Assembly: GCA_014190235.1 (NCBI GenBank)
Contig: BJGC01000015.1
Location: 1 to 52,911 of the forward strand
Reading direction: 5' to 3'
DNA: 52,911 nt
Source: Actinomycetes bacterium
GTDB taxonomy: Bacteria > Actinomycetota > Acidimicrobiia > Acidimicrobiales > Ilumatobacteraceae
Made by a program: the position numbers and the translations under genes. This document shows, piece by piece, positions 1 to 52,911 of the stretch. The stretch's first letter is position 1; each line of letters opens with the position of its first letter. The notes beneath the pieces were generated by a model. It was not told the origin of the DNA. It saw only the letters and a list, made by a program, of their open reading frames with translations, and made no database searches.

Positions 1-1
1 G

Positions 2-103
2 GAGTTGGGCAAGCCAATCGCAATGGACGAAGGTCTTCGGTTCGCCATCCGCGAGGGTGGTCGCACTGTGGGTGCTGGTCGCGTAACCAAGATTTTCAAG
101 TGA
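2..103 (+). CDS. tuf: Elongation factor Tu, C-terminal end (partial)
   Basis: The frame open at the left edge encodes 33 residues ending in [14 protein letters not shown] and a TGA stop. This is the conserved C-terminal beta-barrel tail of EF-Tu, the GTPase that brings aminoacyl-tRNA to the ribosome. The start and the GTPase domain lie outside the window. It sits 12 bases before rpsJ, the usual tuf-rpsJ order of bacterial str/S10 clusters, and is probably co-transcribed with it. Confidence 0.95.
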
Positions 104-115
104 TAGGACGAAACA

Positions 116-430
116 ATGGCAAAAAGTAGCATCCGCATCCGCCTCAAGGCATTTGATCATGTCATCATCGATCAATCAACACGCAAGATTGTCGAGACAG
201 TCGGACGCACTGATTGCAAAATCATCGGTCCTATTCCATTGCCAACTGACAAGCACCGATTCACAGTTGTTCGTGGACCTCACGTTGACAAAGACTCTCG
301 AGAGCACTTTGAGATGCGAATCCATAAGCGCCTGATTGACATCATTGAGCCAAATGCCAAGACCATCGATTCGCTCCAACGCATCGAACTGCCAGCAGGC
401 GTCGATATTGAGATCAAGATTCAGGGATAA
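116..430 (+). CDS. rpsJ: 30S ribosomal protein S10 (uS10)
   Basis: The 104-residue product has the normal S10 length. It carries the family core with [10 protein letters not shown] near the N-terminus, GPIPLPT near residue 40 and the [20 protein letters not shown] segment around residues 53-72. S10 lies in the 30S head near S3 and S14 and also acts as NusE in antitermination. An AGGA at 105-108 precedes the ATG at suitable spacing. It follows tuf directly, but the usual next gene, rplC, is about 3.5 kb downstream, with three unrelated genes in between. Confidence 0.98.
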
Positions 431-492
431 TTTTTACCAAATTCTTATTTTGATGTCTGTTTTTTGCCCGACTAGTGCGATAAAAGTAAGCC

Positions 493-1608
493 ATGACTGA
501 TTCGCATTGGATTAACCAGCCTCCACAGTTGCCCAGCACGAGCAGACGTGGTCGTCGTGTTGTGGCGCAACTTATCTCTATGGTGATTGTTCTGAGTACA
601 GCAGGAGCCGCTGGTTACTTGGGCGCTCAGTATGCCCAAGATGAATCAGCCTCGACGATGGCTCCACTCGTGACCGCTCCACCCGTTGATAATGCATCAG
701 TTGGAACATCCAGCATTGCCAAAGCAGCAAATGTCATTGCACCAAGCGTGGTGACAATTGATTCAGTGAGTGACTCAGGCGAAGCAATCGGTACGGGAGT
801 CATCTTGAGTAGCGATGGTGAGATCCTTACCAATGCTCATGTTATTGAAGGGGCGACGACTGTTCGTGTGCGACTTGGTGGAGAGACAGAACCCCGAGTT
901 GCCGATGTGCTCGGAACCGATTCCGGAAATGATCTGGGTCTTATCAAGTTGCGAAAAGCGAGCGGATTAATATCGGCGACACTTGCTGATCCACTCAGCA
1001 TTGCAGTTGGAGATCAGGTTGTTGCTGTTGGATATGCACTTGATCTTGATGGTGGCCCAAGTGTGACATCCGGAATCGTGTCGGCTCTTAATCGCACGCT
1101 CACACTAGACAGTGGTGCATTGAACGCGCTCATTCAAACAGATGCAGCAATTTCATCTGGCAACTCTGGCGGGCCACTTATTAACATGAGTGGTCAGCTC
1201 ATCGGCATTAATACAGCGGTTGCTCGCGGAGATTCCTCAACTGCTGCAAATAATATTGGTTTTGCTATCTCAGTTGGCGAAGTTATTCGTGTTGTCGATG
1301 CACTACGCAAGCAAGCAAGCGGAACAGTACGTGCCGAAGGGTATTTGGGGGTCGGGCTCTCTGATCGCAGCGACGGCGGACAGGGTGCGGTGGTATCGCA
1401 AATTGCTCCAGATTCTCCTGCAGAAAAAGCCGGGCTCAAAGTGGATGACGTCGTTCTTGAGGTCAATGGTCAGCCCATTACTGGACAAGGCTCGCTCATC
1501 GCAGTTGTTCGAGATTCTGCTCCCGGGGATGAGATTGCAATCATTGTTTTGCGTAAAGGCTCACGTCTCACGCTCACAGCAAAGCTTGTGGTTCGAAAGA
1601 GTAGTTAA
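493..1608 (+). CDS. Membrane-anchored HtrA/DegP-like serine protease with PDZ domain
   Basis: This 371-residue protein has a short cytoplasmic N-terminus, one hydrophobic anchor (about residues 23-45), a proline/threonine-rich linker, a trypsin-like domain and one C-terminal PDZ domain (about 283-368). The catalytic triad is visible as H116 (TNAHV), D147 (GNDLGLIKL) and S225 (GNSGGPL). This is the HtrA/S1C plan: an envelope protease that trims or removes misfolded exported proteins. It lies between rpsJ and rplC, where no protease gene is expected. No clear Shine-Dalgarno is seen; TAAAAG at 481-486 is a poor match to the -10 boxes found before other genes here. It converges on the next gene with 7 bases between stops. 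Confidence 0.93.
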   Translation: MTDSHWINQPPQLPSTSRRGRRVVAQLISMVIVLSTAGAAGYLGAQYAQDESASTMAPLVTAPPVDNASVGTSSIAKAANVIAPSVVTIDSVSDSGEAIGTGVILSSDGEILTNAHVIEGATTVRVRLGGETEPRVADVLGTDSGNDLGLIKLRKASGLISATLADPLSIAVGDQVVAVGYALDLDGGPSVTSGIVSALNRTLTLDSGALNALIQTDAAISSGNSGGPLINMSGQLIGINTAVARGDSSTAANNIGFAISVGEVIRVVDALRKQASGTVRAEGYLGVGLSDRSDGGQGAVVSQIAPDSPAEKAGLKVDDVVLEVNGQPITGQGSLIAVVRDSAPGDEIAIIVLRKGSRLTLTAKLVVRKSS

Positions 1609-1615
1609 AAAACAT

Positions 1616-2422
1616 CTACGAGAGATGACAGATCGGGAACCGCTCGATGTCAAGAGAATCTCCGTCTAGCAAACCTGCATCCTCGAAGGGTGGCGACGTT
1701 GTCCACGGACGAGTCGCCCATCGCGCATCATCACCAACATAACGTAGGCTGACAACCCGCCGAGAAGAACTATGGCCAATTGTGCCAGGTGCGCGATGCA
1801 GTGTACGAAAATGAAATGCAACAACGTCACCCGGAACAGCAGCGAAAGATTTGATTTCTCCGCGAGTCTCGAGTTCTTGCGCGGTGGGCATAGGGAGAAA
1901 TCCATCGGCATTAAGCGCATAGGGCGACTGATCGATAAAACGATTCGGAATATATCTCTCGCCCCACAGATGGCTACTAACAAGACAGCGCAATGCAATT
2001 GATTCTGGAATGTCATCTAATGGGATCCACAGACTCACGTTGTCTAGACCGTTGACGCCGTAATACGGATCATCATGGTGCCAAGGAGTTGGCGTTGATG
2101 TACCAGCCTCTTTGACTAATACATGTTCGTGAAAAAACCGCGGTTGCGATGTGTTCATCAATGCACCGGCAATAGCCGGAAGTACACCCTGCAGCGCTGC
2201 ATCTTTGTATTGTGTGATGTGCTGCCAATTGACATAGTCATCAAAGAACCGACCAGTATCAGCTGTCGATGTGTAGTCGTTGGCCCATTTGCTTGGTGAG
2301 GCCATATTGATGGCAAGACCATCGGCAAGAGAATCAAGAGTTTCTTGAGCAACGACGCCACGCAAGAGGACTGCGCCGTCATGCTGATACGCATGAATGT
2401 CGTGCGCTGTCACCAAGTGCAT
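1616..2422 (-). CDS. Phytanoyl-CoA dioxygenase (PhyH) family Fe(II)/2-oxoglutarate oxygenase
   Basis: Using the ATG at 2420-2422 gives 268 residues beginning MHLVTAHDIHAYQHDGA. The longer open frame upstream runs into the divergent gene and has no recognisable content. The metal triad of the family is visible: H115 and D117 in WHHDDPYY and a distal H209 in TLHRAPG. R221/R222 is placed to bind 2-oxoglutarate. Members hydroxylate varied small molecules or acyl-CoAs; the substrate cannot be read here. TACGCT lies exactly six bases before the ATG, so the mRNA is probably leaderless. Its promoter overlaps that of the divergent hydrolase. Confidence 0.85.
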   Translation of the reverse strand: MHLVTAHDIHAYQHDGAVLLRGVVAQETLDSLADGLAINMASPSKWANDYTSTADTGRFFDDYVNWQHITQYKDAALQGVLPAIAGALMNTSQPRFFHEHVLVKEAGTSTPTPWHHDDPYYGVNGLDNVSLWIPLDDIPESIALRCLVSSHLWGERYIPNRFIDQSPYALNADGFLPMPTAQELETRGEIKSFAAVPGDVVAFHFRTLHRAPGTIGHSSSRRVVSLRYVGDDARWATRPWTTSPPFEDAGLLDGDSLDIERFPICHLS

Positions 2423-2428
2423 AGCAAG

Positions 2429-2438
2429 AGCGTAATGT
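2429..2438. promoter_or_regulatory. Overlapping divergent -10 boxes for two leaderless genes
   Basis: On the plus strand TAATGT (2433-2438) is followed by six bases and the ATG at 2445. On the minus strand TACGCT (2434-2429) is followed by six bases and the ATG at 2422. The two hexamers share positions 2433-2434. TANNNT about seven bases before a start codon is the actinobacterial leaderless-promoter layout. No convincing -35 is visible for either. The call rests on the spacing matching five other gene starts in this window. Confidence 0.6.
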
Positions 2439-2444
2439 CGGTGT

Positions 2445-3647
2445 ATGCAAGATCTTGATGTACACCTCGGAGGTAGTCGACCATTTGGCCTGGGATATTG
2501 GCCGTTGCCAGAGGATGACCCAGGTGTTGAGATTGCGCGTGAGTCAATCAGGCTCGTCTCACCTGATGGCGCGCTTGTTCGTGGACTTCTGTGGACGCCG
2601 CCGCACGGCAAGAAATGGAAGACGGCAATTATCTTGACTCATCCTCGTGGTGATTTCAGTGTGCATTATGCGTGTCCGCTATTGGCAGCGGCAGGGTATG
2701 CGGTGCTCGGATTTTCTACGCGCTATATCAACAACGACACAGATTGTCTGCACGAAAATTGCATCGTCGATGTCAAGACAGCATTTGATGAAGTTGTTCG
2801 TCGAGGTGCCGAGGCCGTTGTGCTGTTAGGCAACTCAGGTGGCGGTTCACTCATGGCAATGGCTCACGCCCAACTCGGAATCGGTGATGGCTGGATCGGA
2901 ATGGCGGCGCATCCTGGTGAAGGGGTCTTCATGCTGCAGGTCATCGACCCATCGGTGACAGATGAGAACGATCCGTTTAGTCGTGATCCAGAACTAGACA
3001 TGTACAACCCCGACAACGGGTGGCGACCATGGCCAGAGCACAGCCACTATGACTCTGACTGGCTCACCACATATCGGGCGGCGCAAGTGGCTCGCGTTGG
3101 GCGCATTGATGAGGTGGCCAAGGCGTCTTTGGCTGACGCCGAGGCCGCCGGCTTGGCTTTGGCAGGGGTGGATAAAGCCAAAAATCTGGGGCAGTGGCGT
3201 GATCTGCGAGCCCGCCGGGTATTCACCAAATATCTGACGATTTATCGAACATTGGCCGATCCTGCGTATTTAGACCTGACAATTGACCCTGATGATCGCA
3301 TTTTGGGCAGTCTTTTTGCCTTTCCGGACCCTTTTGAGGCCAATTATGGCCGAGGTGGACTGGCTCGAACCATGACCAATCGGGGCTGGCTCAGCACATG
3401 GTCAGGCCTGTCGAGCCATGCCAAGTTGGCCGACACCATGCCTCAGGTAAAAGTGCCCACGATTCTGGTGCATCCAACGGCTGATACCGAGATTCGGATC
3501 TGGCAGGCAAAGGAGATCGTGGCAAATGCCGGTGCCAGCGATACCACCTACCACGAGATGATCGGGGCGCCGCACTATCTAGAGGGGCATCGACGTCAGG
3601 CCATTGAGGTGGTGGTGGAGTGGCTACGGGCGAGATTTCCGACCTGA
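2445..3647 (+). CDS. Alpha/beta-hydrolase fold protein, function unknown
   Basis: The 400-residue protein has the alpha/beta-hydrolase pattern. A strand-turn segment ILTHPRGD (about 63-70) supplies the oxyanion region, the nucleophile elbow GNSGGG places Ser131 as nucleophile, and a C-terminal HPTADTEIR / GAPHYLEGH region offers an acid and His377. It is longer than simple hydrolases, with a helical cap-like insertion at about residues 190-300. Esterase, lipase or thioesterase chemistry is possible and no substrate can be named. It begins 22 bases from the divergent PhyH-family gene, so the two may belong to one catabolic function, which is inference. It has no Shine-Dalgarno and probably a leaderless start. 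Confidence 0.8.
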   Translation: MQDLDVHLGGSRPFGLGYWPLPEDDPGVEIARESIRLVSPDGALVRGLLWTPPHGKKWKTAIILTHPRGDFSVHYACPLLAAAGYAVLGFSTRYINNDTDCLHENCIVDVKTAFDEVVRRGAEAVVLLGNSGGGSLMAMAHAQLGIGDGWIGMAAHPGEGVFMLQVIDPSVTDENDPFSRDPELDMYNPDNGWRPWPEHSHYDSDWLTTYRAAQVARVGRIDEVAKASLADAEAAGLALAGVDKAKNLGQWRDLRARRVFTKYLTIYRTLADPAYLDLTIDPDDRILGSLFAFPDPFEANYGRGGLARTMTNRGWLSTWSGLSSHAKLADTMPQVKVPTILVHPTADTEIRIWQAKEIVANAGASDTTYHEMIGAPHYLEGHRRQAIEVVVEWLRARFPT

Positions 3648-3823
3648 CACGACCTGAAAATTCTGGGGGTCGTCGCGGTGAAATCGACAAGTTCTGCCGA
3701 TAGAGTTTTGCTTTCCTGAACGGGGGATTCGTCCCTCGCCAAGAGCTTGACCGTCGTTTGGTCCAAACAATCGACGTCTATGTAGGCCACTTCGGTGGAA
3801 CCGCATGGCACAACCCAAATAGG

Positions 3824-3851
3824 TGCTCCGCCGACTATGTCGTGCGGAGCA
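3824..3851 (+). promoter_or_regulatory. Strong hairpin in the rplC leader
   Basis: TGCTCCGCCGAC (3824-3835), a three-base loop TAT and GTCG-T-GCGGAGCA (3839-3851) form a 12-bp stem with one bulged T. It lies 48 bases before the rplC start and is not followed by a U-run, so it looks like a leader structure rather than a terminator. A second small hairpin (GTTTG/CAAAC, about 3756-3768) lies upstream. In other bacteria the S10 operon leader binds L4 for feedback control. Whether this hairpin does so is inference. Confidence 0.5.
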
Positions 3852-3899
3852 TTTGCATGAAGCACACAGAAATTTCAACGTAAAGAAAAGGTTGCCACC

Positions 3900-4538
3900 A
3901 TGGCACAAAGAGCGATCGTCGGCGAAAAGGTCGGCATGACACAGATTTGGGGAGATGACCAGCGCATCGTCCCCGTCACTGTGTTGCGCATCGACCCAGC
4001 GCGCATCGTCCAAGTGAAAACAACAGAACGCGACGGCTACAACGCCGTTCAAGTGACGTTCGGAAACCAGGACGCAAGCAAACTCAACAAACCAGAGGCG
4101 GGACACTTCGCCAAAGCTGGCGTAGAGGCAGGTCGACATCTTGTCGAATTGCGTCTCGACTCTGTTGATGGATTTGAAGTCGGTAAAGAAATTTGCGTTG
4201 ACACATTGACTGCAGGAGAAAAAGTTGACGTCACTGCAGTGAGTCGCGGTAAAGGTTTTGCTGGCGGAATGAAGCGACACAACTTCAGTGGACAGGGAGC
4301 AAGTCACGGTAACCACAAGCACCATCGTGCTCCTGGTTCGATTGGTTCATGTTCATTTCCGGGTCGCGTACTTAAGGGTCTGCGGATGGCTGGTCACATG
4401 GGACACAACCAAGTCACCACGCTCAATCTTGTTGTCGTACAAGCCGACCTCGAGCGCGGATTGTTGTTGGTGCGAGGTGCAGTACCCGGACCCAACGGTG
4501 GCGTTGTCATCGTTCGTAACGCAGTGAAGGCGAACTAA
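3900..4538 (+). CDS. rplC: 50S ribosomal protein L3 (uL3)
   Basis: The 212-residue product starts MAQRAIVGEKVGMTQIW, typical of bacterial L3. It contains the extended internal loop region SRGKGFAGGMKRHNFSG followed by GASHGNHKHHRAPGSIG, the part that reaches towards the peptidyl-transferase centre. L3 helps nucleate 23S rRNA folding. A weak AAGG lies before the ATG. It is the first gene of the long ribosomal block and has a 252-base upstream gap with a strong leader hairpin, so it probably has its own promoter here instead of reading through from rpsJ. Confidence 0.98.
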   Translation: MAQRAIVGEKVGMTQIWGDDQRIVPVTVLRIDPARIVQVKTTERDGYNAVQVTFGNQDASKLNKPEAGHFAKAGVEAGRHLVELRLDSVDGFEVGKEICVDTLTAGEKVDVTAVSRGKGFAGGMKRHNFSGQGASHGNHKHHRAPGSIGSCSFPGRVLKGLRMAGHMGHNQVTTLNLVVVQADLERGLLLVRGAVPGPNGGVVIVRNAVKAN

Positions 4539-4540
4539 AA

Positions 4541-5164
4541 ATGGCCTCAGTATCTCTGACAAGTATTTCCGGAAAGAAATCCGGAACAGTCGAACTCTCT
4601 GACGAACTTTTTTCTATTCAACCCAATGTTCCAGTGATGCACCAAGTGGTCACTGCCCAACTTGCTCACCGTCGTGCCGGAACCCAGAGCACCAAGACAC
4701 GCGCTGAAGTTTCTGGTGGTGGCAAGAAGCCATTCAGCCAAAAAGGAACCGGCGGCGCTCGACAGGGATCAACACGCGCACCTCATTACACAGGTGGCGG
4801 TATTGCGCTCGGACCTCGTCCGCGCAAATATAGTCAGCGCACTCCTCGCAAAATGGTTCGGTTGGCTTTGCGGTCTGCATTGTCAGATCGCAATCTTGCT
4901 GGGCGCATTGTTGTTCTAGATTCATGGGAGATGGAGACACCTAGCACCAAGAGTGCTGTCACCGCTCTACGCGCAATCGGTATTGAGGGCAAAGTGCTTG
5001 TCGTACTCACGCCCCAAGACGATGCTGTTGCAAAAAGTTTGCGCAACGTTGTCGACGTACAAATCGTCAGCGTCGCCGAACTCAATGCCTACGACGTGCT
5101 CTGTAACGACTGGCTTGTTTTCACCCAAGCAAGCTTGCCGATGGCCAAGGAAGGCGACAAATGA
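4541..5164 (+). CDS. rplD: 50S ribosomal protein L4 (uL4)
   Basis: The 207 residues show the L4 pattern. There is an N-terminal globular part, the extended loop with [19 protein letters not shown] (about residues 63-83) that lines the nascent-peptide exit tunnel, and the [19 protein letters not shown] segment after it. L4 is a primary 23S rRNA binder and in some bacteria also the S10 operon repressor. It begins two bases after rplC stops and overlaps rplW by four bases (ATGA), so the three are translationally linked. Confidence 0.98.
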
Positions 5165-5451
5165 AAGATCCACGCGACATCATTCTTGCGCCGGTTGTCT
5201 CTGAAAAGAGCTATGGCCTCATGGAGAACGACGTGTACACATTTCAAGTACACCCTGATGCAACAAAACCAGAAATTCATGACGCCATCGAAGCAATTTG
5301 GGGCGTCAAAGTTCTGAGAGTAAACACTGTAAACCGCAAAGGAAAACTTCAGCGGACTCGTAACACCAACCGTATTGGCAAGCGCCCGAGCACAAAGCGC
5401 GCCATCGTCACCCTCGCAGCGGGAAACAAAATCTCGCTGTTTGAAAGCTGA
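5161..5451 (+). CDS. rplW: 50S ribosomal protein L23 (uL23)
   Basis: The 96-residue product opens with [26 protein letters not shown], the L23 signature, and continues with [23 protein letters not shown]23 sits beside the exit of the polypeptide tunnel and is the docking site for trigger factor and the signal recognition particle. Its ATG overlaps the rplD stop in an ATGA. The length is normal and nothing odd is seen. Confidence 0.97.
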
Positions 5452-5458
5452 GTAAGTC

Positions 5459-6295
5459 ATGGCTATTCGCAAACGCAAACCCACAAGTCCTGGTCGCCGT
5501 TTTCAAACGGTGTCCGACTTCAGTGAGATCACCAAGACAACTCCTGAAAAAACATTGCTTGCTCCGATCAAGAACACTGGTGGACGCAACTCGTACGGTC
5601 GCAAGACATCACGTCACCGTGGTGGCGCGCACAAGCGTCAATACCGAATCATTGATTTCAAGCGCATCAAAGACGGAATGCCTGCCAAGGTTGCTTCGAT
5701 TGAATATGACCCGAACCGCACATGCCGCATCGCGCTCTTGCATTACGAAGACGGAACCAAGGCGTACATTCTGGCTCCAAAAGGTCTTGAAGTTGGACAA
5801 CGCGTTGAGAGTGGTCAAGGCGCAGACATCAAACCAGGTAACGCACTTTCGTTGCGGTACATCCCTGTCGGAACAACTGTGCACAACGTCGAACTGCGAC
5901 CTGGTCAAGGTGGCAAAATGGCTCGCTCTGCCGGAACAGCCGTGCAGTTAGTTGCCAAAGATGGTGACTTCGCCACATTGCGTATGCCTTCAACAGAAAT
6001 GCGTCGCGTGCTGCTTGACTGTCGCGCAACTGTCGGAGAAGTGGGCAACGCTGAGCATGAACTCATCAAGATCGGTAAGGCTGGTCGTAACCGCTGGAAA
6101 GGTGTGCGCCCGCAGACACGCGGTGTTGCCATGAACCCAGTCGATCACCCTCTTGGTGGTGGAGAAGGAAAAACTTCTGGTGGTCGTCCTGCGGTTTCTC
6201 CTTGGGGTAAGCCAGAAGGTCGTACACGTGACAAGAACAAGCCGTCACAATCACTCCTCGTTCGTCGTCGTCGTACAAGCAAGGGTCGGAGGTAA
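5459..6295 (+). CDS. rplB: 50S ribosomal protein L2 (uL2)
   Basis: The 278-residue product has the two-domain L2 plan: an N-terminal RNA-binding domain with [19 protein letters not shown], and a C-terminal part with [21 protein letters not shown], which holds the histidine close to the peptidyl-transferase centre. The basic C-terminus [10 protein letters not shown] is typical. L2 is needed for subunit association and peptidyl-transfer activity. It follows rplW after 7 bases and precedes rpsS by 3, within the S10-type order. Confidence 0.98.
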
Positions 6296-6298
6296 TTT

Positions 6299-6577
6299 AT
6301 GTCTCGCAGTTTGAAAAAAGGTGCGTTCGTTGACGATCACTTGATGAAAAAGATTGACGCAGCAAATGCCGCGGGCGATCGCAAAGTCATCAAGACATGG
6401 TCGAGGCGTTCCACAGTTATTCCTGACATGGTGGGTCACACCTTCGCAGTACACGACGGACGCAAGCATGTTCCGGTGTACGTCACCGAGTCCATGGTCG
6501 GCCACAAGTTGGGCGAGTTCGCACCAACTCGAACATTTAAATTTCACTCCGGACACGAAAAGACTGTGAAAAAATAG
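6299..6577 (+). CDS. rpsS: 30S ribosomal protein S19 (uS19)
   Basis: The 92-residue product is the normal size and starts [19 protein letters not shown]. It has the conserved [43 protein letters not shown] core. S19 forms a complex with S13 at the 30S head and contacts the A-site region. It lies between rplB and rplV, each two or three bases apart, as in most bacteria. Confidence 0.98.
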
Positions 6578-6579
6578 CC

Positions 6580-7161
6580 ATGACTGGTCCAAAACTCAAC
6601 GAAGCAAACAATAAAGTCGGAACCTCTAGCGGAACACGAGCGAGCGCACGATTCGTACGCGGTTCTGCTTCAAAAGTGCGCGTGGTCTTGAATCTCATCA
6701 GAGATCAAAATGTTCGACGTGCAGACGAAATCTTGCAATTCACTGATCGTGAAGCGGCGCGCATCGTGCGTAAGTTGCTGGCGTCAGCAGTTGCCAATGC
6801 CGTCAATAATGATGGTCAAGATGCAGACGATCTTTATGTCAAGGCCTGTTTTGCCGATGAGGGTCCAACTCTCAAGCGGTTCAGGCCACGCGCCAAAGGT
6901 CGTGCAGGACCCATCTTGAAGCGTTCTTCGCACATCACCATCGTGCTCGCGCGAATGAGCGACGAAAAAATTGCAGTTCGTGACATCAAATCAAGTGCCC
7001 GTGGATCGGCATTGTCGAGCCGTCGTGCTCGTGTTGAGGGTTCTCGCAAGCGCACCCCAGAGACTGCGTCAGCACCAGCCGACACAGCACCAGTTGAATC
7101 AATCGAAGCGGCCGAAGAGATCATCACTCTCGACGTCACAACAGACGAAATGGAGAAGTGA
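6580..7161 (+). CDS. rplV: 50S ribosomal protein L22 (uL22) with long tails
   Basis: Residues of about 21-135 match L22: [33 protein letters not shown], then the beta-hairpin region ending [24 protein letters not shown]22 lines the exit tunnel and contacts every 23S domain. The protein is 193 residues, whereas L22 is usually about 110-120. It has a polar extension of roughly 20 residues at the N-terminus and a tail of about 55 residues that starts basic and becomes acidic ([17 protein letters not shown]). The stop overlaps the rpsC ATG by one base (TGATG). Confidence 0.96.
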
Positions 7162-8048
7162 TGGGTCAAAAAATTAATCCCTACGGCTTCCGCCTCGGAA
7201 TCACCACCGACTGGAAGAGTCGTTGGTTCAGTATTCGTGAATACAAGGATTACCTCACAGAGGACTGGAAAATCCGCGACTATCTCATGGCCACACTTGA
7301 CGACGCTGCAGTGAGCCGTGTCGAAATCGAGCGTACCCGCGACAAGTTGCGTATTGACGTGCACACCGCACGTCCTGGAATCGTGATCGGTCGAAAAGGC
7401 GCCAAGGCAGAAGAACTCCGAGGCGGCCTCGCAAAAATCACCGGAAATAATAAATTGCAACTCAACATTGTTGAGATCAAGCAAGCAGAACTTGATGCTG
7501 CGCTCATCGCTCAGGGTGTTGCAGATCAATTGCTCAACCGTATTGCGTTTCGTCGTGCCATGAAGCGCGCCGTACAAAATGCACAAAAATATGGTGCACT
7601 TGGTATTCGTGTTCAGTGTTCAGGACGTTTGGGAGGCGCAGAAATGAGCCGCACCGAGTGGTATCGCGAAGGACGAGTTCCATTGCATACTTTGCGAGCA
7701 GATATCGATTATGGATTCCGTGAAGCCGCAACAAGCTCAGGTCGAGTTGGTGTCAAGGTCTGGATCTACAAGGGAGACATTCTTCCGTACAAGAGTCAGT
7801 CACAAGACAAGATCACTCAAGAGGCTGCAATGGCAGTTGGCGAGACGTCTGGTCAGTCACAAACAGAAGTCCGTCGCGTGGTGTCATCTGCTGGGCCACG
7901 TGTTCAGCAAGAAATCGCCGAAGTTGAAGTGACTCCGTTGGTCAAAGAAGCCGACCCCGAATTCGAGCGCTTGTTAGAAGAAGAAGAAGCAATTGAAAAA
8001 CGTCTCCATGATTCTCATGAGACACCCAAATTGCGTGGGGAGGGCTGA
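7161..8048 (+). CDS. rpsC: 30S ribosomal protein S3 (uS3)
   Basis: The ATG at 7161, one base inside the rplV stop, gives 295 residues starting [14 protein letters not shown], the standard S3 N-terminus; a GTG one codon upstream is the only alternative. The KH domain is seen as [20 protein letters not shown] and the C-terminal domain as [32 protein letters not shown]3 forms part of the mRNA entry channel with helicase function. A tail of about 60 acidic, glutamate-rich residues makes it longer than usual. Confidence 0.97.
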
Positions 8049-8050
8049 TC

Positions 8051-8467
8051 ATGTTGATGCCTCGTAAAATTAAGCACCGCAAGCAGCACCGTGGTCGCAT
8101 GACCGGAATGTCAAAGGGCGGAAACGAATTGGCCTTTGGCGAATACGGCATTCAAGCACTTGAGCCAGGCTGGCTCTCTGCTCGTCAAATCGAAGCAGCT
8201 CGTGTGGCGATGACTCGACACATTAAGCGTGGCGGAAAAGTGTGGATCAATATTTATCCAGACAAGCCCGTCACCAAGAAGCCTGCAGAAACTCGTATGG
8301 GTTCCGGAAAAGGTAACCCAGAGTTTTGGGTAGCCGTGGTCAGACCTGGACGCATCTTGTTTGAGTTGTCCTATCCATCAGAAGATGTTGCACGCAAGGC
8401 ACTCGAGCGTGCCGTGCAAAAACTTCCTATTAAGGCTCGCGTGATTTCACGCAACGAGCCCATCTGA
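8051..8467 (+). CDS. rplP: 50S ribosomal protein L16 (uL16)
   Basis: The 138-residue product starts [17 protein letters not shown] and contains [38 protein letters not shown], the L16 signature. L16 sits near the A-site tRNA and the central protuberance and is among the last proteins to join the 50S subunit. The ATG at 8051 matches the usual MLMPRK start, although the second ATG two codons later cannot be excluded. It lies two bases after rpsC. Confidence 0.98.
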
Positions 8468-8485
8468 GAGTAAGGCAGACACACG

Positions 8486-8704
8486 ATGACACAATCAATT
8501 TCTGATCTCCGAGACATGGATCTCGTCGCACTCGTTTCAGAGTTGCGCGCATCTAAGCAGGAGGCACTGAATCTGCGGTTCCGCAGCGCTACTGGACAAC
8601 TCGAAAATCATTCAGAGTTGCGCAAAGTACGCCGTCAAATCGCTCGTATCAACACGCTTATCCGTCAGCAAGAAATTGCTGTCGCTGAAAAGACCGGGAA
8701 GTGA
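8486..8704 (+). CDS. rpmC: 50S ribosomal protein L29 (uL29)
   Basis: This 72-residue all-helical protein has [40 protein letters not shown]-type content, the antiparallel helical hairpin of L29. It lies at the tunnel exit next to L23. An AAGG precedes the ATG after an 18-base gap. The final codons overlap the rpsQ GTG start (GTGA), which suggests coupled translation. Confidence 0.95.
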
Positions 8705-8985
8705 GTAATCCAATGACTCAAGAATCAAGTACAGATCGCAGCGTTCGTAAGATCCGCGAAGGAATCGTCGTGTCCAGCAAGATGGACAAGACCATTGTCA
8801 TCGCCATCGTTGAGCGCGTGCCTCACCCGAAGTATTCCAAGTTCGTGATGCGTACAAAAAAACTGTATGCCCACGACGAAGCCAATGATGCTCAAGTCGG
8901 AGACCGAGTACGCGTGATGGAGACCCGTCCGTTGTCAAAGTCAAAGCGCTGGCGCGTCATCGAGATCATGGAGCGTGCAAAGTGA
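8701..8985 (+). CDS. rpsQ: 30S ribosomal protein S17 (uS17)
   Basis: The product is 94 residues from the GTG that overlaps the rpmC stop, or 90 from the ATG at 8713. The S17 fold is evident from [33 protein letters not shown] followed by [22 protein letters not shown]17 is an OB-fold primary binder of 16S rRNA. I prefer the GTG because of the four-base GTGA overlap, a spacing used repeatedly in this cluster, but the true start is not certain. Confidence 0.95.
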
Positions 8986-9350
8986 TTCAGCAAGAGTCCC
9001 GTCTACGCGTGGCCGATAACAGCGGAGCCAAACAAGTTCTTGTCATCAAGGTCTTGGGCGGAACACGTCGTCGTTATGCATCCATTGGCGATGTTTTCAT
9101 CGGAACAGTGAAAGATGCGATTCCCGGTGCAGCCGTGAAAAAAGGCGAGGTTGTTCGTTGCGTGGTTGTTCGCGTCAAAAAAGAAAAGCGACGCTCGGAT
9201 GGCTCATATATTCGCTTCGACGAAAACGCTGCCGTTCTTATTAAAGAAGACCTCACGCCTCGCGGAACCCGAATCTTTGGACCAGTTGGCCGTGAACTTC
9301 GTGACAAAAAATTTATGCGAATCGTTTCGCTTGCTCCGGAGGTGCTCTGA
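8982..9350 (+). CDS. rplN: 50S ribosomal protein L14 (uL14)
   Basis: The 122 residues begin (GTG) with [27 protein letters not shown], the L14 signature, and include [48 protein letters not shown]14 forms an intersubunit bridge and is the docking site for the silencing factor RsfS. The GTG overlaps the rpsQ stop (GTGA). It is the first gene of the spc-type order, here directly joined to the S10-type genes. Confidence 0.98.
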
Positions 9351-9351
9351 C

Positions 9352-9654
9352 ATGAAGTTACGTAAAGGTGACCAAGTAGAAGTCCTGTCCGGCAAGGACA
9401 AGGGAAAGACTGGAGAAATCCTGTCAGTGCATCCAAAAGAAAACAAAGTGGTGGTGTTTGGCGTTAATCGCGTCACTCGCCACCTCAAAGCTCGCAGTGC
9501 AAAGCAACCCGCTGGCCGTATCGAAAAAGATCTACCAATCGATGTGTCCAATGTTGTGTTGTTGCATGACGGCAAGCCAACTCGCGTTGGCTACAAGATC
9601 AACAAAGATGGCACCAAAGTGCGAATCGCAAAAAAGACCGGAAAGGAAATCTGA
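9352..9654 (+). CDS. rplX: 50S ribosomal protein L24 (uL24)
   Basis: The ATG at 9352, one base after the rplN stop, gives 100 residues starting [19 protein letters not shown], the KOW motif of L24. The frame is open upstream, but that part is rplN read out of frame. L24 initiates 50S assembly by binding the 5' part of 23S rRNA. The conserved VNRVTRHLK and later [10 protein letters not shown] segments are present. Its TGA overlaps the rplE ATG (TGATG). Confidence 0.97.
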
Positions 9655-10283
9655 TGACGACCACAACTGTTCCACGCTTGAAAGAGCGCTATAACGCTGA
9701 GATTCGTCAGGCACTGTTGACCCAACTTGGGCTCAGCAATGTTATGCAGGTTCCTACCCTGACAAAGGTTGTCATCAATATGGGAGTTGGGCGAGCCACA
9801 CAACAACCATCATTGCTTGAAGGTGCCGTTGCCGATCTCACTCGCATCTCTGGACAAAAGCCAATCGTGACCAAGTCACGCGACGCTATTGCAAACTTTA
9901 AGTTGCGCGAAAACCAAGCGATTGGCTGCAAAGTCACATTGCGCGGAGACCGCATGTGGGAGTTTTTCGACCGCTTGTTGTCGGTGGCGATTCCTCGTAT
10001 TCGCGACTTTCGTGGACTGCCTGCAAATTCATGGGACGGTCACGGAAACTACACATTTGGACTCACAGAACAAACAGTGTTCCCAGAAGTTGATTACGAC
10101 AAAATCGATGCCCCTCGAGGCATGGACATCACAATTGTTACAACAGCAAAAACGAACGAGCAGGGCAAAGCATTGCTCGATGCGTTCGGATTCCCTTTCA
10201 AGCGCGGCAACGAGACGGGTGGACCTCCAGCGAAAGCTAAGCGTTCAACACGTCCCGGTCAGCGCGGCGGCAAGAAGAAGTAG
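9654..10283 (+). CDS. rplE: 50S ribosomal protein L5 (uL5)
   Basis: The 209-residue product contains [45 protein letters not shown] and [22 protein letters not shown], the L5 signatures. L5 binds 5S rRNA in the central protuberance and contacts P-site tRNA. It is slightly longer than the usual 180-190 residues because of a basic tail ending [10 protein letters not shown]. Its ATG overlaps the rplX stop by one base. Confidence 0.98.
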
Positions 10284-10300
10284 TCAGGTAAGGAAGAACC

Positions 10301-10486
10301 ATGGCAAAGAAATCACTCATTAACAAAGCAAATGCAAAGCCCAAGTTCAAGGTACGTGGCTATACACGCTGTCGTCGATGTGGACGCGCGCGTTCGGTAT
10401 ACAGAAAATTTGGTCTGTGCCGTCTGTGCTTCCGCGAGTTGGCACATGCAGGCGAAGTACCCGGTATCACCAAGGCGAGCTGGTAG
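10301..10486 (+). CDS. rpsN: 30S ribosomal protein S14, zinc-binding type (uS14)
   Basis: The 61-residue product is the short zinc form of S14. CRRC and CRLC pairs separated by 12 residues ([20 protein letters not shown]) form the zinc ribbon. S14 sits in the 30S head. Many actinobacteria also carry a longer zinc-free paralogue for zinc starvation, but none is in this window. A clear AAGGAAG precedes the ATG. Confidence 0.98.
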
Positions 10487-10497
10487 GTAAAAACATT

Positions 10498-10899
10498 ATG
10501 ATGACCGATCCAATCGCCGACATGCTCACCCGCATCCGCAATGCCAATGTGGCGTTGCATGATGAGGTAGTGATGCCATCCTCTAAACAAAAAGTTGCAC
10601 TTGCTCAAATTCTGAAATCAGAAGGGTACATCGTGGGTTTCACCGTGGCGCCTTCGACCAAGGGCCCAGGCGAGCAACTTGCTGTGCAAATGAAATACAC
10701 CGATAACCGTCACCGCACGATTTCTGGTCTCAAGCGCATCTCCACACCGGGTCTGCGCGTGTATCGAGACTCACAAACCGTTCCGCGCGTGCTCGGAGGT
10801 CTTGGTGTTGCAGTTCTATCCACAAGTCAAGGTCTCATGACCGATCGCGAAGCGCGCAAGCGCAAGGTCGGTGGCGAAGTCCTGTGTTTCGTGTGGTGA
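10498..10899 (+). CDS. rpsH: 30S ribosomal protein S8 (uS8)
   Basis: The product is 133 residues from the ATG at 10498, with a second ATG immediately after giving [16 protein letters not shown], the classic S8 start. The conserved C-terminal [24 protein letters not shown] is present. S8 binds the central domain of 16S rRNA and in E. coli represses the spc operon by binding its mRNA. The frame runs open upstream through rpsN but without S8 content. AGG at about 10487-10489 fits either ATG. Confidence 0.97.
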
Positions 10900-10918
10900 A
10901 TCAGAAAGGCCACTAACT

Positions 10919-11458
10919 ATGTCTCGTATCGGAAACCTCCCCATCACAGTGCCAGCAGGCGTTGACATCACCATTTCTGGTGCTGACATCACTGTCAAAG
11001 GACCAAAGGGAACACTTCATCGCACTATTCCAATAGAAATCACTGTCACAAAAAACGAATCATCGCTCATCGTGTCGCGCACTGCAGATGGACGCCTTGA
11101 GCGTTCGTTGCACGGTCTTATGCGAACACTTGTCAACAATATGGTGTTGGGTGTGACTGAGGGATTCAGCAAAGAACTTGAAATCGTTGGTGTGGGCTAC
11201 CGTGCCGAAGCACAAGGGACAAACCTTCGTTTGGCTCTTGGCTTTTCACACCCCGTCGTTGTGCCTGCGCCTGCGGGGATCTCGTTTGAGATTCCTGCGC
11301 AGACAAAAGTCATTGTCAAAGGAATCGACAAGGAACTCGTTGGACAGGTCGCAGCAGATATTCGCTCCATCCGCAAGCCAGAGCCCTATAAGGGTAAAGG
11401 CGTGCGTTACTTAAACGAGCGAGTCGTCCGCAAGGCCGGCAAGACCGGCAAGAAGTAA
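10919..11458 (+). CDS. rplF: 50S ribosomal protein L6 (uL6)
   Basis: The ATG at 10919 gives 179 residues beginning [19 protein letters not shown], as in other L6 proteins; the open frame upstream overlaps rpsH. Two similar domains follow, with [18 protein letters not shown] in the first and the conserved [29 protein letters not shown] at the end. L6 lies near the sarcin-ricin loop and factor-binding site. An AAAGG precedes the start. Confidence 0.97.
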
Positions 11459-11478
11459 CTCGGTAACAAGGAACCATT

Positions 11479-11844
11479 ATGGGAAACATTGCAAAAAATC
11501 GTCGAGAAGCTCGCCTGCGTCGTCACACTCGTGTGCGAAAGAAGATCCACGGAACTGCCGAACGTCCTCGCTTGGCGGTACATCGCACAAACAAGCATTT
11601 CAGTATGCAACTTATTGACGATGACGCGCGGTGCACACTTGTCGCTGCGTCATCAGTAGAAGCGGCCTTGCGCTCTGAGAGTGGTGCAACATCAGTAGCA
11701 GCAAGCAAGGTCGGACAACTCGTAGCGGTGCGTGCCAAGGCAGCCGGAATCACCACGGTCGTTTTTGACCGCGGCGGATACCTGTACCACGGTCGCGTTG
11801 CAGTTGCGGCGCAGGCCGCTCGTGAAGCAGGACTGGAGTTCTAA
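11479..11844 (+). CDS. rplR: 50S ribosomal protein L18 (uL18)
   Basis: The 121-residue product shows a basic N-terminus ([28 protein letters not shown]), and ends with [28 protein letters not shown], the strongest L18 signature. L18 binds 5S rRNA together with L5 and L25. An AAGGA precedes the ATG. The TAA stop overlaps the rpsE ATG (TAATG). Confidence 0.98.
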
Positions 11845-12425
11845 TGAGTAACTATTCAAAAGCAGTAAATGCCGCACCAGAGCCTGGTGCATTGCGCGAA
11901 TCTCGCGTAATACATATCAACCGTGTTGCCAAGGTCGTCAAAGGTGGTCGTCGATTTTCATTCACTGCACTTGTTGTTGTCGGTGACGGAAACGGTCGCG
12001 TCGGTCTTGGATACGGCAAAGCAAAAGAAGTTCCGTTGGCGATTCAAAAAGGAACAGAAGAAGCAAAAAAGAATCTCTTTGATGTTGCACTTGCCGGAAG
12101 CACAATTACTCACACAATTCTCGGAATCGCGGGTGCGGGTCGAGTACTTCTCAAACCAGCAGCACCAGGTACTGGTGTCATCGCCGGTGGTGCTGCACGA
12201 ATTATTCTTGAAGAAGCCGGAGTTCACGACGTGCTTGCGAAGTCACTTGGCTCAGCAAATGCAATCAACGTGGCGCGTGCCACAATCACTGGTCTTCAAG
12301 AACTTCAGCGCCCCGATGTGGTAGCCAAGCGTCGCGGAATCCCTGCTGACACATTTGTTCCCAAAGGAATGCTGAAGGCATACACAGATCGTCAAAAGGC
12401 GGCTGCAGCAGGCGAGGTTCACTAA
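11844..12425 (+). CDS. rpsE: 30S ribosomal protein S5 (uS5)
   Basis: The 193-residue product has [49 protein letters not shown], the S5 dsRNA-binding domain, and a C-terminal domain with [40 protein letters not shown]5 is part of the mRNA entry site and influences decoding accuracy. The start overlaps the rplR stop, and rpmD begins two bases after its own stop. Confidence 0.98.
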
Positions 12426-12427
12426 TC

Positions 12428-12616
12428 ATGGCTGAAAAAACAATCACCGTCACTCTCAAGCGTTCGCGCTTTGGAGTAAAACCAAAAACTGCAGGCACTA
12501 TTCGTGCTCTTGGTCTCAGAAAAATCGGCGATACAAATACATTGCCCGACCGACCAGAGATTCGCGGAATGATTGCCCGAGTTCCACACCTTATTGAAGT
12601 ACAGGAGAACAACTGA
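12428..12616 (+). CDS. rpmD: 50S ribosomal protein L30 (uL30)
   Basis: This is a 62-residue ferredoxin-like-fold protein with ITVTLKRSRFGVKPKTAGTIRALGLRKIGDTNTLPDRPEIRGMIARVPHLI, closely following the L30 pattern of about 60 residues. L30 binds at the 23S-5S junction. It is tightly packed between rpsE and rplO, with two-base gaps on both sides. Confidence 0.97.
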   Translation: MAEKTITVTLKRSRFGVKPKTAGTIRALGLRKIGDTNTLPDRPEIRGMIARVPHLIEVQENN

Positions 12617-12618
12617 TC

Positions 12619-13104
12619 ATGCGCGTTGATGAACTTGCACCAGCACCAGGTAGCACTAAAAAAGGTAAGCGCATGGGTCGCGGAACCGCTGGTAAAGGCG
12701 GAAAAACTGCTGGACGTGGTACCAAAGGTCAATACGCCCGTAACACCGTGGCTCGCGGATTTGAAGGCGGACAGATGCCACTCAAGCAACGTGTTCCTAA
12801 GTTGAAGGGCTTCAACAACCCATTCCGCGTGGAGTACTACGCCGTCAATCTTGATGCACTCGAAGCTTTGGGTGCCCCAGAAGTGACCCCAGAAATCATG
12901 ATTGCAAGAGGACTTGCCCACAAGGGAACCTTGGTCAAAGTATTGGGTCGCGGAACGATCTCAACTCCTGTCAAAGTGTCTGCTCACGCTGTTTCAAAAT
13001 CTGCACAAAAAGCCATTATTGCGGCTGGTGGATCTGTGACATTATTGCCGTTGCCACATGCAATTCGACCACCTGCCAAGGGAAACCAGTTTACAAACCG
13101 TTGA
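12619..13104 (+). CDS. rplO: 50S ribosomal protein L15 (uL15)
   Basis: The 161-residue product starts MRVDELAPAPGSTKKGKRMGRGTAGKGGKTAGRGTKGQ, the glycine- and lysine-rich extension that threads into 23S rRNA, with FEGGQMPLKQRVPKLKGF after it. The C-terminal domain is of normal size. L15 helps late 50S assembly. A 27-base gap separates it from secY. Confidence 0.98.
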   Translation: MRVDELAPAPGSTKKGKRMGRGTAGKGGKTAGRGTKGQYARNTVARGFEGGQMPLKQRVPKLKGFNNPFRVEYYAVNLDALEALGAPEVTPEIMIARGLAHKGTLVKVLGRGTISTPVKVSAHAVSKSAQKAIIAAGGSVTLLPLPHAIRPPAKGNQFTNR

Positions 13105-13131
13105 TATTGAATTGACAACAAGGAGCAACTC

Positions 13132-14451
13132 GTGTTTGCAAACATGAAGAATATCTTCAAGGTTGAGGATCTTCGAAAGAAGGTGTTCTTCACACTATTG
13201 ATGATTGCTGTCTACCGATTAGGAACTGCAATTCGAGTTCCTGGTGTAGATGCCGGAGCAGTCGCGCAATTGCGTGAATCCTCCAAGACGCAAGGTGCTC
13301 TTGGATTTCTTAACTTGTTCTCCGGCGGTGCGTTTAGTTCGTTCAGTATCTTTGCGCTCGGAATCATGCCGTACATCACGGCCAGCATCATCATGCAAGT
13401 TCTTAACGTCGTTATTCCCAAGTTGCAAGAGTGGCAAGAAATGGGTGCCGTCGGACAACGAAAGATCACGCAATGGACCAGGTATGTCGCTATTGGTATT
13501 GCCGTTTTGCAAGGTGCAGGTTTGACGTTTATCTTTGGTCAAGGTCGTGGGTCGGCGTTCTTTGGAGCGGCTAACAGAGCTCCCGATGTTGTGCTGCTCG
13601 ATCCTTTTATGCCACGCGCTTTGCTAGTGATTCCGTCACTCGTTGCGGGTACGGCGTTGCTGATGTGGGTGGGCGAACTCATCAGCCAGCGGGGTATTAG
13701 TAACGGAATGTCGGTGCTGATTTTCAGTTCTGTTGTTTCTGGATTGCCCTACGGTTATTACTCTATTTTGCAGAGTAAAAAGTTTTTTGTCTTTGCGGTC
13801 CTCGTATCGGTATCTATTGGTGTTTTAATTGCTGTTGTTCGAGTAGAACTTGGTCAGCGCAGAATCCCCGTGCAGTTCGCCAAACGCGTTGTCGGTCGCA
13901 AAATGTTCGGTGGACAAAATACATATATCCCACTCAAGGTCAACCAAGCTGGTGTTGTTCCAATTATTTTTGCGTCGTCGGTTTTGTTGTTGCCAGTACT
14001 GATGTCAAATATCTTGGGAAGCACAGAAGGTTGGCGTGGCGTGATTGCACGATTCGTTAACACGTATCTTGTAAATAGCCAAAACATGGTCTATATCACG
14101 GTCTTTTTTGGGATGATCGTTGCGTTTGCATACTTCTATAACTCAATTGCATTTGACCCAATTCGTCAAGCAGATCAGTTGCGCAAACAAGGTGGCTTTA
14201 TTCCTGGCATTCGTCCAGGGTCCCAAACAGAAAAGTTCCTGGGCAAAGCAGTAAACCGAATCACCCTGCCAGGTGCGTTGTTCGTCGCTACGATCGCCAT
14301 TTTGCCGTACATCATTTTGTGGGTCGGAGACGTCCAGTCGTTTCCATTTGCTGGCACAACCGTGTTGATTGCAGTGGGTGTGGCACTTGAATTAATGCGA
14401 CAGATTGATAGTCAATTGATGTTGCGTAACTACGAGGGTTTCTTGAAGTGA
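13132..14451 (+). CDS. secY: Protein translocase channel subunit SecY
   Basis: This 439-residue polytopic membrane protein has about ten hydrophobic segments. FKVEDLRKKVFFTLLMIAVYRLGTAIRVPGVD opens it, the plug-region GGAFSSFSIFALGIMPYITASIIMQ follows, and PGIRPGSQTEKFL and the LRNYEGFLK C-terminus close it, all SecY signatures. It forms the SecYEG channel for protein export and membrane insertion. The GTG start is chosen because AAGGAG at 13120-13125 lies six bases before it; an in-frame ATG occurs four codons later. It is in its usual place after rplO. Confidence 0.97.
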   Translation: MFANMKNIFKVEDLRKKVFFTLLMIAVYRLGTAIRVPGVDAGAVAQLRESSKTQGALGFLNLFSGGAFSSFSIFALGIMPYITASIIMQVLNVVIPKLQEWQEMGAVGQRKITQWTRYVAIGIAVLQGAGLTFIFGQGRGSAFFGAANRAPDVVLLDPFMPRALLVIPSLVAGTALLMWVGELISQRGISNGMSVLIFSSVVSGLPYGYYSILQSKKFFVFAVLVSVSIGVLIAVVRVELGQRRIPVQFAKRVVGRKMFGGQNTYIPLKVNQAGVVPIIFASSVLLLPVLMSNILGSTEGWRGVIARFVNTYLVNSQNMVYITVFFGMIVAFAYFYNSIAFDPIRQADQLRKQGGFIPGIRPGSQTEKFLGKAVNRITLPGALFVATIAILPYIILWVGDVQSFPFAGTTVLIAVGVALELMRQIDSQLMLRNYEGFLK

Positions 14452-14488
14452 TCGTTTGCGCCTTTGGGTGCAGCGATCAGGTATCGAC

Positions 14489-15145
14489 ATGACGTCGGGC
14501 GCAAGATTAGTTATCCTTGGAAGACAAGGAGCCGGAAAAGGAACACAATGCGTGCGCTTGTCGCGCCATTTTGTTGTGCCACATATTTCAACAGGTGACA
14601 TGTTGCGGGCTGCAGTTCGCGAAGACACCGAAGTCGGAATTGCTGTCAAAGAGATCATGGACACTGGTGGTTTAGTGGGTGATGCCACCATGGTGACCCT
14701 CGTGCAAAAACGCATCAATCTCGATGACGCACGAACACGCGGATACATTTTGGATGGCTTTCCGCGCACGGTGTTTCAGGCGCAAGCATTTGACGAGATG
14801 TCAGTGGACCAGCCATTGCATGTTGTCCTCGATCTAGTAGTTCCGCGCGAGATGGTATTGGAGCGATTATCCGCCCGTCGCGTGTGCCGTGACTGTGGTG
14901 CCAACTTCACTGCATCAGGAGTCGAGCCTCGGCCCTGGACATGTGAGAACTGTGGTGGCGATGTGGTGCACCGCGCTGACGACACCCCCGAAGCCATCAA
15001 CCGCCGCCTTGACCTCTACGAGTCCCAAACCGCGCCTCTAATTGAGTTTTATGGCCGCACCGGTCGACTCGTGGAGATTAATGGGGTCGGATCCCCAGAC
15101 GATGTGTTTTCTCGAGTCACCTCAGCCGTTGATGCCCGGCGCTAA
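14489..15145 (+). CDS. adk: Adenylate kinase, long form with zinc lid
   Basis: Starting at the ATG at 14489, preceded by AGG, gives 218 residues. The P-loop is G11-T19 (GRQGAGKGT), the NMP-binding part contains HISTGDMLRAAV, and LDGFPRT follows at about 89-94. The lid has two cysteine pairs, C133/C136 and C152/C155, expected to bind a structural zinc. It balances ATP + AMP = 2 ADP in the cytosol. The TTG at 14456 is a weaker, longer start. It follows secY as usual, but map, which commonly follows adk, is not here. Confidence 0.96.
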   Translation: MTSGARLVILGRQGAGKGTQCVRLSRHFVVPHISTGDMLRAAVREDTEVGIAVKEIMDTGGLVGDATMVTLVQKRINLDDARTRGYILDGFPRTVFQAQAFDEMSVDQPLHVVLDLVVPREMVLERLSARRVCRDCGANFTASGVEPRPWTCENCGGDVVHRADDTPEAINRRLDLYESQTAPLIEFYGRTGRLVEINGVGSPDDVFSRVTSAVDARR

Positions 15146-15173
15146 TCCCAAGGATGAGGCAAAAAAGTCCCGA

Positions 15174-15205
15174 ATCGGCACTTGGGGCATTGCAAATGCG
15201 CCGAT
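15174..15205 (+). promoter_or_regulatory. Bulged hairpin in the infA leader
   Basis: ATCGGC (15174-15179) and GCATT (15187-15191) on the 5' side pair with AATGC (15195-15199) and GCCGAT (15200-15205). This gives an 11-bp stem with a GCA loop and a seven-base 5' bulge. It lies in the 131-base gap between adk and infA. There is no U-run after it. A possible promoter (TTGGGG at 15182-15187, TAGCAT at 15205-15210) overlaps it but is weak. The role is unknown. Confidence 0.35.
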
Positions 15206-15276
15206 AGCATTGTTCCTTGTCCCATCGCCAAATGTGCGAGAAAGACAGTTCTGTCCCGACCAACAAGGAGGCCCTT

Positions 15277-15501
15277 CTGGCCCAGCCAAAAGAAGACGCG
15301 ATTGTGCTTGACGGCACGATTCTTGAGTCCTTGCCGAACGCAATGTTTCGCGTAGAACTTGAGAACGGGCACAAAGTGCTTGCGCATATTTCAGGAAAAA
15401 TGCGAATGCACTACATCCGTATTCTTCCAGGCGACAAAGTCCAGGTGGAACTCACCCCATACGATCTCACTCGAGGTCGTATTACATATCGTTTTAAGTG
15501 A
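15277..15501 (+). CDS. infA: Translation initiation factor IF-1, probable CTG start
   Basis: The 74-residue product from CTG at 15277 would read [20 protein letters not shown], matching the usual IF-1 N-terminus and length (71-74). The OB-fold core [22 protein letters not shown] and the [13 protein letters not shown] end are typical. IF-1 binds the A site of the 30S subunit during initiation. A near-perfect AAGGAGG (15265-15271) sits five bases before this CTG. In-frame ATGs at 15217 and 15232 would add 15-20 residues unlike IF-1, encode the Shine-Dalgarno as protein, and lack a ribosome binding site of their own. The protein is certain; the CTG start is a strong inference. Confidence 0.9.
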
Positions 15502-15508
15502 GAAAGTA

Positions 15509-15622
15509 ATGAAAGTACGCCCAAGCGTGAAGACAATTTGTGAGAAGTGCCGAGTCGTGCGCCGCCGTGGGCGCGTGATGGTTATTTGTGAAAATCCGCG
15601 ACACAAGCAGCGCCAGGGCTGA
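15509..15622 (+). CDS. rpmJ: 50S ribosomal protein L36 (bL36), zinc type
   Basis: This is a 37-residue protein, [19 protein letters not shown] and on to RHKQRQG. The zinc ligands C10, C13, C26 and H31 are in place, so this is the C+ form. L36 stabilises the factor-binding region of 23S rRNA. It begins seven bases after infA, the typical infA-rpmJ-rpsM order. Confidence 0.97.
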
Positions 15623-15641
15623 CGAGTAAGTACGAGTAAGT
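15622..15641 (+). repeat. Perfect 10-bp tandem duplication before rpsM
   Basis: ACGAGTAAGT occurs twice in direct succession at 15622-15631 and 15632-15641, in the short gap between rpmJ and rpsM. The second copy runs into the AAAGGA that serves as the rpsM ribosome binding site. It looks like a recent slippage duplication. It has no evident function. Confidence 0.7.
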
Positions 15642-15657
15642 AAAGGACAAATATTAG

Positions 15658-16035
15658 ATGGCACGTATTGCAGGAGTCGACATCCCACGCGAAAAGCGGT
15701 TGGCGGTTGCGTTGACATATATTTTCGGCGTTGGTCGAACTACATCAAAGAAAATTTGTATAGCAGCAGGTCTTAATGAGGACACGCGAGTACGCGACCT
15801 CAACGAGGACGAAGTCAATCGCATCCGTGCATGGGTAGACGCCAACGCAACAGTCGAAGGTGACTTGCGACGCGATGTGCAACAAGACATCAAACGCAAA
15901 GTCGAAATCGGTTGTCTACAAGGTATTCGTCATCGCAAGGGCTTGCCTGTGCGCGGACAACGTACGCACACAAATGCGCGCACTCGCAAGGGGCCAAAAA
16001 AGACGGTTGCTAACAAGAAAAAGGCAGTGAGGTAG
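15658..16035 (+). CDS. rpsM: 30S ribosomal protein S13 (uS13)
   Basis: The 125-residue product starts [33 protein letters not shown] and includes [29 protein letters not shown], the S13 signature, with a lysine-rich tail reaching towards P-site tRNA. S13 forms intersubunit bridges from the 30S head. AAAGGA nine bases before the ATG is the ribosome binding site. It opens the alpha-type gene order rpsM-rpsK-rpsD-rpoA-rplQ. Confidence 0.98.
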
Positions 16036-16041
16036 TACATC

Positions 16042-16440
16042 ATGGCTAAGCCAGCAGCGGGCGGTCGTCGTCCACGCAAACGAGAAAGAAAGAACGTCAC
16101 ATCAGGCGTCGTTCATATCAAGAGCTCGTTCAACAACACCATCGTTTCAATCACCGATCTCGAAGGCAATGTCATTGCATGGGCATCATCTGGTGCTGTT
16201 GGGTTCAAGGGCTCACGCAAGAGCACTCCGTACGCAGCACAAATGGCTGCTGAAAAAGCAGCCAAGGCAGCAATGGAGCATGGTCTTCGTCGTGCTGAAG
16301 TGTTGGTGAAGGGTCCAGGTTCTGGACGCGACACAGCATTGCGTTCTATTCAAAATGCTGGCATTGAAGTGTCCGGAATCAAAGATGTTTCTCCGGTTCC
16401 ACACAATGGTTGCCGCCAAATTAAGCGACGGAGGGCATAG
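16042..16440 (+). CDS. rpsK: 30S ribosomal protein S11 (uS11)
   Basis: The 132-residue product has [52 protein letters not shown] and ends with [22 protein letters not shown], both highly typical of S11. It lies on the 30S platform by the E-site mRNA. It begins six bases after rpsM, and its last codons carry the GGAGG that serves rpsD. Confidence 0.98.
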
Positions 16441-16443
16441 CTC

Positions 16444-17055
16444 ATGGCTCGTTACATTGGTCCAAAAGTTCGTCTGTCACGTCGTCTGAATGTCAACTTG
16501 TTTGAGAACGAAAAAGGTAGCAAGGCACTCGATCGTCGTCCGTTCCCACCAGGCATGCACGGCAAAACTCGACGCCGCAATGCTGGCAGTGAATACCTTG
16601 CTCAGTTGCAAGAAAAGCAAAAAGCAAAATACATCTACGGCGTTCTCGAGCGTCAGTTTCGTAACACCTACGAAGAAGCGAACCGCCTTGCTGGCCCAAC
16701 AGGTGAAAACCTATTGCGTTTGCTCGAGCAGCGACTCGACAACGTGGTGTTTCGTGCAGGGTGGGGAAGCACACGTCCTCAGACCCGCCAGTTCGTGAGT
16801 CATGGTCTTATTCTTGTCGACGGAAAACGCGTCAATATTGCGTCGTACCGAGTCAAGAAGGGTCAGGTCGTGTCGCTGTCGCCAAAAGCGCAGAACATGA
16901 TTCAGATTCAACACAACATCGACACCCTTGACCGACCACTTGTTGGTTGGCTTGAGGCTGGCGACAAGCAAGTGACTGTGCGCGAATTGCCACAGCGCGA
17001 GCAAATTGACGTACCCGTCCGTGAACAGCTCATTGTTGAGCTGTACTCAAAGTAG
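16444..17055 (+). CDS. rpsD: 30S ribosomal protein S4 (uS4)
   Basis: The 203-residue product starts MARYIGPKVRLSRRLNVNLF and has an S4 RNA-binding domain (RLDNVVFRAGWGSTRPQTRQFVSHGLILVDGKRVNIASYRVKKGQ). There are no cysteines in the N-terminal domain, so this is the zinc-free form. S4 is a primary 16S assembly protein and in E. coli represses the alpha operon. GGAGG at 16430-16434 is the ribosome binding site. Confidence 0.98.
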   Translation: MARYIGPKVRLSRRLNVNLFENEKGSKALDRRPFPPGMHGKTRRRNAGSEYLAQLQEKQKAKYIYGVLERQFRNTYEEANRLAGPTGENLLRLLEQRLDNVVFRAGWGSTRPQTRQFVSHGLILVDGKRVNIASYRVKKGQVVSLSPKAQNMIQIQHNIDTLDRPLVGWLEAGDKQVTVRELPQREQIDVPVREQLIVELYSK

Positions 17056-17086
17056 TCCCATCCGCTCCACCCCAGGAGAAAAAAAT

Positions 17087-18019
17087 ATGCTTGTTATCCA
17101 ACGCCCAACAGTCGAAGCAATCGGCGAAGAGTCCAACACCCGCCAGAGTTTTGCGGTCGGACCACTCGAGCCTGGTTTTGGCCACACCATCGGCAACTCG
17201 TTGCGACGCACGTTGTTGTCATCAATCCCAGGTGCTGCAATCACCACACTTAAGTTTGATGACGCTCAGCATGAGTTCACCACGCTAAAAGGTGTTAGCG
17301 AAGACATCACTGAGATGATCCTCAATATCAAAGACATCGTGCTCACGAGTGCAAGTGACGAACCAGTCGTGTTGCGCCTTGATGTGCGCGGACCTGCCGT
17401 GGTCACCGCTGGTGATATTCCACTCACTGCTGACATTGAAATCCTCAACAAGGATCTACACATTGCCACGCTGAGCGCCACTGGTCATCTAGCTGTAGAC
17501 ATCACGATCGAACGTGGTCGCGGATACATGTCAAGCGAGCGTGATGCCGAAAACCGCATCATTGGCGTCGTGCCAATCGACGCAATCTTTTCAGCAGTTC
17601 GTCGCGTGACATTCAATATTGAGCCAACACGTGTGGCTCAAAGCACCAACTACGACAGACTTGTACTTGACATCGAGACCGACGGTTCGATTACGCCACG
17701 AGAGGCACTTGCATCAGCCGGAGCAACATTGCGTTCACTCGTCGACCTGGTTGCCTGCATGTCAGACGAGCCACAAGGTCTTGAACTCAGTGAGATCCTT
17801 GGAGCAAATGTCGGAATGCCAGACTTGGATCATCCAATCGAAGACCTTGACCTGAGCGAGCGCCCTCGCAATTGTCTCAAGCGTGGTCAAATCAACACGA
17901 TTGGTGAATTGTTGATGCGCTCTGAAGAAGACTTGCTCAATATCACTAACTTTGGACAAAAGAGCCTAGACGAAATCATGCAGAAGCTCGACGAGCGCGG
18001 CTTGTCGTTGCGTCTCTGA
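17087..18019 (+). CDS. rpoA: RNA polymerase subunit alpha
   Basis: The ATG at 17087, eight bases after AGGAG, gives 310 residues starting MLVIQRPTVEAIGEE; the open frame upstream overlaps rpsD. The N-terminal assembly domain shows FAVGPLEPGFGHTIGNSLRRTLLSSIPG. The C-terminal domain (about 255-305) has RPRNCLKRGQINTIGELLMRSEEDLLNITNFGQKSLDEI, which contacts UP elements and activators. It nucleates polymerase assembly as a dimer. Confidence 0.98.
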   Translation: MLVIQRPTVEAIGEESNTRQSFAVGPLEPGFGHTIGNSLRRTLLSSIPGAAITTLKFDDAQHEFTTLKGVSEDITEMILNIKDIVLTSASDEPVVLRLDVRGPAVVTAGDIPLTADIEILNKDLHIATLSATGHLAVDITIERGRGYMSSERDAENRIIGVVPIDAIFSAVRRVTFNIEPTRVAQSTNYDRLVLDIETDGSITPREALASAGATLRSLVDLVACMSDEPQGLELSEILGANVGMPDLDHPIEDLDLSERPRNCLKRGQINTIGELLMRSEEDLLNITNFGQKSLDEIMQKLDERGLSLRL

Positions 18020-18045
18020 GATAACTGAACTTTTAAGGAGACACC

Positions 18046-18417
18046 ATGCCAGCTACCCCACGTCGAGCCCGAAATTTTGGCGGCTCGTCACAGCACCAGA
18101 GACTAATGATGGCCAACCTTGTTGCGTCATTGTTTGCAGCAGAAGGAATCGTCACAACAGAGGCCAAAGCCAAAGCATTGCGTCCGATTGCTGAAAAACT
18201 AATTACTAAAGCAATCAAGGCACAGGGTGATTCTCCGATGCGAGTACACCGAATTCGTCAGATTCAGAGTTACTTAGGCGACAAAGAAATGACAACCAAG
18301 TTGGTCAACGAAGTTGCTCCTCGCTACACCGATCGCAATGGCGGATACTTGCGTATTCTCAAACTTGGAACTCGTCAAGGTGACGCTGCGCCAATGGCGC
18401 GCATTGAATTGGTGTGA
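18046..18417 (+). CDS. rplQ: 50S ribosomal protein L17 (bL17)
   Basis: The 123-residue product has RNFGGSSQHQRLMMANLVASLFAAEGIVTTEAKAKALRPIAEKLITKA, the L17 core. L17 sits at the tunnel exit. AAGGAG precedes the ATG. It follows rpoA by 26 bases and precedes truA by nine, the common alpha-operon end. Confidence 0.98.
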   Translation: MPATPRRARNFGGSSQHQRLMMANLVASLFAAEGIVTTEAKAKALRPIAEKLITKAIKAQGDSPMRVHRIRQIQSYLGDKEMTTKLVNEVAPRYTDRNGGYLRILKLGTRQGDAAPMARIELV

Positions 18418-18426
18418 GTATTTCCG

Positions 18427-19281
18427 GTGACCCCGGTAAAGAAATCTGAACATGGGCCCGCCATTCGGCGGGCTCGCTTCGTTGTGGCTTACCACGGCGC
18501 TGCCTTTCATGGTTTTGCGCTCAGTAATAATGTCGAAACAGTTGCCGGTCGACTCAATGAAGTTCTGAGCACTATTACTCGTGCATCAATCGAAGTGACT
18601 GGGGCTGGTCGCACTGATGCAGGTGTTCATGCTCGTGGGCAAATCATCAGCGTTGATCTCCCGGCAAAGACTGATCTCTATGCAATCGTGCGAAGCGTCA
18701 ACGGAATGTGTGCACCCCATCTGGCGATACGCGATGCTGAGTGGACGACGGATGATTTTCATGCTCGACATGATGCACTTTGGCGCCACTACAAATACAC
18801 GGTGCTCAATGCGGTGACACCCGATCCATTTTTAGTGGAATATGCATGGCATGTTCGCGAACCATTGTCGTTACCAGTGATGAGACTCGGCAGCGAGGCT
18901 CTTATTGGGGCACATGATTTCACATCGTTCTGCCGAGCTCCAGTTATTGCTGATGACCAACCCGTGCCGTCAATGAAACGCAGGGTAATGACAGCGCGCT
19001 GGCAGGACACAGGCAATGGCATCTTGGAATTTGAGATCAGAGCCAACGCCTTTTGCCATACAATGGTGCGATCAATAGTGGGACTGCTGGTCGAAATTGG
19101 TCAAGGTAAACGGCCCGCCAGTGATGTGCGCTCTGCCATCGTGGCCAAAAACCGTGCGGCAACAGCATTCGTTGCTCCACCTGAGGGGCTATGTCTGTGG
19201 GAGGTGGGGTACGGGGACCCAGCCGGACCAGACCCTTCAACTCCAAGAACTGATGGGTTAGTCGCCCGTTCTGGTTGCTGA
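18427..19281 (+). CDS. truA: tRNA pseudouridine(38-40) synthase TruA
   Basis: The 284-residue protein starts at a GTG and carries the TruA motif GAGRTDAGVHARGQ with catalytic D64. AYHGAAFHGF (about 21-30) and the later FCHTMVRSIVGLLVEIGQGKR are also family hallmarks. It converts U38-U40 of the tRNA anticodon arm to pseudouridine. It lies between rplQ and rplM, as in many actinobacteria and firmicutes. The C-terminal 20 residues are a proline-rich extension past the usual end. Confidence 0.95.
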   Translation: MTPVKKSEHGPAIRRARFVVAYHGAAFHGFALSNNVETVAGRLNEVLSTITRASIEVTGAGRTDAGVHARGQIISVDLPAKTDLYAIVRSVNGMCAPHLAIRDAEWTTDDFHARHDALWRHYKYTVLNAVTPDPFLVEYAWHVREPLSLPVMRLGSEALIGAHDFTSFCRAPVIADDQPVPSMKRRVMTARWQDTGNGILEFEIRANAFCHTMVRSIVGLLVEIGQGKRPASDVRSAIVAKNRAATAFVAPPEGLCLWEVGYGDPAGPDPSTPRTDGLVARSGC

Positions 19282-19304
19282 AAGCAGTGGTCTGCTCGTA
19301 TCCT
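19275..19304 (+). promoter_or_regulatory. Candidate promoter for rplM-rpsI
   Basis: TTGCTG (19275-19280, overlapping the truA stop) and TATCCT (19299-19304) are separated by 18 bases. This resembles the groES promoter candidate in the same window (TTGCTA, 16 bases, TATCAT). It would give an rplM leader of about 55 bases that contains a hairpin. Sequence resemblance is the only evidence. Confidence 0.4.
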
Positions 19305-19332
19305 TTCACGGTTACGGATGTTGTCCGTGTGT

Positions 19333-19351
19333 TGGTGCCATCGGGGCACCA
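19333..19351 (+). promoter_or_regulatory. Hairpin directly before the rplM ribosome binding site
   Basis: TGGTGCC (19333-19339) and GGCACCA (19345-19351) form a perfect 7-bp stem with a five-base loop, ending two bases before the AAGGAAG that serves rplM (19354-19360). rplM leaders with ligand-binding hairpins are known in several bacterial groups. By position this could be one, which is inference. Confidence 0.5.
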
Positions 19352-19366
19352 TGAAGGAAGTTTTTT

Positions 19367-19813
19367 ATGACGACGTATTCTCCAAAGGCAAGTGAAATTG
19401 ACCGTGCATGGCATCTGATTGATGCAGACGGTCTCGTATTGGGTCGCCTCTGCACAGAAGTCGCTCGTATTTTGCGCGGCAAGCACAAAACAGTTTTTGC
19501 ACCTCACCTGGACATGGGAGATCATGTCGTCATTATCAATGCATCAAAGATTGTGCTCACTTCGGGCAAGGCCGAAAAAAACATGGTGTATTCATACAGT
19601 GGTTATCCAGGTGGCTTGTCAAGCGAGACATATGCCAAGTTGTTGGCACGCAAACCTGCCGATGCTATTCGTGGTTCAGTTGCTGGCATGTTGCCAAAGG
19701 GTCCTCTTGGTCGTCAAATGATTAAGAAGCTCAAGGTCTACGCCGGACCAGAGCATCCGCACGAATCACAGGCACCAATTGTTCTCACCTTCGACCGCGC
19801 CAAAGCGCGCTGA
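19367..19813 (+). CDS. rplM: 50S ribosomal protein L13 (uL13)
   Basis: The 148-residue product has WHLIDADGLVLGRLCTEVARILRGKHK near the start, then NASKIVLTSGKAEKN, and GMLPKGPLGRQMIKKLKVYAGPEHPHESQAP near the end, all L13 signatures. L13 is an early 50S assembly protein. AAGGAAG seven bases before the ATG is the ribosome binding site. It pairs with rpsI downstream and has its own leader hairpin upstream. Confidence 0.98.
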   Translation: MTTYSPKASEIDRAWHLIDADGLVLGRLCTEVARILRGKHKTVFAPHLDMGDHVVIINASKIVLTSGKAEKNMVYSYSGYPGGLSSETYAKLLARKPADAIRGSVAGMLPKGPLGRQMIKKLKVYAGPEHPHESQAPIVLTFDRAKAR

Positions 19814-19831
19814 TTTATCTAGGAGTATTTT

Positions 19832-20227
19832 ATGACAAACGCACCACTTACGCAGACAACGGGGCGACGCAAAGAAGCAGTGGCACGTGCTCTTCTTCGC
19901 GCTGGCAACGGAACACACACAATCAACGGCAAAGCGTTTGATGTGTATTTTCCTACTGCAACACAACGGATGATTGTTGTAGAGGCATTGCGAGTCACTG
20001 GTACAGAGACAACATATGACATTGCCGCAAATATTTATGGCGGCGGAGTCAATGGTCAAGCAGGTGCATTGCGAATGGCAATTGCTCGTGCATTGATTGA
20101 ACTCAATCCAGAATCACGTCCTGCACTCAAAAAAGCTGGTCTTCTCACTCGTGACTCACGTCGCAAGGAGAGCAAAAAATACGGTCTCAAGAAGGCGCGT
20201 AAGGCACCACAGTTCACCAAGCGCTAA
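19832..20227 (+). CDS. rpsI: 30S ribosomal protein S9 (uS9)
   Basis: The 131-residue product contains GRRKEAVARALLRAGNGTHTINGKAF and YGGGVNGQAGALRMAIARAL, ending in the conserved RRKESKKYGLKKARKAPQFTKR, whose last residues reach P-site tRNA. AGGAG precedes the ATG. It is 18 bases after rplM, with which it almost always pairs. Confidence 0.98.
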   Translation: MTNAPLTQTTGRRKEAVARALLRAGNGTHTINGKAFDVYFPTATQRMIVVEALRVTGTETTYDIAANIYGGGVNGQAGALRMAIARALIELNPESRPALKKAGLLTRDSRRKESKKYGLKKARKAPQFTKR

Positions 20228-20240
20228 TGCGTGTGCGGGT

Positions 20241-20271
20241 TTGCCCCGGCACCTATGTGCAGAAATATCGT
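20241..20271 (+). promoter_or_regulatory. Candidate promoter for glmM
   Basis: TTGCCC (20241-20246) and TATCGT (20266-20271) are separated by 19 bases, with the -10 nine bases before the glmM ATG. The transcript would have almost no leader. The 53-base gap after rpsI has no other obvious signal and no clear terminator. Confidence 0.35.
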
Positions 20272-20280
20272 TAGGTCAAC

Positions 20281-21624
20281 ATGCTTCACTTTGGGACCGA
20301 TGGCGTTCGCGGAGTAGCCCTCGACGAACTCACCACAGAACTCGTCAGCGATCTTGGTCGCGCTATTGCTCGCGTATTGCAACCCGCCGCAATCGTTGTT
20401 GGTCGCGACACCCGTCAAAGTGGCCCCACGATTGAGGCAGCACTGATTCAGGGAATTACAGCAGAAGGCGTGCCAGTGCACGCACTTGGAGTTGCGCCAA
20501 CGCCTGCAGTCGCGTTTGTTGCGGAGCGTCACGATTGGGTGGGCGTGGTGGTCACTGCGTCACATAATCCATGGCAAGACAATGGCATCAAAGTCTTTGC
20601 TGCTGGCGGAACAAAACTCACCGACGCTCAACAGATAGAAGTTGAACGTGAGTGGCACGCCATGACATCTGTTCAATCCGCCGCACCAAAAGCGACTGTG
20701 CACGATTCACAGGATCTTTTGCAAGCATATATCGACCACCGCGTCTCAATTGTTGGTGCAGACAGATTGCAGGGAATGGCAGTTGTTTTAGATTGCGCTA
20801 ATGGCGCAATGAGCAGCGTTGCTCCTGCTGTGTTTAGAGCAGTGGGTGCAGATGTTGTTGTGATGAATGACTCCCCAAGCGGCACAAACATTAATGCCGA
20901 GTGTGGTGCTGCATCGCCTTCTGGTTTATCTAGTGCAGTGAGAGCCGCCTTGCAAGTAGATGTCGGCATCGCTTTTGACGGAGATGGTGATCGATTGATT
21001 GCAGTAGATGATCGCGGAACAATTGTGGATGGTGATCGATTGATTGCGTTGGCGGCCACCGATTTGGCTGATCGTGGGTTACTTCGTAATCGTGCAGTTG
21101 CGGTGACGGTCATGACAAATATGGGTTTTCATAAAGCAATGGATACACACGAGATTGATGTTGTTATCACGCCTGTTGGTGATCGAAATATTTTGCTCGC
21201 TCTCGAAGAACAAGATTTGGTTTTAGGTGGTGAACAAAGCGGACACATTGTTCATCGTGCTCACGCCACCACAGGTGATGGGCTTTTAGCAGCACTGTTG
21301 TTGGCAGAATTCGTGCACCGCACGAAGCGGCCGTTATCTCAACACGCAGACGACATCATGGTGTCGTATCCTCAAGTTTTGATCAACGTCAAAACTACTG
21401 AGCAGGTATTTGCGCCTGCCGATCAATTCGCTCACGAGATTGCCGATGCCCAGCATGTATTGGGCAAAGATGGGCGGGTATTGGTTCGGGCATCCGGAAC
21501 AGAGCCATTGGTGCGTGTCATGGTCGAAGCCAGCTCGATTGATCTTGCGCAGCAAGTCGCAGCAGAATTGGCCGCTGCGGTGATAAGGGTCTGCGGTGGA
21601 GATATCCAGGTCGGTAGCCTGTAG
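20281..21624 (+). CDS. glmM: Phosphoglucosamine mutase
   Basis: The 447-residue protein of the alpha-D-phosphohexomutase family has the phosphoserine loop VTASHNPWQDNGIK (catalytic S94), the metal-binding loop D233/D235/D237 (FDGDGDRLI) and the sugar-binding GGEQSGH. The phosphate-binding RASGTEPLVRVMVEA is near the C-terminus. It converts glucosamine-6-phosphate to glucosamine-1-phosphate on the way to UDP-GlcNAc for peptidoglycan. It stands directly before glmS, so two consecutive steps of the pathway are adjacent. Confidence 0.97.
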   Translation: MLHFGTDGVRGVALDELTTELVSDLGRAIARVLQPAAIVVGRDTRQSGPTIEAALIQGITAEGVPVHALGVAPTPAVAFVAERHDWVGVVVTASHNPWQDNGIKVFAAGGTKLTDAQQIEVEREWHAMTSVQSAAPKATVHDSQDLLQAYIDHRVSIVGADRLQGMAVVLDCANGAMSSVAPAVFRAVGADVVVMNDSPSGTNINAECGAASPSGLSSAVRAALQVDVGIAFDGDGDRLIAVDDRGTIVDGDRLIALAATDLADRGLLRNRAVAVTVMTNMGFHKAMDTHEIDVVITPVGDRNILLALEEQDLVLGGEQSGHIVHRAHATTGDGLLAALLLAEFVHRTKRPLSQHADDIMVSYPQVLINVKTTEQVFAPADQFAHEIADAQHVLGKDGRVLVRASGTEPLVRVMVEASSIDLAQQVAAELAAAVIRVCGGDIQVGSL

Positions 21625-21627
21625 TAC

Positions 21628-24600
21628 ATGTGCGGAATCATCGGCATCGTCTCACGTCCTACTGGTCGGGCGATTCCATCTCACCACGACATTGTCGGGC
21701 TGCTCGACCAGGCTGTCGCATGTCTCCCGCAGACTGCCGCCGCCGCGCAATTTCTGCACCGTGCCGACGCATTATTGAGAGGTGATGCTGGAGTTCAGGC
21801 TCTTGCCGGAAACTTTGAACTCACTGCTGCAATTGTCAGCAGGCTAGATGTGATCGATGCGTTTGCTGCCCAAGAAGAACAACGAATCGATTCGTCTGAT
21901 GCCGATGTCATGCAACTTGAAATCGAGGCAAACCACCTGACATCTCTGCGGGATGCGCTCTGGGCAATACGGCGCGATCGTCTTGGCACTGCCAATGCGG
22001 TACATACTCTTGCTGGCCGTCACGCGAGTTCAACGGCATTGTGTGGGTACTTAAGTATTCAACAAGCCTTCGCCGCAATCGACAGACTTGAAGTACGTGG
22101 TCGTGACTCTGCTGGCATCAGTGTTTTTGTGTGGGGAGATGCCATTGACCCAACTTCTAAAAATCTTGCGGCGAGCATTGAGCAACGCGCCAACGACGCA
22201 CTATTCACGAGCGGTTCTGTGCGAGCACAGGGAAACTCTTTGCTGTTCGTCTACAAGGCTGCGGCTGAAATTGGTGAACTTGGCGACAATACTGCGGCAA
22301 TGCGTTCCGCCGTGGTTGCAGATGATTTGTTGCGCTCAGTACTCGCTCTCACTGGCGTGCGAGTCACGGTACTCGGCCACACGAGGTGGGCCAGCGTCGG
22401 AATAATTTCTGAACCAAATGCGCATCCCGTTACCAGTGAAGAACTCAATCGCGTAATAGACAATGTCTCAGTCGCAGTGCTCAACGGCGATGTCGATAAT
22501 CATGCAGATCTCAAAGTTCGTCACTCCTTAAAGTTTGCCGAACCCATCACCACGGATGCAAAGGTGATCCCGGCACTTGTGAATCGTTTTAGTAGTGCTG
22601 GCGAAACAACAACAGATGCCTTCAGACATGCAGTGGCATCATTTGAAGGATCAGTCGCAATCGGACTCTGTACTGCCGACAATCCAGGCAATTTGTTATT
22701 CGCACTTCACGGGAGTGGTCAAGGGCTGTGTATCGGTCTTGCTGAGGATCGATTTGTCGTGGCGAGTGAGCCATACGGACTCGTGGAAGAAACCTTGTCA
22801 TATATCCGCATGGATGGAGAAGCGCTAGCACACAGCGATCAACCTTCTAGTCGCGGCCAGATCATGGTCTTAGATGCCAATGGTGCCGGCACAGTTGCAG
22901 GCGCGTGCATGATTGCCTATGACGGCACAGAACTTCCAATCACCGACGACGTAGTAATGACTGCAGAGGTCACCACCCGCGACATTGATCGTGGCGACGC
23001 ACCCCACTTCTTGCTCAAAGAAATAATGGAAGCGCCTCAAAGTTTTCATAAGACTCTTCGCGGAAGAATTGATGAAGTTGATTCTTTATTGCGAGCAGAC
23101 CTTGGGGAGTCGTCGTTCCCCGCTGACATTGCTGCGCGGTTAGCGAATGGCTCGTTGCGTCGAATCCGAATCATTGGTCAAGGAACAGCAGCGGTAGCAG
23201 GTCAGTCCATGGTGGGTGTATTGAATACTCTCTGCGGCGGTGCAATCCAAGTTACCGCGATGACTGCTACAGAACTTTCTGGATTTTCTATGCAGGCAGA
23301 TATGAGTGACATGTTGGTTGTAGCCGTGAGTCAGAGCGGCACGACAACAGATACAAATCGAACAGTCGACCTCTTGGCAACACGTGGCGCATCAATCATC
23401 AGCATTGTCAATAGGCGTGGCAGCGAACTAGCCAACAAATCACACGGCGTGTTGTATACATCTGATGGCCGCGACGTAGAAATGAGTGTGGCGAGCACGA
23501 AGGCGTTTTACGCTCAAGTTGCTGCTGGTTCGTTGTTGTCGTGTGCCATTGCAGAGGCCGCCAATTTGGGTACTGCTGAGAAGCGACATCAAATCATTGA
23601 GTCGCTGCGTTTGATGCCTGACGCAATGCAAAAAGTCATTACTTCTCGACCAGCAATTGCTGCTGCAGCACATCAGTTCGCTCCATCCCGACGATATTGG
23701 GCGGTGGTGGGCAACGGACCCAATACAGTGGCTGCTCACGAAGTCAGAATCAAACTCTCAGAGTTGTGCTACAAGTCAATCTCATGCGATGTTACGGAAG
23801 ATAAAAAACACATCGACCTGAGTTGCGAGCCACTGATTTTGGTGTGTGCGGCAGGACTCGGAGATGGCACCGCAAGCGATGTCGCCAAAGAGGTCGCAAT
23901 TTATAAGGCACACAAAGCCATTCCGATTGTGGTGGCAACAGAAGGCGAAACTCGTTTTGACGCCGCCGCCGCACTGCTAACAGTTCCGGCCGTTGACTCC
24001 GCCCTGGCGTTTATTTTGTCTGCCATGGTTGGTCACATCTTTGGATACGAAGCAGCACTAGCGATTGACAAACTTGGTTTGCCACTGCGTGAGGCCCGCG
24101 AAGTTATTGAGCATGTTGTTGAGCGTGGTGCTACTGGTGATGTTGCTCTTCATCGAGTAAGAGACGGTATGGCGCTTCCAGCGCAACATTTTTTTGCTGC
24201 TTTGCAAACAGGTCAATATGATGGCAATCTCGAAGCCTCCACTGCAGTGCGAATTGTCAATCTTTTACGCACAGTAATTGCATCTGATCCACTTGAGCAG
24301 TACCAGCGCGACACCGGACGCCTTGCATCACCCGAAGTGTTGCTAGATGATCTCATCGCCGCCTTGACGCGCGGAATCGACGAACTCACTCGGCCAATCG
24401 ATGCCATCAAACATCAGGCCAAGACAGTGACCGTGGGTATTTCGCGCAGCGAAGAAGGACTCCTTGATCGCGAACTCGTCAAGCAGACACTTGCTGCTGG
24501 TGCAGCGCGCGATCGTTTGTCTTACAAGACGCTCAAAGTGCTGGCAGATCTTGATGCCGCGGTGGCCTCTGTAGTGGGGTTCACTCGCTATCGCATCGAA

Positions 24601-25023
24601 GGTGACATCGCCGATGGGGTTGCAACGATTTCAATTATCGATCGTGGTGGACTTGCCCGTGATCTCGCCTCTCGCGTTGATCGCAACAACGCTCTCGTTG
24701 GTACTAAACGTCGTGTATCAAGTGAGCAAGAAGTTCTCGTGGCTCGTGGTCGCAGCGATGGCCGCACCGTGATCTTGGTGCCCGAGATCAAGGGTTCTCA
24801 AACAACGGGCCTTACATTGCTACATGTTGTTTTTCACAAAAATTTGCCGGCAACAACAGTGCGGCATGTATTGCAGGGATACGACCACCGATACGACCGA
24901 CTCGTGGACTGGGTGACAGAAACGGAAGGTTCCTTCCGTCAAGATCGTTTGGCTGAGATTGATGTCGCTGATTTGTTAATTCTCCCAGTTTCAGAAACAG
25001 CCAATTACTGGCAAACAAAGTAG
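21628..25023 (+). CDS. glmS: Glutamine-fructose-6-phosphate aminotransferase, greatly enlarged (GlmS-like)
   Basis: The 1131-residue protein is nearly twice the usual 600-610. It starts MCGIIGIV, with C2 as the Ntn glutaminase nucleophile. LEVRGRDSAG comes at 154-163 instead of about residue 24, so roughly 130 residues are inserted; another insert of about 45 precedes GHTRWASVG (250-258). In E. coli numbering R73, W74, N98 and G99 are kept, but H77 is replaced by V257. SIS domain 1 has SQSG at 568-571. SIS domain 2 keeps the isomerase residues E705, K709, E712 and H728 (E481, K485, E488, H504). QAKTVTV places K932 at the K603 position, which normally ends the protein. About 195 unrecognised residues follow. 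A TAGCCT seven bases before the ATG could give a leaderless transcript. Confidence 0.88.
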   Translation: MCGIIGIVSRPTGRAIPSHHDIVGLLDQAVACLPQTAAAAQFLHRADALLRGDAGVQALAGNFELTAAIVSRLDVIDAFAAQEEQRIDSSDADVMQLEIEANHLTSLRDALWAIRRDRLGTANAVHTLAGRHASSTALCGYLSIQQAFAAIDRLEVRGRDSAGISVFVWGDAIDPTSKNLAASIEQRANDALFTSGSVRAQGNSLLFVYKAAAEIGELGDNTAAMRSAVVADDLLRSVLALTGVRVTVLGHTRWASVGIISEPNAHPVTSEELNRVIDNVSVAVLNGDVDNHADLKVRHSLKFAEPITTDAKVIPALVNRFSSAGETTTDAFRHAVASFEGSVAIGLCTADNPGNLLFALHGSGQGLCIGLAEDRFVVASEPYGLVEETLSYIRMDGEALAHSDQPSSRGQIMVLDANGAGTVAGACMIAYDGTELPITDDVVMTAEVTTRDIDRGDAPHFLLKEIMEAPQSFHKTLRGRIDEVDSLLRADLGESSFPADIAARLANGSLRRIRIIGQGTAAVAGQSMVGVLNTLCGGAIQVTAMTATELSGFSMQADMSDMLVVAVSQSGTTTDTNRTVDLLATRGASIISIVNRRGSELANKSHGVLYTSDGRDVEMSVASTKAFYAQVAAGSLLSCAIAEAANLGTAEKRHQIIESLRLMPDAMQKVITSRPAIAAAAHQFAPSRRYWAVVGNGPNTVAAHEVRIKLSELCYKSISCDVTEDKKHIDLSCEPLILVCAAGLGDGTASDVAKEVAIYKAHKAIPIVVATEGETRFDAAAALLTVPAVDSALAFILSAMVGHIFGYEAALAIDKLGLPLREAREVIEHVVERGATGDVALHRVRDGMALPAQHFFAALQTGQYDGNLEASTAVRIVNLLRTVIASDPLEQYQRDTGRLASPEVLLDDLIAALTRGIDELTRPIDAIKHQAKTVTVGISRSEEGLLDRELVKQTLAAGAARDRLSYKTLKVLADLDAAVASVVGFTRYRIEGDIADGVATISIIDRGGLARDLASRVDRNNALVGTKRRVSSEQEVLVARGRSDGRTVILVPEIKGSQTTGLTLLHVVFHKNLPATTVRHVLQGYDHRYDRLVDWVTETEGSFRQDRLAEIDVADLLILPVSETANYWQTK

Positions 25024-25029
25024 TTGACA

Positions 25030-25395
25030 ATGTTGGGCATCGGAATCGACGCTGTCGATATTGCGAGATTTCGTCTGATGTTGCAGCGCCGTCCAGAACT
25101 TCGGCAGCGTCTTTTTACTCCAGCGGAGTGCGCTGCTCTTGCACAACGCTCTGATGCGACAGCATCGCTGGCGGCCAGATTTGCAGTCCGCGAAGCAACA
25201 ATGAAATCTCTCGGAGTCGGACTCGGTGCGTTTGATTTTCATGACGTCAGCGTTCATCACCAGGACGGTGGCGCACCAAGACTGCTCGTCGTGGGGCGTG
25301 CAGCAGAAATTGCAAAGCGCATGGGCGTCACTGACTGGCGCGTATCAATAAGTCACACCGAGACATTGGCGATGGCTGTCGTGGCTGCGTTGTGA
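25030..25395 (+). CDS. acpS: Holo-[acyl-carrier-protein] synthase
   Basis: The 121-residue product from ATG 25030 reads MLGIGIDAVDIARFR, with D7 as a metal ligand, and has RFAVREATMKSLG with the conserved glutamate and the C-terminal WRVSISHTETLAMAVV. It transfers 4'-phosphopantetheine from CoA to the acyl carrier protein. A TTG two codons earlier is a possible start. It leads a run of overlapping genes, and its TGA overlaps the next GTG. acpS beside nnr and alr is a known bacterial arrangement. Confidence 0.93.
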   Translation: MLGIGIDAVDIARFRLMLQRRPELRQRLFTPAECAALAQRSDATASLAARFAVREATMKSLGVGLGAFDFHDVSVHHQDGGAPRLLVVGRAAEIAKRMGVTDWRVSISHTETLAMAVVAAL

Positions 25396-26795
25396 TTGCA
25401 GTTGTCACGCCCGAACAAATGAGACTGGCAGACGCAGCAACGATTGTTGCGCTTGGTGGTCGCTCGGATGTGCTCATTGATAGGGCTGGTGCTGCCGTTG
25501 CTCATGTTGCTATTGGCATCATGGGTGGCGGCTATGGCAAGCGTGTCGTCGTGATTTGTGGCAAAGGTGACAACGGCAATGATGGGCGAGTGGCTGCACA
25601 ACGCTTGCGTCAGCGCGGAGCACAAGTCCGCGAACTCGATGCCACTGCTGCTGCTGAAGTTTTTATCGATTCACGAACGGCTGATTTAGTGATCGACGCG
25701 GCATACGGAATTGGTTTTCACGGAACTTGGCAACCACCCATCGTGTTTGATGTTCCCGTGTTGGCAGTCGATCTACCAAGTGGACTTAATCCGATGACCG
25801 GGAAAACTCAGGGAGCAGTGCTCGTTGCTCACACGACGGTGACATTTGCTGCTCTCAAACCATGTCATGTATTAGGCGATGGTCCAGCAATATGTGGAGT
25901 GATCGAACTAGCAGATATCGGCGTTGACATTTTAGACCACTGTGCAGACGTTGATATTTATGTTGTCGAGCCGAGTGATGTTGCATCGTGGCTCACCCCA
26001 CGAGAGCATGATGCACATAAGTGGAACAACGGTGTTCGTGTCCTTGCGGGGAGCAAAGGAATGACAGGGGCTGCTTCATTGGTGTGTGCGGCTGCAATGC
26101 GCGCAGGTGCCGGCATTGTGCATGCGTCGTTGCGTGATGACGCAGCACTTGATGCTGCGTTACCCACAGAGGTTGTGCAACGACGTCTTCCTGACTCGGG
26201 ATGGGCCGATTTTATTGCGAGCGATCTCGGGCGTTTCAAGTCTTTGGTCATCGGGCCAGGACTCGGACGCGGTGATGATGTGTCTGGTGAGGTGCGAGCA
26301 GTGTTAGCAGTTGCCGATATTGCGACGGTGATTGACGGGGATGGTTTGATAGCAGCAATCGATGCACACAATTCATCCACAGTGATCGCCAAGCGCCAGG
26401 CACCAACAATTCTGACCCCGCACGACGGAGAATTTGCAGCACTCGGCGGAGACACGGAGTCCGCTGATCGCATCGGCGCAACGCGGGATCTGGCCGTCAA
26501 GATGGACTGCACTGTCTTGCGCAAAGGACCCACCACGATCATCACATCTGCAAGCGGCCCAACATTTTTAGTAGTGGCTGGTGATAACCGTCTCGCCACT
26601 GCCGGAAGCGGTGACGTGTTATCGGGAGTAATCGGTGCTCTTTTGGCGCGCGGACTCGAGCCACTCGCGGCTGGCGCAGGCGGTGCACTGATTCATGCAC
26701 TGGCTGGTCAGATGTCTCCGATTGAAGGCACGCTTGCTCGTGATATTGCTGGCAGTATTTCTGATGTGTTATCTGAACTTGTGAGCCCACGATGA
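25392..26795 (+). CDS. nnr: Bifunctional NAD(P)HX epimerase / ADP- or ATP-dependent dehydratase
   Basis: The 467-residue protein has two parts. The N-terminal YjeF_N-type epimerase (about 1-200) carries VICGKGDNGNDGRVAAQRL and AVDLPSGLNP. The C-terminal ribokinase-like dehydratase (about 215-465) carries VLAGSKGMTGAASL, PTILTPHDGEFAALG and AGSGDVLSGVIGALLARG. Together they repair hydrated NADH and NADPH. The start is a GTG overlapping the acpS stop (GTGA), and the stop overlaps the alr ATG (ATGA). nnrD and nnrE are names used for the separate activities. Confidence 0.94.
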   Translation: MIAVVTPEQMRLADAATIVALGGRSDVLIDRAGAAVAHVAIGIMGGGYGKRVVVICGKGDNGNDGRVAAQRLRQRGAQVRELDATAAAEVFIDSRTADLVIDAAYGIGFHGTWQPPIVFDVPVLAVDLPSGLNPMTGKTQGAVLVAHTTVTFAALKPCHVLGDGPAICGVIELADIGVDILDHCADVDIYVVEPSDVASWLTPREHDAHKWNNGVRVLAGSKGMTGAASLVCAAAMRAGAGIVHASLRDDAALDAALPTEVVQRRLPDSGWADFIASDLGRFKSLVIGPGLGRGDDVSGEVRAVLAVADIATVIDGDGLIAAIDAHNSSTVIAKRQAPTILTPHDGEFAALGGDTESADRIGATRDLAVKMDCTVLRKGPTTIITSASGPTFLVVAGDNRLATAGSGDVLSGVIGALLARGLEPLAAGAGGALIHALAGQMSPIEGTLARDIAGSISDVLSELVSPR

Positions 26796-27919
26796 CTGAT
26801 TTTTCGCAACGGTGGGCGTGGGCCGACATCAACCTCGGGTTGATCCAACACAACACGGCAATCATCGCACAACGAATTGCCCCAACAGAGCTATGGGCGG
26901 TGGTCAAGGCTGGCGCATACGGACATGGTGCAGTGCAAGTGTCTCAGGCAGCGCTCTCAGCAGGCGCAACCGGTCTGTGCGTAGCGCTCGTAGAAGAAGC
27001 CATTGCTCTGCGGGCGGGCGGAATCTCTGCACCTATTTTATTATTAAGCGAACAACCCGCATCGCAAGCACATGACATTGTGTCGCACGATCTTGTGGCC
27101 ACTGTCTCTACTGTGATTGGTGCGAGTGCTATCGCCACTGCAGCGGCACAAGTTGATCAGGTTGCAAGCGTGCACATGAAAATTGATACCGGAATGCATC
27201 GCGTTGGGGTTGCCCCATCTGAAGCACTAGCACTTGCGCAGTTCATCAGATCAAATGAGTCGTTGCGCCTTGATGGTATCTGGACACATTTTGCAGTTGC
27301 CGACACACCAACGCACGAGGCCAATGCCGCGCAATTGAAATTATTTACTGACACCCTTGACATGTTGGCATCACACGGCATCACTGCACCATGTATTCAT
27401 GCTGCGAACAGCGCTGCAGCGCTCACTGTTCCAGACTCACGCTTCTCGATGGCCCGCATTGGTATTGCTTTGTACGGATTATTGCCAGGTCCTGATGTTC
27501 GTGATGCATGTTCTGGGCTGATTCCGGTGATGTCCTTGCGTTCGCGCGTATCTGCTCTGCGCTGGATAGAGGCTGGCGATGCAGTGTCGTACGGATTACG
27601 TCGACCTGTCCTTTCTAAAAGTCTGATTGCCACAATTCCGGTCGGATATGCCGACGGAGTACCGCGTCGATTATGGGAGTCACAGACGTCCGTTCTGATT
27701 AATGGGACGCCGCGTGAAATATGCGGAACAGTGTCAATGGATCAACTAATGGTGAACTGTGGCAGTGATAGTTCTGTCACAATTGGCGACGAAGTTGTGT
27801 TGTTTGGCACGCAAGGTGAACACACAGTCACTGCAGACGACTGGGCTGCTCGTTGTGGCACCATCGGATACGAAATCGTATGCGCAATAAGTGCCCGTGT
27901 GCATCGGCGGTATGTGTGA
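26792..27919 (+). CDS. alr: Alanine racemase
   Basis: The 375-residue fold-type III PLP enzyme has the PLP lysine K39 in WAVVKAGAYGHGA, where the family usually has AN rather than AG. The second catalytic residue Y267 is in VSYGLRRP, and GTVSMDQLMVN and DEVVLFG occur near the C-terminus. It makes D-alanine for peptidoglycan. Its ATG overlaps the nnr stop and its stop overlaps the tsaE GTG, so translation is coupled through the run. Confidence 0.96.
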   Translation: MTDFSQRWAWADINLGLIQHNTAIIAQRIAPTELWAVVKAGAYGHGAVQVSQAALSAGATGLCVALVEEAIALRAGGISAPILLLSEQPASQAHDIVSHDLVATVSTVIGASAIATAAAQVDQVASVHMKIDTGMHRVGVAPSEALALAQFIRSNESLRLDGIWTHFAVADTPTHEANAAQLKLFTDTLDMLASHGITAPCIHAANSAAALTVPDSRFSMARIGIALYGLLPGPDVRDACSGLIPVMSLRSRVSALRWIEAGDAVSYGLRRPVLSKSLIATIPVGYADGVPRRLWESQTSVLINGTPREICGTVSMDQLMVNCGSDSSVTIGDEVVLFGTQGEHTVTADDWAARCGTIGYEIVCAISARVHRRYV

Positions 27920-28413
27920 TTGCTTTGTGTTCACGTTCTGTGCACGACACCCATGCAATTGCTGGCGTTCTGGCGGGTCTTGCTCGACCATCTGATGTCA
28001 TTATTTTGGCTGGTGATATGGGAGCAGGCAAAACTGCTTTTGCAGTCGGCTTTGCTCAACATCTAGGGGTAAGTGACGACGAGATGGTGGCATCACCAAC
28101 ATTTACGCTCGTACATACGCATGACTCTGGGCGTCTGCCCTTATTGCATGCCGATGTATATCGCCTGAATCATGTTGGAGAAGTATCAGATCTCGGATTG
28201 CTCGAACAAGCAGACATGGGTCGAGTAGTGCTTGTCGAATGGGGAAACGTTGTTGCCGATGTGCTCGGAGATGTGTTGACTGTAGAACTGATGCCTCTTG
28301 ATGATGATGAAAATGCGCGCAATGTCTTAATCACCTCGACGGGACAAACATGGGCCACGCGCTGGAAACAACTCGAGCGCGAACTCACTGCGTGGGATGA
28401 ACTTGCATGCTGA
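27916..28413 (+). CDS. tsaE: tRNA t6A synthesis ATPase TsaE
   Basis: The GTG at 27916, overlapping the alr stop, gives 165 residues. The P-loop GDMGAGKT is at 33-40, with SPTFTLVHTH after it and LLHADVYRL and VVLVEWGN later, the TsaE pattern. It works with TsaB and TsaD to attach threonylcarbamoyl to A37 of tRNAs that decode ANN codons. The frame is open further upstream but only within alr. It overlaps tsaB by seven bases. Confidence 0.95.
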   Translation: MIALCSRSVHDTHAIAGVLAGLARPSDVIILAGDMGAGKTAFAVGFAQHLGVSDDEMVASPTFTLVHTHDSGRLPLLHADVYRLNHVGEVSDLGLLEQADMGRVVLVEWGNVVADVLGDVLTVELMPLDDDENARNVLITSTGQTWATRWKQLERELTAWDELAC

Positions 28414-29123
28414 TTTTGGGAATTGAAACAGCAGTAGAGCATGTCAGCGTGGCACTTGCTGATCACCGCGGGATACTTGCGACAAGCTCGTTGGCAAGCG
28501 ATCGGCGCCATGCCGAATCACTTGTTCCAATGATTCAGTTTGTGTGCGCGCAAGCCGGCATCAACACAGCAGAACTTGATGCAATTGCCGTCGATACTGG
28601 ACCAGGGTTATTCACAGGAATGCGCGTAGGTATTGCCACGGCTCAATCAATGGCATGGGCTTTAGATATTCCGATTATTCCTGTGTGCAGCCTTGACATC
28701 GTGGCGCAACGAGTGACGCGCTGTGACGACATCATTGCTGTAGCGCTCGATGCGCGCCGCGGCGAGGTGTATTGGGCGTTGTATCGCCCCGCTAGTGATA
28801 CGTCACCTATCGTTCAGCCGCTCACCGAACCTGTTGTCACTACGCCCGACGACCTTGTCGCGCTATTGCATGAGCGTGCCCAAATGGTGGTGTGTGTAGG
28901 TTCAGGTATTGAGCGATACAAAGAAATGATTGAAGGTGTTTCGTCTGCTCAATGTGCTGGCCCCGCCTATGCCCAACCGCGTGCACAAGAATTATTAACG
29001 ATTGCAACCCAACGAGCGATTCGAGAAGAATGGGTGTCAGCGAGCGAGATTGAAGCAATGTATTTACGAGTGCCAGACGCTGAAATCAATTGGGCGACTA
29101 GACAGTCAGCGCAGGATCACTGA
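28407..29123 (+). CDS. tsaB: tRNA t6A synthesis scaffold protein TsaB
   Basis: The 238-residue ASKHA-fold protein has LILGIETAVEHVSVAL at the N-terminus and IAVDTGPGLFTGMRVGIATAQSMAWALDIPIIPVCSLD at about 55-95, typical of TsaB. It dimerises with TsaD. ALDARRGEVYWALYR at about 113-127 is also a family feature. It lies between tsaE and rimI, the widespread tsaE-tsaB-rimI-tsaD order. Confidence 0.94.
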   Translation: MLILGIETAVEHVSVALADHRGILATSSLASDRRHAESLVPMIQFVCAQAGINTAELDAIAVDTGPGLFTGMRVGIATAQSMAWALDIPIIPVCSLDIVAQRVTRCDDIIAVALDARRGEVYWALYRPASDTSPIVQPLTEPVVTTPDDLVALLHERAQMVVCVGSGIERYKEMIEGVSSAQCAGPAYAQPRAQELLTIATQRAIREEWVSASEIEAMYLRVPDAEINWATRQSAQDH

Positions 29124-29124
29124 C

Positions 29125-29652
29125 ATGAGAGTGATGCGCAATTCCGCAACTAATGAACTCACGATTGAACCAATGCGTCGACGCCACTTGCGGCGAGTCA
29201 TGCAAATAGAAGAGCAGGTCTATCCGCGCCCCTGGTCACACAACATATTTGTAACCGAGATCGCGCAAATGCGCAGTGGTGCTCGTTACTACATGACTGC
29301 CTATGTCGGTGACACTCTGGTCGGATACGCCGGCATGTTATTTAGCGACCAAGATGCACATGTCACCAATATCGCCGTTGATCCAGAGTGGCAACAGCGC
29401 GGTGTTGCCACAGAACTTATGCTCGACGTTGGTTTTATCGCCCGTGATCGTCAATGCGATGCGCTCACACTTGAGGTGCGCCATACCAACACGGCGGCAC
29501 AGGAGCTGTATCGGCGTTTCGGTTTTGTGCCAGCAGGTGTTCGTAAAAAATATTATGAAAATCGTGACGATGCTCTAATTATGTGGCGACACGGTGTTCA
29601 ATCAGAAGAATTCGAACAAAGATTACGGTTTATTCAAGCAGGTCGATCATGA
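29125..29652 (+). CDS. rimI: GNAT acetyltransferase, RimI-type
   Basis: The ATG at 29125 gives 175 residues; the upstream part of the frame is within tsaB. The GNAT acetyl-CoA site is VTNIAVDPEWQQRGVATELML, followed by LTLEVRHTNTAAQELYRRFGFVPAGVRKKYYENRDDALIMW, the RimI pattern. RimI acetylates the N-terminus of S18 in E. coli; in other bacteria the target is uncertain. Its TGA overlaps the tsaD ATG. Confidence 0.92.
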   Translation: MRVMRNSATNELTIEPMRRRHLRRVMQIEEQVYPRPWSHNIFVTEIAQMRSGARYYMTAYVGDTLVGYAGMLFSDQDAHVTNIAVDPEWQQRGVATELMLDVGFIARDRQCDALTLEVRHTNTAAQELYRRFGFVPAGVRKKYYENRDDALIMWRHGVQSEEFEQRLRFIQAGRS

Positions 29653-30671
29653 CCACGCTCGCTACTCCAGACACAGTCATTCTCGGAATCGAGACAAGTT
29701 GTGATGAGACCGCAGCCGCTGTTGTGCTGGGTGGCAACGACATCTTGTCATCAGTGGTGAGCAGCCAAATCGACATCCACGCCCGTTTTGGTGGCGTGGT
29801 ACCAGAGGTTGCGAGTCGCGCTCATCTTGAATCAATTATTCCTGTCATACAAGAAGCAGTGCACTCAGCGGGTATTGATCCATCCCGAATTGATGCCGTC
29901 GCAGCCACGGTGGGGCCCGGATTAATTGGCGCATTACTCGTCGGCGTGTCTGCCGCCAAGGCTCTTGCTTTGGTATGGGACAAACCGTTCGTTGGTGTCA
30001 ATCACATGGAGGCGCATTTATATGCCGGACTTCTTGACGACCCAACGCTGGAGTTTCCTCTCGTTGTGTTGTTGGTATCGGGTGGTCACACAATGTTGGT
30101 CGAAATGATTGGTCACGGAACGTACCGTTTATTAGGGCGAACAATCGATGACGCTGCGGGTGAAGCGTATGACAAGGTGGCTCGGTACTTAGATCTTGGA
30201 TATCCGGGTGGACCAGCAATCGATGCGGCAGCAGAACTCGGAAACCCAGAAGCAATTAACTTTCCGCGGGCAATGATGCATGATGGTCTTAACTTTTCTT
30301 TCAGCGGACTCAAAACTTCGGTCATCAACTACGTACGCAAGAATCCTGATGTCTCTAATATCGATGTTGCTGCATCATTTCAAGCCGCTGTTGTTGATGT
30401 ATTGGTTGCTAAGACAATCATGGCTGCTCAACAAGTAGGCGCAGTCGGTGTTGTTCTCGGTGGCGGTGTTGCCGCCAATTCTCGTTTGCGTGCACAGTTG
30501 CAAAGCCAGGGACAACTCAATGGTTTTCGGGTGGCAGTGCCAAGTCGAGCAATGTGCACAGACAACGCAGCCATGATTGCGGCAGCCGCATGGCATCGCC
30601 TCGGTTCGGATGGTCCAACAGACATGTCTGTTGGGGCGACTCCCAATCTTGCACTTCCGGTGGTGGCATGA
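29649..30671 (+). CDS. tsaD: tRNA N6-adenosine threonylcarbamoyltransferase TsaD
   Basis: The ATG at 29649, overlapping the rimI stop (ATGA), gives 340 residues. ILGIETSCDETAAAVV opens the protein and the metal ligands H119 and H123 lie in VNHMEAHLYAG. GRTIDDAAGEAYDKVARYL and VLGGGVAANSRLR follow. It transfers threonylcarbamoyl to A37 of tRNA with TsaB and TsaE. All three partners are in this cluster; TsaC, which makes the threonylcarbamoyl-AMP, is not in the window. Confidence 0.97.
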   Translation: MTTLATPDTVILGIETSCDETAAAVVLGGNDILSSVVSSQIDIHARFGGVVPEVASRAHLESIIPVIQEAVHSAGIDPSRIDAVAATVGPGLIGALLVGVSAAKALALVWDKPFVGVNHMEAHLYAGLLDDPTLEFPLVVLLVSGGHTMLVEMIGHGTYRLLGRTIDDAAGEAYDKVARYLDLGYPGGPAIDAAAELGNPEAINFPRAMMHDGLNFSFSGLKTSVINYVRKNPDVSNIDVAASFQAAVVDVLVAKTIMAAQQVGAVGVVLGGGVAANSRLRAQLQSQGQLNGFRVAVPSRAMCTDNAAMIAAAAWHRLGSDGPTDMSVGATPNLALPVVA

Positions 30672-31819
30672 CAGTTTCAGTTCCGCTACAAATACCACTT
30701 GTCCTTGGTACGCGCGTGGTGTCTCCACCAATCGTGCTTGCCCCCATGGCTGGGGTCACTAATGCACCATTTCGCAGTTTGTGTCGTTCGTTTGGGCCTG
30801 GTCTTGTCTATGTCAATGAAATGGTGATGGCGGCCGCGCTGATCCATGGCAATGCCAAAACAAAACGCATGGTCACATTTTCAGCCGATGAAGAGTTTCG
30901 CAGTCTGCAGATTTACGGTAGCGATCCAGATTTTGTCGCCAAGGCTGTGCGTCGGCTCTGTGAAAATGACGAAGTTGATCATATTGATATGAACTTTGGT
31001 TGTCCTGCTCAAAAAGTCACTCGCAAAGGTGGTGGTGCGGCAGTTCCGGTGAAGAAAAATCTATTGCGAGCCATCATGGCTGCGGCCGTGCATGAAGCAT
31101 CTCGATTTAATATTCCAGTCACCTGTAAATTCCGAATCGGAATCAACGATGAGATCACGACATACATTGATACAGGTTTGATTGCCCAAGACGAAGGCGT
31201 CGCCGCTATCGCACTGCATGCTCGCACTGCCGAACAGCATTATGCAGGTCACGCACGATGGGGTGCAATCGCCAACCTCAAACGTGAGGTCACTCGTATC
31301 CCTGTTTTGGGAAACGGAGATATCTGGGAAGCAACTGATGCCATTGAGATGATGCGTCAAACACAATGTGATGGTGTGGTGATCGGGCGGGGTTGTTTAG
31401 GAAAACCGTGGTTGTTCAGAGACCTTGTCGATGTTTTTGCAGGACGTGAGATTCAGCCAACTCCACACTTGGGTTTTGTTACCGATGTGATGCTGCAACA
31501 CGCAGAAGCATTATGCATTCATCAAGGAGTCGAATCTGGTATTCGTAGTTTTCGAAAGCACACGGGTTGGTATCTCACGGGGTATCCAGTTGGTTCAGAT
31601 ATTCGTCGGCGTATGTCGATGGTGTCGTCAATCGCTGAGCTAACAACATTGAGTGCAGAACTTGATCCAACACTCAAGATTGTTGAAGGCGGCGAACGCA
31701 TTGCTCGTGGACACACCAATGGTCCGATTCGAGTTGTGTTACCTGAAGGATTTCTTGACACTGCAGACGACCTTGTTCCGCCCGCTGATGCTCATGTCAC
31801 CACATTGAGCGGTGGATGA
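30668..31819 (+). CDS. dusB: tRNA-dihydrouridine synthase (DusB-like)
   Basis: The ATG at 30668, overlapping the tsaD stop, gives 383 residues. The FMN TIM barrel shows PIVLAPMAGVTNAPFRSLCR, the catalytic C112 in MNFGCPAQKVTRKGGGAA, HARTAEQHYAGHARW, VLGNGDIW and GVVIGRGCLGKPWLF. It reduces uridines of the tRNA D-loop. DusB-like is the best fit by length. It overlaps maf by four bases. Confidence 0.93.
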   Translation: MTVSVPLQIPLVLGTRVVSPPIVLAPMAGVTNAPFRSLCRSFGPGLVYVNEMVMAAALIHGNAKTKRMVTFSADEEFRSLQIYGSDPDFVAKAVRRLCENDEVDHIDMNFGCPAQKVTRKGGGAAVPVKKNLLRAIMAAAVHEASRFNIPVTCKFRIGINDEITTYIDTGLIAQDEGVAAIALHARTAEQHYAGHARWGAIANLKREVTRIPVLGNGDIWEATDAIEMMRQTQCDGVVIGRGCLGKPWLFRDLVDVFAGREIQPTPHLGFVTDVMLQHAEALCIHQGVESGIRSFRKHTGWYLTGYPVGSDIRRRMSMVSSIAELTTLSAELDPTLKIVEGGERIARGHTNGPIRVVLPEGFLDTADDLVPPADAHVTTLSGG

Positions 31820-32397
31820 CTTCTTCGCCACAGACATTGGTGTTGGCATCGCGGTCGCCGCGCCGCCTTGAGTTATTGCGCCGTATTGGCATCGAGCCCA
31901 TCGTGTGTCCTGCCGATATTGATGAGTCACCATTTTTCAACGAAGTTCCGATTGCGTATGTCAGTCGTGTTTCCAAGTGCAAAGCAGAAACAGTTGCGCG
32001 TCAATGTGTCAACGAGATTGTTTTGGCAGCAGACACCACAGTCGAACTCGACGGCGTGATCTTTGGTCAACCTGTCGACGACAACGATGCCCGACGCATG
32101 CTGCATGCTTTAAGCGCCAACACACATCGTGTGCATACTGCCGTCAGTGTGCTGCGACCAGGGGCTGCCATGCGCACGGTGGTGGTGACCTCACACATCA
32201 CGTTTGTGACCCTCAACTCACACCTCATCGAATGGTATGTAGCCACCGGCGAACCATGGGGCAAGGCAGGCGCCTATGCAGTGCAGGGGGCAGGGGGAGT
32301 TCTGGTCAAGGATGTTCAAGGCTCACTCAGCAACGTGGTGGGCCTGCCGCTTCGTGAAGTCGCAGGTGTGCTTCGTCTCAAGGGTGCCAGGGCATAA
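31816..32397 (+). CDS. maf: Maf-family nucleoside triphosphate pyrophosphatase
   Basis: The 193-residue protein has LVLASRSPRRLELLRRIGI at the N-terminus, VLAADTTVELDG with the catalytic aspartate, and GKAGAYAVQGAGGVLVKDVQGSLSNVVGLPL near the end, all Maf signatures. Maf proteins hydrolyse non-canonical or modified NTPs and affect septum formation in Bacillus. It is the last gene of the overlapped run that begins at acpS, and a hairpin follows. Confidence 0.94.
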   Translation: MTSSPQTLVLASRSPRRLELLRRIGIEPIVCPADIDESPFFNEVPIAYVSRVSKCKAETVARQCVNEIVLAADTTVELDGVIFGQPVDDNDARRMLHALSANTHRVHTAVSVLRPGAAMRTVVVTSHITFVTLNSHLIEWYVATGEPWGKAGAYAVQGAGGVLVKDVQGSLSNVVGLPLREVAGVLRLKGARA

Positions 32398-32401
32398 ATA
32401 T

Positions 32402-32425
32402 CGCCCGCGAGAAGCCCTCGGGGCG
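32402..32425 (+). terminator. Hairpin after maf, possible terminator
   Basis: CGCCC (32402-32406) plus CGAG (32408-32411) pair with CTCG (32417-32420) plus GGGCG (32421-32425), with one bulged G and a five-base loop. It begins five bases after the maf stop. There is no U-run, so it would be an atypical terminator. It also lies just before the groES promoter. Confidence 0.4.
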
Positions 32426-32426
32426 G

Positions 32427-32454
32427 TTGCTAACGCGCCCGTGGTCGGTATCAT
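32427..32454 (+). promoter_or_regulatory. groES-groEL promoter
   Basis: TTGCTA (32427-32432) and TATCAT (32449-32454) are spaced by 16 bases and lie directly before the CIRCE operator, which begins at the last base of the -10. This is the expected geometry for a vegetative promoter blocked by HrcA. Confidence 0.65.
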
Positions 32455-32480
32455 TAGCAATCGCACTCGCCGAGTGCTAA
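32454..32480 (+). promoter_or_regulatory. CIRCE operator (HrcA binding site)
   Basis: TTAGCAATC (32454-32462), nine bases, then GAGTGCTAA (32472-32480). The consensus is TTAGCACTC-N9-GAGTGCTAA, so the right arm is perfect and the left arm differs at one base. HrcA is known to bind this element and repress groESL until heat shock. hrcA itself is not in the window. Confidence 0.92.
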
Positions 32481-32532
32481 TCCCCGGGTCGAACCCCGAT
32501 CAGGGGAAAACCGCTCTTTTCGGAGGAACACC

Positions 32533-32826
32533 ATGAATTGGAAGCCACTTGATGACCGTATTGTCGTGAAGCCAAATGAGGCCGAGCAGACCACTGCTTC
32601 GGGTCTTGTTATTCCCGACACTGCAAAAGAAAAGCCACAGCAGGGCACAGTGCTCGCAGTTGGTCCTGGTCGCTGGAGCGACTCAGAGGGCAAGCATTTC
32701 GCATTGTCAATCAAAGTTGGTGACGTTGTCCTGTACAGCAAGTACGGCGGCACCGAAGTCACCGATGGTGGCGATGACCTTCTTATTCTCACAAGCCGCG
32801 ACGTTCTTGCCATTGTTGGCAAGTAG
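32533..32826 (+). CDS. groES: Co-chaperonin GroES
   Basis: The 97-residue product starts [29 protein letters not shown], contains [15 protein letters not shown] and has the [16 protein letters not shown] end of GroES. It forms the heptameric lid on GroEL. GGAGG ten bases before the ATG is the ribosome binding site. A CIRCE element and promoter precede it, so the gene is probably heat-inducible through HrcA. Confidence 0.98.
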
Positions 32827-32835
32827 TCCATTTAG

Positions 32836-34491
<1,656 letters not shown>

Positions 34492-34523
34492 TACATCGTT
34501 TCCCACTCTGATGTACCCCTCGA

Positions 34524-34555
34524 CGATGGCTCGGACCGCAAGGTTCGAGCCATCG
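34524..34555 (+). terminator. Terminator-like hairpin after groEL with GCAA tetraloop
   Basis: CGATGGCTCGGACC (34524-34537), GCAA (34538-34541) and GGTTCGAGCCATCG (34542-34555) form a 14-bp stem with one G-U pair and a GNRA loop. It is followed by GTATATCTT, not a true U-run. The position suggests termination or 3'-end protection of the groESL mRNA. Confidence 0.6.
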
Positions 34556-34611
34556 GTATATCTTGGCTCAAGTGTTGACACCAACAACGGGTATCAGTCG
34601 TTCATCGTCGG

Positions 34612-34617
34612 TACGCT
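34612..34617 (+). promoter_or_regulatory. -10 box of a leaderless promoter for the 58-aa gene
   Basis: TACGCT ends six bases before the ATG at 34624. The same hexamer with the same spacing precedes the PhyH-family and ferredoxin genes in this window. A TTGACA at 34575-34580 is too far upstream to be its -35. Confidence 0.5.
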
Positions 34618-34623
34618 CAAGGT

Positions 34624-34800
34624 ATGCCTTTTGATCGACCTGCTCCTGACCTTGCCAAAGTACTTGCCGCATGGGAGGCCTGGGAAAAAGGTGAAGAAAC
34701 TCCTGGTCGAGTGCTCACAAATATGAAAACTGCTGGTCTTGCAGAAGTATTCAAAGAACTCGTTGCAACCGGTTGGGTTCCAACAGTCCCCACTGCATGA
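34624..34800 (+). CDS. Small acidic protein (58 aa) coupled to the Nudix gene
   Basis: The predicted protein starts MPFDRPAPDLAKVLAAWEAW and ends TGWVPTVPTA. It looks like a folded helical protein (LAKVLAAWEAWEKGEE, then VLTNMKTAGLAEVFKELV), with no cysteines or membrane segment. Three points support a real gene: a TACGCT six bases before the ATG, an ATGA overlap with the next start, and ordinary codon use. I recall similar short proteins in actinobacteria but cannot verify this. No function is known to me. Confidence 0.75.
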   Translation: MPFDRPAPDLAKVLAAWEAWEKGEETPGRVLTNMKTAGLAEVFKELVATGWVPTVPTA

Positions 34801-35483
34801 GTCGTCGCGCTGGCGGCAACCAAATTATTCCCCGACCAGAGACATGGCGTCTGGGTACTTCGACACCGTGGGAAAATCGCGATCTCGGCGTGCTCTCAGA
34901 TTTTGATGAAGTAACTGTGCGTCTGACTCGTGTGCTTGCTGCATACGAGCCCGCAATATATGACGAATATATAAATGCGGCGGATGCCAAACCATCCGCA
35001 GTCTTAGTGGCACTTTTGCCCCACGAATCAGATGTGCATGTGTTGCTCACGCGCCGTGCTCAGCATTTAAATAATCACAAAGGCGAAGTCTCGTTTCCGG
35101 GGGGACGTCTTGAACGCCGAGAGACAGCCCAACAGGCTGCCTTGCGCGAAGCCTACGAAGAAGTATCGCTTGCGCCAAGCGCTGTCACTGTTGTGGGATC
35201 TCTTGACACCATCTCGACATTTGTTAGCAAAAGTATTATTACTCCCATCGTTGGGTTCATTCCTCCATCTCTGACGCTTGTGCCTGACTCAGGTGAAGTT
35301 GCACGCATCTTCACCGTGTCGTTGCAAGATCTTGTGCGCCCTGATACATACCGCAACGAGTGGTGGCTCACACCGCGCGGAGAAATCAATATTCATTTCT
35401 TTGAACTCGACGACGAGACAGTGTGGGGTGCAACTGGTCGGATGCTCACGCAACTGCTCGACATTATTACGCGTGGGGAGTGA
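34797..35483 (+). CDS. Nudix hydrolase, CoA pyrophosphatase-like
   Basis: The ATG at 34797 overlaps the stop of the 58-aa gene and gives 228 residues. The segment LLTRRAQHLNNHKGEVSFPGG (about 83-103) is the motif that marks CoA-diphosphatase-type Nudix enzymes. The Nudix box follows as G103, E109, R117, E118, E121 and E122, with the last glycine replaced by S124. It would split CoA into phosphopantetheine and 3',5'-ADP. Substrate assignment is by motif only. It converges with the phospholipase gene. Confidence 0.88.
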   Translation: MSRRAGGNQIIPRPETWRLGTSTPWENRDLGVLSDFDEVTVRLTRVLAAYEPAIYDEYINAADAKPSAVLVALLPHESDVHVLLTRRAQHLNNHKGEVSFPGGRLERRETAQQAALREAYEEVSLAPSAVTVVGSLDTISTFVSKSIITPIVGFIPPSLTLVPDSGEVARIFTVSLQDLVRPDTYRNEWWLTPRGEINIHFFELDDETVWGATGRMLTQLLDIITRGE

Positions 35484-35497
35484 TTAGATTCCCGCGT
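35469..35497. terminator. Hairpin at convergent gene ends
   Basis: ACGCG-T-GGGGA (35469-35479) pairs with TTCCCGCGT (35489-35497) around a nine-base loop, with one bulged T. It spans the stops of the Nudix gene (35483) and the oppositely oriented phospholipase gene (35484), so it could terminate both. No U-run is seen on either side. Confidence 0.4.
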
Positions 35498-35942
35498 AAG
35501 TGCGCACCGTTCTGTAGAAAATGTTGGCCCATGCTGTGCATGTCAGATGATCTAATCGCGGTCGCATTCGACATGCATCGTGCATGTCAACACTGAACTT
35601 GTCGTCTATGCGTCGTCGCAATGGTTCGGTCCAGTAGATACCACTATCGATGCGCTTGTAGTTGCGATATCCAAAATCATGGCGACGACATGACGACGTA
35701 AAATCAAATGTACGACCTGTAGACCGAATCACTGGCGCAGAACAACCATCTGATTTCCAGTCGAGTGTTCGATTGCGAGCAGGTGATGATGCGATATCAA
35801 TAAAACGTTGCAGTGGCGTGGCAAAGACCAGCGTGTCAACGATCGCTTTGGGCGATGCCAATGGCGGAGATGGATTAAATGGAATCAACGGAGAGACCAG
35901 TACGCCCGTGGTCACGACGAGTGCACGCAATACGTTGAACAT
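35484..35942 (-). CDS. Secreted prokaryotic phospholipase A2-like protein
   Basis: The 152-residue protein has a hydrophobic N-terminus with proline-rich end (about 1-29), consistent with a signal peptide. The core SDGCSAPVIRS followed by FDFTSSCRRHDFGYRNY matches the bacterial/fungal PLA2 family, with the catalytic pair H88-D89. Four cysteines (C67, C85, C124, C135) could form two disulfides after export. It would release fatty acids from phospholipids. The AGGGGG ribosome binding site lies inside a small hairpin (CCCCT/AGGGG, 35947-35963). It lies 36 bases after ribH on the same strand. Confidence 0.87.
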   Translation of the reverse strand: MFNVLRALVVTTGVLVSPLIPFNPSPPLASPKAIVDTLVFATPLQRFIDIASSPARNRTLDWKSDGCSAPVIRSTGRTFDFTSSCRRHDFGYRNYKRIDSGIYWTEPLRRRIDDKFSVDMHDACRMRPRLDHLTCTAWANIFYRTVRTYAGI

Positions 35943-35978
35943 GCAACCCCCTTTTGTCAGGGGTATGTGTGCAAGAGG

Positions 35979-36461
35979 TCAGTCCAGGAGGCGACGCAAG
36001 ATGTGAACCATTTCAATGGCTCCGAGGGCTGCTTCGTCCCCTTTATTATCAAGACCTGGTCCGCTGCGATCGATCGCTTGTTGTTCGTTCTCCACAGTGA
36101 GCACTCCAAACATGATGGGGATTCCTGTGGTCAATTGAGCATCTTGGATGCCACGAGCGGCTTGACCCGCAACAAAATCAAAGTGCGCAGTGTCTCCGCG
36201 GATGACTGCTCCTAAGCAAATGACCGCATCAACTTTTTCGCTTTCGGCCAATGTGAGAGCAGCGAGTGGTACTTCAAAAGCACCCGGAACCCAAACCTCG
36301 ATGATGTCAGAGTCAGCAACGCCTACGCGTGCAAGCGCGCGCAACGCACCATCTCGCAAGGCAACCACAATGTGATCATTGAAGCGTGCTGCAATAATGC
36401 CAACGCGAATGCCGGCTCCGTTCACGTCTGGTGGTGATGCGCTTGCTCCAGTACGAGTCAT
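35979..36461 (-). CDS. ribH: 6,7-dimethyl-8-ribityllumazine synthase
   Basis: The 160-residue product contains [25 protein letters not shown] and [13 protein letters not shown] with the catalytic H93, all lumazine synthase signatures. It condenses the ribityl-uracil intermediate with the 3,4-dihydroxybutanone phosphate made by RibB to give the direct precursor of riboflavin. Its ATG overlaps the ribBA stop (ATGA). It is the last gene of the FMN-riboswitch operon. Confidence 0.97.
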
Positions 36462-37690
36462 TTTTCTCCCTCTCCGTCTTTGAGATCGATCGTGTGTCCC
36501 ATCCGCTCACGCTTTGTACGCAAGTATGACGCGTTCTCGGGCGTTGGTTCTGTGTGCAGTGGTACGCGTTCGACGACGGACAAACCGTAGCCACCAAGAC
36601 CGCCGTATTTGGCTGGGTTATTTGTCATTAGTCGAATCTTGTGCACGCCGAGATCAGCCAAAATCTGAGCACCTATCCCGTATTCGCGACTATCAATAGG
36701 CAAGCCCAACTCCAGATTGGCATCCACAGTGTCAAATCCTTGGTCCTGCAATGAATACGCCCGAATCTTATGTCCGATTCCGATTCCGCGACCTTCGTGT
36801 CCGCGCAAGTACACGACAACTCCATGACCGGTGTCTCCGATAAGTTGCATGGCGGCGGCAAGTTGTGGGCCACAGTCGCAACGACGAGAAGCAAAGACGT
36901 CGCCCGTGAGACACTCGCTGTGAACGCGCACCAAAACTGGCGTGTCACTAGAAACAGTGCCTTTGACAAATGCCAAATGTTCGACTTGGTCAATAGTGCT
37001 GCGGTATGCGACGCAATTGAATGTTCCAAAGACTGTTGGCACTGAAGCCTCACCCATGCGCTCAACAAGGCGTTCATGATGACGGCGGTATTCAATCAAC
37101 TGGGCAATTGATGACAACAATAAACCATGCTCTGCACAAAACTTTCGTAAGTCTGGCAAGCGCATCATCGTGCCATCATCATTTTGTATCTCACAGATCA
37201 CGCCGGCAGGTTCGCAACCAGCCAGGCGAGCTAGATCGACTGCTGCTTCGGTATGACCAGCGCGCTTCAGAACTCCACCCTGGCGCGCACGCAACGGGAA
37301 GATGTGCCCTGGTCGCGCGAACTCAGCGAACCCGACGAGCTGATTTGCCAGGCCGCGCGCCGTCGCTGCGCGATCTGCAGCACTGATTCCGGTTGTCGTG
37401 CCATGAATAACGTCAACTGTGTCGGTGAACGCTGTGCGTTGGCTCTCTGTATTTTGATCAACCATCAACGGCAAGCGCAAGTCATTGCAGCGCTCTTCTG
37501 TGAGCGGAACACACACCACTCCGGTGGAGTAGCGAACAATAAATGCCAACTTTTCAGGCGTAGCGAACTCCGCCGCCATGATGAAGTCGCCCTCGTTCTC
37601 ACGGTCTTCGTCGTCAACCATAACAACGATTTCTCCGCGAGCAATTGCCGCAATGACATCTTCGATAGGGGACAATGGGGTGTCAGTCAT
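36458..37690 (-). CDS. ribBA: 3,4-dihydroxy-2-butanone-4-phosphate synthase / GTP cyclohydrolase II
   Basis: The ATG at 37690, overlapping the ribD stop, gives 410 residues. The RibB half (about 1-200) has [13 protein letters not shown] and [11 protein letters not shown]-like [20 protein letters not shown]. The RibA half has [21 protein letters not shown] with the three zinc cysteines, [10 protein letters not shown] and [11 protein letters not shown]. It supplies both starting branches of riboflavin synthesis, from ribulose-5-phosphate and GTP. Confidence 0.97.
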
Positions 37691-38706
37691 GACGCTCCAA
37701 CTTTCTGTTGTTGTGGGGAGAGAATAATTTCTAGATCGCTTCCAAAGACGCCAACTGATGACAACGTGCCACGCCACATCTGAGAGGCCGTTGTTGCTGG
37801 GAGACCATCAAATACGGGCAGTGTGTTGCTGTCACCGCACACAATCGGGGCAATGTGAAAGATGTATTCATCGACGAGATTGTGTTCAAAAAATGAGCGT
37901 GCCACACGTGGTCCTGCTTCGACCATTGCCACGATCACCCCTTGAGAACCGAGTTCGTCAAGTAAGTCAGTTAGTGAGCCAGCCCATTCGTCGCACGGCT
38001 GCACCTGCGCGTGCTGTGGCACTGAACCTACATCGGTGACCAACACAATGCGGCGAGGTGACTCACCATCACAGTCGCGCACTGTGAGCAGTGGGTCATC
38101 TGTGCGCACTGTGCCCATGCCAGTGATGATGACATCGCTGTCTGCGCGCAATTCATGCACACGAACTCGAGCCTCATCACCAGTAATTCGTTTTTGCCCG
38201 TCGGGAAGTGTGGTGCGAGCATCCATTGTGCACGCCATTTTGAGTCGGACAAATGGCCGACCAGTTGTGCGGTGATGGATATATGGTCGCAATTGTTTTG
38301 TGATCTCGTCTGCACACACGTCGCGCACAACTGCAATGCCAGCAGATTCAAGTTGTGCAAATCCACGACCAGCAACTCGTGGGTCTGGATCTTGGATCCC
38401 TGAGACAACCGTGCTGATTCCTGCATCAATGATTGCTGTTGTGCACGCACCGGTTCGGCCAATATGTGAGCACGGCTCAAGTGTTGAATAAAGCGTTGCG
38501 CCGTTCGTTGATGCGTGCGCTGCGAGCGCTGCGTTTAACGCCACTATTTCTGCGTGAGCACCACCGGGAGCAGATGTCGCTCCAGAATAAATAGATCCGT
38601 CTTGGCAGACCACGACGGCACCCACCCATGGGTTAGGTCGTGCACGATGGCGTGCCGACTCTGCCACGCCCACGGCATGGCGCATATGCGTCTGATGTGT
38701 GTTCAT
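37687..38706 (-). CDS. ribD: Bifunctional diaminohydroxyphosphoribosylaminopyrimidine deaminase / reductase
   Basis: The ATG at 38706, four bases after AAGGAG, gives 339 residues; the open frame upstream crosses the riboswitch. The deaminase domain has H51-A-E53 and the zinc cysteines C79 and C88 in [13 protein letters not shown]. The reductase domain starts near [13 protein letters not shown] and contains [37 protein letters not shown]. This domain is shorter than in E. coli around residues 240-265. It performs the second and third steps of the GTP branch. The riboswitch stem overlaps its ribosome binding site. Confidence 0.96.
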
Positions 38707-38712
38707 ATAGCT

Positions 38713-38835
38713 CCTTGCTCCCATCCGGACTCTCACCGTCGGCCTACAGAATTTCACTGAGTCGGCCCTCGTACCGAAGTACGAGGGTTCGCGGGCTATA
38801 CCGCCGGTCGGGACTTGCACCCAAACCCTGCAAGG
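38713..38835 (-). promoter_or_regulatory. FMN riboswitch (RFN element)
   Basis: Read on the minus strand, the conserved RFN pieces occur in order: GTCCCGACCGGCGGT, AGCCCGCGA, a variable stem with TTCG-type loop (CCTCGTACTTCGGTACGAGG), GCCGACTCAGTGAAATTC, GGCCGACGGTGAGAGTCC and GGATGGGAGC. The closing stem pairs CCTTGC (38835-38830) with GCAAGG (38718-38713), and this overlaps the AAGGAG (38716-38711) of ribD. FMN binding should therefore hide the ribosome binding site and shut off the rib operon at translation. Confidence 0.95.
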
Positions 38836-38893
38836 GGTGTATTTATGTCTCTTCAGGCTATGGCGCAAGGTTCTCTAGAGGCAACTTGGAGCG

Positions 38894-39754
38894 CTAGTTT
38901 TGCGTCGTTCGAGAGAATTGAGCGAGCGCGGTTACTCCAAAGAGCACTAGTACGGCGCCAATAACCCGAATTGGTGTGAGATTTTCATCAAGTGCAATGA
39001 CTCCCACACCAATCGAAACTACTGGTTCTATTGTGCTCAGAACTGCGGCCTCACCAGGACCAATACGAGAAACTCCTGCAAAAAATAAACCCATTGCCAA
39101 AATTGTTGACACCACTGCAGCACCAGTAATTGCAGTCCAACCTGTTGCGTCGTTGGGCATATCAAATCGCTGAATACTCCAGAGAGCAAGATTTGCGACT
39201 GCTGCTCCGATCATGACAATCATCAGCGACGTCGGTGCGCCCATAATGTGCACAATTCGACTCGAGACCAAAATATATCCCGTGTACCAGATTGCAGCGC
39301 TGAGCATGAGCAGGATTCCTGTCCAAGAACCAGACTTGACTTGTCCGGCCGTCAGCACTGCTCCGATGACTGTCACTGGCAAGCACAACAGCATTGCGCG
39401 CGTTGGAGAGTGTCGAAAAAACATCCAACTTGCTATCACAACAAATACTGGGAACATATAAAAGATGACAGTCGCAAGAGATATGTCAATGCGTTTCATT
39501 CCATAGAGATAAAACGCCGACTGCACTGAGTATCCAAGTGCTCCGAGAAGAAATAGTTGTACGAACAGCTTGCGCTCTGGCCATGGTCGAGACGGCCGAC
39601 GCAGCACATGTCTGCCCGTCATTATGAGAGCCGCGATACTAAAACGAGCAGTCAACATGCCAAGTGGCTCTGCACCGTGGTCATAGGAGACATGGGCAAA
39701 CCACGGAAGAAGCCCGAATGCAGCGCCGCTGATCAAAATATAGAGCGCACCCAT
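38894..39754 (-). CDS. DMT-superfamily permease (EamA type)
   Basis: Starting at the ATG at 39754 gives 286 residues with about ten hydrophobic segments in two repeats (the first beginning MGALYILISGAAFGLLPWFA), the EamA/DMT layout. The motif GPGEAAVLSTIEPVVSIGVGVIALDENLTPIRVIGAVLVLFGV near the end is typical. The substrate is unknown. It is on the same strand as and upstream of the FMN riboswitch, so it is not under its control. TACCGT lies eight bases before the ATG. The longer open frame would overlap the divergent gene. Confidence 0.85.
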   Translation of the reverse strand: MGALYILISGAAFGLLPWFAHVSYDHGAEPLGMLTARFSIAALIMTGRHVLRRPSRPWPERKLFVQLFLLGALGYSVQSAFYLYGMKRIDISLATVIFYMFPVFVVIASWMFFRHSPTRAMLLCLPVTVIGAVLTAGQVKSGSWTGILLMLSAAIWYTGYILVSSRIVHIMGAPTSLMIVMIGAAVANLALWSIQRFDMPNDATGWTAITGAAVVSTILAMGLFFAGVSRIGPGEAAVLSTIEPVVSIGVGVIALDENLTPIRVIGAVLVLFGVTALAQFSRTTQN

Positions 39755-39762
39755 TGCACTGA

Positions 39763-39781
39763 ACGGTAGTTGGCGTAGCGT
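39763..39781. promoter_or_regulatory. Back-to-back -10 boxes for divergent permease and hydrolase genes
   Basis: On the plus strand TAGCGT (39776-39781) is followed by six bases and the ATG at 39788. On the minus strand TACCGT (39768-39763) is followed by eight bases and the ATG at 39754. The two boxes are seven bases apart in a 33-base intergenic gap, so each -35 region would reach into the other gene's start. The plus-strand box has the same spacing as other leaderless candidates here. Confidence 0.5.
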
Positions 39782-39787
39782 GTCGAG

Positions 39788-40693
39788 ATGGGTTTTGATA
39801 TTTTGACGGCAGCCCCGCGGGGATTCAATCAGGCTTTCGTGCATCAAAAATCTTCTGCTCAAAACTCAACAGCACTGGTGTGTGTGCATGGGTGGCCAGA
39901 AACCAAGCGCATTTTTTGGAAAGTGATCGAGCCTTTTGCTGCTGCTGGATTTGATGTGGTTGTGCCAGACCTGCGTGGATTCGGGGACTCGTCTCTTGCT
40001 CCCGACGGTTTTTATGATGTTGTGTCACATGCCAAGGATCTGTATGCCTTAGTGCACGATCACCTCGGGTACTCACGCGCAGTGCTCGTCGGCGGAGACT
40101 TGGGTGGTCCAGTTATTCAAGAACTTGCGATGCGTTATCCGTCGTGGGTTGATCGGATGGTGCTCTTTAACTCACCACTGCCATTTGACAAAGAGCGAAT
40201 GTCTGGCATGAACACCCGACCTCCGCGCGAATCGAGCGATTATTTTCTGCGTCAAGGAACAGACGCAGATGCATTGGCCGCAGAATTCACAACCGATGAA
40301 CAACGCCGCCGCTATATCGCCACGTTTTACACATCGCGACATTGGGGTCACCCCGGCGCATTTACGCCAGAAGATGTTGACTTTCATACCGAACCATTTG
40401 CAGATGCTGCAAAACTCCGCGCCAGTTTTAGCAACTACGAGACAGCATTTTTTGCTGACAAGCGCAGTGAGCCGTCATTGATGGGTCGCAATTCACAGAC
40501 TCACACGTTGATTTTATTTGGACCAAGCGATCATGTGATCTATCCGGAGTTTGACAAGATGGCTGCTGTTGTGTTTGACCGCCATGTTGGACCGTTTTTA
40601 TTGCGCGACTGCGGACACTTTGTTCCGTGGGAAGCGCCGCATGCACTCGTGAGCTCGACAGTCGCATTCTGTGCCGACTTACTCGCACGCTGA
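39788..40693 (+). CDS. Alpha/beta hydrolase, epoxide hydrolase-like
   Basis: The 301-residue protein has CVHGWPETK (oxyanion motif HGWP at 34-37) and a nucleophile elbow VGGDLGG with Asp104. An aspartate rather than serine nucleophile marks epoxide hydrolases, haloalkane dehalogenases and fluoroacetate dehalogenases. The base is probably H277 in DCGHFVPWEAPH. Epoxide hydrolase is the most common activity in this motif class, but dehalogenase cannot be excluded. A near-perfect terminator follows. The mRNA is probably leaderless. Confidence 0.87.
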   Translation: MGFDILTAAPRGFNQAFVHQKSSAQNSTALVCVHGWPETKRIFWKVIEPFAAAGFDVVVPDLRGFGDSSLAPDGFYDVVSHAKDLYALVHDHLGYSRAVLVGGDLGGPVIQELAMRYPSWVDRMVLFNSPLPFDKERMSGMNTRPPRESSDYFLRQGTDADALAAEFTTDEQRRRYIATFYTSRHWGHPGAFTPEDVDFHTEPFADAAKLRASFSNYETAFFADKRSEPSLMGRNSQTHTLILFGPSDHVIYPEFDKMAAVVFDRHVGPFLLRDCGHFVPWEAPHALVSSTVAFCADLLAR

Positions 40694-40729
40694 CGCACTT
40701 GCTACACCGCCACCGGGGGTTCGTTATTT

Positions 40730-40759
40730 AAAAGTGACAACTCAAGTTGTCACTTTTTT
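40730..40759 (+). terminator. Intrinsic terminator after the epoxide hydrolase-like gene
   Basis: AAAAGTGACAACT (40730-40742), a two-base loop and AGTTGTCACTTTTTT (40745-40759) make a perfect stem followed by a T-run. It is the one textbook rho-independent terminator seen in the window. Because the stem begins with an A-run it would also work on the minus strand. Confidence 0.9.
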
Positions 40760-40801
40760 ATATGGCATGGCGCCCGCGCATGCAACGTCGCACCCCGGGA
40801 C

Positions 40802-41059
40802 ATGAACGGCACACATAAGTTTGTGGATTATTCCGACGAACTACTTGTGCTCATCAAGTACATGCTGGGGACAAACCCGCGCAGCGCACTGCAGGCGTAG
40901 GCTCAATTTTTTGGACCAGAAAGCAGGTGGCTAGAGGAGCGCGTCCTGAACGTTGCAATTCATTCCGGTTGGTCAGACGCAGACATCGGTGAACTTCTTG
41001 GTGTCACACGGCAGGCCGTACAAAAACGACGCCATCAGTACGAGTCGACGCGAAAATGA
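40802..41059 (+). pseudogene. Small HTH protein gene interrupted by an in-frame TAG
   Basis: From the ATG at 40802 the frame reads 32 codons (MNGTHKFVDYSDELLVLIKY...), a TAG at 40898-40900, then continues in the same frame for 52 codons to TGA at 41057-41059. The second part contains LNVAIHSGWSDADIGELLGVTRQAVQKRRHQY, a clear helix-turn-helix of the kind found in short actinobacterial DNA-binding proteins. No good internal start lies after the TAG. It is either a recent pseudogene or a readthrough/recoding case. The rest of the 40694-41060 interval holds only the terminator and no other gene that I can see. Confidence 0.6.
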
Positions 41060-41060
41060 T

Positions 41061-41411
41061 TTACTGCTCGTGTTCCTTGAGCGATTCAGCGATGGCACGA
41101 TCTCGACGAGCAACGCCGCGAAACATCTTGAAGCCAATAAAGGACAATCCTGCAATCATGATTCCAAAGACCGTGTATTGCAACCAGCCGCCACGGTCCC
41201 CAGGTTGCTCTGGGGCTTTGCCGCAGTTGGGCCGTGGATTGGAGTTGATGCACTGCGCTGGGTCTTCTTGTAGGTCATAGACATACGTCGTTGAATCGGT
41301 AGTGGCAAGAGAATTGTCACCAGAAGAAGCCTGAACTGTTGACAAGAACGACGACGGAGCAAGAGAGAGGAGGATTGTGCAGAAAGTCAAAGCAATGAAA
41401 CGGTGGGGCAT
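41061..41411 (-). CDS. Small exported/membrane protein, unknown function
   Basis: From the ATG at 41411 the product has 116 residues. It has a signal-like hydrophobic N-terminus ([20 protein letters not shown]), a polar middle with two cysteines (C54, C63) and a membrane segment at about 76-97 ([19 protein letters not shown]), followed by a basic then charged tail. The middle would be outside and the tail in the cytosol. A TTG at 41432 would add seven residues. I do not recognise the family. It is divergent from guaA, 38 bases away. Confidence 0.65.
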
Positions 41412-41449
41412 GGCTCTATCGTCACACGCCAAGTAGTGTTCTACAAGTT

Positions 41450-43021
41450 ATGGCAAGTGAAACAACTCACAGCACCCCGAACCACGATGTTGTGCTGGTG
41501 GTTGACTTCGGGGCCCAATACGCGCAGTTGATTGCTCGACGGGTGCGCGAAGCACACGTTTATAGCGAGATTGTCTCGCATCGGGTGACCGCGGCAGAAG
41601 TAGTGGCCAAAGGCGCTCGAGCCATCATTTTATCTGGTGGTCCAAAGAGTGTCCACATTGAGGGTTCTCCTGTTCTCGACCCAGCCATCTATGACCTTGG
41701 AATTGCAATTTTAGGGATCTGTTATGGGTGCCAATTGGTGGCGCAGCAACTCGGCGGCACCGTGTCGCGTGGCGGGCGCGGCGAATATGGTCGCGCCATT
41801 GTGGAGCGCTCTGCAACTGCAAGCATGCTGCTTACTTCTGAGACTCCACAACAATTCAACGTCTGGATGAGTCACTTCGATGCAGTCACTGAATTGCCAG
41901 CAGGATTTGTTGCAACGGCGAGCACTGCGGACGCGCCGATGGCCGTCATTGAAAACACCTCTCGTCGAATCTTCGGCGTGCAATATCACCCCGAAGTTAT
42001 GCACACCGATTTCGGGCAAGGTCTTCTGCAGCATTTTTTGATTGACATCGCAGGTTGCCGTCCTGACTGGACGATGTCGTCAATCGTCGAAGAACAAGTT
42101 GCGGCGATTCGTGCTCAAGTCGGAAACGAGCGTGCAATTTGTGGACTCAGTGGTGGAGTCGATTCAAGTGTTGCTGCAGCACTCGTGCATCAAGCAATCG
42201 GAAAACAACTCACATGTGTCTATGTTGATACTGGTCTCATGCGCCGCGGAGAAAGTGAACAAGTTGTTGAAACATTTCGCCGCAGCATGGGAATTGAACT
42301 CATTCACATCGATGCAGGTGCACGATTCTTTGAGCGTCTCAAAGGAGTGACAGAACCAGAAGCAAAGCGAAAAGCAATCGGCGAACTCTTTGTTCGAATC
42401 TTTGAAGAAAATACTGGTGGACTGACTGATGCAAAGTTTTTAGTGCAAGGAACTTTGTATCCAGATGTCATCGAGAGTGGCGGAAGTGATGGCACTGCTG
42501 CAGTGATAAAGAGTCATCACAATGTCGGGGGACTGCCTGATGATATGACACTTGAATTAGTCGAGCCATTGCGCACGCTATTCAAAGACGAAGTTCGCAA
42601 GGTCGGAACTCAAGTTGGTCTTGCTGATGACATCGTGTGGCGTCAACCGTTTCCCGGACCTGGTCTTGGTGTGCGCATTATCGGAGAAGTGACTCCTCAT
42701 AAAGTTCTCACGTTGCAACATGCCGATGAAATCGTGCGTCAAGAAATCACAGCAGCAGGTCTTAATCGCGAAATCTGGCAGGCTTTCGCCGTGCTCGCAG
42801 ATATTCGCAGTGTTGGAGTCATGGGTGATGAACGCACATATGGTTGGCCGATCATTATTCGTGCTGTTACCAGCGAAGACGCGATGACTGCAGATTGGGC
42901 CCGTTTGCCCTATGACGTGCTGGAACGTATGTCACAGCGCATTATTAATGAGGTTGAGGGCATTAATCGGGTGGTGTACGACATCACCTCAAAGCCCCCT
43001 GGCACCATTGAGTGGGAGTAA
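41450..43021 (+). CDS. guaA: GMP synthase (glutamine-hydrolysing)
   Basis: The 523-residue protein has the class I amidotransferase domain with nucleophile C91 (LGICYGCQ) and the YHPEV histidine-glutamate pair. The ATP pyrophosphatase P-loop is [12 protein letters not shown], and the dimerisation domain contains [17 protein letters not shown] and ends [10 protein letters not shown]. It converts XMP to GMP with glutamine and ATP. A TAGTGT lies ten bases before the ATG; no clear Shine-Dalgarno is visible. Confidence 0.98.
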
Positions 43022-43044
43022 TCATCGGTAGAATCTAGGGGGTC

Positions 43045-44151
43045 ATGGTTCATCCTCTTCCTCGTCGGGGGCTTCGAGCCCTCCTGTGCACCTTTGCCCT
43101 TCTGGGCACAAACTCTCTGGCTGTGTTGGCACCTCTGGGGGCCAATCATCTCAGGGCTGCCGGCGTCGACGACAAACAGCGTGAAGTGGCCGCATTGGCC
43201 GACGAACTCGAACGCCTCATAGAGCGAATGGACGCATTGGGCGAGGATTACTCCCAAGCGCTAACGCTGCAGGATGAATTGTCCGTTGAACTACAAGCCG
43301 CCACAGAAGAAGTTGGTCGCACTGAACAGGCGTTGGCCCAGATGCGTGGCACGTTGTATGTAGCGGCCGTGTCGCAATTTATGCAGGGTGGACGAAAAAG
43401 CACGCTCACAAATTTGCTTGCGACAACTGATCGAGTGCAGGACTCGTTACAACGCCAGCAATTTACATCAATAGCACTCAACGCTGGCTCAATGTCAACC
43501 GACAAACTCGGTTCGTTGGCTAATGACCTCACCAAGCAACGCAAAAAATTAGAGAAAAAGCAAGAGCAAGCACAAAAACTTGCTGCGACTGTCTTGAGTC
43601 GTCAATCTGCAGCAGAAAACCTTGCGGCTCTTTATGAAGAGCGCCAGTCCAGCGCAACTGGTGAACTTGCAGTGCTGTTGCGCCAAGAACGCGATCGACG
43701 AAGTCAGTCAGCATTCGATGAAGCCAAACGGATCTCTGACGGCTACAGCAGTAAGTATGCCTCTTCGCGAAACCAATACAAGAACTTGCCAAAAGTATCG
43801 GCACGAAATCAGACTGCCGTCAACGCCGCCTTGTCTCAACTTGGCGTTCCGTATCGGTACGGCCGATCCAGTCCGGGGGAGGCATTTGACTGCTCTGGGC
43901 TCACCACTTTTGCGTGGGCAAAGGCAGGAGTTGGAATGCCGCGCAACTCACGACAGCAGTTCAACGCACTTCCGCATGTTCCGCAATCAATGGCGATGCC
44001 CGGTGACTTAATATTTTCTGGAAGCCCCATCCATCACGTGGGTATCTATCTTGGTGGTGGGCGAATCGTGCATGCCCCGCAGTCTGGCGATGTTGTCAAA
44101 ATCAGTGCTGTTCACTGGAATCGCGTAATCGGTGTTGCCCGCCCTGGCTGA
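43045..44151 (+). CDS. Secreted NlpC/P60 peptidoglycan endopeptidase with coiled coil
   Basis: The 368-residue protein has a basic and hydrophobic signal (about 1-38), a long coiled-coil region (about 42-250, rich in E, Q, K and A) and a C-terminal NlpC/P60 domain. The catalytic C283 is in FDCSGLTTFAW and H331 in HHVGIYLGGGRIVHAP. This is the RipA-like plan of actinobacterial cell-separation hydrolases, which cut peptide stems of peptidoglycan. The coiled coil probably regulates access to the active site. TAGAAT lies ten bases before the ATG. Confidence 0.92.
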   Translation: MVHPLPRRGLRALLCTFALLGTNSLAVLAPLGANHLRAAGVDDKQREVAALADELERLIERMDALGEDYSQALTLQDELSVELQAATEEVGRTEQALAQMRGTLYVAAVSQFMQGGRKSTLTNLLATTDRVQDSLQRQQFTSIALNAGSMSTDKLGSLANDLTKQRKKLEKKQEQAQKLAATVLSRQSAAENLAALYEERQSSATGELAVLLRQERDRRSQSAFDEAKRISDGYSSKYASSRNQYKNLPKVSARNQTAVNAALSQLGVPYRYGRSSPGEAFDCSGLTTFAWAKAGVGMPRNSRQQFNALPHVPQSMAMPGDLIFSGSPIHHVGIYLGGGRIVHAPQSGDVVKISAVHWNRVIGVARPG

Positions 44152-44186
44152 TGTGGCACCGTCAACGGCGAAGTACCGTATAACTC

Positions 44187-45209
44187 GTGCAGGGAATTGA
44201 TGAAACACGCGTACAAGATTGGCTCAATCACAATGTTCAAGGCCTTGAGGGTCCGTACCAGTACACGCTGATCGCAGGTGGTCGTAGCAACCTGACGTTC
44301 TTGGTCACAGACACACACGGAACACAATTTGTGTTGCGTCGTCCTCCACTTGGTCATGTTCTCGCTACCGCTCATGACATGGCTCGCGAGCACAAGATCA
44401 TTAGTGCAGTCGGAAAATCATCAGTCCCGGTGCCACGAACTCTCGGATTATGTACTGACGAAACAGTCAACGGTGCACCATTTTATGTAATGTCGTTTGT
44501 AGAGGGCAAAGTGTTGTCGTCCGCTGAAGACGGCGAACTTCTACCCGAAAACTTGCGCCAACATGCCAGTGAGCATCTTGTTGATGTGCTGGCAGACCTG
44601 CATGCCGTTGATATTGATGCAGTAGGTCTAGGCGATCTTGCAAAACGCGAAGGATACGTTGCTCGTCAAGTAAAGCGTTGGAGCACGCAATGGGATAATT
44701 CTAAAACCCGAGAGTTGCCAGCCATTGAAGAAGTTAGTCGGTTGTTGGCAGAAAATATTCCACAACAACAAGGTGTTGCCATTGCACACGGTGACTACCG
44801 ATTCGGAAATTGTCTGACCAGTCTTACGACTGGATTCATCACCGCCGTTCTGGACTGGGAGTTGTGCACGCTCGGTGATCCGCTTGCTGATCTTGGATAC
44901 ATCGGTGTGTACTGGAACGATTACGGACATCCCATCATGCGCACCAACGATCCGTCAGGCATCAAGGGCTTTCCTAGTTACGACGATCTCGTACAGCGCT
45001 ATGCGACAAAAACAGGACGAGATGTCAGCAAAATTGGTTATTACAAAGCCTTCTCAAGTTGGCGCTTGGCTGTCATTAGTGAAGGCGTGTATGCGCGCTA
45101 TCTGCATGGCGCAATGGGAGATGATGGGTTTGATCCAGAACCAATGAAAGACAGCACGACACAATTAGCCGAGTCAGCACTCGAGTCTTTGAAAGGGGCA
45201 CTGAAATGA
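44187..45209 (+). CDS. Phosphotransferase (APH/ACAD10-like kinase) family protein
   Basis: The 340-residue protein (GTG start) has the aminoglycoside phosphotransferase-like kinase fold. LIAGGRSNLTFLV and FVLRRPPLG form the nucleotide-binding lobe, the catalytic loop is H201-G-D203-Y-R-F-G-N208, and the metal-binding D223 is in VLDWELCTLGDPLADLGY. The RRPPLGHVLATAHDMAREHKI stretch is typical of the subgroup related to the kinase part of ACAD10, found next to acyl-CoA metabolism genes. The substrate is unknown. It overlaps the next gene by four bases. TACCGT lies seven bases before the GTG. Confidence 0.85.
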   Translation: MQGIDETRVQDWLNHNVQGLEGPYQYTLIAGGRSNLTFLVTDTHGTQFVLRRPPLGHVLATAHDMAREHKIISAVGKSSVPVPRTLGLCTDETVNGAPFYVMSFVEGKVLSSAEDGELLPENLRQHASEHLVDVLADLHAVDIDAVGLGDLAKREGYVARQVKRWSTQWDNSKTRELPAIEEVSRLLAENIPQQQGVAIAHGDYRFGNCLTSLTTGFITAVLDWELCTLGDPLADLGYIGVYWNDYGHPIMRTNDPSGIKGFPSYDDLVQRYATKTGRDVSKIGYYKAFSSWRLAVISEGVYARYLHGAMGDDGFDPEPMKDSTTQLAESALESLKGALK

Positions 45210-45949
45210 CACAGATTGATCTTGAGGGCTGGCAAAGAAGTTCGTTCACCGCGGCGAGCCTCACGCGTGATGTGTATCGACGCGGCACAGGTCCAGTGGT
45301 GATCGTTGTGCATGAGATTCCCGGAATTACACCAGCGGTGAAAAAATTTGCGACCGATGTTGTTGATGCTGGTTTTACAGTCGTCATGCCAAACCTTGTC
45401 GGCACTCCTGGCAAAGTGGCAAGTGGTTCGTATATGGCATCATCAATGCTCAAAGTTTGCGTGTCGCGTGAGTTCACGAACATGGCTCTCAATAAAACAT
45501 CGCCAATCATTGCGTGGTTGCGCGCACTCGCGCGGTCACTTCATATGGAGATCGGTGGTAAAGGCGTCGGAGCAATCGGTATGTGCTTTAGCGGAGGATT
45601 TGCGCTTGGCATGATGGTGGATGACATCATGATTGCCCCAGTGTTGTCGCAGCCCTCACTGCCATTTTCTGTCGGTAAGGCTCGTGCTGGCGACCTCAAC
45701 CTCAGCCCGGCCGATGCCATCGTGGTGCGTCAACGAGCCCAAGCGGGCTGCCAGGTTCTCGGGCTCCGCTTCGACAAGGACAAGCTAGTGGGCGACAGAT
45801 TTGCTGCGTTGCACAATCTGCTCGGTGATGCCTTTATCGCCATTGAGTTGCCATCTCAAAACCCCAAAGACCACAGTGTGCTGACCGAACAACGAGATGA
45901 GCCAAGCGTGGCCCGGGTGATTGAGTTCCTGCGCTCCAAACTGCAGTAG
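45206..45949 (+). CDS. Dienelactone hydrolase family protein
   Basis: The 247-residue protein has VVIVVHEIPGITP, with E37 at the place of the regulatory glutamate, and the nucleophile elbow GMCFSGG with C127, the cysteine nucleophile that sets dienelactone hydrolases apart from serine hydrolases. Aspartate and histidine partners are probably in the FDKDKLVGDRF and NPKDHSVL segments. The substrate is not known. It is translationally coupled to the phosphotransferase gene upstream (ATGA), so the pair probably works together. Confidence 0.85.
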   Translation: MTQIDLEGWQRSSFTAASLTRDVYRRGTGPVVIVVHEIPGITPAVKKFATDVVDAGFTVVMPNLVGTPGKVASGSYMASSMLKVCVSREFTNMALNKTSPIIAWLRALARSLHMEIGGKGVGAIGMCFSGGFALGMMVDDIMIAPVLSQPSLPFSVGKARAGDLNLSPADAIVVRQRAQAGCQVLGLRFDKDKLVGDRFAALHNLLGDAFIAIELPSQNPKDHSVLTEQRDEPSVARVIEFLRSKLQ

Positions 45950-45984
45950 CCCAGTCAACCTCGACACACCCTCTGAATATCATG

Positions 45985-46027
45985 TAGGAATAACACTTAA
46001 TTAGTGTTATGATGTAGTTACTACATC
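45985..46027 (+). promoter_or_regulatory. Two palindromes around an extended -10 before the VWA gene
   Basis: ATAACACT (45990-45997), five bases, AGTGTTAT (46003-46010) is a perfect inverted repeat. It is followed at once by GATGTAGT (46011-46018), one base, ACTACATC (46020-46027), a second perfect repeat of different sequence. TG-T-TATGAT (46005-46013), an extended -10, spans the join. A third ATGTAG occurs at 45982-45987. This layout suggests repression of the VWA gene by one or two dimeric regulators, not encoded nearby. Confidence 0.7.
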
Positions 46028-46056
46028 TAAATATAGCTCACGAGAGGAGCCCTGCA

Positions 46057-46746
46057 ATGACCACCAACCCAACCAATCCCGTTACCCACCTCTACATCCT
46101 GATCGACCGATCAGGCTCAATGTCGTCTATTGCCAGTGATGTCATCGGCGGATTCAACCAGTTGATCGCCAACCAGCGTCGTGACGGCATTGATGCCCGA
46201 GTCACGCTGGTGCAGTTTGACTCTCAAGATCCAAGCGACGTCATCGTGGCTGGTGCCAACATCAGCGAAATCGTCGAACTAGACGGACGCACCTATCTGC
46301 CCCGCGGCGGAACACCCCTTCTAGACGCAACCGGTCTGTTGATCGGTCGTGGTCGAGTTGATCAAGCCTCTCGCGAGGTAACTGGCCTTCCCAAAGAAAA
46401 CATCGTGTTCGTTACCATCACAGACGGTGAAGAAAACCAAAGCCGTGAGTACGACCTTGACCGCATTCGCACACTCATCAAAGAGTGTGAAGACGATCAC
46501 GACTGGACATTTGTCTTTTTGTCGGCAGCACTTGATGCCTACGCAGACGCAGGTCGATTCGGAGTATCGGTCGGATCCAACCAGGCCTTTAGTCCTTCAA
46601 GCGACGGCACGCGTCTAGCATTTTCGAGTCTCGACACAAATCTCAAGAACTTCCGCGACAAAAAACGTCGTCATGAGTTCACCGATAAGCAAGAGTTCTT
46701 TGAATCCAAAGAAGCAGAAGAGCAGCGCAACAAAGACGAGAACTAA
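46057..46746 (+). CDS. Von Willebrand factor A domain protein
   Basis: The 229-residue soluble protein has no signal peptide. It carries a VWA domain with the MIDAS metal site: D17-x-S19-x-S21 (LIDRSGSM), a threonine in GGTPLLDATG and an aspartate in ITDGEEN. The C-terminal 35 residues are highly charged. VWA proteins usually bind partner proteins through the metal; the partner here is unknown. GAGGAG precedes the ATG. The AT-rich operator upstream suggests tight induction. Confidence 0.87.
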   Translation: MTTNPTNPVTHLYILIDRSGSMSSIASDVIGGFNQLIANQRRDGIDARVTLVQFDSQDPSDVIVAGANISEIVELDGRTYLPRGGTPLLDATGLLIGRGRVDQASREVTGLPKENIVFVTITDGEENQSREYDLDRIRTLIKECEDDHDWTFVFLSAALDAYADAGRFGVSVGSNQAFSPSSDGTRLAFSSLDTNLKNFRDKKRRHEFTDKQEFFESKEAEEQRNKDEN

Positions 46747-46753
46747 TCTCGTC
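46735..46753. terminator. Small inverted repeat at convergent stops
   Basis: GACGAGA (46735-46741) and TCTCGTC (46747-46753) form a perfect 7-bp stem around a five-base loop that contains the TAA stop of the VWA gene, and the right arm touches the stop of the SDR gene. It could serve as a weak bidirectional terminator. Confidence 0.4.
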
Positions 46754-47523
46754 TAACGCGGTCCACCGTCGACGTTGAGCAGAGAGCCAGTGGTGTAACT
46801 GCTCGCGTCACTTGCCAAATACAGTGCGGCGCCAACTATTTCATTGGGTTGGCCGCCGCGCTGTAAGGCGTAGTTCGTTCGCGCAGCCTTCGTGAATTGC
46901 TCAATATCCCATGCTTTGGAGATATCAGTAAAAAACGGACCAGGCACAATGCAGTTCACCCGCACCTTGGGTGCCAATGCTCGTGCCAGACTCATCGTCA
47001 AATTATTCACGGCGGCTTTTGCCGCTCCGTAGATCACTTCGTTGGCGCCCGGGCGTTGGCTCGAAATGGACGACACGTTAATGATGCTTCCACCATTGTG
47101 TTGCGCCATGTGTGTGCCAAGTATTGCTGACAATCGAAACGGCCCCTTGAAATTAACGCCAAGAACTTTGTCAAAGAGATCTTCAGAGATCTGTTCTACT
47201 GATGGATATAAAGGTGACATACCAGCGTTGTTCACCAAAATATCGACAGATCCAAATTCATCAAGTGCAATCCGAGCGAGTCTGTCGGCATCACCCCATG
47301 ATGCTGCGTGATATGCCACAGCAAGCGAGCGTTGTCCGAGTGAGCGAATTTCATTGGCGACAACCTCGCAGTTCTCTAACTTGCGACTAGCCACAATCAC
47401 ATGCGCACCATGTTGGGCAAATGCCAACGCCATTTCGCGACCCAATCCGCGACTGCCGCCAGTAATGAGCGCCACACGTCCACTGAGGTCAAACAAGTTT
47501 TTTGCCGAGAGCGGAGTTGTCAT
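46753..47523 (-). CDS. Short-chain dehydrogenase/reductase (SDR)
   Basis: The 256-residue classical SDR has the cofactor motif TGGSRGLG (21-28), NNAG (98-101), S151/S152 and the catalytic Y165-x3-K169 (YGAAK). The C-terminus GSLLNVDGGPR is typical. The arginine after TGGS and ASRK at 45-48 suggest NADP(H) preference. The substrate is unknown. Its ATG overlaps the stop of the yaaA-like gene upstream (ATGA). Confidence 0.92.
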   Translation of the reverse strand: MTTPLSAKNLFDLSGRVALITGGSRGLGREMALAFAQHGAHVIVASRKLENCEVVANEIRSLGQRSLAVAYHAASWGDADRLARIALDEFGSVDILVNNAGMSPLYPSVEQISEDLFDKVLGVNFKGPFRLSAILGTHMAQHNGGSIINVSSISSQRPGANEVIYGAAKAAVNNLTMSLARALAPKVRVNCIVPGPFFTDISKAWDIEQFTKAARTNYALQRGGQPNEIVGAALYLASDASSYTTGSLLNVDGGPR

Positions 47524-48236
47524 AGTCGTGTCACTTTCAGTGTGAGAGTTGGGCTGCGAAATGACCGCAGCGCATCATCAAGTGTGGCACCATCTGCAAG
47601 GGTCACAAGAACGTGTCGTGCCAGTAAGCCCTTTGTCGCCTTGGCATCATGTCCAATAGCTTTTCCGGTCTTGGCCAGAAAATTCACTTCGATGAACGTG
47701 GTTCGGTCAGCAAAGACGGCGCGATGTTCAATGGTGAGCAAGTCCAGGATCGGGCGTTTCTTGGCGTATGTCCGCACGATGGCAGAAACTGATTCGCGCC
47801 AGAATGCTGACATTGTTCCGAGGTCATCTAGTCGTGCGCCCATCTTGAGGCGATAGTCGGGGAGCGCATCGATGGCGCGCACAACTCCGGCAAGACCAGA
47901 CGGAACAAGAAGCGATGTGAGCGCTGATTTTTTTACAGCGGCGGGCAACGAGGCAAGATCGAGATGATCCCATACGACTCCCGTGTAGCGCTGCCATGCC
48001 GGCAATGTTGGGGATTTCAGTAATGTGGAATTAGCGCGTTGTGCACGTTCAAGGTGAGCGCCGCTGACTCCAAGAAGTTTTTGTGAGCCTCCACCGTTTG
48101 CCCGTAGCGCTGCAATTACTCGTTTGCGCTGTGGTGCGAGTTCACCCAAAGGACCTTCATCGACAGTCCAATGTGTGCCTGAAGTTCCGCCCTCTGCTTT
48201 GCCTTCTGACGGGGGCAACAAGATGATTGGTGACAT
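47520..48236 (-). CDS. yaaA: YaaA family (DUF328) peroxide-stress protein
   Basis: The ATG at 48236 gives 238 residues starting MSPIILLPPSEGKAEGG, the YaaA N-terminal motif. WDHLDL and the late FIEVNFLAKTGKAIGHDAKATKGLLAR segment also fit. E. coli YaaA lowers free iron during peroxide stress and binds DNA. The open frame upstream overlaps the divergent ferredoxin gene and is not coding. No clear promoter or ribosome binding site was found. Confidence 0.85.
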   Translation of the reverse strand: MSPIILLPPSEGKAEGGTSGTHWTVDEGPLGELAPQRKRVIAALRANGGGSQKLLGVSGAHLERAQRANSTLLKSPTLPAWQRYTGVVWDHLDLASLPAAVKKSALTSLLVPSGLAGVVRAIDALPDYRLKMGARLDDLGTMSAFWRESVSAIVRTYAKKRPILDLLTIEHRAVFADRTTFIEVNFLAKTGKAIGHDAKATKGLLARHVLVTLADGATLDDALRSFRSPTLTLKVTRL

Positions 48237-48299
48237 TTGCCGCAAAAACGAAGATGCTGAAGTTGTTGTTCCCACTCGCTGATTCTGCCCGATTGGTCC

Positions 48300-48305
48300 T
48301 ACGCT
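48300..48305 (+). promoter_or_regulatory. -10 box of a leaderless promoter for the ferredoxin gene
   Basis: TACGCT ends six bases before the ATG at 48312, the same hexamer and spacing as before the PhyH-family gene and the 58-aa gene. There is no Shine-Dalgarno between them. The 75-base gap to the divergent yaaA-like gene shows no other signal. Confidence 0.55.
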
Positions 48306-48311
48306 GTCGCT

Positions 48312-48506
48312 ATGCGAGTACACGTTGATGCGCAAAAATGCCAAGGACATAGCCGCTGTTACGCCCTTGCCCCTGAACTTTTCGACATTGACGATTACGG
48401 CAATGCGCACGAATTGAACGATGGCGTTGTGCCTGAGGGGCTTGAAGCCCGCGCCCGTCTCGCCCAAGCAAATTGTCCTGAGTTCGCCATCATCATCCAA
48501 GAATAA
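48312..48506 (+). CDS. [3Fe-4S]-type ferredoxin, P450-associated
   Basis: The 64-residue protein has C10-x5-C16 and C55-P, with H13 where a fourth cysteine would be in a 4Fe cluster (CQGHSRC). This is the ferredoxin type that donates electrons to actinobacterial cytochromes P450. The P450 gene follows 28 bases later. No ferredoxin reductase is in the window. The mRNA is probably leaderless. Confidence 0.93.
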   Translation: MRVHVDAQKCQGHSRCYALAPELFDIDDYGNAHELNDGVVPEGLEARARLAQANCPEFAIIIQE

Positions 48507-48534
48507 TTATCTAAAGCAACAAGGAATCCCCCCC

Positions 48535-49767
48535 ATGACATCTATCTACGGTCCAGTCACTGACTGGGAACACGACTTTGATCACGCTGATCCTGAGTAC
48601 AACGCCAATGTTCATCAGATCTGGGATGACTTGTTGAACAAAAAACAATGCCCCGTTGCGCACACTGAGCGCTATGGCGGAACATGGTTGCCGCTCACAC
48701 ATGAACATGTTCGTGAGATCGCATATGACACAGAACATTTTACGAGTCGTTCTGTTGTCGTTGGCACCACAAAGCCGAGCCAGTTCGATCCGCAACCACC
48801 CCCGTCACCGATTGGCAATGCACCACCGATTAGCAGTGACCCTCCGTTCCATGCAGAAGCACGACGCTTATTGCTGCCAGCTTTTTCTCCCAAGAAAATC
48901 GACCCGTGGGCCAGCGAGATTCGTCGCATCTGCCACCAACTCATTGATGACATGGGAGATGTGCAGTTTGTCGATGCCGCTCAGCAATACAGTCAAGATA
49001 TTCCAGTGCAAGTTATTGCTCGTATGCTTGGTTTCCCCGTGCAAGATGCCGACAAGTTTCGACACTTCGTGCATCTCGTACTTGAGAGTGTTAATGAAGA
49101 TCGCGAAACTCGCCTTGCAAAGTTCATGGTTTTTGATGAGTATCTCACTCACCAAATCAACGACCACATTGCCAATCCGCGTGATGACCTCACAACGTAT
49201 TTATTAAACGCCGAAATCATGGGCAATAAACTCTCGCCAGAACATGTGGGCGGCACAATCATTCTGCTTCTCGTGGCGGGCATCGACACAACATGGAGCG
49301 GAATCGGATCTTCATTGTGGCACCTCGCAACCAATGCTGTCGATCGTCGTCGCCTGGCAGAAAATCCAGACATGATCCCCACTGCCGTTGAAGAATTTTT
49401 GCGCGCCTATGCGCCCGTCACAATGGCGCGACTCGTGCGCGACGATTATGACTTTCACGGATATGCAATGAAAGAAGAAGACTGGGTCTTGCTTCCGTTC
49501 CCTGCTGCGAACCGAGATCCGAACGTTTTTCACGACCCCGACACTGTGGTGATTGACCGTGAAGAAAACCGACACGCCGCCTTTGGCCTCGGAATTCATC
49601 GTTGCCTGGGCTCAAACTTGGCGCGACTCGAGATGAACGTGGCAATTGAGGTCTTTCTCGAACGATTCCCAGACTTTGAATTAGATCAGAGCGAAGAAGT
49701 GACGTGGAGTGTGGGTCAGGTTCGTGGACCACGCAGGCTTCCCGTGCGTATCACAGCCCGCTCGTAG
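48535..49767 (+). CDS. Cytochrome P450
   Basis: The ATG at 48535 after AAGGAA gives 410 residues, usual for a soluble bacterial P450. The I-helix oxygen-binding motif is AGIDTT (248-253), the K-helix ExxR is E287-R290, and the haem-binding loop is FGLGIHRCLG with the thiolate C357. It would hydroxylate an unknown hydrophobic substrate using electrons from the ferredoxin encoded just upstream. The long frame upstream of this ATG overlaps the ferredoxin gene. Confidence 0.95.
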   Translation: MTSIYGPVTDWEHDFDHADPEYNANVHQIWDDLLNKKQCPVAHTERYGGTWLPLTHEHVREIAYDTEHFTSRSVVVGTTKPSQFDPQPPPSPIGNAPPISSDPPFHAEARRLLLPAFSPKKIDPWASEIRRICHQLIDDMGDVQFVDAAQQYSQDIPVQVIARMLGFPVQDADKFRHFVHLVLESVNEDRETRLAKFMVFDEYLTHQINDHIANPRDDLTTYLLNAEIMGNKLSPEHVGGTIILLLVAGIDTTWSGIGSSLWHLATNAVDRRRLAENPDMIPTAVEEFLRAYAPVTMARLVRDDYDFHGYAMKEEDWVLLPFPAANRDPNVFHDPDTVVIDREENRHAAFGLGIHRCLGSNLARLEMNVAIEVFLERFPDFELDQSEEVTWSVGQVRGPRRLPVRITARS

Positions 49768-49770
49768 ACT
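49765..49770 (+). promoter_or_regulatory. -10 box for pcrA overlapping the P450 stop codon
   Basis: TAGACT begins with the P450 stop codon TAG (49765-49767) and ends six bases before the pcrA GTG at 49777. The arrangement matches the other leaderless candidates. It would give pcrA its own transcript although it is only nine bases from the P450 gene. Confidence 0.45.
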
Positions 49771-49776
49771 GAGCAG

Positions 49777-52011
49777 GTGTCTGTCGCAAATGCTGATCAA
49801 CTGAATCCCAATCAGCACGAGGCTGTCTTTCATTCTGGGGGTCCACTCCTAGTCATTGCAGGTGCCGGCAGCGGCAAAACGCGTGTGCTCACGCAACGTA
49901 TCGCTCACTTAGTTCGAACAGGCGTGCACCCCATGCATATCTTGGCAATCACCTTCACCAATAAGGCTGCCGACGAAATGCGTCATCGCGTGGCAGACCT
50001 TGTCGGAGACGTCGCGAGCAAAATGTGGGTCAGCACTTTTCACAAGGCATGTGTTCGCATGTTACGCATGAACGCCGACCGCATTGGATACAACAAGGCT
50101 TTCACTATTTACGATTCACAAGACAGCAAGCGCCTCGTCGGCTATGTCATTCGTGACATGGGTCTTGATCCGCGCAAGTTTCCCGCAGGAGCAGCGCAAG
50201 CACGCATCAGTCTCTGGAAAAACGAACTCATCGATGCCAACAAGGCCCATGACATCGCCAGCCATATTGTTGACAAAAAGCACGCCGAAGTTTTTGCTGA
50301 ATACCAAAATAGGCTTTTGCGTGCTGGGGCAATGGACTTCGACGATCTCTTGCTCAATACAGTCAAACTATTGCGAGAGTGTCCAGATGTATTGGCGATG
50401 TATCAGACTCGCTTCGAACACATTTTGGTTGATGAATATCAAGACACCAACCAAGCCCAAAACCAAATCGTGCTCATGCTGGGGGCCAAGCACCACAATG
50501 TTTGCGTTGTCGGCGACACTGACCAAAGTATCTACAAATTTCGTGGCGCAGATTTTCGAAATCTGACAGAGTTCGAAACAGCCTTCCCTGATGCAACCGT
50601 GGTGGTGTTGGCCCAAAATTATCGCAGCACACAAACTATTCTCACTGCAGCAAATGCAGTGATTACGCACAACACAGGTCGGCACCCTAAAGACCTCTGG
50701 ACAGCACACGGCGGTGGCGACAAAATAGTTCGCTATTTTGCTCAAGATGAATACGACGAAACCGGATGGGTCGCAACTACTGCAGATCATCTACACGAAA
50801 CAGCCGCTCGTCCATGGCGCGAGATGGCGGTCTTTTATCGTGCCAACTCACAGAGTCGCGTTATGGAAGAAGCACTCATGCGTCGCGGTATTCCCTACAA
50901 AGTTGTAGGTGGTACAAAGTTCTACGAACGCCGAGAAGTACGAGATGCGTTGGCGTATCTCAGGGCGGCTGCAAATCCTGCTGATGAAATCAGTCTCAAG
51001 CGCATTATCAACGTTCCTAAACGTGGCATCGGTGACACCAGTCTTGCCAAGATCGATGCATGGGCTCGTCAACAAGACATTGGCTTTCGTCAGGCGCTTG
51101 TTGATTGTGCTCAGGCCGGTGTCGGAGCAGCAGCAGTGCGGGGCATCGCATCATTTCTCGAACTCATGGACGCACTTCACGCGGCTATTCCAAATGGACC
51201 ATCTGAAGTTCTGCAGATGGCAATGGACAACAGCGGCTACATCCGCGAACTCAATGAAGAAGACACTGTCGAGTCAGCAGGTCGACTCGAAAACATTGCA
51301 GAGTTCATTGGTTCTGCTGCTGAATACACCGTGGTGGACGAGTTCTTAGAGCAAGTGTCACTCGTTGCTGACACCGATGATCTCAACGAAGAAAACCATA
51401 TTGTGCTCATGACTCTTCATGCCGCAAAAGGTTTAGAGTTTCCCGTCGTGTTTTTGATTGGTTGCGAAGACGGCGTGTTCCCACACAATCGCAGCCTCTT
51501 AGATCCCCAAGAACTCGAAGAAGAACGACGCCTCGCCTATGTTGGCATTACGCGCGCCAGGGAGCAGTTATATGTGTCGCACGCCTGGCAACGCATGTTG
51601 TTTGGGCAGACTCAATACAACCCACCTTCACGATTCTTATCCGAAATACCTGCCGAACTATTTGATCGTCAAGGAGCGGTCGACTCTGGCGTCGATAGTG
51701 GACGCGTCTTTGGACGTGGTGCGTCTGACTGGAACGACGCAGAGATTCCGGCGTACAGAAAAATGGGTGGCTCGTCACCTGCTGAGTCGTACGAAAAGGC
51801 TCCTGCCAAACGCGCTGAACGTCGTGGCCCAGATGAGTTCAGCCACCTCAAAGTGGGCGACGACGTGGAGCATTCAATATTTGGCGAAGGTGTCATTATC
51901 GAACTGCGGGGCACAGGCGACAGAGCCGAGGCAACTGTTCGCTTTTCTCGCGTTGGCACAAAACACCTTGCCCTCGGATGGGCTCCGCTCAAGAAAATCT
52001 CAGGCAGTTAG
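49777..52011 (+). CDS. pcrA: ATP-dependent DNA helicase PcrA/UvrD
   Basis: The 744-residue superfamily 1A helicase starts at a GTG. Motif I is AGAGSGKT (28-35), with TFTNKAADEMR (Ia), VDEYQDTN (II), GDTDQSIYKFRGA (III), NYRSTQ (IV), TLHAAKGLEFPVVFL (V) and EERRLAYVGITRAREQLY (VI). The C-terminal SHLKVGDDVEHSIFGEGVII module is typical of PcrA and is known to bind RNA polymerase. It unwinds DNA 3' to 5' in repair and replication restart. The 30-residue low-complexity linker before that module is normal. Confidence 0.96.
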   Translation: MSVANADQLNPNQHEAVFHSGGPLLVIAGAGSGKTRVLTQRIAHLVRTGVHPMHILAITFTNKAADEMRHRVADLVGDVASKMWVSTFHKACVRMLRMNADRIGYNKAFTIYDSQDSKRLVGYVIRDMGLDPRKFPAGAAQARISLWKNELIDANKAHDIASHIVDKKHAEVFAEYQNRLLRAGAMDFDDLLLNTVKLLRECPDVLAMYQTRFEHILVDEYQDTNQAQNQIVLMLGAKHHNVCVVGDTDQSIYKFRGADFRNLTEFETAFPDATVVVLAQNYRSTQTILTAANAVITHNTGRHPKDLWTAHGGGDKIVRYFAQDEYDETGWVATTADHLHETAARPWREMAVFYRANSQSRVMEEALMRRGIPYKVVGGTKFYERREVRDALAYLRAAANPADEISLKRIINVPKRGIGDTSLAKIDAWARQQDIGFRQALVDCAQAGVGAAAVRGIASFLELMDALHAAIPNGPSEVLQMAMDNSGYIRELNEEDTVESAGRLENIAEFIGSAAEYTVVDEFLEQVSLVADTDDLNEENHIVLMTLHAAKGLEFPVVFLIGCEDGVFPHNRSLLDPQELEEERRLAYVGITRAREQLYVSHAWQRMLFGQTQYNPPSRFLSEIPAELFDRQGAVDSGVDSGRVFGRGASDWNDAEIPAYRKMGGSSPAESYEKAPAKRAERRGPDEFSHLKVGDDVEHSIFGEGVIIELRGTGDRAEATVRFSRVGTKHLALGWAPLKKISGS

Positions 52012-52041
52012 ACCCTGAAGTAATAAAATTCGTTTGTCAAC

Positions 52042-52047
52042 TACAAT
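52042..52047 (+). promoter_or_regulatory. -10 box of a leaderless promoter for the amidohydrolase gene
   Basis: TACAAT ends six bases before the ATG at 52054. It is the closest match to the TATAAT consensus among the leaderless candidates in this window. No terminator was seen between pcrA (stop at 52011) and this box. Confidence 0.55.
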
Positions 52048-52053
52048 CGTCTC

Positions 52054-52911
52054 ATGACATTTCGTTCTGATATTGGGGTTATCGATCTCATGATCGGCTT
52101 CCCATTTGTTGACAAACATGCGGTGTATGACTATCTATACGCAGTCATAAAAGATGATCAATCAAAAGAAGCTCAGTTTCCGGTCGGATACATGTTCAAG
52201 GACACGCCAGAAGAACTTGGTGACCATGACCCCATTGACTACACGTTCTCTCGAATGAACACGCACAATATATCGGCAGGACTATTTAGTATCTCTGGCA
52301 TTGCACTCGAAGCCCGCCGCAAGTTTCCCAATCGCGTATTTCTTTCACTCGAAATCGACCCAAACGACATCACCGGAACAGTGCGCAAAATCAGAAATAT
52401 TCATGCCCAACACGGACTCACGGCAGTCACAACTTTTCCGGCGGGTTGCAATCCACAAGTTCCTGTGAGCGATCGTCGGTATTATTCGATCTATCAAACA
52501 TGCATTGATCTTGATTTGCCCATCATTGCTAATGCCGGTGTGCCAGGACCACGTGTTCCTGCAGCCTGTCAACACGTTGAGCACTTTGATCAAGTGTGCT
52601 ATGACTTTCCAGAACTACGAATCGTGATGCGTCACGGCGCAGAACCGTGGGAAGATCTCGCTGTCAAACTGATGCTGAAATGGCCAGGCTTGTATTACAT
52701 GACGAGTGCCTTTGCTCCAAAATATTTTCCGCAAGCAATTATTGATTATGCCAACACCCGCGGCATGGACAAAATCATGTATGCCGGCTATTTCCCGGCT
52801 GGTCTCACGATCGAGCGGATGTTCAAAGAACTTCCAGACGTTGCATTCAGGGACCATGTCTGGCCCCATTTCCTGCGCAACAATGCCATCAAGGTATTCA
52901 ATCTGGACCTT
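52054..52911 (+). CDS. Amidohydrolase-2-like family protein (3' end outside window)
   Basis: The frame runs open for 286 codons to the window edge, starting MTFRSDIGVIDLMIGFPF. The TIM-barrel pattern of the amidohydrolase-2 family is visible (AVTTFPAGCNPQVPV, DLDLPIIANAGVPGPR, LRIVMRHGAEPWEDLAVKL, FLRNNAIKVFNL near the end). The usual metal ligands are mostly missing: no HxH in the first strand, N where a histidine is common in IIANAG, and YAGYFP in place of the SDYP aspartate. I recall similar proteins in mycobacteria but cannot check. Few residues are probably missing at the end. Function unknown. Confidence 0.8.
   Translation, partial: MTFRSDIGVIDLMIGFPFVDKHAVYDYLYAVIKDDQSKEAQFPVGYMFKDTPEELGDHDPIDYTFSRMNTHNISAGLFSISGIALEARRKFPNRVFLSLEIDPNDITGTVRKIRNIHAQHGLTAVTTFPAGCNPQVPVSDRRYYSIYQTCIDLDLPIIANAGVPGPRVPAACQHVEHFDQVCYDFPELRIVMRHGAEPWEDLAVKLMLKWPGLYYMTSAFAPKYFPQAIIDYANTRGMDKIMYAGYFPAGLTIERMFKELPDVAFRDHVWPHFLRNNAIKVFNLDL

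Follow-up and report, generated by a model that had tools for sequence, protein, structure and literature searches.

The closest described systems, given here after the accessible parts of the cited reports, are the following: (i) The RecA-NDp promoters of mycobacteria and other actinobacteria, whose published consensus is tTGTCRgtg-8 nt-TannnT (PMC5656591), and the regulator PafBC, which is activated by single-stranded DNA and binds the −26 motif through PafB (PMC11804915). (ii) The macrodomain hydrolase SCO6735 of Streptomyces, which is UV-inducible and stands under a RecA-NDp promoter (PMC5087735, PMC9411070). (iii) The NAD+/ADP-ribose conflict systems centred on an ADP-ribosylglycohydrolase (ARG), which a survey describes with a Nudix or WYL regulator and a vWA chaperone (PMC9503650).

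The locus presented here lies in a window of 52,911 nucleotides, the whole stretch of DNA that was analysed, and compares with these systems as follows. As in the RecA-NDp/PafBC promoters, 8 nt (counted from TGTCRGTG) precede TANNNT, the window reading TCGACACAC-CCTCTGAA-TATCAT; PafB- and PafC-like proteins are encoded in the window's genome, and the box is here too common to recA and repair genes, with an SOS-type box at recA besides. The box itself differs, being TGNCACACC here and TTGTCRGTG in the known system. SCO6735 is likewise an ADP-ribose-processing enzyme with a RecA-NDp-type promoter, but it belongs to another protein family, that of the macrodomains, and the accessible text of its reports mentions neither VWA, ARG nor NrtR. 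As for the ARG-centred systems, the genus has an ARG with a phosphatase domain, an NrtR-like protein, a vWA protein and ARPP-1, and the first three of these often adjoin; in contrast to those systems, the parts are dispersed in the window's genome and have in common a DNA-damage-type promoter, which goes unmentioned in the accessible part of the survey.

The features to which we refer are these:

45962-45970, + strand: −26-type box CGACACACC, a variant of the family consensus TGTCACACC
45978-45983, + strand: TATCAT, the −10 hexamer of promoter P1, separated from the box by 7 nt
45982-45987, + strand: first copy of the half-site ATGTAG, which overlaps the P1 −10 and lies upstream of the predicted start
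45990, + strand: predicted start of transcription from P1 (box start + 28)
45990-46010, + strand: palindrome 1, arms ATAACACT (45990-45997) and AGTGTTAT (46003-46010), 5-nt spacer TAATT; also a predicted RNA stem-loop
46005-46013, + strand: extended −10-like TGTTATGAT, spanning the palindrome join; possible second promoter P2
46011-46027, + strand: palindrome 2, arms GATGTAGT (46011-46018) and ACTACATC (46020-46027), 1-nt spacer T
46022-46032, + strand: TACATCTAAAT, with an exact match in the ARG gene leader of the same genome
46044-46049, + strand: Shine-Dalgarno sequence GAGGAG ahead of the VWA ORF
46057-46746, + strand: VWA-domain gene, 229 aa, MIDAS intact; Pfam VWA models match below their cut-offs
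49749-49770, + strand: second box TATCACAGC-CCGCTCG-TAGACT, upstream of a UvrD/PcrA helicase gene; best score of the window with the recA-only matrix

A damage-type box upstream of recA, DNA-metabolism and VWA genes

Outside the genus, the box was present at 28 of 28 recA loci of the family, matching 10 to 12 of the 12 consensus positions; inside the genus it was weaker, being found at 3 of 3 loci with 11, 9 and 9 matching positions. These 31 loci were drawn from the 56 genomes that gave a match to recA, and 29 of the loci additionally carry an SOS-type box, as sought with a regular expression. The family consensus TGTCACACC retains TGTCA without the GTG, and the window's CGACACACC departs further from the published −26 box.

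The pattern TGTCACACC-N7-TANNNT was met 34 times, in 10 of 17 genomes, and its reversed control not once; an exact copy is absent from the window's genome. Thirty loci were fetched, the downstream ORFs being scanned at 20, while 4 further ones were read as recA. Fourteen of the 20 scanned ORFs matched DNA-related families (exonuclease, HNH, PD-(D/E)XK, SSB, RadA-like ATPase, SRAP or DUF222 models; three of the 14 through DUF222 alone, and L184 and L186 below the curated cut-off), 2 matched other families and 4 had no match. DUF222, a domain of unknown function, is tied to HNH nucleases, and the DUF222-HNH combination was observed in L154.

In the window's own genome (G000), the pattern GNCACACC-N7-TANNNT gave 6 sites against 4 in controls, which is barely above control. 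All 6 precede a same-strand ORF (position was viewed for the pattern sites alone), and the genes concerned are those of DnaE, a DUF222/HNH protein, an ARG with a phosphatase domain (DSPc), an RCC1 protein, the VWA protein and RecA. A strict pattern, TGNCACAC-N8-TANNNT, was tried in the same genome and set aside: with 3 sites against 4 controls it seemed empty, yet one of its sites precedes recA. Across 32 genomes of the genus, the pattern search returned 16 sites, spread over 11 genomes, and the reversed control returned 9; four of the 16 are the VWA promoters from which the pattern itself was taken. Each of the 16 is followed by a same-strand ORF of at least 99 codons with a possible start 61-104 nt downstream; the ORFs scanned include an ADP-ribosylglycohydrolase, ARPP-1, a TPR protein and a DSPc-like protein (below cut-off), and two had no match.

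Upstream of the VWA gene, a box near TGACACACC-N7-[TA]ANNNT, with 0-2 changes, was found in 14 of 14 congeneric VWA genomes, one VWA copy being counted per genome, also in G172 and G025, which have two; the variants are TGACCCACC, TGACACACG, TGACAGACC, CGACACACC and TGATACACC. No good box was seen by eye upstream of VWA at the seven loci of two sister genera (L007-L013), of which L007, L008, L009 and L013 were also scored. At the Lysobacteraceae-type loci L073, L077 and L078, another palindrome-like string, GTCTCAG...GTGAGA, was seen by eye ahead of VWA.

The window's genome has just two PF13280 (WYL) matches, which adjoin each other. One of the proteins matches a PDB chain named PafC (3.3e-28) together with HTH_PafC; the other matches a PafBC fusion (5.3e-8) and the companion chain of the same PDB entry (1.8e-12), whose name there is simply 'Transcriptional regulator-like protein'. 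From the standpoint of sequence, the proposed assignment of the VWA promoter to the PafBC-activated type is well supported. Searches of the literature for DNA damage in Acidimicrobi together with PafB returned nothing, and the matches listed for TGTCACACC as text were unrelated by title.

The predicted start site of P1

At 14 of the 30 TGTCACACC sites the start codon (ATG or GTG) of a long ORF lies at +28 (6 sites) or +29 (8 sites) from the box, the next commonest offsets being +20 (5 sites) and +53 (4 sites). In a leaderless gene the start codon can be read as the transcription start. Because the pile-up was read in this way, box + 28 should mark the transcription start, which in the window would be 45990. 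Palindrome 1 opens with this very base, and the palindromes would therefore cover the start site and the leader. Many of the box genes at L159-L188 appear to be leaderless, exonuclease, RadA-like and DUF222/HNH genes included. The UvrD/PcrA helicase gene of the window, whose domains were confirmed by scan, also appears leaderless: its GTG at 49777 is box + 28, and the box ends 6 nt ahead of it.

The recA-only matrix was rejected as a pointer to the VWA site, which it did not single out. The VWA box scored −2.1 and ranked 31 of 105,780 in the window, since its first bases and its −10 depart from the consensus.

Twin palindromes at the predicted start site

The preliminary description reported two perfect 8-bp inverted repeats placed end to end in an AT-rich block, and both observations hold: the repeats occupy 45990-46010 and 46011-46027, and the segment 45980-46037 has 27.6% G+C, a value as low in 0.03% of the window's 58-nt stretches. 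The region 45990-46027 is the sole place in the window where two 8-bp palindromes (spacer of at most 8) lie within 2 nt of each other, and no such pair arose in 40 dinucleotide shuffles of the window. The nearest orthologues keep the repeats: L003 is identical, L033 has one arm base changed and L034 carries paired changes, with two pairs of palindrome 2 altered on both sides. In the latter (genome G025) the three half-sites all read GTGTAG/CTACAC in place of ATGTAG/CTACAT, and the ARG leader there has a like change. From clade to clade the letters of the dyad after the VWA box differ.

It could be argued that the dyads have no specific function and that VWA is an ordinary housekeeping gene. 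Single 8-bp palindromes are indeed not rare, numbering 26 in the window (shuffle mean 10.8, maximum 24). However, the window has no other adjacent pair and the shuffles have none at all, the changes in L034 are paired, and every clade examined has a stem or dyad close to the start site, all of which makes this explanation very improbable.

The symmetry had also been taken to imply dedicated repression, perhaps by two regulators acting on a promoter core that spans the palindrome join. The symmetry probably does serve regulation, and a pair of regulators is plausible, in the form of a PafBC-type activator and an NrtR-family repressor. TGTTATGAT does lie across the join, at 46005-46013, but the main promoter is most likely CACACC-N7-TATCAT, 30 bp upstream. 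The + strand of the window has just two copies of TAT[C/G]ATGTAG, one at 45978 and the other exactly 30 bp on, at 46008, and TATGATGTAG forms a second −10-like unit 30 bp past TATCATGTAG; a second promoter at the 46008 unit (P2) is possible.

If TGTTATGAT were itself the promoter, with a start at about 46020 and the palindromes as operators of two dedicated repressors, several features would fit: TATNATGTAG is present twice, 30 bp apart; the leader would measure about 37 nt, like the 31-43 nt in other clades; palindrome 2 would straddle the start; and L034 retains TGTTATAGT. Nonetheless, no CACACC box stands at N7 or N8 ahead of 46008, the arms alone already force the conservation of TGTTATGAT in the clade, and other clades have a single box-promoter. 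Furthermore, the regulon that the exact repeats had led one to expect did not materialise, the 25-mer 45990-46014, even with as many as 3 mismatches allowed, occurring once only in the 2.02-Mb genome, which likewise speaks against this arrangement. We regard it as distinctly improbable.

Stem-loops in the RNA or an operator in the DNA

With a start at 45990, the P1 mRNA would begin with two stem-loops (8 and 7 bp), and the palindromes might act as RNA, stabilising the 5' end or tuning translation, in which case structure alone would matter. Palindrome 1 begins exactly at the predicted +1, and the leader has a minimum free energy of −19.4 (z −3.9). Each of the 14 box-bearing VWA leaders examined, which represent about 6 clades, has a stem of 5 bp or more that begins between +1 and +7, as do 25% of random positions; stems of 6 bp or more are seen in 7 of the 14, compared with 11% of random positions. 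The letters of the stem vary between clades; two pairs have changed on both sides and one pairing is kept through G-U. Among 16 leaders of other box genes, 10 have an early stem (in the first 10 nt), including all three of ARPP-1 and that of recA, but 6 have none, ARG leaders (L138, L155) among them.

Other observations are less favourable to the RNA. In 10 of 11 VWA leaders (not in L005), a 35-nt fold taken from 7 nt upstream of the start is at least as stable as that of the leader, so the symmetry reaches into DNA that would not be transcribed, although leaders of the window's clade gain little by it (0.2 to 1.3 kcal/mol). In that clade, moreover, the stability of the first 35 nt is ordinary for the locus (29% of windows are as stable), which weakens the RNA explanation. 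The covariation is weak with 4 sequences, 29 of 500 shuffles reaching it; in an alignment of the ARPP-1 stem-loop a single pair shows a two-sided change, a result reached by 126 of 500 shuffles. A literature search for 5'-terminal stem-loops together with mRNA stability returned nothing. Structure alone also leaves unexplained both the change of the upstream half-site copy in L034 and the likeness of the VWA and ARG leaders within a genome.

Eleven genomes have both genes, and this likeness was examined in 7 of them, taken by our own judgement to stand for one clade each, using hand-set segments and an ungapped score. With the Shine-Dalgarno regions left out, VWA and ARG leaders were more alike within than between genomes, a result equalled in 10 of 5040 permutations. 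The corresponding figures were 4/5040 for whole 50-nt segments, 38/5040 with either strand allowed and 4/720 without G082, and two control regions put through the same test were negative (3420/5040 and 3747/5040). The within-genome scores were 11 in G000, 8 in G025, 12 in G177 and 8 in G181, while those of G082 (7), G058 (6) and G115 (5) lie near the between-genome mean of 5.8. The strings held in common are TACATCTAAAT in G000, TTT[C/G]TACACT in G025, AGGGACATATC[G/T]AC in G177 and TAC[T/C][C/T]AAACCCC in G181; each overlaps an arm of the VWA dyad, the likeness being clear in these 4 of the 7 genomes. No clear dyad was seen by eye in the ARG leaders.

We infer that a DNA operator is to be favoured, most likely one of the NrtR-like protein. 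The action of the palindromes as RNA stem-loops is the main rival and seems to us rather unlikely as the explanation, but both may hold.

The VWA protein and its predicted partners

The MIDAS, which had been described as intact, is so: D17, S21, T86 and D123 do not vary among 10 aligned sequences, that of the window among them, and S19 hardly does. We take these residues to be those of the motif (DxSxS...T...D). No Pfam or NCBIfam family lies above its cut-off, VWA and VWA_2 matching below theirs; the protein matches PHROG 7371, of unknown function, strongly (4.5e-41). It was found in 31 of 200 genomes of the family, 14 of the 31 belonging to the genus of the window (g1; 22 genomes in this search), the window's own included, and genome_contigs yielded a further 69 loci, of which the nearest three are named as Acidimicrobiaceae, Ilumatobacteraceae and Actinomycetota MAGs. 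Relatives are encoded in 215 phage records (89 of Streptomyces, 57 of Microbacterium, 37 of Pseudomonas, and others), where, among the matches listed, they are mostly annotated 'hypothetical protein'.

The partner of the VWA protein, left blank in the preliminary description, can be predicted from linkage in the genus: likely partners are an NrtR-like regulator and ADP-ribosylglycohydrolase. A VWA copy adjoins an NrtR-like gene in 12 of 14 congeneric VWA genomes (G025, G172, G093, G177, G185, G115, G160, G181, G152, G082, G166 and G144; the exceptions are G000 and G058), and one copy of ARG is divergent from NrtR in 14 of 17 ARG genomes (exceptions G093, G115 and G201). In the window's own clade VWA stands apart from both. 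The window's genome has its parts dispersed, with VWA on contig C15 and the NrtR-ARG pair on C4, where the NrtR-like gene (C4:98897-99589) is divergent from ARG. Its product (L233) matches NUDIX (PF00293, 3.5e-15) and NrtR_WHD (PF21906, 1.6e-11), and the NrtR-like proteins of two relatives that were scanned have both domains as well. ARPP-1 occurs in 7 of 32 genomes of the genus; the window's genome gave no match to it.

In G025, near L190, a broken VWA gene with one in-frame TAG (C4:34216-34455) lies beside NrtR and ARG, the intact VWA being elsewhere. At L195, L219 and L221, a palindrome CCCTTAT-TTC-ATAAGGG stands just upstream of the ARG box, between the box and the NrtR-like gene.

Discussion

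We propose, at roughly even odds, that the VWA gene belongs to an ADP-ribose-processing module and has a promoter with two inputs, PafBC-type activation and an operator at the start site. For the first input, the PafB-PafC pair would act through the −26 box CGACACACC and the −10 seven bases on: DNA damage would yield single-stranded DNA, and PafBC would then let the housekeeping polymerase start at 45990. For the second, the palindromes would be the operator, most likely of the NrtR-family repressor (a Nudix sensor) encoded with ARG, which an ADP-ribose-type ligand would release. The VWA protein may in turn assist the removal of ADP-ribose. Here the start site, the binding of PafBC and of NrtR, the direction of control, the ligand and the part of VWA in ADP-ribose removal are all inferred from sequence. 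A literature search joining PafBC with ADP-ribosyl terms returned nothing; the SCO6735 papers make the link through the name RecA-NDp.

ADP-ribose is a chemical tag that is also used in conflicts between phages and their hosts. Tentatively, and as no more than one possible history, this Ilumatobacteraceae-like genus may have wired an ADP-ribose conflict module (ARG, the NrtR-like sensor, VWA and sometimes ARPP-1) into the PafBC regulon, so that single-stranded DNA would be read at −26 through PafBC and ADP-ribose at the start site through an NrtR-type operator, the half-site co-evolving across the module. If this is true, a gate of this kind would suit a response to the ADP-ribosylation of DNA or host proteins by a phage or toxin, and would join PafBC-type damage control with the ARG/NrtR/vWA conflict systems. 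The form of the damage promoter could help in compiling the regulon of uncultured Acidimicrobiia, and partners are hereby proposed for a VWA family that phages also encode.
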